DNA of 33,753 nucleotides, taken from the NCBI GenBank assembly GCA_015231925.1, contig JADGAQ010000021.1, forward strand, positions 1 to 33,753. The letters are read 5' to 3'. The notes beneath the pieces were generated by a model. It made no database searches, was not told the origin of the DNA, and was given only the letters and a program-made list of their open reading frames with translations. Within the stretch, counting starts at the first letter, position 1, and each line of letters opens with the position of its first letter. Positions 1-33,753 of the stretch are shown in pieces. The DNA is from Magnetococcales bacterium. Lineage in GTDB: Bacteria; Pseudomonadota; Magnetococcia; Magnetococcales; JADGAQ01. The translations under genes were made by a program, and so were the position numbers.

Positions 1-213
1 TGGGGGCACGGTCAACAGAAGGTCGAGGTCGGGATTGTGGGCCACGATGGGGGCTGACGAGGTGGTGGTCAGCAGGGTGATTTCGGAGTCGGGAAAGAGC
101 TTGCGCGCCAGTCCGAAGGCCGGCGTGGCCGCAACCAGATCGCCGATGGCGTTGAAATCGACGATCAGGATGCGGTGGCTTGCTGCCGATGGGGAAGAGG
201 GGGATTGGTTCAC
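1..213 (-). CDS. Glycosyltransferase family 9 (LPS heptosyltransferase-like), N-terminal part, cut by the window edge
   Basis: Reading the minus strand from a GTG at 213 gives 71 codons with no stop before the window edge. After a short Ser/Pro-rich leader the protein reads RILIVDFNAIGDLVAATPA, followed by an ARKLFPDSEITLLTT segment. This is the characteristic start of GT9 heptosyltransferases (WaaF/RfaF/WaaC): a beta strand, the I-GD-(L/V) loop, then the 'AxxLFPxAxIxLL' strand. Such enzymes move heptose from ADP-heptose to lipid A-core or other glycans at the inner face of the inner membrane. The GTG lies 30 bases after the stop of the upstream glycosyltransferase, in the same frame, and an in-frame TAG (that gene's stop) limits how far upstream the start can be. 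No ATG is available in between. Catalytic C-terminal half is outside the window, so the acceptor cannot be named. Confidence 0.72.
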   Translation of the reverse strand, partial: MNQSPSSPSAASHRILIVDFNAIGDLVAATPAFGLARKLFPDSEITLLTTTSSAPIVAHNPDLDLLLTVPP

Positions 214-243
214 ACGATATCCGATTGACGAATTGGTGTCCGG

Positions 244-1389
244 CTAACGATATTTGTCAACAATGGCTTTCATTTCCGTAATAAAACGCTCCCGCGAAAA
301 GCGTTTGGCCCGTTTTTCACAGGCTTCGCGCATGGAGAGGGCTGTTTCGGGAGTCATGCGGATGACAGCTTCCCTGATCGCCTCGGCAGAGGGGTCGGGT
401 GGCAACAAGATTCCGGTTTCCCCATCCAACACGGTTTCCCGCAAGCCTCCCTCGGCAACGCCGATGACGGGTTTTCCGGCGGCCATGGATTCGACCGGGG
501 AGATGCCGAAGTCCTCATTCTGCGGAATATAGATGGAAGCGAGGCATTTTCCCATCAGATCACGCAGGGTCTCGTCGGATACGGAGCCGGTAAACTGGAT
601 ATTTGCCGCACCGGCTGCCCGTTGCTTCAGGCTGTCCCATTCCGATCCGGTCGAGACCACGACCAGTCGTTTGTGCGGCATGCCCAGAAAGGCCTGCACA
701 ATGCGATCAACCCGCTTCAACGGAACCAGCCGGGCCGTGGAGAGATAGAACTCTTCCTGCTCGATCCAGTGGAAAAGATCGACATCGCAAGGTGGATAAA
801 CCACCACCGAGGGTTTTTCGAAAGAGTGTTTCACCCTGTCTTGGATGGTTTCGGAAATGGCGATGATCAAATCGACCTGTTTCACCGCCTGCTCGAAACG
901 CTTGCGCAATCCGGGAAGGACCAGGTGCATGAGGATTCTTTTCCCCCAGGAAGCATTCCGGTAGGTTTGTTGATATTGATCGTAAAAATCGCGTGGCGGG
1001 GTATAACAGTACCAAATATTCGGCCCGTTGCGGTGATTGTGGATGGCGAAGAGACAAACCCAGCCGCTGAAGATAATTCTCTGATATGTATTGATGAAAC
1101 GGGTTCTGTAGCGAAAATACAGAATGAGCATGAGTGTTTTGAACAAGGATGTGGGCAAGCGGCAATCCAGGGTGCGGAAGGAGCAGCCTCCCGGAAGGGA
1201 TATGTCGAAGCTGTTCCGGTTCAAGGTTCCGCTGAACAGATCGGTTTCCAGTCCGTAAGCCAGGGTGAGGGCCGTGCGTTCTCCGCCTCCCTTGAAGTCG
1301 AAGATATCGTGGATGACCAGGATGGGAGACTCGTCGGAGGGTTCGTGAGAGGCGTCATCGAGGGCGTTGTCCGTGGAAGTCTGGGTCAT
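244..1389 (-). CDS. Glycosyltransferase family 4 (GT-B fold)
   Basis: A 381-residue GT-B glycosyltransferase. The N-terminal domain carries a GGGER motif at residues 34-38, the usual donor/acceptor cleft glycine loop of GT4 enzymes. The C-terminal domain has STARLVPLKRVD (R220, K225, diphosphate-binding pair) and the E-x7-E motif (E292 and E300, within NEDFGISPVESMAAGKPVIG), which grips the nucleotide sugar. It would add one sugar to a lipid-linked glycan on the cytoplasmic face of the membrane. The ATG overlaps the flippase stop by four bases (ATGA), so the two are translationally coupled in one minus-strand operon. Length is normal for the family. Donor and acceptor sugars cannot be deduced. 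Confidence 0.9.
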   Translation of the reverse strand: MTQTSTDNALDDASHEPSDESPILVIHDIFDFKGGGERTALTLAYGLETDLFSGTLNRNSFDISLPGGCSFRTLDCRLPTSLFKTLMLILYFRYRTRFINTYQRIIFSGWVCLFAIHNHRNGPNIWYCYTPPRDFYDQYQQTYRNASWGKRILMHLVLPGLRKRFEQAVKQVDLIIAISETIQDRVKHSFEKPSVVVYPPCDVDLFHWIEQEEFYLSTARLVPLKRVDRIVQAFLGMPHKRLVVVSTGSEWDSLKQRAAGAANIQFTGSVSDETLRDLMGKCLASIYIPQNEDFGISPVESMAAGKPVIGVAEGGLRETVLDGETGILLPPDPSAEAIREAVIRMTPETALSMREACEKRAKRFSRERFITEMKAIVDKYR

Positions 1390-2771
1390 CGGTGCTTTCC
1401 GGAAGGATTATTATCCACACCACCTTGTGGCGCTGTCGGGGATGTCGCACGCAGGTGACTGTAGGTCAGAAGAATCACCTGGCGCAAGAGCCGAACATGA
1501 TGCAACGGATTGAAGGCCCGCAGGCTCATGGCCACCAGCGGCCGTGTTGACGGAAAGAACAGGGGAAAGAGAAAGGTACCCATGGCCTGGGCGATCAGGG
1601 TGGCGAATGCGGCCCCCTGCAAACCGTGGCGGGGGATCAGAACCATGTTCAAGGCGAGGCTGGTTACGGCTCTCAACAGGACAAATATCAGATAATAGTT
1701 CTGCTTTTGTTTGGTAATGGTCCAGAGATAGGTGGCTTGTCCGACGGCATAAAAGAGTCCGGCCCAGATGTGGATGGACAATACCACTGCAGAAGAGGCG
1801 TAGTCGGGGCCAAAGAGCAGTGGAATGACGGTGGGAGCGAGCAGGGAGGTTGGCAGGGCGATGGTGATGCCGGTCAGGGCCAAGGCCACGTAAAGCTCCT
1901 GAAGGTGGCTCGCAAAGGCCGCAGGCTGTTTGCTCTCCATTTCGCTCAATTTGGCCAGAAAAGCCGTTGCCAGGATGGCGGGCAGGAAATACCAGGCTTC
2001 GGAAACCATGATGGCTGCCGAATAGAGGCCCACGGCCCGGTCATCGAGGAAGTGACGGATGAGAATCTGATCCAGGCGGGAACTGAGGACGAAAAAAAAG
2101 GAGGAGAGCCACAGGGGCCAGGATTCCCGCAGCAGGTCGCGGGCCGTATTTCCGTTGAACTGCCAGGCTGAACCGGCGGAGCCGTAGCGGCGATAGGCGA
2201 TCACCAATCCGGTCGCCCAGACCCCCAGGTCGATGACCAGGACTCCCGAGAAGGCCGCCAGCGGGGCCCCCAGAAGGATCAACAGCAGCTTGGCGGCGTT
2301 GGTCGCGCCGGTTGAGGCATGCTTGGCAAAGGCATTGTACTTCATTTTATTGATGGCGGTGAAATAGTCCCCGATCAACAAAAATGGCGTGGTCAGAATA
2401 CTGAGCGACATGATCAAAATGATGATCCGGAGGGTGTCGTCCTCAATAAACAGGAAAACAAACAGACACAAAACGGCTTCGGAAAAGAGGGCTGCCACCC
2501 CCTGCAAGACAAATCCCGTCCCCAGCAGAATGTTGGCCGGAGAAAATACCGCACGGCGACACAGGGGCATTCCCATGCCGAGGACGGAAAATTGTAGAAA
2601 GAGCAGCACGAGGCTCAAGGAGTAGTTATAGATACCGTAGTCCGTGGGGGAGAGATAGCGCACCAGAAGCATACCCACGACGATATTCACCAAAATACGC
2701 AAGGCTTCCGCCGCCCAGGACCAGACCATGCCGGAAGAGTCGATCCTTCGGGTGAGCGGTTCCTCGTCCAT
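1386..2771 (-). CDS. Wzx-type polysaccharide flippase (MATE/MVF superfamily)
   Basis: A 461-residue protein made almost entirely of hydrophobic segments, about 12-14 by eye, beginning with WSWAAEALRILVNIVVGMLLVRYLSPTDYG. That 'RxLxPxDYGxY' ending of the first helix is typical of Wzx/RfbX O-antigen and exopolysaccharide translocases. These move undecaprenyl-diphosphate-linked repeat units across the inner membrane. The ATG at 2771 is chosen. A TTG at 2807 would overlap the preceding gene's stop (TTGA) and add twelve residues, and cannot be excluded. The 3' end overlaps the GT4 gene by four bases. The neighbouring glycosyltransferases support a role in exporting the glycan they build. No Wzy polymerase is obvious, although the two GT-C-like proteins further along could include one. 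Confidence 0.88.
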   Translation of the reverse strand: MDEEPLTRRIDSSGMVWSWAAEALRILVNIVVGMLLVRYLSPTDYGIYNYSLSLVLLFLQFSVLGMGMPLCRRAVFSPANILLGTGFVLQGVAALFSEAVLCLFVFLFIEDDTLRIIILIMSLSILTTPFLLIGDYFTAINKMKYNAFAKHASTGATNAAKLLLILLGAPLAAFSGVLVIDLGVWATGLVIAYRRYGSAGSAWQFNGNTARDLLRESWPLWLSSFFFVLSSRLDQILIRHFLDDRAVGLYSAAIMVSEAWYFLPAILATAFLAKLSEMESKQPAAFASHLQELYVALALTGITIALPTSLLAPTVIPLLFGPDYASSAVVLSIHIWAGLFYAVGQATYLWTITKQKQNYYLIFVLLRAVTSLALNMVLIPRHGLQGAAFATLIAQAMGTFLFPLFFPSTRPLVAMSLRAFNPLHHVRLLRQVILLTYSHLRATSPTAPQGGVDNNPSGKHR

Positions 2772-2803
2772 GGTAGCCGTCTCTGAAAGGGTTGTCGGGA
2801 AGG

Positions 2804-3877
2804 TCAAATGGTTCCGGAGGGTGGTTCGTTCCGACCAGGCGGATCGATCAACGGTTGCAGACGCGGTTGATCAAACCGGATCGGAGAGGAGGAAATACCC
2901 AACAGGGCCTTGAAGAACGGGGGAAAATAATACCGGAGCGTGGTCGAAAAGAAGACCGTGGTATCCAGCAGGCCCAGGCCGGAACGATGCTTCAGCCAGC
3001 CGATGACCAGGCCCGTTCCGGCCAGAGCCAGGAGGGCCGCATGGATCCAGAGATGGTATTGCCAGGAAACGCCCAGTACCATAAATAACGATAGAACGCC
3101 AACTGGCGGCACAAAGTGGATCAGCCGGAAGAAGCCATGAAGGCGCACCACTTCCGCCTGGGAGCGTCCGTAGCTGCGCAACATGTTGATCCAGCGGGCG
3201 GGGGTATTCACCCGGTGGTGAAACACCCTGGCCTGCGGTTCGAACCAGAGGCGGTAGCCCAGATTTTCCAGTCGCTTGTCGAGTTCCACATCCTCTCCCG
3301 GAAAGAGCCCTGGTCGGAATCCTCCCACCTCCAGCAACAGGCGGCGGGGATAGGAGGCGTTGCAGGAGGCATTGTGCAACACCGGGCAGGCTGCGGCATG
3401 GGGTTTGACATAGTCTCCCACCAGGCCCACGGCACGGAGATAGCGGTCCACCTTGCGGGCGAAGGGCGGATCCCCGGGATGGCCGAATTGACTGCCGCCG
3501 ACGCCGCCGAATCGTTCCCCGGCCTTGGCCATATGGTGTTGCACCAGGGAGCGGACCCAGCCGGGGTCGGCCTCGCAATCGGAATCGGTAAAGGCGCAGA
3601 TCTCCCCTCGGGCCTGAAGGATGCCGAGGTTGCGAGCCGTGGAGGGTCCGCGATTCTCCTGTTGACACAGACGAACCGCCGGAAATTGTCGCACGACTGC
3701 CGCCGTTTGATCCGTGGAGCCGTCATCCACTACCACGACTTCCAGGGATTCCGGGGGATAATCCTGGTCCAGCAGGGACTGGATGCAGGGGGCGATACGG
3801 TCGGCATCATTGTAGACACAGACGATGACCGAAACCATCGGTGGAGGGGTGGCGAGGGGGAAGCTCATCTTGCGCAT
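2804..3877 (-). CDS. Glycosyltransferase family 2 with C-terminal membrane segments
   Basis: 357 residues. The N-terminal GT-A domain shows SVIVCVYNDADRIAPC, the VVVVDDGSTD motif (D51-D52) and a DSD metal-binding motif at 98-100 (FTDSDCEADP). FPGEDVELDKRL around 192-202 supplies the 'ED' catalytic-base region of GT2 enzymes. Two to three hydrophobic segments between about residues 240 and 310 anchor it to the membrane, followed by a Pro-rich tail. It would transfer a nucleotide-activated sugar to a membrane-bound acceptor, as a chain-initiating or extending enzyme. ATG at 3877 is used; a second ATG lies three codons in. The 3' end abuts the flippase gene, so heptosyltransferase, GT4, flippase and GT2 form one compact operon. 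Confidence 0.88.
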   Translation of the reverse strand: MRKMSFPLATPPPMVSVIVCVYNDADRIAPCIQSLLDQDYPPESLEVVVVDDGSTDQTAAVVRQFPAVRLCQQENRGPSTARNLGILQARGEICAFTDSDCEADPGWVRSLVQHHMAKAGERFGGVGGSQFGHPGDPPFARKVDRYLRAVGLVGDYVKPHAAACPVLHNASCNASYPRRLLLEVGGFRPGLFPGEDVELDKRLENLGYRLWFEPQARVFHHRVNTPARWINMLRSYGRSQAEVVRLHGFFRLIHFVPPVGVLSLFMVLGVSWQYHLWIHAALLALAGTGLVIGWLKHRSGLGLLDTTVFFSTTLRYYFPPFFKALLGISSSPIRFDQPRLQPLIDPPGRNEPPSGTI

Positions 3878-3888
3878 CGGTTCAGGAA

Positions 3889-3950
3889 GACGGGGGTTCG
3901 GAAGGGATTATCCCCCCCGACGGGTCCAGGGCAGCGCCCTGGGACTTTCC
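3889..3950. repeat. Intergenic hairpin pair (short palindrome family B, copy 1)
   Basis: Two adjacent dyad symmetries lie between the radical SAM gene and the GT2 gene. The first runs about 3889-3925, centred on GGGATTATCCC, with flanking TTCGG / CCGA complements. The second is a GC-rich stem, GTCCAGGGC / GCCCTGGGAC with an AGC loop, at about 3924-3946. The first resembles the hairpin at 30872-30912 (shared ACGG-GG-CGG...GATTAT...CCCCCCGAC), so it is a dispersed repeat. Position within a minus-strand transcript suggests RNA processing, attenuation or a weak terminator. No U-tract follows on the minus strand. Confidence 0.5.
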
Positions 3951-4004
3951 CTTTTGCCGTTGATACGGTCATGATGCCCGGTGCGGGGTTCTGAACGGTT
4001 ACCA

Positions 4005-5468
4005 TCACTTTTTGGTGACCAGATAATGGACGAAATTGCGAAAACCCCGCAGCTTGCGGTAGAGGTCTGTTTTGGAGCGCGTGGCCATCAGGAAGCGCCA
4101 CATGTAGGAGGGGCGGAAATAGAATTGTTTCAGCCCCTTGTCGACATACTCCTCGACCTTGCTTTTGGACAGTCCGGGGTATTCCACCACCGCTGATTGT
4201 TCGCCGTCCTCCTGCAGCCACTGGTCCCACCGTTTGGCGCGCAGCAGGTTGTTTTTCTCCAGGATGTCGAAATATTCCGTTCCCGGATAAGGCACGGCGC
4301 TGCTGAACTGGACCGTATCCAGAGGATTGCGCAGGGCGAAGTCGATGGTCTCCTGCATGGTGGCTTCGGTTTCGCCCGGCATGCCGAGCACGAAACAGCC
4401 ATGGACCTGCAGGCCAACCTCTTTGGCGATGCGGATGAACTGTTCCATTTTGGGTACGGCGATCTGTTTGTTCATGCTGTCGAGCATGACCTGGGAGCCC
4501 GACTCGAAACCGACCAGCACCAGGCGGCAACCCGCCTCCCGCATGTGGCGCAACAGCGCCGCGTCGGTGACGTCGGCGCGGGAGTTGACCGAAAAGGTGC
4601 AGTTCAGTTTGCGGGCGATGATCAGATCACACAGCTTGTGGGCTCGTTGCCGGTTCACCGTGAAGGTGTCGTCTTCGAAGAAGAACTCCCCGTTTTTGAC
4701 CTCCGGCCAGTTTTTCAGCACCCATTCCATCTCGGCCACGATGCTTTCCGGGGAGCGGAAGCGATATTTGTGGCCGTGCATGACCTGGGGCCAGAGGCAG
4801 AACTTGCAGGTATAAGGACATCCCCGCCCCCCGATGACGGTCACATAGGGGTGGAGTTTGCCGCCGTCGAAGTAGTCGTTCAGATCGAGGTGGTTCCAGG
4901 CCGGGAAAGGCAACTCGTCCAGATTTTCGATGATGGGGCGGGGTGCGTTGCGCTGGAAGAGGCCTTCTCCATCCAGATAGGCCAGTCCCGGAATGGTCGA
5001 CAGATCGCGATTTTCGCCGTCCAGTTCATGGGCCACATAATCCCGCACGGTGTATTCGTACTCTCCGACGGCAATGGCATCCACTGCGCCGGCGGCGTTG
5101 CGCAGCGTCTCCTCGGGACGACTGGAGCCGTGGGGGCCCACGAAGAGTACCGTGGCGCGGGGGCTCTCCTCCTTGACGATTCTGGCGCAGTCGATGTCGG
5201 AATAGATCGAGGGGGTGGTGGTGTCGAGAACCACGACGCGGGGTTGTTTCTGGCGGACGAGTTCGCGCAGCTTCTCCTTGCCCCAGAATTTGGCCGGAAA
5301 GTCGTACAATTCGACATCCACCCCGGCTTTTTCGAGAATGGCGGTGGTGTAGGCCAACCAGTCGGGAGCGCGCAGCACCCGGCCACGGGTGCGGGCGGCC
5401 CAGCGTTGAGCGCGGTTGAAATTCTCCACGAACGGCTCGTTGATTACCAAAACTTTGTTTGTGTCCAT
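4005..5468 (-). CDS. B12-binding-type radical SAM protein (BchE/HpnP-like architecture)
   Basis: 487 residues. Residues about 1-150 form a Rossmann-like cobalamin-binding-type domain (VLVINEPF..., VVVLDTTTPSIYSDID, VLFVGPHGS, AIAVGEYEYTV). The canonical DxHxxG cobalamin ligand motif is not visible, so B12 may bind base-off or not at all. The radical SAM core follows, with the CxxxCxxC cluster C217-PYT-C221-KF-C224 and downstream FEDDTF and GFESGS motifs typical of the family. Such proteins methylate or rearrange lipids, sugars or tetrapyrroles; the substrate here is unknown. The ATG at 5468 has AAGGA just upstream; an in-frame TTG at 5483 is less likely. It sits inside a glycan cluster, between a GT2 and a palindromic repeat, which suggests modification of a glycan or lipid carrier. 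That last point is inference. Confidence 0.85.
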   Translation of the reverse strand: MDTNKVLVINEPFVENFNRAQRWAARTRGRVLRAPDWLAYTTAILEKAGVDVELYDFPAKFWGKEKLRELVRQKQPRVVVLDTTTPSIYSDIDCARIVKEESPRATVLFVGPHGSSRPEETLRNAAGAVDAIAVGEYEYTVRDYVAHELDGENRDLSTIPGLAYLDGEGLFQRNAPRPIIENLDELPFPAWNHLDLNDYFDGGKLHPYVTVIGGRGCPYTCKFCLWPQVMHGHKYRFRSPESIVAEMEWVLKNWPEVKNGEFFFEDDTFTVNRQRAHKLCDLIIARKLNCTFSVNSRADVTDAALLRHMREAGCRLVLVGFESGSQVMLDSMNKQIAVPKMEQFIRIAKEVGLQVHGCFVLGMPGETEATMQETIDFALRNPLDTVQFSSAVPYPGTEYFDILEKNNLLRAKRWDQWLQEDGEQSAVVEYPGLSKSKVEEYVDKGLKQFYFRPSYMWRFLMATRSKTDLYRKLRGFRNFVHYLVTKK

Positions 5469-5496
5469 CGAATCCTTCGCCAATGCGTGCCAGGCC

Positions 5497-5705
5497 TTTT
5501 AATGTATTATCTTTTAAGTATCAAAAAAAGAAAATGTTCTATCTTTTGACGTGTTGTTTATTCTTCACTTAGATCGTTCCATATGATTGCTTCGTCGTTT
5601 TGCAATCAGTTCTTCGAAAAATAGTCCATCCTCTGGTTTATAATTAAAAAGTCAAAGGACAGAACATTTCCTTTTTTTGATACTAAAAAGATAACAGATT
5701 GAAAA
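5497..5705. repeat. Large palindromic element (family A), copy 1
   Basis: The left arm (5497-5550) and right arm (5651-5705) are near-perfect reverse complements over about 54 bases. Both contain the core GTATCAAAAAAAG-AAATGTTCT. A 100-base centre separates them. Part of the centre (5564-5580) matches the centre of copy 4 (29932-29948) at 14 of 17 positions, all differences being transitions. The right arm ends 17 bases from the stop of the minus-strand GT2 gene; the left arm ends 29 bases from the radical SAM start. It has no coding potential. Possible roles are a MITE-like element, a long-stem terminator or a processed RNA hairpin. Confidence 0.85.
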
Positions 5706-5721
5706 GAATCCGTTGTTTTGA

Positions 5722-6867
5722 TTACCGGCGTTTCTTGATGACCATGCCCAGCAGAAAGGATCCGAACAACACGTTCAGTCCCAATACCACCAGGCCCGTC
5801 GCCACAAAGGAGAGATGCACCGAATCACCCATGGGTGCATCCACCTCCAGCCAGCGAACCAGCAGGTTCAGGTCGATGCCAAAACCGGTGAGCATCATGA
5901 CCAGCCCCAGCAACAAGCCCCGATCAACCGAAAAATGAGTGCGCAGCCAGGAGATGAGCCGGTCTTCCAGATGGGGAGACTGACTGACCAGCACCGCTTT
6001 GGCGATCAACCCGAGATTGAGAATATTGAACCCCGCCAGGGTGAAGAGCAGACCCATGGCCAGAAAATGGGGCCCCATGAACATCCCGAAGAGGTGGCTC
6101 GGGCCCTCGATCAGCAGCGCCTGGAATATAAGACCACAAAGGAAGAGAAAAAATCCCGGCACCAGGTAGAGATAATTGGGAGCGTAGGTCATGATGAAGC
6201 TCAAATGACGCCAGCCATCCCGAAAGGTGCGCAGATGCGGTTTGCGGTTACGCTTGTCCGGAAAGAGGTCGATGGGCACTTCTCCCATGCGCACCTTTTC
6301 CCGGGCCGCGCGAATGACCATCTCCGTGGCGAATTCCATTCCCTCGGTGGTGGGTTTCATGCGATCGATGGCCTCGCGGGTGAAACCGCGCATGCCACAG
6401 TGAAAATCGTAGACGGGAATGTTGTAAAAAAGGGCCGAAATGCGGGAAAGAACCGGGTTGCCCACGTATTTGTGCAGAAAGGGCATGGCGTTGGGGTGGA
6501 TGGTGCCCTTGAAGCGGTTGCCCATGACAAATTCGCAACCCTCGCGCCACTTGTCGATGAAAGGCTTCAGGTTGCTCCAGTCATAGGAGTCGTCGGCATC
6601 GGCCATAATGATGAAACGGCCTTTGGCCCCGCCGATGGCGGCTTGCAGGGCGGCCCCGTAGCCTGGAACCGGTTGATGTACGACCCGGGCGCCCATGCTT
6701 TCGGCGATTTCCACGGAGCGGTCGGTGGAGCCGTTGTCGCCCACCACGATCTCCCCGGCAATGCCCAGCTCCCGAAAGGAGCGCCAGATTTTCTCGATGC
6801 AGAGGGGCAAGGTCCTCTCTTCGTTCAAGCAGGGCAGGATGGCGGAAACTTCGACAGCGGAATTCAA
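5722..6867 (-). CDS. GT2 polyprenyl-phosphate glycosyltransferase (DPM1/GtrB-like) with four membrane helices
   Basis: 381 residues. The N-terminal GT-A domain has SAILPCLNEERTLP, VVGDNGSTD (D44-N45) and MADADDSYDW (residues 88-97, metal site). GMRGFTREAIDRM at 158-170 completes the DPM1/GtrB-type signature. Four membrane helices follow at about 231-253, 263-290, 317-340 and 351-376, ending in a KKRR tail. Enzymes of this kind load a sugar from a nucleotide donor onto polyprenyl phosphate. The lipid-linked sugar then feeds GT-C enzymes on the periplasmic side, and two GT-C-like proteins lie directly upstream in the same orientation. The start is a TTG at 6867, preceded by a strong AGGGGGA ribosome-binding site and an in-frame TAG; there is no nearby ATG. 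Confidence 0.87.
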   Translation of the reverse strand: MNSAVEVSAILPCLNEERTLPLCIEKIWRSFRELGIAGEIVVGDNGSTDRSVEIAESMGARVVHQPVPGYGAALQAAIGGAKGRFIIMADADDSYDWSNLKPFIDKWREGCEFVMGNRFKGTIHPNAMPFLHKYVGNPVLSRISALFYNIPVYDFHCGMRGFTREAIDRMKPTTEGMEFATEMVIRAAREKVRMGEVPIDLFPDKRNRKPHLRTFRDGWRHLSFIMTYAPNYLYLVPGFFLFLCGLIFQALLIEGPSHLFGMFMGPHFLAMGLLFTLAGFNILNLGLIAKAVLVSQSPHLEDRLISWLRTHFSVDRGLLLGLVMMLTGFGIDLNLLVRWLEVDAPMGDSVHLSFVATGLVVLGLNVLFGSFLLGMVIKKRR

Positions 6868-6999
6868 AGCCGATTCCCCCTAGGTGTATTCAATGGGTCC
6901 GATTGGACGAATCCTGAAAATATCCTCCCATGATAGCCGTTGCCGCGCCTTGACGAAAGCGTATTCACGTTTCCCGCCGGCTGTTTCCGGGAGTCCGGC

Positions 7000-8748
7000 T
7001 CATGGTTTGGCGGACGTTTCCCGGAACAGGGCGGCGTTGCGGTCCAGATAGACCGTGCTGAGGCCGTATCGTCCGGCGAAGACCATATTGGGGAACTGAC
7101 GGGCCAGCAAGGCCTGGTTGGCGGTGGCGCCCCGGTTGGGCAGGTAGATGACCGGGTCGCGCAGGAACGGATCGTTGATCAGCAGGTCCTGCATGTAATA
7201 ACCGCCTTGCAGGCCCAGAAAGGTGATCTGCCGTTCGCCATCGCGTGACAGCACCGGCGGTCTCTGGGCCAGGTGTTCGCTGAGGAACTGATCCACCTCG
7301 TAAGCGCGCAGCCCGTTGCCCAGCAGCAGGCTCAGCAGGCCGAGCAGAGCCAGGCACGGTTTCCAAAGGGGGTTGCGTTTTTCGGCTTCCACCAGAAACA
7401 AAGCCCCCAGCAGGGGCAGAATGGCCCAGACGGAGTGGAAATAACGGTTTCCCCAACCATGTCCCTGGCTGAAGGGAATGAAAAAGAACAGGGCGAAGGT
7501 CACCAGGGCGGAGGCTGTCAACAGCCGCAGGGGGGAACCTTTGGGAATGAAGCGGATGGCCAGGAGCGCCAGAATCGGCAGTCCCGGAAGGGCCCAGGTG
7601 AACAGTTTCAGCAGCTCCATGAAACGAAAACGCAGCGATATGGCGTTCGGCAGGCTGAAGGTGTGGGCCACAATCGCCAGCGGCTGACGGATCAGGAGGT
7701 CGGCGAGAGAGAGTTCCTCCGTTGTGGAAGGCAGCCGGAGAGGACCGGGCGGAGGGGGCATGGGAATGGTTCCCCGCAGCCAGTACCAGCCGTAGCCGAC
7801 CACCAGGGACAACGGCAGATAGCCTCCGATCAGGGCGAGGAGCAGAGCCCATCGTTCCCGCCGCCACGCCAGCCAGACGATCCAGGGCAGGCAGAAGAGC
7901 AGGTGCGGCACGGGTTGGTGCAGCACCAGGGCCAAAGAGCCGGCGAGGCCCGCCAGAAAGGCGTGTTTCCGCGTTCCCTGCAGCAGCAGGGCCATGTACA
8001 GCAGGTTGAGGAAAAGGTGGGCCGCCATGGAGTAGTAAGAGATGGCGTAGACCCCGAAGACCGGAGAGGCCAGGGTGAAGAGGACCGCCCAACCGGCGGC
8101 TGCCGGATGCGGAATGAGCTTGTTGGCCAGATGACGGATCAGCAGCAGGGTGCCCGTGCCGAGCAGGGGATTCAGCAGCCAGGGCAGGCCGAGCTTGACG
8201 AACGGAGTGAGCAGCAGCGCCAGGCCCGGCCAGTAGATGGAGACCACCTCCCCGGTGATCGGCGAGGCCTTCAGAAAATAGTTGTTGAAACCCTTGATCA
8301 CCAGCCAGTCGACCATTTCAGGGGGGAAGAGCCCCGTCAGGCGACCTTCGGCGAAAATTTTGGCCTGGAACAGGGGCACGATCTCGTCCATGGCCAGGGG
8401 ATGGTTGTGATAGACGAAATAGCTGCCCAGACACAGCGAAACCAGGGTGATCGGAGCCACGGCGGGGTGGCTGCCCAGAAAGCGCAGCAAGTGATCCACC
8501 CGGTTCGGGGCCAGCCGGTGTCCGAAAAAGATGCCGATCAGCAGCAGCAGCGCGGCCAGAAAGCCGCCGGGAAGTTCGTGTCGAATGAACTGATGATAGA
8601 AAATATCCAGATTGTAAATGGAATCGTATTGGATGGAGAGGGCCATGACGATGGCCGCTTGCGCCAGGATCAGTCCTGGCAAAAGCAGTTGCAGCAGAAG
8701 CGGTCGACGCCCGTTTGAGGAGGGTGGGGAGGGGATCTCTTGCGACAT
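7000..8748 (-). CDS. Multi-spanning membrane protein, GT-C glycosyltransferase-like (ArnT/PMT type)
   Basis: 582 residues with about 11-13 hydrophobic helices. The first periplasmic loop carries an acidic pair (MDEIVPLFQAKIFAEGRL, D121-E122), which is the usual position of the catalytic Asp/Glu in GT-C enzymes. A FNNYFLKASPITGEVVSIYWPGLALLLTPF segment follows, resembling the ArnT/PMT 'sugar-lipid' loop. A soluble C-terminal tail of about 130 residues follows the last helix. Proposed role: transfer of a sugar from a polyprenyl-phosphate donor to a periplasmic acceptor, using the donor made by the GT2 enzyme just downstream. The ATG has GGAG eight bases upstream. Family is assigned by topology and the acidic loop motif, not by close similarity, so the exact reaction is unknown. 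Confidence 0.72.
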   Translation of the reverse strand: MSQEIPSPPSSNGRRPLLLQLLLPGLILAQAAIVMALSIQYDSIYNLDIFYHQFIRHELPGGFLAALLLLIGIFFGHRLAPNRVDHLLRFLGSHPAVAPITLVSLCLGSYFVYHNHPLAMDEIVPLFQAKIFAEGRLTGLFPPEMVDWLVIKGFNNYFLKASPITGEVVSIYWPGLALLLTPFVKLGLPWLLNPLLGTGTLLLIRHLANKLIPHPAAAGWAVLFTLASPVFGVYAISYYSMAAHLFLNLLYMALLLQGTRKHAFLAGLAGSLALVLHQPVPHLLFCLPWIVWLAWRRERWALLLALIGGYLPLSLVVGYGWYWLRGTIPMPPPPGPLRLPSTTEELSLADLLIRQPLAIVAHTFSLPNAISLRFRFMELLKLFTWALPGLPILALLAIRFIPKGSPLRLLTASALVTFALFFFIPFSQGHGWGNRYFHSVWAILPLLGALFLVEAEKRNPLWKPCLALLGLLSLLLGNGLRAYEVDQFLSEHLAQRPPVLSRDGERQITFLGLQGGYYMQDLLINDPFLRDPVIYLPNRGATANQALLARQFPNMVFAGRYGLSTVYLDRNAALFRETSAKP

Positions 8749-8785
8749 GGGGGTTCTCCGCAGGGGAATCGGGGTTGCCGGCGCG

Positions 8786-10408
8786 TCAGGCCTTGCGGCG
8801 TCGGTAGAGCCGCATGGGGTACTCGTCGTCGTAGGCCTTGATCAGGTCGTAGTCTTTGCCCAGCAGAGTCAGGAGAGCTTCTCCCTGGGCGAAGTTGACC
8901 AGCATCGACTCCGTACTGCCCCAAATCAGAAGGTAATCGACTTCGCCCCCCCTATTGCGAAAATCGTTCAGTTCGCTTTGGGTGAGGTAGAACTCAATCT
9001 TGGAGAAACTCCGATAGGGATTGACGGCGTCCCGATAGGCGATCCAGAAGAGATTGGTGCCCAACTGGAAGGTGGAGAGGTCGATCAACTTGCGGGTGGC
9101 TGCCCCACGGGCGGATTGATGTTGCACGGGCGTTGGAAAAAAGGAGGAGGGATGCCAGGGACGCCCGACGGTTTCCACCTTTTGGGCCGATTCGGCCAGG
9201 CTGATGTTCAGCGCCAGCACCGTATGATTGGGTTCCATATGTTCGAAAGGCTGCAGGTAGTGGGCGATCACCCGGTCGAAGTTCCGGTACTCCCCGTCCC
9301 GCATGTTCAGGGTGACCAGCGCCGCGCCGAGGGACAACAGCGTCAGGGCCAGATTGGCGAAGCGGTTCAGGGGCAGGCTGCCCAGCCACAGCAGCAGGCT
9401 GAGATAGACGAAAGGCAACAGGCGGTCGGTGATGAAGATATCGTCCTTGAAGCGAAAAGGCGCCATGAAATAGAGCAGCAGAAAGGCCAGAAAGGCGGCG
9501 AGCAGGGATCGGGAAACCAGGGTGTGAACCGGACCGTGACGTCGCAATCCCACCAGGGCCACGATGATCAGCGCCAGGAGGGCCGCCAGATTGACGGCGC
9601 TGATCAACATGTTTTCCGCGGTATAGGTCTGGTTGAAGCCGAGGGTGAAGAACTGGTGCAGCCGCTCGATCCAGGGGATGTGCCACTGATAGACGGTATG
9701 GGGCGCACGAATACCGGTGTCGGAGAGGACGAAGGCCAACATGAGCATGGCGCCGGGAACGAGGAACAGGGCGAACAGGGCCAGTTCTCTCAGGGAGATG
9801 GCTTCTTCCCCGTCACCTGCCGGACGCAACACGCCGGACAAGGTTGCCACCCCGGCAAAGAGGGCCAGGCTACCGGTGGCGAAGGGATGCGTCAGGATGG
9901 AGAAGGCGAAGAGCAGGCAGAAGCGCAGCAGCCATTTTATGTGACGCTCCATGGCCCAGCGGATCCACAACCCGGCGCCGAAGAGAAAGAGGCCCAATGA
10001 AAAATAGTAATTGTAAAGCCCCAGATGCAGGGTATAGGAGTGGGCCAGGGGCACGGCAAGGCTGACGAAGAGCAGGGGATTGCCGCCAAGGGGGGCCAGG
10101 GCGAAGGCCGTGCCGGTGAGCAGCAGGAGGACCATGCCGCTGACCAGGATCTTTTCGGCCTGATCCATGGAGAGGAAGCGCAGGAGGTTTTTCAGGATGA
10201 AGTGGGTGAGCTGATTGGGGGTGGGTTTGTTTTCCCGTTGCAGGTAGTAGCGGGCCTTGTCGAAATCGGGGCTGTCGATATCCCGGTCGAGGGTGGCCAT
10301 GTAGAGATGAACCGGGCCATCCTGGGTGGAGAGGTGGTCGACCCGCCAGAAGAGGGCGATACCGGCGACCAGAACCAGCAGGGTGAGGAGGCGGTAGATC
10401 AGGTTCAT
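8786..10408 (-). CDS. Multi-spanning membrane protein, possible GT-C family, function unknown
   Basis: 540 residues. An N-terminal helix is followed by the loop HLSTQDGPVHLYMATL (D30), whose 'DxxxH' pattern resembles the first luminal loop of GT-C enzymes. About ten more membrane helices follow, then a roughly 150-residue soluble C-terminal region (from about NMRDGEYRNFDRVIAHYLQ) with a VDYLLIWGSTESML segment. The ATG overlaps the end of gpsA's region: one base separates the gpsA stop from this start, and GAGGAG lies inside gpsA's 3' end, so the two are translationally coupled. It may be a second polyprenyl-sugar transferase or a polymerase/ligase of the glycan pathway. I do not recognise a precise family. 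Confidence 0.7.
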   Translation of the reverse strand: MNLIYRLLTLLVLVAGIALFWRVDHLSTQDGPVHLYMATLDRDIDSPDFDKARYYLQRENKPTPNQLTHFILKNLLRFLSMDQAEKILVSGMVLLLLTGTAFALAPLGGNPLLFVSLAVPLAHSYTLHLGLYNYYFSLGLFLFGAGLWIRWAMERHIKWLLRFCLLFAFSILTHPFATGSLALFAGVATLSGVLRPAGDGEEAISLRELALFALFLVPGAMLMLAFVLSDTGIRAPHTVYQWHIPWIERLHQFFTLGFNQTYTAENMLISAVNLAALLALIIVALVGLRRHGPVHTLVSRSLLAAFLAFLLLYFMAPFRFKDDIFITDRLLPFVYLSLLLWLGSLPLNRFANLALTLLSLGAALVTLNMRDGEYRNFDRVIAHYLQPFEHMEPNHTVLALNISLAESAQKVETVGRPWHPSSFFPTPVQHQSARGAATRKLIDLSTFQLGTNLFWIAYRDAVNPYRSFSKIEFYLTQSELNDFRNRGGEVDYLLIWGSTESMLVNFAQGEALLTLLGKDYDLIKAYDDEYPMRLYRRRKA

Positions 10409-10409
10409 C

Positions 10410-11453
10410 TCAGGACTCCTCGAACTCGGTCCCCGGGGTGCGTCCCAGGAGCTCCTCCAGTACCGAGCGGGGCGAGCGGTTTTCGAACAGAATGTGGTAG
10501 ACGGCCCGGGTGATGGGCATCTCGACGCCCAGCTCTTCCGCCAGTTGGTTGAGGCTTTGGCAGGTGGGCACGCCTTCGGCGACCTCCCGGGTACCGGCCA
10601 TGATCTCTTGGAGGGACTGCCCCTGACCGAGGCGCAAGCCGACCTGATGGTTGCGGGAGAGGGTGGAGGTGGCGGTGAGGACCAGGTCTCCCAGTCCGGA
10701 GAGACCGGCGAAGGTTTCGGGTCGGCCTCCCAGGCGCATGCCCAGGCGCATGGTTTCGGCCAGGCCTCGGGTGATCAGGGCGGCCCGGGCATTTTGTCCG
10801 CATTCCAGTCCGTCGGCGATGCCGGCGGCCAGGGCGATGACGTTTTTGACCGCGCCGCCCAATTCCACCCCCACCACGTCGCTGGTGCGATAGGTGCGGA
10901 ACCAGGGCAGGCGAAACAGCTCCTGAATCTGTTGGGCGAAGGCCAGGGAGCGGCTGGCGATGGCCACGGCGGTGGGCTGTTCGGCCAGGGTCTCCCGGGC
11001 GAAGGAGGGGCCGGAGAGAAAACAGAGCCGTTCCTCCCAAGCGGAACCCAGCTCTTCCGCGAAGATTTGCGGCACCAGGGCCCCGCTGCCGGTTTCGATG
11101 CCCTTGCTGGCGGCCACGAAGCAGGACTCGGCGTGCAGGTGCGGTTTGATGCGGCGCAGGGTGGGGCGCAAAAAGGGTGTGGGGGTGACCAGGACCAGCA
11201 GAGCGTGGTTCTTTACCACCTCCGCCAGATCGGTAGTGGCGTGCAGGTTTTCGGGCAGAAGGAACTCCGAAACGAAGAGGGGATTGCGGTGATTGTTGCG
11301 GATGCCGGCGGCCACCTCCTCTTCACGGCACCAGAGGGTGACGGCGGGCAGCTTGCGGGCCAGGACGAAGGCCAGGGCGGTGCCCCAGGAGCCGGCGCCG
11401 ATGACGGCGGTGGGCAACGGTGGGCTGACGAAGGAGGCAACGGGGCGGCTCAT
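10410..11453 (-). CDS. gpsA: NAD(P)H-dependent glycerol-3-phosphate dehydrogenase
   Basis: 347 residues, normal for GpsA. It reduces dihydroxyacetone phosphate to sn-glycerol-3-phosphate for phospholipid synthesis in the cytoplasm. The N-terminal Rossmann motif is AVIGAGSWGTALA (GxGxxG at 19-24). VAASKGIETGSG and FLSGPSFARE are the conserved mid-domain motifs. GAVKNVIALAAGIADGLECGQNARAALITRGLAE carries the catalytic lysine, and GLSGLGDLVLT closes the active-site region. The ATG at 11453 is preferred over a GTG two codons upstream. It heads the minus-strand run into the two GT-C-like genes and is divergent from rtcB, with 87 bases between starts. Confidence 0.96.
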   Translation of the reverse strand: MSRPVASFVSPPLPTAVIGAGSWGTALAFVLARKLPAVTLWCREEEVAAGIRNNHRNPLFVSEFLLPENLHATTDLAEVVKNHALLVLVTPTPFLRPTLRRIKPHLHAESCFVAASKGIETGSGALVPQIFAEELGSAWEERLCFLSGPSFARETLAEQPTAVAIASRSLAFAQQIQELFRLPWFRTYRTSDVVGVELGGAVKNVIALAAGIADGLECGQNARAALITRGLAETMRLGMRLGGRPETFAGLSGLGDLVLTATSTLSRNHQVGLRLGQGQSLQEIMAGTREVAEGVPTCQSLNQLAEELGVEMPITRAVYHILFENRSPRSVLEELLGRTPGTEFEES

Positions 11454-11540
11454 CGGCACGTTTCCATTTATTTTTTCAGTTCAAAACGACATGATAACCC
11501 GATGTCTTGGCAAGATCCAACCTTGACGAGGAGAACGACC

Positions 11541-12764
11541 ATGCCGGTCAAAGAGGTGATGGGTCAGGGCCGGGTTCCGGTGAAGATCTATACCCACGAT
11601 ATCGAGGAGGGTGCCCGGAAGCAGTTGGCCAACGTGGCCGCACTGCCGTTTCTGTTTCACCATGTGGCGGTGATGCCGGATGTGCATGTGGGCATCGGCG
11701 CGGTGGTGGGGGCGGTGATTCCCACCAAAGGCGCGGTGGTTCCGGCGGCGGTGGGAGTCGATATCGGCTGCGGCATGACGGCGCTGCCCCTCGATTTGAC
11801 CACGGCGCAACTCGGGGATACGGCGCGGGATATTCGTTTACGCATCGAGGAAGCGGTTCCCCACGGGCGTACCGACAACGGCGGTCGCAACGATCGCGGT
11901 GCCTGGGGCGAGCCTCCGCCGGCCATGGCGAACTGGTGGCGGGATCACGGTTTGCAGAGGGCTCTTCCGGAGGTGGTGACGCGCCATCCCGGCTTGTTGG
12001 GTCGCCAGACCAACACCCTCAACCACCTGGGCACCCTGGGTACCGGAAACCACTTCATCGAAATCTGCCACGACGAGGCTGAACGTCTGTGGATCATGCT
12101 TCACTCCGGTTCACGGGGCATCGGGAATCGCATCGGCACCTACTTCATCGAACAGGCCCGACGGGGCATGGCTCGGGATCTGGCCCGTTTGCCGGATCGG
12201 GATCTGGCCTGGCTGACGGAAGGCAGCGAGACCTTCGCCGACTATGTGGCGGCGGTGAACTGGGCTCAGGGTTTCGCCAAGGCCAATCGTCGCTTCATGC
12301 TGGAGCGGGTGCTGGATGCGGTGTCGGCGGCGCTGGGCCGGGAGATTCGCCCGGCGGGGGAGGGTATCGACTGTCACCACAACTATCTGGCCCGGGAGGT
12401 TCATTTCGACCGTTCGGTGTGGATCACCCGCAAGGGGGCCATTCGGGCGGGGGTGGGAGAGTTGGGTCTGATTCCCGGCTCCATGGGGGCGCGTTCTTTC
12501 GTGGTGCGGGGCTTGGGCAATACCGAGTCGTTCTGTTCCTGCTCTCACGGCGCGGGACGGCGCATGAGCCGGAGCGATGCCACGCGCCGTTTCACCCCGG
12601 AGGATCTGGAGCGGCAGACGGCGGGGGTGGAGTGTCGCAAGGATCGCCGGGTGCTGGATGAGATTCCGGGGGCTTACAAGGATATCGATCAGGTGATGGC
12701 CAACCAGGATGATCTGGTGGAGGTGGTTCACACCCTCAAGCAGGTGGTGTGCGTCAAGGGGTAG
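11541..12764 (+). CDS. rtcB: 3'-phosphate/5'-hydroxyl RNA ligase RtcB
   Basis: 407 residues, close to the usual length of about 408. RtcB joins RNA 2',3'-cyclic phosphate or 3'-phosphate ends to 5'-OH ends in a GTP- and Mn-dependent reaction, for RNA repair or tRNA splicing. Visible motifs: VGVDIGCGM (D74, C77, metal ligands), TLGTGNHFIEI and MLHSGSRGIGN (metal and substrate histidines), IDCHHNYLARE, and SHGAGRRMSR near 345-354 with the histidine that is guanylylated. The ATG at 11541 has GAGGAG with good spacing; longer upstream reading lies antisense to gpsA and is not coding. No archease, RtcA or RtcR gene is seen nearby. The last 11 bases overlap the convergent tusA. Confidence 0.96.
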   Translation: MPVKEVMGQGRVPVKIYTHDIEEGARKQLANVAALPFLFHHVAVMPDVHVGIGAVVGAVIPTKGAVVPAAVGVDIGCGMTALPLDLTTAQLGDTARDIRLRIEEAVPHGRTDNGGRNDRGAWGEPPPAMANWWRDHGLQRALPEVVTRHPGLLGRQTNTLNHLGTLGTGNHFIEICHDEAERLWIMLHSGSRGIGNRIGTYFIEQARRGMARDLARLPDRDLAWLTEGSETFADYVAAVNWAQGFAKANRRFMLERVLDAVSAALGREIRPAGEGIDCHHNYLAREVHFDRSVWITRKGAIRAGVGELGLIPGSMGARSFVVRGLGNTESFCSCSHGAGRRMSRSDATRRFTPEDLERQTAGVECRKDRRVLDEIPGAYKDIDQVMANQDDLVEVVHTLKQVVCVKG

Positions 12765-12987
12765 GGGGGCCTTTTCGCACTCTGGCCAGGATTTCCCGGC
12801 CTTCGTTGCGGATTTCCAGGAGGGTATGGCCGTGCATGGCGCACCAGGCGGGCAGGTCCTGGTGCAGGCCGCGGTCCGTGGCCTGGATGACCAGGATGGC
12901 CCCTGGGGGCAGGGGTTTCATGGCGGCTTCCGCCCGGATGAGTGGCAAGGGGCAGAGCAGACGGCGGGCATCGACGAAGGTATCCAT
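12754..12987 (-). CDS. tusA: TusA-family sulfur carrier/sulfurtransferase
   Basis: 77 residues, typical of TusA. VDARRLLCPLPLIRAE contains the family motif with the persulfide-carrying cysteine C12 in the Cys-Pro-x-Pro turn, and the rest fits the small beta-alpha-beta fold. TusA relays sulfur from a cysteine desulfurase to tRNA thiolation enzymes, molybdenum cofactor or other acceptors. The next gene on the same strand is a PP-loop thiouridylase-like protein with extra cysteines, consistent with tRNA thiolation as the destination (inference). Its start codon lies directly against a palindromic repeat, which therefore occupies its 5' untranslated region. Its end overlaps rtcB by 11 bases tail to tail. 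Confidence 0.88.
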   Translation of the reverse strand: MDTFVDARRLLCPLPLIRAEAAMKPLPPGAILVIQATDRGLHQDLPAWCAMHGHTLLEIRNEGREILARVRKGPPTP

Positions 12988-13132
12988 CTTTTGACTTTTA
13001 ATATTTTGTTTTTAAAGTATCAAAAAAAGAAAATGTTCTATCCCTTGACTATAAAAAAGTTTATATAAAAATTATAATAAAAAAGTCAAAACATTTTCTT
13101 TTTTGATACTTTAAAAGATAAAATATTGAAAG
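12988..13132. repeat. Large palindromic element (family A), copy 2
   Basis: Arms 12988-13050 and 13084-13132 pair around a short AT-rich centre of about 33 bases. The left arm opens and closes with (T)TGACT, the direct repeat that bounds the arms in other copies. The right arm lacks about ten bases where other copies read GTTCTATCTTTT, so this copy is slightly decayed. It fills almost the whole gap between tusA and the PP-loop gene, reaching within three bases of the latter's stop codon and directly touching the tusA start. Confidence 0.83.
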
Positions 13133-13134
13133 GC

Positions 13135-14181
13135 TCAGATATACCACGCCTCCGGGATCTCCTCGGGAAGCAGCGGGGTGACGCTCCGCTCCGTTTCCCC
13201 CTCTTTCCCCCGTATGGCCACAGTGACCCGAGCCTCGTTCTTCCCCTTGCCGAAACGGGCGGTGAGACGGCAGGCCAACTCCAGATCCGCCTCCGTGGGC
13301 TGACCCTCCACCAGCGCCAGCGGACCCGGAAACTCGGTGGCGTTCAGGGCGAATCGCCCGTTGCGGAAACCCTCCAGAAAAGCGTTCTCCGTCTCGTCCC
13401 GCCCCACGATGACCTTGAAATGAGGGGCCGGTCGCAAATGACGCCCCGCTTTCAAAATCAAAATATCCTCCATGGAGTAGTCCCTGACGCCACGCCCCTG
13501 CCACAGATCACCCAGACGGCGGGAATAGACCGGGTCGGTCAGGAAACAGCATCCGCCCGCCGGAGCCGGAAAATCGGTGATGCCGAAACGACGCGCCATC
13601 TCGAACTGGCCGTAGCGTCCGCGCCCGTGCAACGCCCCCAGCCGTTCCCGATCCACCCAGCCGCGCAACTCCGGTTCCGTGGGCAACAGCCGCTTGGCGC
13701 ACAGTGGTCGCAACAACCACTCCCCCGCCCCGGAATGCTTCTGGATGAAAGGCAGATTGGCCCGGCGCTGACTCATGGGACGCTGGCCCACCACCTCTCC
13801 GGTGAAGATGAAGTGAAAACCCATCTCCCGCGCCATCTCCCAGGCCTTTTGAACCATGAAGATCTTGCAGTCGAGACAGGGATTGAGATTCTTGCCGTAG
13901 CCGTGGCGCGGGTTGGTGACAATGCGCACATAGTCTTCGGCGATATCCACCAGATGCAGGCGAATGCCCAGAAGTCGCGCCGCGTGCAAAGCGTCGTTGC
14001 GCGGCGGAGCCACCCCCTCCTCCGGATTGCGCAGGCTGCCCGTGTGGGCCTGAATGCAGAATCCGGTAGAAAAGTTGACCCCCTCCACCTGAAGACCCTG
14101 CTCCAGAAGCAGCCGCGAGGCCAGAATGCTGTCGAGTCCCCCGGAAAGCAGTCCCAGGGCTCGAATGGGTTCGGAAGACAT
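13135..14181 (-). CDS. PP-loop tRNA thiouridylase-like protein (MnmA/ThiI type) with C-terminal NFACT-R-like region
   Basis: 348 residues. The N-terminus has the PP-loop SGGLDS (residues 13-18), which adenylates the target base. NPCLDCKIFM (C102, C105) and GGCCFL (C211, C212) give two cysteine pairs. They recall the catalytic and persulfide cysteines of MnmA-type enzymes, or an Fe-S/zinc site. The C-terminal ~110 residues (HFKVIVGRDETENAFLEGF..., GPLALVEG) resemble the RNA-binding NFACT-R module found fused to thiouridylase-like proteins. Adjacent tusA supports a sulfur relay. An ATG at 14181 with AGGA upstream is chosen; a TTG at 14190 would overlap hemB by four bases. It is not canonical MnmA: the cysteine pattern and C-terminal domain differ, so the modified base is uncertain. 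Confidence 0.8.
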   Translation of the reverse strand: MSSEPIRALGLLSGGLDSILASRLLLEQGLQVEGVNFSTGFCIQAHTGSLRNPEEGVAPPRNDALHAARLLGIRLHLVDIAEDYVRIVTNPRHGYGKNLNPCLDCKIFMVQKAWEMAREMGFHFIFTGEVVGQRPMSQRRANLPFIQKHSGAGEWLLRPLCAKRLLPTEPELRGWVDRERLGALHGRGRYGQFEMARRFGITDFPAPAGGCCFLTDPVYSRRLGDLWQGRGVRDYSMEDILILKAGRHLRPAPHFKVIVGRDETENAFLEGFRNGRFALNATEFPGPLALVEGQPTEADLELACRLTARFGKGKNEARVTVAIRGKEGETERSVTPLLPEEIPEAWYI

Positions 14182-14186
14182 GGGAA

Positions 14187-15173
14187 TCAATCCTGTTGTT
14201 TCAGCCAGCGGGCGGCGTCACGGGCATGATAGGTGAGGATGAGATCGGCTCCCGCCCGGCGGAAAGAGGTCAGGGTTTCCAGAACCACCCGTTTTTCGTC
14301 GATCCAACCGTTGGCCGCCGCCGCCTTGACCATGGCGTATTCGCCGGAGACGTTGTAAACCGCCACCGGGCAGTCGAAGCGTTCCCGAACATCCCGAACG
14401 ATATCCAGATAGGGCAGTCCCGGCTTGACCATCACCAGATCGGCGCCCTGTTCGATATCCAGCGCCACCTCCCGCAACGCCTCCCGGCGATTGGCGGGAT
14501 CCATCTGATAAGCTCGGCGATCTCCGAAACGGGGAGTACTCTCCGCCGCGTCCCGGAAGGGGCCGTAATAGGCCGAAGCGTATTTGGCGGCATAGGAGAG
14601 AATGGCCACCTGGGAGTGCCCCGCCCGGTCCAGACCGCTGCGAATGGCCTGCACCATGCCGTCCATCATGCCCGAGGGAGCCACCATGTCGACCCCCGCT
14701 TCGGCGTAGGAGAGCGCCGACCGGGCCAGATTGGCCAGAGTGGCGTCGTTGTCCACCTCGCCCTGATGCAGCACGCCACAATGGCCGTGATCGGTGTATT
14801 CGCAGAAACAGGCGTCGGCCACCAGATAGAGTTCGGGCAGCTCGCGACGAAAGGCCCGCAGGGCGCGCTGAATGATGCCCTCGTCCGAAAAGGCGTCGCT
14901 ACCCTCGGCATCCTTGCTTTCGGGTATCCCGAAGAGAATGACCGAGCGCACCCCCAGTTCCAGGAGTTCGGCGGCCTCCTCGACGGCCTGGTCGATGGAG
15001 AGCTGATGGACGCCGGGCATGGAGGAGACCTCCCGACGTATCTTGCTGCCCGGAACGATGAACAGGGGCAGCATCAGGTTTTCCGCGCGGAGCTGATTTT
15101 CGCGAACCATCTCCCGAATGGCGCCGCTGCGGCGCAGACGACGGGGACGACGCGGCATGGAGAAATCGATCAT
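14187..15173 (-). CDS. hemB: Delta-aminolevulinic acid dehydratase (porphobilinogen synthase)
   Basis: 328 residues, normal for HemB. It condenses two 5-aminolevulinate molecules into porphobilinogen, an early step of heme and cobalamin synthesis. Schiff-base lysines are K197 ([17 protein letters not shown]) and K250 ([12 protein letters not shown]). The metal site [15 protein letters not shown] has three cysteines (C122, C124, C132), indicating a zinc-dependent enzyme. The start is taken at the ATG at 15173 ([16 protein letters not shown]); an upstream in-frame extension adds 25 residues with no family similarity. It lies five bases before the PP-loop gene. hemC and hemD are about 16 kb away on the same strand. 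Confidence 0.96.
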
Positions 15174-15396
15174 GACGAACCCACCGGTTGTAACGTCGAG
15201 AACAGACCCGGATGATGTCACGGAGAAGGCTTCCCGGCAACGGCGCACGGCGAGGGAACGCTCACGAAACTGTTTTTTGTCCCCTTTCGAAAATCCGTGC
15301 TAACGGACACTTCTGAATGTATAAAATGTCGAGTCGGTATGGTCGGTTGGGCGAAGGGCTGAAGCCGAATTCATTCGCTGTCATGGGGCAGGTCGC
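15174..15396. other. Divergent intergenic region hemB / PP2C phosphatase
   Basis: 223 bases separate two divergent starts, so promoters for both must lie here. A TGTATAAAAT at 15318-15327 is the best -10-like match facing the phosphatase, but no convincing -35 lies at the right distance. Nothing else is recognised. Confidence 0.4.
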
Positions 15397-16266
15397 ATGG
15401 CGACACACAAGGACACTTCCGGAAAAGCGTTTCGGGTCGGAAATCGCATCGAGGTCATGGCTAAAAGCGATGTCGGCCTGGTACGCACCCTCAACGAGGA
15501 TACCTTCCTGGTGGATCCGGGAATCGGCCTCCTGGTGGTGGCCGACGGCATGGGTGGACACGACGCCGGTGAGGTGGCCAGCGCCAAGGTGGTGGAGGTC
15601 ATCGCCGGTTTTCTGAAGGATCCCGTCTCCCTGCGGGACCAACACGCCCAGGAATTGAATCAGGACGAGGATACCGCTCCCCAACCCACCATCGTCAACG
15701 AAACCCGGGATCTGGGCAGGATGGTGCAATCCAGCGCCAATCTGGCCGTGATCCGGGATGCCGTCACCCTGGCCAACTCCCAATTGTACGCCATGAACCA
15801 GAAAAGCGGTTACCGGGAAGGCAGCGGCATGGGCAGCACGGTGGTCGGCTTCTGGATGCCCGAAGGCAAGACCGAACCCGTCGTCTTCCACGTCGGAGAC
15901 AGCCGCCTTTACCAGTTCCGCAGAGGCAAACTCCGCCAGGTCACCCTGGACCACTCCATGTATCAACACTGGAAGGATATGGGAGGGCGCGGTCAACCCC
16001 CCGCCAGCAATATCCTGCTCCAGGCCATGGGGCCCGTCGAGGATGTCTCTCCGGAGGTGCGCTTCTTCTCCATCGAAAAAGGGGATGTGCTGCTGTTGTG
16101 TTCCGACGGACTGAGCGGCATGGTTCCGGACGAAAAGCTGGCCGAACTCATGGCCACGGTTCATGCGGACGCACTGGAAAAGGCTCTGGATACCCTGATA
16201 GACCAGGCCAAGAAACAGGGGGGTAAAGATAATATTACCGCGATTTTGGGGTATGTGACCGATTGA
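15397..16266 (+). CDS. PP2C-family serine/threonine phosphatase (PPM)
   Basis: 289 residues. It dephosphorylates phosphoserine/threonine in proteins with two metal ions, in the cytoplasm. Motifs in order: NRIEVMAKSDVGLVRTLNEDTFLV (R30, E34, D35), VVADGMGGHDAGEVAS (D50, the metal aspartate), GSGMGSTVVGFWM, VFHVGDSRLYQFRRGKLRQVTLDHS, LLLCSDGLSGMV and KDNITAILGYV. All key aspartates are present, so it should be active. About 50 residues between strands (around 65-115) are longer than in minimal bacterial PP2Cs. The next gene on the same strand, 93 bases on, encodes an FHA domain that reads phosphothreonine, so the two probably belong to one phospho-signalling pathway. No kinase is present in the window. 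Confidence 0.94.
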   Translation: MATHKDTSGKAFRVGNRIEVMAKSDVGLVRTLNEDTFLVDPGIGLLVVADGMGGHDAGEVASAKVVEVIAGFLKDPVSLRDQHAQELNQDEDTAPQPTIVNETRDLGRMVQSSANLAVIRDAVTLANSQLYAMNQKSGYREGSGMGSTVVGFWMPEGKTEPVVFHVGDSRLYQFRRGKLRQVTLDHSMYQHWKDMGGRGQPPASNILLQAMGPVEDVSPEVRFFSIEKGDVLLLCSDGLSGMVPDEKLAELMATVHADALEKALDTLIDQAKKQGGKDNITAILGYVTD

Positions 16267-16359
16267 ACCCTCCCAGGGAGCGGATCGGAGCCATCGGGGG
16301 GCAGATTCGGAAGTGTCGGGGAAGTCGATCCCGGATGTTTCCGGAAGATGGAGGAGACC

Positions 16360-17268
16360 ATGAGAGAACAGACACGACTGGCAATCATGTTTGCCGATAT
16401 TGCCGGATCCACCCAGATCTACGAGAAGCTGGGGGATGCCAAGGCCCGTGAGATCACCTCGCGTTGCATCGAGGTGCTGTCGGAGACGACGGAGCGTTAC
16501 GGGGGGCGGGTGATCAAGACCATCGGCGACGAGGTGATGTGTACTTTTCCCGATGCCAGCGAAGCCGCTCGCGGCGCCATCGACATGCAGGAGCAGGTGT
16601 CGGAACTGGGCACCGAGCTGGGCTACGCCCTGAAGATCCGGGTGGGTTTCCACTTCGGCGAAGTCATTCAGGAGATCGAACGCCGCAAGGTGGATGTTTT
16701 CGGCGACGCGGTCAATCTGGCGGCGCGCATGGCGGCCCAGGCCAAAGGGGACCAGATCATGACCACCGGAGAAACGGTGGAAATGCTGGCCGGCGATCTT
16801 CAGGAAAATACCCGCTTCATCATCTCCACCACCGTGAAGGGCAAGACCAAACCGGTGGAGATCTTCGAATTGACCTGGGGCGAAAAAGAGGAGCTGACCA
16901 TCATGGGCGGCTTCGGCACGGCGGCTACGCCGGCGGCCCCTCAGGCCAAACTGACCGTCTCCTTCGAGAATCAAAGCACCGATGTCACCGAGGACAAACC
17001 CTCCATCACCCTGGGAAGGGCCAATACCAATCATCTGTGTGTGCCCAGCCCCATGTCTTCGCGGGTGCATGCCAAGATCGAACACCGGCGCGGCAGCTTC
17101 TTCGTCGTGGATCAGAGTACCAACGGTACCTATCTGATGACGGAAGAGGGTGAGGAGATCTTCGTACATCGGGACGAACGGCGTCTGGTGGGGGAAGGTC
17201 ACATCGGCCTGGGTCAGAAAACCGGTCCCAAGGATCCCATGGCCATTCGCTACGTTCTCAAGGCGTGA
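16360..17268 (+). CDS. Class III adenylate/guanylate cyclase with C-terminal FHA domain
   Basis: 302 residues. The cyclase domain spans about 5-175, with metal aspartates D13 (MFADIAGST) and D57 (TIGDEVM). Base-selecting residues K53 and D112 and transition-state residues N119 and R123 (DVFGDAVNLAARM) are also present. The Lys/Asp pair predicts ATP rather than GTP, hence cAMP. A short linker leads to an FHA domain (about 198-300) with G219-R220, S234-R235, H237 and N255-G256, a complete phosphothreonine-binding signature. There is no membrane segment. The ATG at 16360 follows GGAGGAG; an ATG four codons upstream is also in frame. The adjacent PP2C phosphatase suggests cAMP output controlled by reversible threonine phosphorylation (inference). 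Confidence 0.93.
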   Translation: MREQTRLAIMFADIAGSTQIYEKLGDAKAREITSRCIEVLSETTERYGGRVIKTIGDEVMCTFPDASEAARGAIDMQEQVSELGTELGYALKIRVGFHFGEVIQEIERRKVDVFGDAVNLAARMAAQAKGDQIMTTGETVEMLAGDLQENTRFIISTTVKGKTKPVEIFELTWGEKEELTIMGGFGTAATPAAPQAKLTVSFENQSTDVTEDKPSITLGRANTNHLCVPSPMSSRVHAKIEHRRGSFFVVDQSTNGTYLMTEEGEEIFVHRDERRLVGEGHIGLGQKTGPKDPMAIRYVLKA

Positions 17269-17289
17269 GGGGGAAAAGAAGATTTTGGC

Positions 17290-17311
17290 GAGGGAGTTGC
17301 AAAACTCCCTC
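17290..17311. terminator. Perfect hairpin with GCAA tetraloop after the cyclase gene
   Basis: GAGGGAGTT / AACTCCCTC form a perfect nine-base-pair stem closed by GCAA, a GNRA tetraloop. It lies 21 bases beyond the cyclase-FHA stop. There is no immediate T-run, so intrinsic termination is doubtful; mRNA 3'-end protection is equally possible. Confidence 0.45.
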
Positions 17312-17340
17312 AGCCAAGTTGGGGGATATTTTAATTCTTT

Positions 17341-17510
17341 AGACTTTTAATATGTTATCTTTTAAGTATCAAAAAAAGGAAATGTTCTATCTTTTGACTT
17401 TGTCCTTAAGCGGCTTTCCCCTGGGAGAGGGGTGCTGAACAGATACGAAAAGTCAAAAGACGGAACATTTCCTTTTTTTGATACTTAAAAGACAACACAT
17501 TGAAAGTCAA
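17341..17510. repeat. Large palindromic element (family A), copy 3
   Basis: This is the best-preserved copy. The left arm (17341-17401) and right arm (17448-17508) are about 61 bases each. They are nearly exact reverse complements, with transitions as most differences. Each arm begins and ends with GACTTT or its complement. The roughly 46-base centre contains its own small CCCCT / AGGGG hairpin. It lies between two convergent genes, ending ten bases from the stop of the minus-strand GGDEF gene. Confidence 0.88.
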
Positions 17511-17519
17511 AAGATTTAA

Positions 17520-19424
17520 TCAGGCTTCGCCCTCTTCCCCCTCGTCGCCGCCACCCCTGGAATAGGCGATCACCCGGTTGCGTCCCCCTTCCTTGGCCTG
17601 ATAAAGGGCACTGTCGGCGTGCTTGGCCACTTCCCAGATGCTCTCGCCATTCTGGGGAAAACGGGCCAGCCCGATGGAGAGGGTCTTGCGCAATACCCCT
17701 CCCGAGATGGGAATCTTCAGTTTTTCCACCGCCAGACGGATCTTCTCAGCCATGCGCGGTCCGAAGAAGCCCTCCGTCTCCTGCAGAATGACCATGAACT
17801 CCTCACCACCGTAACGAATGACCAGATCCGAAGAGCGAATCTGATCGGCAATGGCCTTGGACACGGTTTTGAGAACGATGTCGCCCGCTTCGTGGCCAAA
17901 GGTGTCGTTGACCTGTTTGAAATGGTCGATATCCAGCATCAGAATGGTCAGTTGCGAACGGTTGCGCTTGGTGCTGGCCACCAGGGTATCGACGTACTCC
18001 TCCAGGAAGCGTCGGTTGTGCAGACCGGTCATGGGATCCCGCAAGGCCGATTCCCGCAGGGTGTCCATGAGACGGCGGGCTTCGACCACCGAGGCGGACT
18101 CCCTCAGATAGACCTGAACGAAGGGCAGCATGCGTTGCATCAGACTGGCATGAGAGGCCTCGATGAGAAGCTGCACCACGTTGCCCACCGCGCCGGAGTG
18201 GATGACGGGGATGCAAATATGCACCAGATTGAGATCGAGCGGGTTGCGGAACTGGTTGCAGAGATGCGGATGTCCCGTGGAATCGATCATGTGCCCGGTA
18301 CGCTGCGCCCGACACAAATCGGCCTGGAAGAGAATCTCCGGCTGGCACCAGCCACAGGGGGCATCCATCTGCCCGTCCACGACCATGGCCTTCATATGGT
18401 TGTGGGAGGCGGCCACTTCGTAAAGGGTGAACCGCTTGATGCCGAACTGATCGGTGAGGATGCGGGAGAGGCGGGAGTAAACCTCCAGCTTGTTGTGATC
18501 CTCCTCGATGGATTGTTTGAACTGGGAAACCTCGACCAGAATATCGACGATGTCCGTGGTGACGGAGAGCAGATTGGTATTTCCCTCCACCTTGTATTGC
18601 ATCAGCTTGGCAACGTCTTGGGAAATGGTGCCGAGACTCTTCTGTAAATGCCCCATCAGGGTGTTGAGATCCTGGGCAATCTGCCCCACCTCGTCGTGAC
18701 CGCTGTATTCGATGCGTCCGGAGAAGTCCCCGTCGCGCGCCCTGGCCACAACACCCTGCACCCCCTGGGCGGTGGTGACCACGGCGTGGATCTGGCTGCG
18801 AAAGAGCCAGGTGAAGAAGATGGCGAAAAAGGCCACGACCCCCGTCATGGCCAGCATGGTCAACAAGGCCTTGGATTGAATCTGGGCCAGGGAAAGCTTG
18901 ATGGTGATGGCGCCCAACACCGTGCGGTTGGCCACCTGATGGCAGGCCAGACAATTGGGCGTGCCCCGGTTGGAGGCGACGAAGGGAACCGTGCCCCGGA
19001 ACACCGGCGCATCGAACTCATTGGAAAGGGAGAAGGAGGCCTCTCCGGAAAAAAGCACCTCCTGCTCGACATCGTCGATCTTCTGTTCGGCATCCAGACC
19101 CGGACCGAACTGGCGAATGACCTCGGGACCCCGCACCACCCGTGCCTGCAGCAGGCCTTCCACTTCCGCGAGGCGGATGAGAAAGTTTTCCCGATTCTGA
19201 ATGACGCCGTTGATCATGGATTCGGTCAGACTGACCCGTACCACCTCCGCCAGGGAACGGACCTGCTCCTGGGCGGTGGCGATGGAAAACTGGCGGAAGG
19301 AGAAGAGGCTGACGGAGATCAACACCACCATCAAGGCCCCGGAGAGGCCCAGAATCAGCAGAGTTGTCTTGGTCTTGAGGCCGATGTGTTTCAGTTTGGC
19401 AAGCAGGAAACGGGTTTCCGACAC
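17520..19424 (-). CDS. Diguanylate cyclase with periplasmic heme-c (CxxCH) sensor, HAMP, Cys-rich GAF-like and GGDEF domains
   Basis: 634 residues from a GTG at 19424 (GAGG upstream); a further GTG at 19475 would add 17 residues. Two membrane helices (about 19-43 and 186-208) flank a periplasmic domain ending in NCLACHQVANRTVLG. That is a CxxCH motif (C158, C161, H162) expected to bind heme c covalently, as in other sensors of the type with 'TVLGA' after the motif. A HAMP linker (209-261) follows. A cytoplasmic GAF-like region has four cysteines (C357, C360, C371, C389). The C-terminal GGDEF domain has GGEEF at 539-543 and an RSSD inhibitory site at 530-533. It should make c-di-GMP in response to redox, gas or ligand. 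The acidic Gly/Glu-rich tail is unusual. Confidence 0.93.
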   Translation of the reverse strand: MSETRFLLAKLKHIGLKTKTTLLILGLSGALMVVLISVSLFSFRQFSIATAQEQVRSLAEVVRVSLTESMINGVIQNRENFLIRLAEVEGLLQARVVRGPEVIRQFGPGLDAEQKIDDVEQEVLFSGEASFSLSNEFDAPVFRGTVPFVASNRGTPNCLACHQVANRTVLGAITIKLSLAQIQSKALLTMLAMTGVVAFFAIFFTWLFRSQIHAVVTTAQGVQGVVARARDGDFSGRIEYSGHDEVGQIAQDLNTLMGHLQKSLGTISQDVAKLMQYKVEGNTNLLSVTTDIVDILVEVSQFKQSIEEDHNKLEVYSRLSRILTDQFGIKRFTLYEVAASHNHMKAMVVDGQMDAPCGWCQPEILFQADLCRAQRTGHMIDSTGHPHLCNQFRNPLDLNLVHICIPVIHSGAVGNVVQLLIEASHASLMQRMLPFVQVYLRESASVVEARRLMDTLRESALRDPMTGLHNRRFLEEYVDTLVASTKRNRSQLTILMLDIDHFKQVNDTFGHEAGDIVLKTVSKAIADQIRSSDLVIRYGGEEFMVILQETEGFFGPRMAEKIRLAVEKLKIPISGGVLRKTLSIGLARFPQNGESIWEVAKHADSALYQAKEGGRNRVIAYSRGGGDEGEEGEA

Positions 19425-19514
19425 GAGCAGTGCCTCGCGAGGCAGAAGGGTTATCCATCGGGACTGGTGTAACACGGTGCGTCGCGAAAATCAAACGGCA
19501 AACCCATGTTTCAA

Positions 19515-20345
19515 TCAGGGATTTGTCCACAGTTGCAGCATACGTTCGGCCTCCATGGCATGCAGACGTTCGACCAACTGGCCGTCGACGACGCAGATCT
19601 CTCCACCGTTTTCGCGAGCATTCCGCCATGATGAGAGTATCCTCCTCGCCTTTTCAAGGAATTCTTCGGGGGGGCGGAAGGTTTGATTGGCGGGTTCGAT
19701 CTGGGAAGGGTGAATGAGGGTTTTGCCATCGAACCCCAGCTCCACTCCTTCCTGACACTCCCGAAGAAAACCTACTGCATCGTCGAGGTAAAGCCAAACG
19801 CCATCGAGAATGCGACGCTCTTCCGCCCTGGCGGCCAGAATGGTTTGTTGCAGGGCCAGGCGCAGCCCGTCGCGGTTTTTGTTCGAGGGCAGATGCAAGT
19901 CGCGACGCAGATCGGAGGTGCCCATGACCAGACAGCTCACTCCGGGATGAGCGGCGATTTCGTGGGCGCGGAGAACCCCTTTGGGGGACTCGATCATGGG
20001 CCAGAGGGGCAGGGAGGGGTCGATGGCGGCGGAAAGACGCTCCAGTTCGGCGGCCGATTCGACTTTGGGAATGACCAGGGCATCGGGTCCGCCGGGGAGA
20101 ACGGCCTCCAGATCCGCCTGCCAGAGGGCGGAGCGCAGGTCATTGATGCGCACCATCCATTGCTGGGAAGTCTTGCGGGGCGATTGCAGAAGATGGTGAA
20201 TCTGCTGGCGACCCAGCGGTTTGGCCTCGGGGGCGACGGCATCCTCCAGATCCAGAATGAGGGCGTCGGCGGGCAGACGTTGCGCCTTGTCCAGCAGCTT
20301 CGCGTTGGAGCCGGGTACGTACAGAACGGAACGGATGGGGCGCAT
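19515..20345 (-). CDS. CitE-like HpcH/HpaI aldolase / citrate lyase family protein
   Basis: 276 residues with a TIM-barrel CitE-type signature. RSVLYVPGSNAKLLDKA is near the start, ADALILDLEDAVAPEAK supplies the metal/substrate region, and VIPKVESAAEL, PMIESPKGVLRA and VMGTSDLRRDLHL follow. GFDGKTLIHPSQIEPAN is the family's C-terminal hallmark. These enzymes cleave or form C-C bonds of acyl-CoA thioesters such as citryl-, malyl- or citramalyl-CoA. The ATG at 20345 follows CAGGAG; the longer reading upstream lacks similarity. It stands alone, with no citrate lyase alpha or gamma subunit, so it is likely a free-standing CoA-lyase (malyl-CoA or citramalyl-CoA type). The substrate is not determined. 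Confidence 0.86.
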   Translation of the reverse strand: MRPIRSVLYVPGSNAKLLDKAQRLPADALILDLEDAVAPEAKPLGRQQIHHLLQSPRKTSQQWMVRINDLRSALWQADLEAVLPGGPDALVIPKVESAAELERLSAAIDPSLPLWPMIESPKGVLRAHEIAAHPGVSCLVMGTSDLRRDLHLPSNKNRDGLRLALQQTILAARAEERRILDGVWLYLDDAVGFLRECQEGVELGFDGKTLIHPSQIEPANQTFRPPEEFLEKARRILSSWRNARENGGEICVVDGQLVERLHAMEAERMLQLWTNP

Positions 20346-20431
20346 GTCAAACTCCTGCAGGTGGCTTGACCACGGGAGGCGGCTGGTCAAAGATGAAGGT
20401 GCATCCCATTGACTCATTCAGGGAGGAAATT

Positions 20432-21439
20432 ATGCCACGCCAGAGATCGTCGGGGAAGTTGACTTTGCATCAACAGGCGCGCATTGCCGGGGCGAGGCAG
20501 GAGCGGACCGCGCGACGTCGCGGCGCGGTTGTGGTGGAAGAAGAGGGGAATTGGGGCGCCGAGGAGGATGGGCTGGTGGTGGCCCATTACGGGTACAACG
20601 TGGCGGTCAAAGGCGCCGACGGGGTGGAATGCCGCGCCGCCGTGCGCGAGACCCTCTCCGAGGATCCGGTTTGTGGCGATAAGGTGCGCTGGCGTCGCAA
20701 CGAGCGGGGTGAGGGCATCATCGAAGCCCTGGAGCCCCGCCACGGGGTTCTGGTGCGCCCGACCTTCCGGGGGGCGCGTCAGGTATTGGCCGCCAACGTG
20801 GACCAGATGGTGATCACCGTGGCCGCCTACCATCCCAATACCGGATTGATCGACCGCTATCTGGTGGCGGCGGAAGTGGCGGGTATCGTGCCGATCATCG
20901 TGGTCAACAAGATGGATCTGGTGGAGGCGGAAGAGGATCTGAACTTCTTCCTGGCCCCCTATCCGGAGATGGGCTACCTGGTGATCAAGGTCTCCGCCGT
21001 GGCGGGCAAGGGATTGAAGTCCCTTGGGAAATGCCTGCAGGATCGGGTTTCGGTGGTGGTGGGTCATTCGGGGGTGGGTAAATCCTCCCTGATCGCCCGG
21101 TGGGTGCCGGACGAAACCCTCTCCGTCCGAACGGTGAATCGTACCACCGGAAAAGGTCGGCACACCACCGCGGTGGCGCGGCTCTACCCCTTGGAAGGGG
21201 GCGGGGCGCTCATCGACTCGCCGGGCATTCGCGCCTTCGGGTTGTCGGGAGTGGCCGCGGCGGATATTCCCCGCTATTTCCGGGACATCGCCCCCTATCT
21301 GGACCAGTGCCGCTTCAGCGACTGCCGCCATCGGGAGGAGCCAGGCTGCCAGGTGAAAAAGGCGGTCAAGAAGGGCAAGATCGATGCGTTGCGGTTGGAA
21401 AGCCTGCATCGCATGGTGGACAGCCTGGACGAGGTGTAG
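20432..21439 (+). CDS. rsgA: Ribosome small-subunit GTPase RsgA (YjeQ)
   Basis: 335 residues. RsgA is a circularly permuted GTPase that checks late 30S ribosomal subunit maturation. The N-terminal basic stretch and OB-fold (about 32-110) bind rRNA. The G motifs come in permuted order: G4 NKMD (159-162), G1 GHSGVGKSS (211-219), then G3 DSPG (262-265). The C-terminal zinc finger uses C293, C298, H300 and C306. The ATG at 20432 follows an excellent AGGGAGGA site; longer upstream reading is not supported. It is divergent from the CitE-like gene. Part of its 3' end recurs in damaged form at about 22447-22522. Confidence 0.96.
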   Translation: MPRQRSSGKLTLHQQARIAGARQERTARRRGAVVVEEEGNWGAEEDGLVVAHYGYNVAVKGADGVECRAAVRETLSEDPVCGDKVRWRRNERGEGIIEALEPRHGVLVRPTFRGARQVLAANVDQMVITVAAYHPNTGLIDRYLVAAEVAGIVPIIVVNKMDLVEAEEDLNFFLAPYPEMGYLVIKVSAVAGKGLKSLGKCLQDRVSVVVGHSGVGKSSLIARWVPDETLSVRTVNRTTGKGRHTTAVARLYPLEGGGALIDSPGIRAFGLSGVAAADIPRYFRDIAPYLDQCRFSDCRHREEPGCQVKKAVKKGKIDALRLESLHRMVDSLDEV

Positions 21440-21534
21440 CGGGTTTGCGGTAAGTTGTCTTCCGATTGCAGTTAATATGAGTATCCTGTAGGATGAACGA
21501 GATAGGGGTGGCTCCGCTCTCGGGAGGGAAGAAG

Positions 21535-22242
21535 ATGTCCGAATCCGTGACTTTCGATGATGTGTGGAAAATGTTCCAGGAGATGGTGCGCGAGAATCGC
21601 GAGCGCAGTGCCGAGTGGGAGCGGCAGACCCAGGAGACGAGCCGGAAGAACCAGGAGACGGACGATAAAATGGAGGAGACGGCGCACCAGATGAAAGAGA
21701 CGGAGCGTCAGATGAAAGAGACGGACCGTCAGATGAAAGAGACGGAGCGTCAGATGAAAGAGACGGACCGCAAAATGGAGGAGACGGATCGCAAGCTCAA
21801 GGAAAACACTCGTGTGGGGGACAACCTGACGGGAAAGTGGGGTTGGTTTCTGGAGTGGCTGGTAGCTCCCGCCTGCGAGCGGGTTTTCGCCGAGCGGGGT
21901 GTTCCGGTGCATGAGGTACACCAGCGGGTGCGCAAGCGCACCACGGATGGCCGGACTTTGGAAGTGGATATCCTGGTGGTCAACGAGAATACCGTGGTTC
22001 TGGTGGAGGTCAAGAGTTCCCTGGGGGTGCCCGACGTGAGGCGCCACCTGAAGCGTTTGGCCCGGTTCAAGGAGTTTTTTCCCCGTTATGGCGATTGCCG
22101 GGTCATGGGAGCGGTAATCGGCATCGATACGGAGGAACGTGCCGAAGAGTTCGCCCGCAACGAGGGTCTGTTTGTCCTGACCCACTCGGGGGAAGATATA
22201 CGGATCGCCAATCCGGCGGGCTTCGTGCCACGGGTGTGGTGA
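21535..22242 (+). CDS. Coiled-coil PD-(D/E)XK-like protein (DUF3782-type)
   Basis: 235 residues. The first third is a long coiled coil made of seven perfect seven-residue repeats (pattern ETxRxMK). The C-terminal part has a PD-(D/E)XK nuclease-like core: TLEVDILVVNENTVVLVEVKSSLG places D145, E158 and K160 in the D...ExK arrangement. Then GVPDVRRHLKRLARFKEFFP and MGAVIGIDTEERAEEFARNEG follow. This is the architecture of DUF3782-type proteins, often of unknown function in bacteria. Whether it cuts DNA is not shown. The ATG at 21535 follows GGGAGGG; an ATG 42 bases upstream is also in frame. It lies 95 bases after rsgA and before an AAA ATPase, in an interval with signs of insertion. Confidence 0.8.
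   Translation: MSESVTFDDVWKMFQEMVRENRERSAEWERQTQETSRKNQETDDKMEETAHQMKETERQMKETDRQMKETERQMKETDRKMEETDRKLKENTRVGDNLTGKWGWFLEWLVAPACERVFAERGVPVHEVHQRVRKRTTDGRTLEVDILVVNENTVVLVEVKSSLGVPDVRRHLKRLARFKEFFPRYGDCRVMGAVIGIDTEERAEEFARNEGLFVLTHSGEDIRIANPAGFVPRVW
21652..21798 (+). repeat. In-frame 21-bp minisatellite (seven units) encoding coiled-coil heptads
   Basis: Seven consecutive 21-base units (147 bases) in the coiled-coil gene encode QETDDKM, EETAHQM, KETERQM, KETDRQM, KETERQM, KETDRKM and EETDRKL. The centre units alternate in a regular two-unit pattern (ER/DR), which suggests past duplication of pairs. Unit loss or gain would keep the frame and change coiled-coil length by one heptad. Confidence 0.92.
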
Positions 22243-22299
22243 GTGTTACCAGTGAGGGCGTTGCAATACACCCGCCGCCAAGCGGAAATGCTGTAATTT

Positions 22300-22380
22300 C
22301 TTGAACTTTTTATATGTTATCTTCCGAGCAGTAGGAAATTTTATATCATCTTGCTTTCTGTTTTTGCATTTTTATTGAAC
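22300..22380. repeat. Decayed family A palindromic element
   Basis: GAACTTTTTATATGTTATCTT near 22303-22323 matches the outer part of the left arm of copy 3. AGGAAATTTTATATCATCTT (22332-22351) resembles its inner part. The middle (TTTAAGTATCAAAAA) has been replaced. TTTTTATTGAAC near 22369-22380 resembles an outer right arm end. The match is partial and by eye only. Confidence 0.5.
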
Positions 22381-22446
22381 ATCCAGAACCTGTGTATCGC
22401 TGTATGGCTATTGTATCGTGCTGTTTATCATAAACACAAAACATCG

Positions 22447-22522
22447 CCCCGTTTCATCTGCTGTAGTAATCGGAAGGCGCCCGTCTGCCAGGTGAAAAGG
22501 CGGGCCAGTAAGGCAGGATCGA
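22447..22522 (+). pseudogene. Degenerate fragment of an rsgA 3' end
   Basis: Aligned without gaps to rsgA bases 21310-21385 except one lost A in a poly-A run and one further one-base gap, about three quarters of positions agree. Shared stretches include TGCCAGGTGAAAA-GGCGG and AGGATCGA/AAGATCGA. In the same frame it reads PRFICCSNRKAPVCQVK against CRFSDCRHREEPGCQVK of the RsgA zinc-finger region. After the poly-A it shifts frame. It is a remnant, not a gene. Confidence 0.6.
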
Positions 22523-22586
22523 GCCCCGGCGGACGGAGAGCCGGCTTGGTGGCTGGTTTGGAATCCTGACAAGGAGAGGGAGGGAA

Positions 22587-23717
22587 ATGCCACAGTTATC
22601 GAAAATAAACATCCGGGGATTCCGTCGGCTGCGCGATGTCTCTATCGACATGCGTTCTTTGATGGTCATGATTGGCGGCAACGGTGTGGGCAAGACCTCG
22701 ATGTTGGATGCCTTGTCACTGCTTTCGGCATCGGCATCCGGGACCATGAACAAAACCTTGAGTGATCTGGGCGGAATTGCCGATGTCGCTACCTCGGGCT
22801 ACCCCGAGGGCATTGGCTTCGAAGCGGCCATGGATATTCCGGGACAGTGTCCGCTGGAATATCGCCTGCATTTGGAGGTAAAGGGCTATACCTACCAGAT
22901 TGCTGAAGAAGGGCTTGTTCAGGAAAGAGGCAGAAAAGAACCCTTTAAATATCTTGAAGCCTTTAGAGACAATATTTGTTATTTTCCAGCGAACAATGAG
23001 AAGCTTGTAAGGCCGGATTGGAAATATAATAATCTTGAGTCGGCGCTTTCGCAAATCCCTAAAATGTTCAGGGAGCCGGAAGCGTTTCGAAACGTACTGG
23101 GTTCCGCTACCAAGTACCATGTTCTCGATGTGGCAAAAAATTCCCCCATCCGGCTGCCGCAACAGATGCGACCGTCCGGACTTCCCGGCTCCAATGGCGA
23201 GGAACTGATTTCTTTTCTGTATACCCTGAAAGAGACCGACCCGGACCGATATGAGCAGATCGAAGATACCTTGCGAGCCGCTTTCCCCCGGTTTGAGATG
23301 CTGAAATTTCCTCCGGCCGCAGCGGGCATGCTCTCCTTGACCTGGAAGGAGACCTCTTTCAGAAATCCGGTTTATATACACCAACTTTCGGAAGGCACTC
23401 TTCGTTTTCTCTGGTTGATCTCCTTGTTGCAAAGCCCCGTTCTGCCAACCATCACCCTCATCGATGAACCCGAAGTCAGCCTGCATCCCGAATTGTTGAG
23501 CCTTTTGGCGGATCTCTTGCGGGAAGCATCCAAAAGGACCCAGATAGTTGTTGCCACTCATTCCGATCGTCTTATTCGTTTTCTGAAACCGGAGGAGGTC
23601 CTGGTTCTGGATGGCGACGAAGAAGGTCATACTCAGGTGACCTGGGGAGATGCCCTGGACCTGAAGGAGTGGCTCCAGGATGTCATGACGCCTCGGAGTG
23701 GGATCCTTGACCATTAA
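22587..23717 (+). CDS. AAA-family ATPase (AAA_21/RecF-OLD-like)
   Basis: 376 residues. Walker A GGNGVGKT (30-37) follows an N-terminal INIRGFRRLRDVSIDM strand. An ABC-like signature is at LSEGTLRF (267-274), Walker B at TLIDEPE (D293, E294) with VSLHPE, and an ATHSDRLI switch histidine at 325. These match AAA_21 ATPases of the SMC/RecF-OLD group that accompany nucleases or toxin-like effectors in defence and repair systems. No TOPRIM domain is present, so it is not a full OLD nuclease. The middle (bases about 22880-23150) is noticeably AT-richer than neighbours, suggesting transfer. A PD-(D/E)XK-like gene lies 344 bases upstream on the same strand. No own partner gene follows; pepF starts 15 bases on. 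Function unknown. Confidence 0.85.
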   Translation: MPQLSKINIRGFRRLRDVSIDMRSLMVMIGGNGVGKTSMLDALSLLSASASGTMNKTLSDLGGIADVATSGYPEGIGFEAAMDIPGQCPLEYRLHLEVKGYTYQIAEEGLVQERGRKEPFKYLEAFRDNICYFPANNEKLVRPDWKYNNLESALSQIPKMFREPEAFRNVLGSATKYHVLDVAKNSPIRLPQQMRPSGLPGSNGEELISFLYTLKETDPDRYEQIEDTLRAAFPRFEMLKFPPAAAGMLSLTWKETSFRNPVYIHQLSEGTLRFLWLISLLQSPVLPTITLIDEPEVSLHPELLSLLADLLREASKRTQIVVATHSDRLIRFLKPEEVLVLDGDEEGHTQVTWGDALDLKEWLQDVMTPRSGILDH

Positions 23718-23732
23718 TCGCACGGAATGACC

Positions 23733-25544
23733 ATGACCGACACGACCGCTTCCCCGGATGCCCCCCGCTGGGATCTCTCCTCCATCTACACGGGAGTCGA
23801 CGACCCCGAACTCGACGCCGATCTGGCCCGGTTGACGGATCAGTACCGGGCCTTTTCCAGTGCCTTCCAGGGGCGGCTCGAAACCCGTCTGGGGGAGGCG
23901 TTGCCGGCCTGGGAGGGGATTCAGCAACGACTGAACCGGGTCTTTCTCTATCTGCATCTGCGGCATGCCGCAGATCTCGAAGACGAGGCGGTCAAAAACC
24001 GGTTGCACGAGGCCAATACCCGGGTGGATGCCCTCGGGGGCGAACACGCCACCTTTTTCCCCATCGAAATCGCCGCCTTGCCGGAAGCGGTGTGCGAAAC
24101 CCTGATGGCCACGGATCCCCAGTGTCGGCGCCTGCGCGCCTGGATCGGGGAGGTTCGCCGCCAGCGCCCCTTCATGCTCTCCACCGAGGTGGAGTCGGCG
24201 CTCACCAAACGCGCCACCTTCGGTTCCCAGTCCTGGGCGGCCTATTACGACGAGGTGGAAGCCGAGCTGCGTTTTGCCCTGCCGGAAGGCTCCCGCACCC
24301 TGGCCCAGACGCTGCACCGCCTGGGAGAGGAGCCCGATGCCGAACAACGCTTCGCCATCTTGACCGCGCTGAACGATGGGCTGGGCGGGGCCTTCGCCCG
24401 CTTTTCCGCCCAGGTGCTCAACATGGTGGTCGGCAGCAAGCGGGTGGAGGATCGGGAGCGGGGCTACGCCCATCCCCTGGACTACCGCAACCGCAACAAC
24501 CGGTTACCCGATGCCGTGGTCACGGCGTTGCATCACGCCGTGGAAGAGGAGGCCGCTCCCCTCTGCCAACGCTATTATCGTCTCAAGGCCCGCCTGATGG
24601 GGGTGTCGCGTCTGCGCTGGAGCGATCGCAACGCCTTGTTGCCTTTCGCCGATCGGAGCCATATTCCTTACCACGAAGCGCGGGAGATGGTCCACGGGGC
24701 CTTCGCCAGCTTCAGTCCCACCCTGGCTCGCCTGGCCGAAAGCGTTTCCACCGATCGGGCCATCGACGCCCAGGTTCGTCCCGCCAAGCAGAGCGGGGCC
24801 TTCAACTATTCCGTGGTGCTGCCCGAGGGCGGTAACGCCTCCTATGTGTTGATGAACTACCAGGGGGGCAGTCGCGACGTGATGACCCTGGCTCACGAAC
24901 TGGGTCACGCCGTCCACGGCCTTCTGGCCGGCGCCGCCCAGGGACCGCTGCTCTCTTCCGCGCCCATGGCCTACGCCGAAACCGCCTCCATCTTCGCCGA
25001 AATGACCACCTTCCGCTTTCTGCGGGAGCGCCTGCGCCAAGACGGCAAGGATCACGCCCTGCTGGCCTTGCTCATGGGGCGCATCGAGGATTTCCTCAAC
25101 ACCGTGGTGCGTCAGATCGGCTTTTCCCGCTTCGAACAAAAGGTTCACGGCGCCGGCGGTCGGTTGTCCGCTCTCGATCTTTCCCGATTCTGGCAGGAGA
25201 GCCTGATCGGTTTCTATGGTCCGGAAGGGGAGGTTTTCACCTATGCCTCCACTGAAAATCTCTGGAGCTACATCAGCCACTTCCACAATCCCTTCTACGT
25301 CTACGCCTATGCCTGCGGGGAATTGTTGACCCAGAGCCTCTATGCGGTTCAGGGTGCCTTGGGGGCGGATTTCGAAAGCCGTTATCTGGATCTTCTCCGG
25401 GCCGGTGGATCCCAGGACGTGAACGCTCTTCTCGCTCCTTTCGGTCTTGACCCCGCCGCGGCCGACTTCTGGAAACAGGGCATCCGCTGCAGTCTGGGGG
25501 AGATGTTGGCCGAAGCGGAGTTGCTGGCGGGGCATTCTTCATAG
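23733..25544 (+). CDS. pepF: M3-family oligoendopeptidase (PepF/thimet-type)
   Basis: 603 residues, typical for oligoendopeptidase F. It hydrolyses short peptides in the cytoplasm with one zinc ion. The zinc motif is LAHELGHAVHG, with H388, E389 and H392, and the third ligand lies in ETASIFAEM about 25 residues on. NYQGGSRDVMTLAHELGH is the M3 signature, and SHFHNPFYVYAYACGELLTQSLY closes the active-site cleft. The N-terminal WDLSSIYTGVDDPELDADL is the usual family start. ATG at 23733 fits GGA at good spacing; an ATG six bases earlier leaves no space for it. A stem with a short T-tract follows at 25601-25631. Confidence 0.95.
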   Translation: MTDTTASPDAPRWDLSSIYTGVDDPELDADLARLTDQYRAFSSAFQGRLETRLGEALPAWEGIQQRLNRVFLYLHLRHAADLEDEAVKNRLHEANTRVDALGGEHATFFPIEIAALPEAVCETLMATDPQCRRLRAWIGEVRRQRPFMLSTEVESALTKRATFGSQSWAAYYDEVEAELRFALPEGSRTLAQTLHRLGEEPDAEQRFAILTALNDGLGGAFARFSAQVLNMVVGSKRVEDRERGYAHPLDYRNRNNRLPDAVVTALHHAVEEEAAPLCQRYYRLKARLMGVSRLRWSDRNALLPFADRSHIPYHEAREMVHGAFASFSPTLARLAESVSTDRAIDAQVRPAKQSGAFNYSVVLPEGGNASYVLMNYQGGSRDVMTLAHELGHAVHGLLAGAAQGPLLSSAPMAYAETASIFAEMTTFRFLRERLRQDGKDHALLALLMGRIEDFLNTVVRQIGFSRFEQKVHGAGGRLSALDLSRFWQESLIGFYGPEGEVFTYASTENLWSYISHFHNPFYVYAYACGELLTQSLYAVQGALGADFESRYLDLLRAGGSQDVNALLAPFGLDPAAADFWKQGIRCSLGEMLAEAELLAGHSS

Positions 25545-25600
25545 ATAATTAACAAAACCCCACGATTTTCACCTTTTTAAGAGGCAATAGACCGTAATAC

Positions 25601-25631
25601 GCCACGGAAAGGTTCTTCCGTGGCCTTTTCC
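25601..25631 (+). terminator. Rho-independent terminator after pepF
   Basis: GCCACGGAA (25601-25609) and TTCCGTGGC (25616-25624) form a nine-pair stem with a six-base loop, followed by CTTTTCC. The tail is short, so strength is uncertain. It lies 57 bases after pepF and ahead of the first PiT gene. Confidence 0.6.
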
Positions 25632-25781
25632 ATTAACAAAATTAGCCTGCCATTAACATTTACCCTTTCCTTTGCCCCTGCCCCTGGGGTATTCATGCCC
25701 AGGCAGTCGGTCCTGGCAGGATTGCCAAGCCTCTCATTGAAAGTTACGTGTCAATCGAGAAAAAGGGAGGGAAAAAGCCTC

Positions 25782-26825
25782 ATGGATACGTTGTTTGTAC
25801 TTGCAATTGTTGCTGTTATCATCGTTTTGTTGTTCGACTATACAAATGGCTTTCATGACGCCTCGAACATCATCGGAACCATCATCGCCTCCCGGGCCAT
25901 GACCCCCGTGCAATCGGTGATCGTGGTGGCCACCTTCGAATTTCTCGGTCCGGTGTTGGGAGGAACCGCCGTGGCCAACACCATCGGCAAGTTCATCAGC
26001 ATCGGCGACCTGCCGCCCCTGATGAGTACGTCGGTGATCTTGTGCGGCATCTTCGGGGCCATTTTCTGGAATCTGGCCACCTGGTGGTTCGGGATTCCCT
26101 CCTCTTCGTCCCATGCCCTGGTAGGGGGACTGATCGGGGGAGTCGTCATCGCCGCCGGGGCCGATCATGTGATCTGGGGTTTCTCCGATCTGCTGCACTT
26201 CAAACTGAACGGTTTCACCAAGATCCTGGCCTCTTTGATCGTCTCTCCCGTGTTGGGATTCTGGGTGGGCTTTTTCATCTATCGCTTGATGTTCGCCTCC
26301 CTGGTCAAGGCCAAGCCCACGGTCAACAAACCGTTGCGCAAGGCTCAGTTCCTCACCGCCGCCGGACTCTCCTTCTCCCACGGGGCCAACGATGCCCAGA
26401 AGAGCATGGGTATCATCACCCTGGTGCTGGTTCTCGGCGGATTTCTCAAGGATTTCGTCGTGCCCTTCTGGGTGATCCTGGCCTGCGCCATCGCCATCAC
26501 CCTCGGTATTCTTTCGGGCGGCTGGCGCATCGTGCGCACGGTCGGTTTCGGTATCTACAAGGTGCGCCCCATTCATGCGCTTTCCACCCAGTTGACTTCC
26601 GCCACGGTGATTCTGTCGGCTTCGGTGCTGGGAGCCCCGGTTTCCACCACCCACGTGGTGAGTTCCGCCATCATGGGTATCGGTTCGGCGGAGCGTCCCA
26701 AAGCGGTGCGTTGGGCCAAGGCCACCGAAATCGTCAGCACCTGGCTGATCACCATTCCGGGTTCCGGGCTGGTGGGTGTTCTGGCCTATCTGGTGGTGCG
26801 CTTCCTGACCGGTGGTGCGGTCTGA
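25782..26825 (+). CDS. Inorganic phosphate transporter, PiT family (copy 1)
   Basis: 347 residues with about ten membrane helices. It carries both PiT half-repeat motifs: FDYTNGFHDASNIIGTIIASRAM in the N-terminal half and FSHGANDAQKSMGII (the GANDA signature, around 198-209) in the C-terminal half. STTHVVSSAIMGIGSAERP closes the second repeat. PiT permeases take up metal-phosphate with protons or sodium. The downstream DUF47 gene starts 53 bases on in the same direction, a recurrent partner. The ATG at 25782 follows AAAGGGAGGG; a longer upstream reading lacks similarity. It is closely similar to the second copy at 27976, indicating tandem duplication of the pair. Confidence 0.95.
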   Translation: MDTLFVLAIVAVIIVLLFDYTNGFHDASNIIGTIIASRAMTPVQSVIVVATFEFLGPVLGGTAVANTIGKFISIGDLPPLMSTSVILCGIFGAIFWNLATWWFGIPSSSSHALVGGLIGGVVIAAGADHVIWGFSDLLHFKLNGFTKILASLIVSPVLGFWVGFFIYRLMFASLVKAKPTVNKPLRKAQFLTAAGLSFSHGANDAQKSMGIITLVLVLGGFLKDFVVPFWVILACAIAITLGILSGGWRIVRTVGFGIYKVRPIHALSTQLTSATVILSASVLGAPVSTTHVVSSAIMGIGSAERPKAVRWAKATEIVSTWLITIPGSGLVGVLAYLVVRFLTGGAV

Positions 26826-26878
26826 GGCGCGTCGCTTAACAAATCGTTTTCGTCTATCCAAGTTGCAAGGAGATAAAA

Positions 26879-27580
26879 ATGAGCGGATCTTCCAACTCTC
26901 TGGCTGTGCGCCTTCTCAATAACGTATTTCCCCGCATGCCCGACTTCTACGGCATGATCAACGAACAGTGCGTCGTGGCCCTGGAGGCCATGGAAGCCTT
27001 CGTGGAGTTTATGGAGACCGGAAACGTCGAAAAGAGCAATCTGGTGCGCGAGCTGGAAAAGAAGGGCGACGAGATCAAGGCCCGCAACATGATGATGCTC
27101 AACAACGCCTTCGCCACCCCCATGGATCGGGAGGATATCTATCGGGCCATCTCCTCCATCGACATGATCATGAACTACGCCAAGACCACGGTGCGGGAGA
27201 TGGAGGTTCTGGAGCTGGGACCGGACAACTACTGCCGCGAAATGGCGGTTCTGCTGCGGGACGGCGTGGATGCCCTCAAACGGGGTTTCGGCAAGCTGGG
27301 AACGGCTCCGGCTCTGGCGGAAGAGGATTGCCAGACGGTCAACAAGACGGAACGCAACGTGGAGAAGTGCTACCGCCGCGCCATCGCCGACCTCTTCAAG
27401 GCGGACGAAGCCTTGTTGCACAGCCTGGAGAACAGCGAGCCCGGTGCCCAGGCCAAGGCCATGCTGCAGGTGACCTCCATGTTCAAGCGGCGTGAACTCT
27501 ACCGCCACATGTCCAATTCCGCCGACCAGTTGAACCGGGCGGGTGAGATTCTCCACGACATCGTGGTGCAGATTTCTTAA
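26879..27580 (+). CDS. DUF47 PhoU-like protein (copy 1)
   Basis: 233 residues, all-helical, of the DUF47/TIGR00153 family related to PhoU. These proteins are thought to regulate the PiT transporter encoded beside them. The conserved stretch reads ELEKKGDEIKARNMMMLNNAFATPMDREDIYRAISSID. This keeps an E-xxx-D metal-type motif (ELEKKGDE) and the TPMDRED signature, but the usual LDDVxD motif is IDMIMNY. The ATG follows AAGGAG. A strong terminator lies 35 bases after the stop. A copy-2 paralogue at 29073 has lost more of these acidic positions. Confidence 0.9.
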   Translation: MSGSSNSLAVRLLNNVFPRMPDFYGMINEQCVVALEAMEAFVEFMETGNVEKSNLVRELEKKGDEIKARNMMMLNNAFATPMDREDIYRAISSIDMIMNYAKTTVREMEVLELGPDNYCREMAVLLRDGVDALKRGFGKLGTAPALAEEDCQTVNKTERNVEKCYRRAIADLFKADEALLHSLENSEPGAQAKAMLQVTSMFKRRELYRHMSNSADQLNRAGEILHDIVVQIS

Positions 27581-27975
27581 CAGGCTGTTAACCCCCTCAG
27601 GGGCGGAATGTCGCAAAGGCCGGACCGATTGGTCCGGCCTTTTTGTTAATGAAACTCAAATACGAAATCGGGGCGGTAGTGTACAATTAGCGGTTAAATA
27701 AGGGGTCTGCAACACAAAATACCAAAAAAATTGTGTTGAATCATTAATAATACGCTAAAATTAATGAAACGTTCTTGCAACTTTCAAAATTATCGGACAT
27801 AGTTTCTCCCGTCGTCCGCGGCGACTCAGGGTGAGACCCCAACTGTCAAAGGCATTCCCCAACAAATCGATAACCAAATGGCAGCCTGCGTTAACAAACC
27901 AGGCGGTACGGCGGGGGTTTGCCCGGGGACAAGAAAGGCTTGGATCAACAGCGCGGAGCGGAAGGCAAAGAGACC
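27581..27975. other. Intergenic region between the two PiT-DUF47 pairs
   Basis: 395 bases. It contains the terminator at 27615-27644 and a TTAACAG-G-CTGTTAA palindrome over the DUF47 stop codon (27577-27591). An AT-rich stretch of about 130 bases holds the inverted repeat AACACAA (27711-27717) / TTGTGTT (27731-27737). The latter may be an operator for copy 2. TTGTGT and TAAAAT are 19 bases apart, a weak promoter candidate. No gene is seen. Confidence 0.6.
27615..27644 (+). terminator. Rho-independent terminator after DUF47 copy 1
   Basis: GGCCGGACC and GGTCCGGCC form a nine-pair GC-rich stem with a GATT loop, followed by five T residues. It separates the two phosphate-transport operons. Confidence 0.93.
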
Positions 27976-29025
27976 ATGGATAGCAGTATGATAGTCAACC
28001 TGATGTGGGTGGCGATCGTCGTCATCCTCATATTCGATTTCACCAACGGTTTTCACGATGCGTCGAACATCACCGGTACGATCATCGCCTCCCGGGCCAT
28101 GACCCCGATTCAGGCGGCTCTGCTCACGGGTGTGTTCCACTTCATCGGCCCCATGCTGGGTGGCACCGCCGTGGCGGATACCATCGGCAAGTTCGTCAAG
28201 ATCAACGATCTGAGCAGTCTGGTTTCGATAACCATCCTGCTGTGCGGGATCTTCGGCTCCATCTTCTGGAACCTGCTGACCTGGTGGTTCGGCATGCCCT
28301 CCTCCTCCTCCCATGCCCTGGTGGGGGGTATTGGTGGCGCGGTTCTCTTCGCGGCGGGTGCGGACCATGTGATGTGGGGTTGGGACGATCTGTTTCTGAA
28401 GGGTAAAATGAGTGGTGTGATGAAAGTTATTCTCTCACTATTCATCTCACCCATTCTCGGCTTCGTCGTTGGCTGGCTGTTGATGAAGATCACCCGACGT
28501 CTGGTGGCCAACGCCAAACCCAAGGTGAACAAGGTCTTCATTGTCATGCAATGGTTCAGCGCTGCCGGCATGTCCTTCTCCCACGGTACCAACGATGCCC
28601 AGAAGAGCATGGGCATCATCGCCCTGGCCTTGTTGCTGGGCGGCGAAATCCAGAAGTTCCATGTGCCGTTCTGGGTCATCTTCACCTGTGCGTTGTTCAT
28701 TACCCTGGGCAACATGTTCGGCGGCTGGCGCATCGTGAAAACCGTGGGCTTCGGCATCTTCCGGGTGCGGCCGATTCACTCTTTCAACGCCCAGTTGGCG
28801 GCGGCCTCGGTCATTTACGGCGCGGCGGTCTTCGGGGCCCCGGTTTCCACCACCCACGTGGCGGGTTCCTCGATCATGGGTATCGGTTCCGCCGAGCAGC
28901 CCAATGCGGTCAAGTGGGGCAAGGGCAAGGAGATGGTGGCGACCTGGTTGATCACCATCCCCGGTTCGGGATTGGTGGCGGGTTTGACGTACACGGTGGT
29001 GCACCTCGTGACGGGCATCGGTTGA
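27976..29025 (+). CDS. Inorganic phosphate transporter, PiT family (copy 2)
   Basis: 349 residues, ten-helix PiT permease. N-terminal motif FDFTNGFHDASNITGTIIASRAM and C-terminal SHGTNDAQKSMGIIAL are the two PiT signatures (GTNDA replaces GANDA of copy 1). It shares long identical stretches with copy 1, such as ILCGIFG.IFWNL.TWWFG.PSSSSHALVGG. The start is the ATG at 27976 (MDSSMIVNLMW) preceded by AAAGAGA; a further ATG four codons in is possible. A 47-base gap separates it from DUF47 copy 2. Whether both pairs serve phosphate, or one has changed metal or ion specificity, is not evident from the sequence. Confidence 0.95.
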   Translation: MDSSMIVNLMWVAIVVILIFDFTNGFHDASNITGTIIASRAMTPIQAALLTGVFHFIGPMLGGTAVADTIGKFVKINDLSSLVSITILLCGIFGSIFWNLLTWWFGMPSSSSHALVGGIGGAVLFAAGADHVMWGWDDLFLKGKMSGVMKVILSLFISPILGFVVGWLLMKITRRLVANAKPKVNKVFIVMQWFSAAGMSFSHGTNDAQKSMGIIALALLLGGEIQKFHVPFWVIFTCALFITLGNMFGGWRIVKTVGFGIFRVRPIHSFNAQLAAASVIYGAAVFGAPVSTTHVAGSSIMGIGSAEQPNAVKWGKGKEMVATWLITIPGSGLVAGLTYTVVHLVTGIG

Positions 29026-29072
29026 ACACGGTTATTATCACGGCGGATAGTCGCTAACAGAGGAGACGACGA

Positions 29073-29768
29073 ATGGGTTCCAGCAATTCGCTTTTTGGCA
29101 AGATGCTCGACAATGTTTTTCCCCGGGTTCCCCCGTTTTTGAGCATGATCACGGTACAGTGTGAGATTCTCACGTCGAGTTTGAACATCCTGGCCGGCTA
29201 CATGGGCGGCGAGGTCAAGGATGCCGTGGCCAACATCGCCAAGCAGGAGGAGGCGGCCCACGCTCTCAAGGAGAAGCATCTCGATATTCTGAACAATGCC
29301 TTCTCCACCCCGATCGACCGGGAGGATGTATTGCGGGCCATTACCACATTGGATATCCCGGTCGGGTCGGCCCGGGTGGTGATGGAGGAGATGGAAGGTT
29401 TGAAGGTTGCCGCTGACAAATTCAGCCTGGAGATGTCGGTGATGTTGCGCGAAGCGGCCACGGCGATTCAACGGGGTTTCGGCAAACTGGAAACCAATCC
29501 GGGTTCGGCGGATCCGGATGCTCTCGGCGCGTTGCAGACCCTGCTTGGCATTGATCGGGTCTATCGCAAGGCTTTGGGTTCCCTGTATACCATTGACGAG
29601 GATCTGAAGCGCTTTGCGGCTCATACGGAAGATGCCGAGGTCAAGGCCATGCAGCATGTGGTGGATATGATGAAGCGTCGGGAAATGTATCGTCATCTGC
29701 GGGACTTGGGCATTCAGCTGTCGGATGCCGCCCGTGTACTGCATAGCATCGTGGTGCAGATCGGGTAG
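29073..29768 (+). CDS. DUF47 PhoU-like protein (copy 2), divergent
   Basis: 231 residues, same fold and family as copy 1 and likely partner of PiT copy 2. It keeps GSSNSL at the start and TPIDREDVLRAITTLD, but the acidic motif that binds metal in PhoU-type proteins reads QEEAAHALK instead of E-xxx-D. The second aspartate motif is LDIPVGSA. It ends in ARVLHSIVVQIG, like copy 1 (EILHDIVVQIS). The ATG follows GAGGAG. A terminator lies 28 bases after the stop, then a large palindromic element. The altered residues suggest a changed regulatory mode. Confidence 0.9.
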   Translation: MGSSNSLFGKMLDNVFPRVPPFLSMITVQCEILTSSLNILAGYMGGEVKDAVANIAKQEEAAHALKEKHLDILNNAFSTPIDREDVLRAITTLDIPVGSARVVMEEMEGLKVAADKFSLEMSVMLREAATAIQRGFGKLETNPGSADPDALGALQTLLGIDRVYRKALGSLYTIDEDLKRFAAHTEDAEVKAMQHVVDMMKRREMYRHLRDLGIQLSDAARVLHSIVVQIG

Positions 29769-29795
29769 GTTGCACTCAGCGGTGGTTTGCTTCGC

Positions 29796-29828
29796 AGCCG
29801 GGCAGGTTTCCTGCCCGGCTATTTTTTT
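29796..29828 (+). terminator. Rho-independent terminator after DUF47 copy 2
   Basis: AGCCGGGCAG and CTGCCCGGCT form a ten-pair stem with a five-base GTTTC loop, followed by ATTTTTTT. Convincing intrinsic terminator. Confidence 0.95.
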
Positions 29829-29860
29829 GGGAAGTGCGGGTCAAACGGGAATATATTTTT

Positions 29861-30049
29861 TGACTTTCAATATTTTATCTTTTAAGTATCAAAAAAAGGA
29901 AATGTTCTGTCTTTTGACTTTTCAGTCACCATTCATTTAGATCATCCCAGTCAAATGCCTGGCAGTTTTGCTATTGACTCAACATAAAAATTCAAAGAAT
30001 AGAACATTTCCTTTTTTTGATACTTAAAAGATAAAATATTGAACGTCAA
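29861..30049. repeat. Large palindromic element (family A), copy 4
   Basis: Left arm 29861-29922 and right arm 29986-30049 are about 62-base near reverse complements carrying the same core as copy 3 (AAAAAAAGGAAATGTTCT). The 63-base centre is related to that of copy 1. It lies between the convergent DUF47 copy 2 and hemD, after a complete intrinsic terminator, ending 51 bases from the hemD stop. It is therefore not needed to end DUF47 transcription. Confidence 0.88.
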
Positions 30050-30099
30050 CAGACTATAAAAAATAAAGATATTTGATCGAGGGGGGTGCAATTGGTTCA

Positions 30100-30855
30100 T
30101 CAGGTAAAATGGTTGCGCAAGGCTTGAAGCAGTTCCTCGGTGTTAGGCGATTCGGCCACGACGGGGCAGGGGATCCCGTGACTGGCCAAAGATGCGGCGA
30201 TTTTGGGGCTGAGGGCCGCCACTACTGCCGCTCCGGGAAAGGGGAGGTCCGGGGGCAGAAGTTGCAGAAAAACTTCCGCCGTGCGACTGCTGAAAAAGAG
30301 CACGGCATCGATGGTCTGCTTGGCGAGGGATTCCAGAACCGGTTCGGGCAGGGCGTTTGTCGGGATCATGCGGTAGGCGGTCAGCAGCGTGACCTGGCAT
30401 CCGGTGGCCCGCAGTCGGGCGGGGAGTTCTTCCCGGCCCTCTTCGGCGCGGAGAAAGAGGAAGTGTCCCGCGTCCGGATGTTCGCCGAGGATGGTTTCCG
30501 CCAATCGCAGGGCGTCTTCGGGCTGGGTGGGCAATTTGGCTTGCCAACCGGCTTGTCGCAACACGGCGGCGGTTTTTTCGCCCACGGCGTAGATCGGGGG
30601 CCGGCTCGGACCGGGTTTCAGAGCGGCGAGCAGAGCGCGCGCGCCGTTGACGCTGGTGACGATAAGACCGTCGTAGCGGTCAAGCTGGTTCAGGGCTGTG
30701 GCCAGGGCCTCCGGTTGGTGCGGAGGGGCCAGCTCCAGGACCGGAGCGAGCAGAGGAACGCCTCCGGCGGCGCGAATCCGGGCAGCCGTCTCCTCGCCTT
30801 CGGCAAGGGGACGGGTGATCAGAATGCGGCGACCGTCGAGTGATTTCGTTTCCAT
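30100..30855 (-). CDS. hemD: Uroporphyrinogen-III synthase
   Basis: 251 residues, normal for HemD. The enzyme closes and inverts ring D of hydroxymethylbilane to give uroporphyrinogen III. This family is poorly conserved. Recognition rests on ILITRPLAEGEETAARIRAAGG at the start, DGLIVTSVNGARALL, IYAVGEKTAAVLRQAG, and DAVLFFSSRTAEVFLQLL, plus the adjacent hemC. AALSPKIAASLASHG and PNTEELLQAL complete the second lobe. The ATG at 30855 lies 78 bases after the hemC stop; a long hairpin occupies that gap. Order hemC-hemD on the minus strand is the usual operon. Confidence 0.93.
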   Translation of the reverse strand: METKSLDGRRILITRPLAEGEETAARIRAAGGVPLLAPVLELAPPHQPEALATALNQLDRYDGLIVTSVNGARALLAALKPGPSRPPIYAVGEKTAAVLRQAGWQAKLPTQPEDALRLAETILGEHPDAGHFLFLRAEEGREELPARLRATGCQVTLLTAYRMIPTNALPEPVLESLAKQTIDAVLFFSSRTAEVFLQLLPPDLPFPGAAVVAALSPKIAASLASHGIPCPVVAESPNTEELLQALRNHFT

Positions 30856-30871
30856 TTCATTCGTTCATTGA

Positions 30872-30912
30872 TACGGAGGTCCGGGGGCGATTATCGCCCC
30901 CCGACCCCCGTA
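30872..30912. repeat. hemC-hemD intergenic hairpin (short palindrome family B, copy 2)
   Basis: TACGGAGGTCCGGGGGCG and CGCCCCCCGACCCCCGTA pair over 18 positions with two mismatches around an ATTAT loop. It lies between two co-transcribed genes on the minus strand, and its core resembles the hairpin near 3889-3925. It could lower or stabilise hemD mRNA relative to hemC; that is inference. Confidence 0.6.
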
Positions 30913-30933
30913 TAACTGAAGAAGACCACCGGT

Positions 30934-31857
30934 TCAGGGATTGGCCAGCAAGGTGGCCAGCAGGGCCTCGGCTCCCTGTTGCAACAGGGTCTCCGCAACG
31001 CCCCGTCCCAGGGTTTCGGCCTGATCCCGATGGGCGCTGCTTTCCGCCCGGAGGATCTCTCCGCCGTTCAGATCCGCCACCAGCCCCTGCAGATGGAGGT
31101 GTTCCCCCTCCGAAATGGCATGGGCGGCGATGGGTACCTGACAGCCTCCTTGCAGACGGTGCAGAAAGGCGCGTTCGGCGCGGACGCAGTCCTGGGTGAC
31201 CGGATCGTTCAGAGGGGCGAGCAGCGCCTCGGTTCGGGTGTCGTCAAGACGCAGTTCGATGCCGACGGCGCCCTGTCCGGCGGCGGGCAGCATCCGGTCG
31301 ATGGGCAGATAGGCCTTGACATATTGGGTCAGACCCAGTCGTTTCACCCCGGCGGCAGCCAGCAGAATGGCGTCGAATTCCCCGTTGCAGAGTTTTTCGA
31401 TGCGGGTGTTGACGTTGCCCCGCAGGGGAATGACCTGCAAATCGGGCCGCCGATGCAACAACTGGCTTTGACGGCGCAGGGAAGAGGAGCCCACCCGAGC
31501 CTTGGGCGGCAGGTTTTCCAGATGGGTGTGGTTGACCGACAGCAGGGCGTCGCGGGGGTCTTCCCGGGTCAGAATCGGGCCCAATCCCAGACCTTCCGGG
31601 AAATCGCCCGGCACATCCTTCATGGAGTGGACCGCCAGATCGATCTCGCCGGCCAGCAGGGCCTCTTCCAGTTCCTTGACGAACAGTCCCTTGCCGCCGA
31701 CTTTGGCCAGGGGCACATCCAGAATTTTGTCACCCTTGGTTTTGATGATGACCAGTTTCACCGTCAAACCGGGATGTTGGCTTTCCAGAAGGGAACGAAC
31801 CCAGTTGGCTTGCCACAGGGCCAGCAGGCTGCCTCGGGTGCCGATACGCAGTTCCAT
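30934..31857 (-). CDS. hemC: Porphobilinogen deaminase (hydroxymethylbilane synthase)
   Basis: 307 residues, normal for HemC. It links four porphobilinogens into hydroxymethylbilane. [18 protein letters not shown] is the family start. HSMKDVP (catalytic D81) and [12 protein letters not shown] follow. [13 protein letters not shown] holds C239, which carries the dipyrromethane cofactor. Only the ATG at 31857 gives this N-terminus; longer reading upstream is antisense to tsaD. Starts of hemC and tsaD diverge from a 132-base gap that must hold both promoters. Confidence 0.97.
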
Positions 31858-31989
31858 CTCTTTCGATCCTTGCCACAGGCGTTGGCGGGGGTTATGAATC
31901 GGGCCGGTGAGGTGCCGGTTGGGCAGACCTTGACCAAATCCGTGCCTCAGGTCAAGGGGGCATGCCGGGATGAAGGGATCAAGGTGACC

Positions 31990-33030
31990 ATGAGAGTCCT
32001 GGGAATCGAGTCGAGTTGCGATGAAACCGCGGCGGCGGTCGTGGAGGGGGAGGGACTGGAAGCGGTTCGCCTGCTCTCCAACGTGGTGCGTGACCAGATT
32101 GCGGAGCATGCCCCCTTCGGCGGAGTGGTGCCGGAGGTGGCCAGCCGGGCCCATGTGCGTCATATCGGCCTGGTGGTGAAAGCGGCGTTGCAAAAGGCCG
32201 GTTTGGGGCCGGGAGAGCTGGACGGTCTGGCGGTGACCCTGGGACCGGGCCTGATCGGCGGATTGCTGGTGGGGCTCTCCACCGCCCAGGGTCTGGCCAT
32301 GGCCACCGGGTTGCCCCTGGTGGCCATTCACCATATGGAAGGGCATCTGGTCAGCCCGTTCTTGCAGCCGGAGAACGATTTCCGGGGTTTTCCCTTCGTG
32401 GCGCTGCTGGTTTCCGGGGGGCATACCCTGCTGGTCCTGGCGCAGCGCTTCGGGGAGTATCGCCTGCTGGGCCGCACCCGGGACGATGCGGTGGGGGAGG
32501 CTTTCGACAAGGGGGCGCGGGTGTTGGGCGTGGGCTATCCGGGCGGACCGGCCATTGCCCGACTGGCCCTCGGGGGACGGGTGGATGCGGTGCCTTTTCC
32601 CCGGGTGTTGCTGGACAAAGCGGGTTGCGACTTCTCCTTTTCGGGGTTGAAGACCAGCCTGCGGGTCTTCATGGAGCGGTTGCAGCAGACGCCGCGCCCC
32701 GATCTGAGCCTCGGTGACATTGCCGCCTCCTATCAGGAAGCCATCGTGGATACCCTGGTGGAGAAGTCCCTGACCGCCTGTCGGCGCTGTGAGGTGAACA
32801 CCCTGCTGGTCGCCGGGGGCGTGGGGGCCAATGTCCGGCTGCGGGAGAAACTGACGGCCGCCGGAGAGCGTTTCGGTCTGCGCATCGGCTATCCGCCCCT
32901 GAACCTGTGTACCGACAACGGGGCCATGGTGGCGCTGGCGGGACTGCAGCGCCTGAAACTCGGCCAGGGGCAACGGGTTGCCTCCCTGAGCCTGGATGCC
33001 CGGCCCCGTTGGTCTCTGGAAGAGATTTGA
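31990..33030 (+). CDS. tsaD: tRNA N6-threonylcarbamoyladenosine (t6A37) transferase TsaD
   Basis: 346 residues, normal for TsaD. With TsaB and TsaE it moves the threonylcarbamoyl group to A37 of ANN-decoding tRNAs. Motifs: [40 protein letters not shown] with metal ligands H115 and H119, [49 protein letters not shown], and [30 protein letters not shown] closes the active site with the conserved aspartate. The ATG at 31990 is preceded by AAGGTGA. The tRNA-Arg gene lies 61 bases beyond the stop. Confidence 0.97.
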
Positions 33031-33050
33031 GGGAGCGCCCATTTTTTGGG

Positions 33051-33079
33051 TTGCACACCGCATTATTCCAGGATAACCT
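33051..33079 (+). promoter_or_regulatory. Candidate promoter for tRNA-Arg
   Basis: TTGCAC at 33051-33056 and TAACCT at 33074-33079 are 17 bases apart, with the tRNA beginning 12 bases after the -10. Both boxes match consensus at three of six positions, so it is a weak call resting mainly on position. Confidence 0.35.
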
Positions 33080-33091
33080 TATCGAATTCAG

Positions 33092-33169
33092 GCGCTCGTG
33101 GCTCAGCCCGGATAGAGCAACTGGCTACGAACCAGTAGGTCGGAGGTTCGAATCCTTCCGAGCGCGCCA
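33092..33169 (+). tRNA. tRNA-Arg (anticodon ACG)
   Basis: A complete 78-base cloverleaf. Acceptor GCGCTCG pairs with CGAGCGC, followed by G73 and an encoded CCA. D-stem GCTC/GAGC, anticodon stem ACTGG/CCAGT with loop CTACGAA (anticodon ACG at 33127-33129), and T-arm with loop TTCGAAT. The ACG anticodon would be edited to ICG by TadA to read CGU, CGC and CGA. Confidence 0.97.
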
Positions 33170-33177
33170 GAAAAATC

Positions 33178-33212
33178 AAGGGGTTAGACGGATTTCCGCC
33201 TAACCCCTTTTT
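33178..33212 (+). terminator. Rho-independent terminator after tRNA-Arg
   Basis: GGGGTTAG-A-CGGA and TCCG-C-CTAACCCC form a 12-pair stem with one mismatch and a two-base loop, followed by five T residues. It lies nine bases after the tRNA. Confidence 0.9.
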
Positions 33213-33753
33213 CGTCCGGCAATCACATAGCAATCAATTGGGGGAAATTCGGGATTCCAGCAATCGGATTTCCCTGCCCCCCATGGTGCCAAACCATTCC
33301 CACACACCGGAAACGAAAAGGCCGGATCTCGGATCTCTCCAGCTCCTCGTTCGTTCTCTTGGTGGATACCATTCGTCACCTGGATGATGGCTTACTCGAA
33401 ACCTGCCGGGGTTCCTGCATGGCGATGGTGGCCGCTTCGGCCAGGTCCAGCGATTCGCCCGCATACTCGATGATTGCCCGCAGCCCTTCGACTTGTGGCC
33501 TGTATATCTCCGTGCAGAAGGGTTCCTGGCCCGGCCAAGGTTGGCGTGTGCCGCACCGGCAGCGTCCTCTTCTGGTGCCCGGGATGGAAACTGGTACCGA
33601 TGGACGGAATCCGGAAACGGCGGAATCGTGTGATCTTTCCAGGCATCGGGGTTGTGTTTTTTGGTGAACGGAACGGATTCGTCGGACATGGCTCGTTTGT
33701 AACTATTCAGAACCCGTCTTGACGAAATATCCTTGACACGGTTTTTTGCGATT
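33213..33753. other. Poorly coding region between tRNA-Arg and the right edge
   Basis: 541 bases downstream of the tRNA terminator. Apart from a possible decayed gene at 33376-33689 on the minus strand, nothing is recognised. TTGACG and TTGACA near the right edge (from about 33719) could be promoter elements for something beyond the window. No integrase or repeat of the tRNA 3' end was seen. Confidence 0.5.
33376..33689 (-). pseudogene. Possible frameshifted small gene, unknown
   Basis: From an ATG at 33689 the minus strand reads MSDESVPFTKKHNPDAWKD, a plausible protein start. In that frame it soon becomes atypical. Switching frame near 33585 gives a protein-like reading with GRCRCGT, an FCTEIYRPQVEGL segment and a helical EYAGESLDLAEAATIAM stretch, ending at a TGA at 33376-33378. 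The second frame has no start of its own. Both halves together look like one short gene of about 100 codons broken by a frameshift, with clustered cysteines. No family is recognised. A sequencing error, or a chance open frame, would explain it equally well. Confidence 0.25.

What the first reader, a model, noticed from the sequence alone, without database searches (positions are those of the whole stretch)
17520..19424. Diguanylate cyclase with two candidate redox sites
A periplasmic CxxCH (C158, C161, H162) and a cytoplasmic Cys cluster (C357, C360, C371, C389) lie in one polypeptide with a GGEEF domain and RSSD inhibitory site. A heme on one side of the membrane and a metal or disulfide on the other could integrate two redox signals.
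Basis: partly seen in the sequence, partly recalled or inferred. Interest (0 to 1): 0.5.

Follow-up and report, generated by a model that had tools for sequence, protein, structure and literature searches.

The report
Heme-and-cysteine two-sided signalling enzyme
This is a membrane enzyme predicted to make the bacterial messenger c-di-GMP, with a likely heme sensor outside the membrane and a second strictly conserved four-cysteine site inside, and many related bacteria keep both sites, so it may combine chemical signals from both sides of the membrane.

Summary
A minus-strand gene encodes TM, periplasmic domain with CxxCH, TM, HAMP, GAF-fold domain with cysteines, and GGDEF with an RxxD site. 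The CxxCH is invariant in 31 of 31 order-level proteins and in 81 of 81 rows of a second alignment (50 of its 80 relatives lie outside Magnetococcales). The periplasmic domain is probably a divergent heme-c Cache domain (best Foldseek match GSU0935; profile match to Tll0287-like) with a conserved Met as likely sixth heme ligand. The four-cysteine GAF also occurs without the heme domain, so the sites are separate modules. In three genomes of one family a related cyclase lacks the heme domain; beside it, and beside none of 117 other loci, lies a stand-alone Tll0287-like heme-protein gene. Cytochrome c assembly genes are present. Best reading: a heme-c redox/NO-responsive diguanylate cyclase with a cofactor-binding (perhaps Fe-S) GAF domain. 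Cofactors and signals are untested. New variant of a known kind.

The parts
17520..19475 (-). whole gene, 651 aa with the longer GTG start (634 aa from the GTG at 19424)
   Evidence: start codon not settled; the aligned homologues share sequence from about residue 31 on
19302..19370 (-). first transmembrane segment (about residues 36-58)
   Evidence: hydrophobic stretch read from the sequence; boundaries approximate
18861..19304 (-). periplasmic Cache-fold, probable heme-c domain (residues 58-205)
   Evidence: model pLDDT 88; Foldseek best 3b42 GSU0935 E 4.8e-6; VIA Z 10.2 to Tll0287 5b82; hhalign to Tll0287-like set prob 96.2
18939..18953 (-). CxxCH heme attachment motif C175-C178-H179
   Evidence: 31 of 31 and 81 of 81
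19215..19217 (-). Met87 on the first periplasmic helix, predicted sixth heme ligand
   Evidence: 81 of 81, 40 of 47 rows of a set with distant heme relatives, own row included; analogy to Met60 of GSU0935 (PMC8396549, passages)
18798..18869 (-). second transmembrane segment (about residues 203-226)
   Evidence: hydrophobic stretch read from the sequence; boundaries approximate
18642..18752 (-). HAMP domain, Pfam match residues 242-278
18078..18590 (-). GAF-fold domain (residues 296-466)
   Evidence: model pLDDT 79; Foldseek and VIA best rows are GAF domains, Z 14.2 to NifA GAF 8jrc; no Pfam GAF match for the window protein
18213..18347 (-). span of the four invariant cysteines C377, C388, C406, C421
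   Evidence: 31 of 31, 81 of 81, 39 of 40; spacing
17574..18047 (-). GGDEF diguanylate cyclase domain (residues 477-634) with GGEEF and RSSD
   Evidence: Pfam E 1.8e-48; site residues invariant in 81 of 81

Best explanation
It is a transmembrane diguanylate cyclase with two cofactor-type input sites. Outside, a Cache domain carries a covalent heme c held by His179 and, in one state, by Met87. Met87 lies on the first helix, next to TM1, and the CxxCH lies before the strand and short helix that lead into TM2. The heme would therefore act as a breakable staple between the two transmembrane helices (within one chain, or between the chains of a dimer): reduction favours the Met bond, and oxidation or NO breaks it. 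The resulting helix shift passes through HAMP to the cytoplasmic GAF domain and sets the activity of the GGDEF dimer. Inside, four cysteines in or near the GAF pocket bind a cofactor, most likely an Fe-S cluster, which would gate or tune the same output. Shown here by computation: the architecture, the conservation, the two folds as predicted models, the independence of the two modules, and a split form with a separate heme-protein gene beside it. Inferred: heme ligation, the staple mechanism, the nature of the cysteine site, the signals, and the sign of the response.
For: CxxCH invariant 31/31 and 81/81; Met87 81/81 and 40 of 47 rows that include distant fusions to other outputs, one confirmed as chemotaxis receptor. 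Periplasmic model: Foldseek ranks 1 and 2 are the heme-c domain GSU0935; Tll0287 Z 10.2, rmsd 3.8, 121 aligned. The CxxCH falls between strands 99-109 and 129-138 of the model, the place that PMC12889525 gives for the heme insert. hhalign against 30 Tll0287-like segments prob 96.2, control with the GAF profile 0.9. GSU0935 uses His144/Met60, with Met bound in the reduced state (PMC8396549, passages). Four Cys in 39 of 40 distant relatives whatever the N-terminus. Cytochrome c assembly genes present. Split form: L149, L150, L151 lack the heme domain and have a Tll0287-like gene downstream on the same strand, about 50 to 370 bases away, 3 of 3, against 0 of 80 fused loci, 0 of 12 sCache_2-type loci and 0 of 25 other distant loci. 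The split rows lie within a set of 33 fused Magnetococcales rows (SH-aLRT 100).
Against: No spectrum, metal analysis or enzyme assay was seen for this protein. Pfam's Tll0287-like model does not match it and matches 9 of 31 members only weakly (best E 0.083). The Foldseek match to 3b42 superposes badly (rmsd 14, TM 0.47-0.53); that structure is a swapped dimer. The top VIA rows are Cache domains without heme (WalK, Z 13.2), and GSU0935 itself has Z 8.0 over 83 residues. The hhalign match is partly driven by the CxxCH itself. The GAF model is only fair where three of the four cysteines lie (pLDDT 64-75), and no coordinates were available to measure sulfur distances. The three split loci are one family of genomes, so their linkage may be a single event. 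Five rows have Phe (three), Val or Thr at the Met87 position and two have a gap. Cytochrom_D1 genes do not track the family in the order (22 of 39 genomes with a full-length match, 2 of 2 with fragments, 5 of 7 without).
Confidence: 0.6

Rival explanations
1. The heme domain senses, but the four cysteines only hold a structural zinc that stabilises the GAF domain. There is one input, not two.
For: Strict four-Cys conservation across different input domains fits a structural site as well as a sensory one. The site is kept where the heme domain is absent (15 of 40 distant relatives have no CxxCH, and all 15 keep the four Cys).
Against: The conserved set has no CxxC pair (x10, x17, x14 in the window protein), unlike common zinc ribbons (recalled). 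No Cys/His swaps were seen at the four positions in 81 rows. Neither point excludes zinc.
Confidence: 0.25
2. The four cysteines work as thiols: disulfides or reaction with peroxide or an oxidised small molecule, as in GAF-fold methionine-R-sulfoxide reductases, without a metal.
For: fRMsr structures are among the fold matches (3mmh, 3ksf), and those enzymes use pocket cysteines (recalled).
Against: Four cysteines kept together in nearly every relative fit a four-ligand site better than a dithiol (inference). No sequence match to an fRMsr chain was listed.
Confidence: 0.2
3. The periplasmic heme is an NO sensor rather than a redox sensor. (This overlaps with the best explanation, which leaves the signal open.)
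For: A signalling-type sCache_heme protein binds NO with slow dissociation and forms no stable oxy complex (PMC12889525, parts 1-3 of 6 read). The window's genome has Cytochrom_D1 genes, of the nitrite reductase type.
Against: That test protein was predicted to lack an axial side chain, whereas this family keeps Met87. Presence of the family does not follow Cytochrom_D1 genes in the order. GSU0935 and GSU0582 are read as redox sensors by their authors (PMC8396549, passages).
Confidence: 0.35

Closest known systems
GSU0935 and GSU0582 periplasmic heme-c domains of Geobacter chemotaxis receptors
   Same: Cache/PAS-like fold, CxxCH late in the domain, TM-HAMP linkage; in GSU0935 a Met well before the CxxCH is the distal ligand (His144/Met60; PMC8396549, passages)
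   Different: Output is chemotaxis signalling with no four-cysteine GAF domain described there; no sequence match was listed, so the link rests on the predicted model
Tll0287-like (PF11845) / sCache_heme family
   Same: Heme insert between beta3 and beta4, Cache fold, profile similarity; fusions to c-di-GMP enzymes are reported for that family (PMC12889525)
   Different: Not matched by the Pfam model; conserved Met instead of the Cys ligand of Tll0287
DcrA of Desulfovibrio vulgaris
   Same: Periplasmic heme c plus a second sensor-type domain (PAS) in the cytoplasm in one receptor (PMC8396549, passages)
   Different: Chemotaxis protein; its cytoplasmic PAS domain carries no heme, and no four-Cys set is described in those passages
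GSU2622 (HAMP/GAF/HD-GYP protein with a heme-c motif)
   Same: Heme-c motif with HAMP and GAF in a c-di-GMP type protein (PMC8396549, passages)
   Different: HD-GYP output; only an annotation is given there; its cysteines were not compared here
AirS of Staphylococcus aureus
   Same: Histidine kinase whose N-terminal region has a four-cysteine cluster that binds [2Fe-2S] (PMC4601167, passages); that this region is a GAF domain is recalled
   Different: Spacing Cys-x7-Cys-x-Cys-x17-Cys, kinase output; a heme domain is not mentioned there

Membership tests
GGDEF diguanylate cyclases | GGDEF domain with intact GG(D/E)EF motif | tested here: met
   Pfam E 1.8e-48, GGEEF invariant in 81 of 81
GGDEF diguanylate cyclases | c-di-GMP synthesis in vitro | not testable with these tools
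   needs an assay
Tll0287-like / sCache_heme | Pfam PF11845 match over the gathering score | tested here: not met
   no match for the window protein (the four PF11845 matches in its genome lie on other contigs); 9 of 31 members weakly, best E 0.083
Tll0287-like / sCache_heme | Cache fold | tested here: met
   predicted model; Cache chains at Z 8-13, Tll0287 Z 10.2; GSU0935 first
Tll0287-like / sCache_heme | CxxCH in an insert between beta3 and beta4 | tested here: met
   model strands 99-109 and 129-138, CxxCH at model residues 118-122; motif invariant
Tll0287-like / sCache_heme | covalent heme c | not testable with these tools
   assembly genes present; needs spectroscopy
GAF domains | GAF fold | tested here: met
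   predicted model; the best Foldseek and VIA rows are GAF domains
GAF domains | Pfam GAF-family sequence match | tested here: not met
   no GAF model for the window protein at E up to 5; none among the 25 of 32 families shown for 31 members at E up to 1
Fe-S GAF sensors (AirS type) | four cysteines that bind an Fe-S cluster | tested here: inconclusive
   four invariant cysteines, different spacing from AirS, cluster not shown

The most novel reading that the evidence does not exclude
A widespread proteobacterial diguanylate cyclase family reads redox or gas state on both sides of the inner membrane at once: a Met/His heme-c switch in the periplasm and an undescribed Fe-S-binding four-cysteine GAF domain in the cytoplasm jointly gate c-di-GMP. 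When the heme domain is lost from the polypeptide, a stand-alone periplasmic heme-c protein encoded next door supplies the signal in trans.
Probability: 0.25. Interest if true: 0.75.

Novelty: new variant of a known kind. Interest (0 to 1): 0.52.

Why it matters
Heme-c Cache sensors were set out as a family in a February 2026 preprint (PMC12889525), and in my reading how their signal crosses the membrane is still open. This family links such a domain to a measurable enzyme output and to a second, strictly conserved cysteine site in one protein, and it offers natural variants (fused, split, and cysteine site without heme) as ready controls. If both sites are sensory, it would be a direct case of a bacterium comparing periplasmic and cytoplasmic chemical state to set c-di-GMP, in magnetotactic, Azoarcus/Azonexus-type and Gallionella-type lineages.

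Tried and rejected
Rejected: that the CxxC formed by C374 and C377 is the functional motif (C374 is lost in many relatives). Rejected: that the gene belongs to a conserved operon outside its order. With a crude longest-frame gene finder on 80 loci, the largest neighbour cluster covered 18 loci, all Magnetococcales (not identified, possibly an antisense frame), the next 14, all Magnetococcales (its start resembles the window's HpcH/HpaI-type gene); apart from the gene itself and its antisense frame no cluster covered more than 9 of the 50 other loci. Rejected as support: a link with Cytochrom_D1 (nitrite-reductase-type) genes within the order: over the cut-off in 22 of 39 genomes with a full-length match, 2 of 2 with fragments (G007, G012), 5 of 7 without. 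Led nowhere: sequence searches of solved structures with the two domain profiles, plasmid records (one weak Aeromonas place), and papers on cysteine-bearing GAF domains in cyclases (passages of PMC8846402 and PMC8063818 seen gave none).

Not settled: the start codon; the one distant row without C377 (L182) is a 472-aa frame that shows no GGDEF motif and may be broken or frameshifted. The first attempt at extracting homologues took wrong frames for some loci and found none for one; it was replaced. My note says 'only 9ish' for C374 among 40 relatives; the table gives 7 of 40. The 80 genome-contig loci are the most similar of 253, so conservation there is conservation among the nearest; the 40 were chosen by me from the list.

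Full report
What is there. Order of parts: TM1, periplasmic domain with CxxCH (175-179), TM2, HAMP (Pfam 242-278), a domain that Pfam does not recognise (296-466), and GGDEF (477-634). Transmembrane segments are read from the sequence.

Conservation inside the order. Searching 48 genomes of the order with residues 18-465 gave a full-length match (E below 1e-100) in 39; two more have fragments, G007 and G012. I aligned 31 proteins: own, its paralogue on C279, and 29 of the other 38 genomes. C175, C178, H179, C377, C388, C406 and C421 are invariant in 31 of 31; C374 is Cys in 25 of 31.

Conservation outside. A scan of genome contigs with the N-terminal half used two peptide patterns that contain no Cys; 253 places encode relatives and the best 80 were kept. 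Thirty are Magnetococcales, so they overlap the first set. Fifty are titled Magnetospirillum, Azonexus/Dechloromonas, Azoarcus/Aromatoleum, Gallionella, Sulfuricella and others, nearly all Proteobacteria; one is titled Stygiobacter (Ignavibacteriota), perhaps a binning error. In the 81-row alignment the same seven residues and Met87 are invariant, and C374 is Cys in 75. R547, D550 and GGEEF are invariant too.

Distant relatives. A profile of the Cys domain (A6) matched 68 of 398 genomes of the phylum, a profile of the periplasmic domain (A5) 94 of 398. I fetched 40 places from the list, mostly the more distant ones. C377, C388, C406 and C421 are all present in 39 of 40, C374 in 7 of 40. Twenty-five of 40 carry a CxxCH, 15 do not. 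Of these 15, twelve (L170-L181) share another N-terminus, which in the two scanned with Pfam matches sCache_2/dCache_2, and three (L149-L151) have a very short periplasmic loop. So the four-cysteine domain is a module of its own and does not need the heme domain.

Folds. The Cys domain modelled with 60 sequences has pLDDT 79, and its best matches are GAF domains (Foldseek E 7.9e-6 to 5w10; VIA Z 14.2, rmsd 3.0, 154 aligned with the NifA GAF). C377, C388 and C406 lie in the loop-rich stretch between strands 66-71 and 122-131 of the model (pLDDT 64-75), and C421 in the latter strand. In GAF domains this region lines the ligand pocket (recalled). The periplasmic domain has pLDDT 88; Foldseek ranks the heme-c domain GSU0935 first (E 4.8e-6, but rmsd 14 and TM 0.47-0.53; that structure is a swapped dimer), and VIA gives WalK Z 13.2, Tll0287 Z 10.2 and GSU0935 Z 8.0 over 83 residues. 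The best VIA rows are therefore ordinary Cache domains; the heme-c relation rests on Foldseek, on the place of CxxCH and on the profile match (hhalign prob 96.2, 71 columns, partly driven by the CxxCH itself; GAF control 0.9). Pfam's own Tll0287-like model does not match the window protein.

Heme ligands. In GSU0935 the heme is held by His144 and, in one of two subunits, Met60, and Met binds the reduced form (PMC8396549, passages seen). Here Met87 is 92 residues before His179, on the first helix of the model. It is Met in 40 of 47 rows of a set with distant heme relatives, own row included; many of these were marked as chemotaxis receptors by a pattern and one (L220) by Pfam. The exceptions are three Phe, one Val, one Thr and two gaps. 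A His/Met switch is the natural prediction.

Split form. In L149, L150 and L151 (three genomes of one family) the cyclase lacks the periplasmic domain, and a frame of 199-223 aa with CxxCH and a Pfam Tll0287-like match (E 4.3e-24 to 1.2e-25) lies downstream on the same strand, about 50, 250 and 370 bases away. The same profile found no stand-alone neighbour of this kind in 80 fused loci, 12 sCache_2-type loci or 25 other distant loci (flanks up to 6 kb in the first set, only 1-2 kb in the others). On a quick tree of 91 rows (22 of the 50 non-Magnetococcales loci used; L154 and L182 dropped) the three split rows are one group inside a supported set with 33 fused Magnetococcales rows (SH-aLRT 100, no bootstrap). 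The simplest reading is that the heme domain was lost from the polypeptide and a heme protein recruited beside it. This is probably one event.

Assembly and context. Cytochrome c assembly genes are present in the window's genome (CcmF-like and CcmC-like by frame length). The neighbours are ALAD (HemB), a PP2C-type phosphatase, a cyclase-catalytic protein with FHA, an HpcH/HpaI-type lyase and RsgA; no partner is conserved outside the order. Cytochrom_D1 genes are in the genome, but their presence across the order does not follow the family.

How it probably works. Heme c bridges the first helix, next to TM1, and the segment before TM2. Reduction locks Met87 onto the iron; oxidation or NO frees it. 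The shift reaches the GAF and GGDEF dimer through HAMP. The GAF four-cysteine site is the second gate; an Fe-S cluster is my first choice because the four are strictly Cys and contain no conserved CxxC pair, with AirS as a four-cysteine [2Fe-2S] precedent (PMC4601167, passages). Zinc and thiol chemistry remain open. All of this paragraph is inference.

Known and new. sCache_heme fused to c-di-GMP enzymes is already reported in general (PMC12889525, three of six parts read). I found no paper on this family or on the four-cysteine GAF domain in the held library (searches; listings and, for some, passages); subscription papers are mostly not held. Hence a new variant of a known kind, with a second module that I did not find described.

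Noticed in passing
17331-17519 and 29855-30053: Two copies of a dispersed palindromic repeat (71-nt arms, 90% complementary, 47 nt between at 17331-17519); the same stretch gives 107 matches in the genome, most places counted on both strands, so roughly fifty copies or more; it looks like a MITE-type element.
   Followed up: partly
L149 1483-3878, L150 377-2770, L151 434-2954: Four-cysteine GAF diguanylate cyclases without periplasmic domain, each followed downstream by a Tll0287-like heme-c protein gene; a candidate two-protein sensor.
   Followed up: yes
L170-L181: A sister group of cyclases in the same order joins a Cache-type domain (sCache_2/dCache_2 in the two scanned) to the same four-cysteine GAF domain and has one more Cys three residues before C388.
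   Followed up: partly
L233, L234, L235: Divergent relatives of the same periplasmic heme domain are fused to HD-type (L233 by Pfam HD_5, L234 by its similar sequence) and SpoIIE-type phosphatase outputs.
   Followed up: no
G000, contig C279 2013-3317: The window's genome has a second full-length copy of this cyclase at 56% identity over the N-terminal half, among 45 GGDEF matches.
   Followed up: partly
21493-22242: A 249-aa frame with a repeated E-R-Q-M-K-E-T coiled-coil-like stretch and no Pfam match at E up to 1e-5.
   Followed up: no
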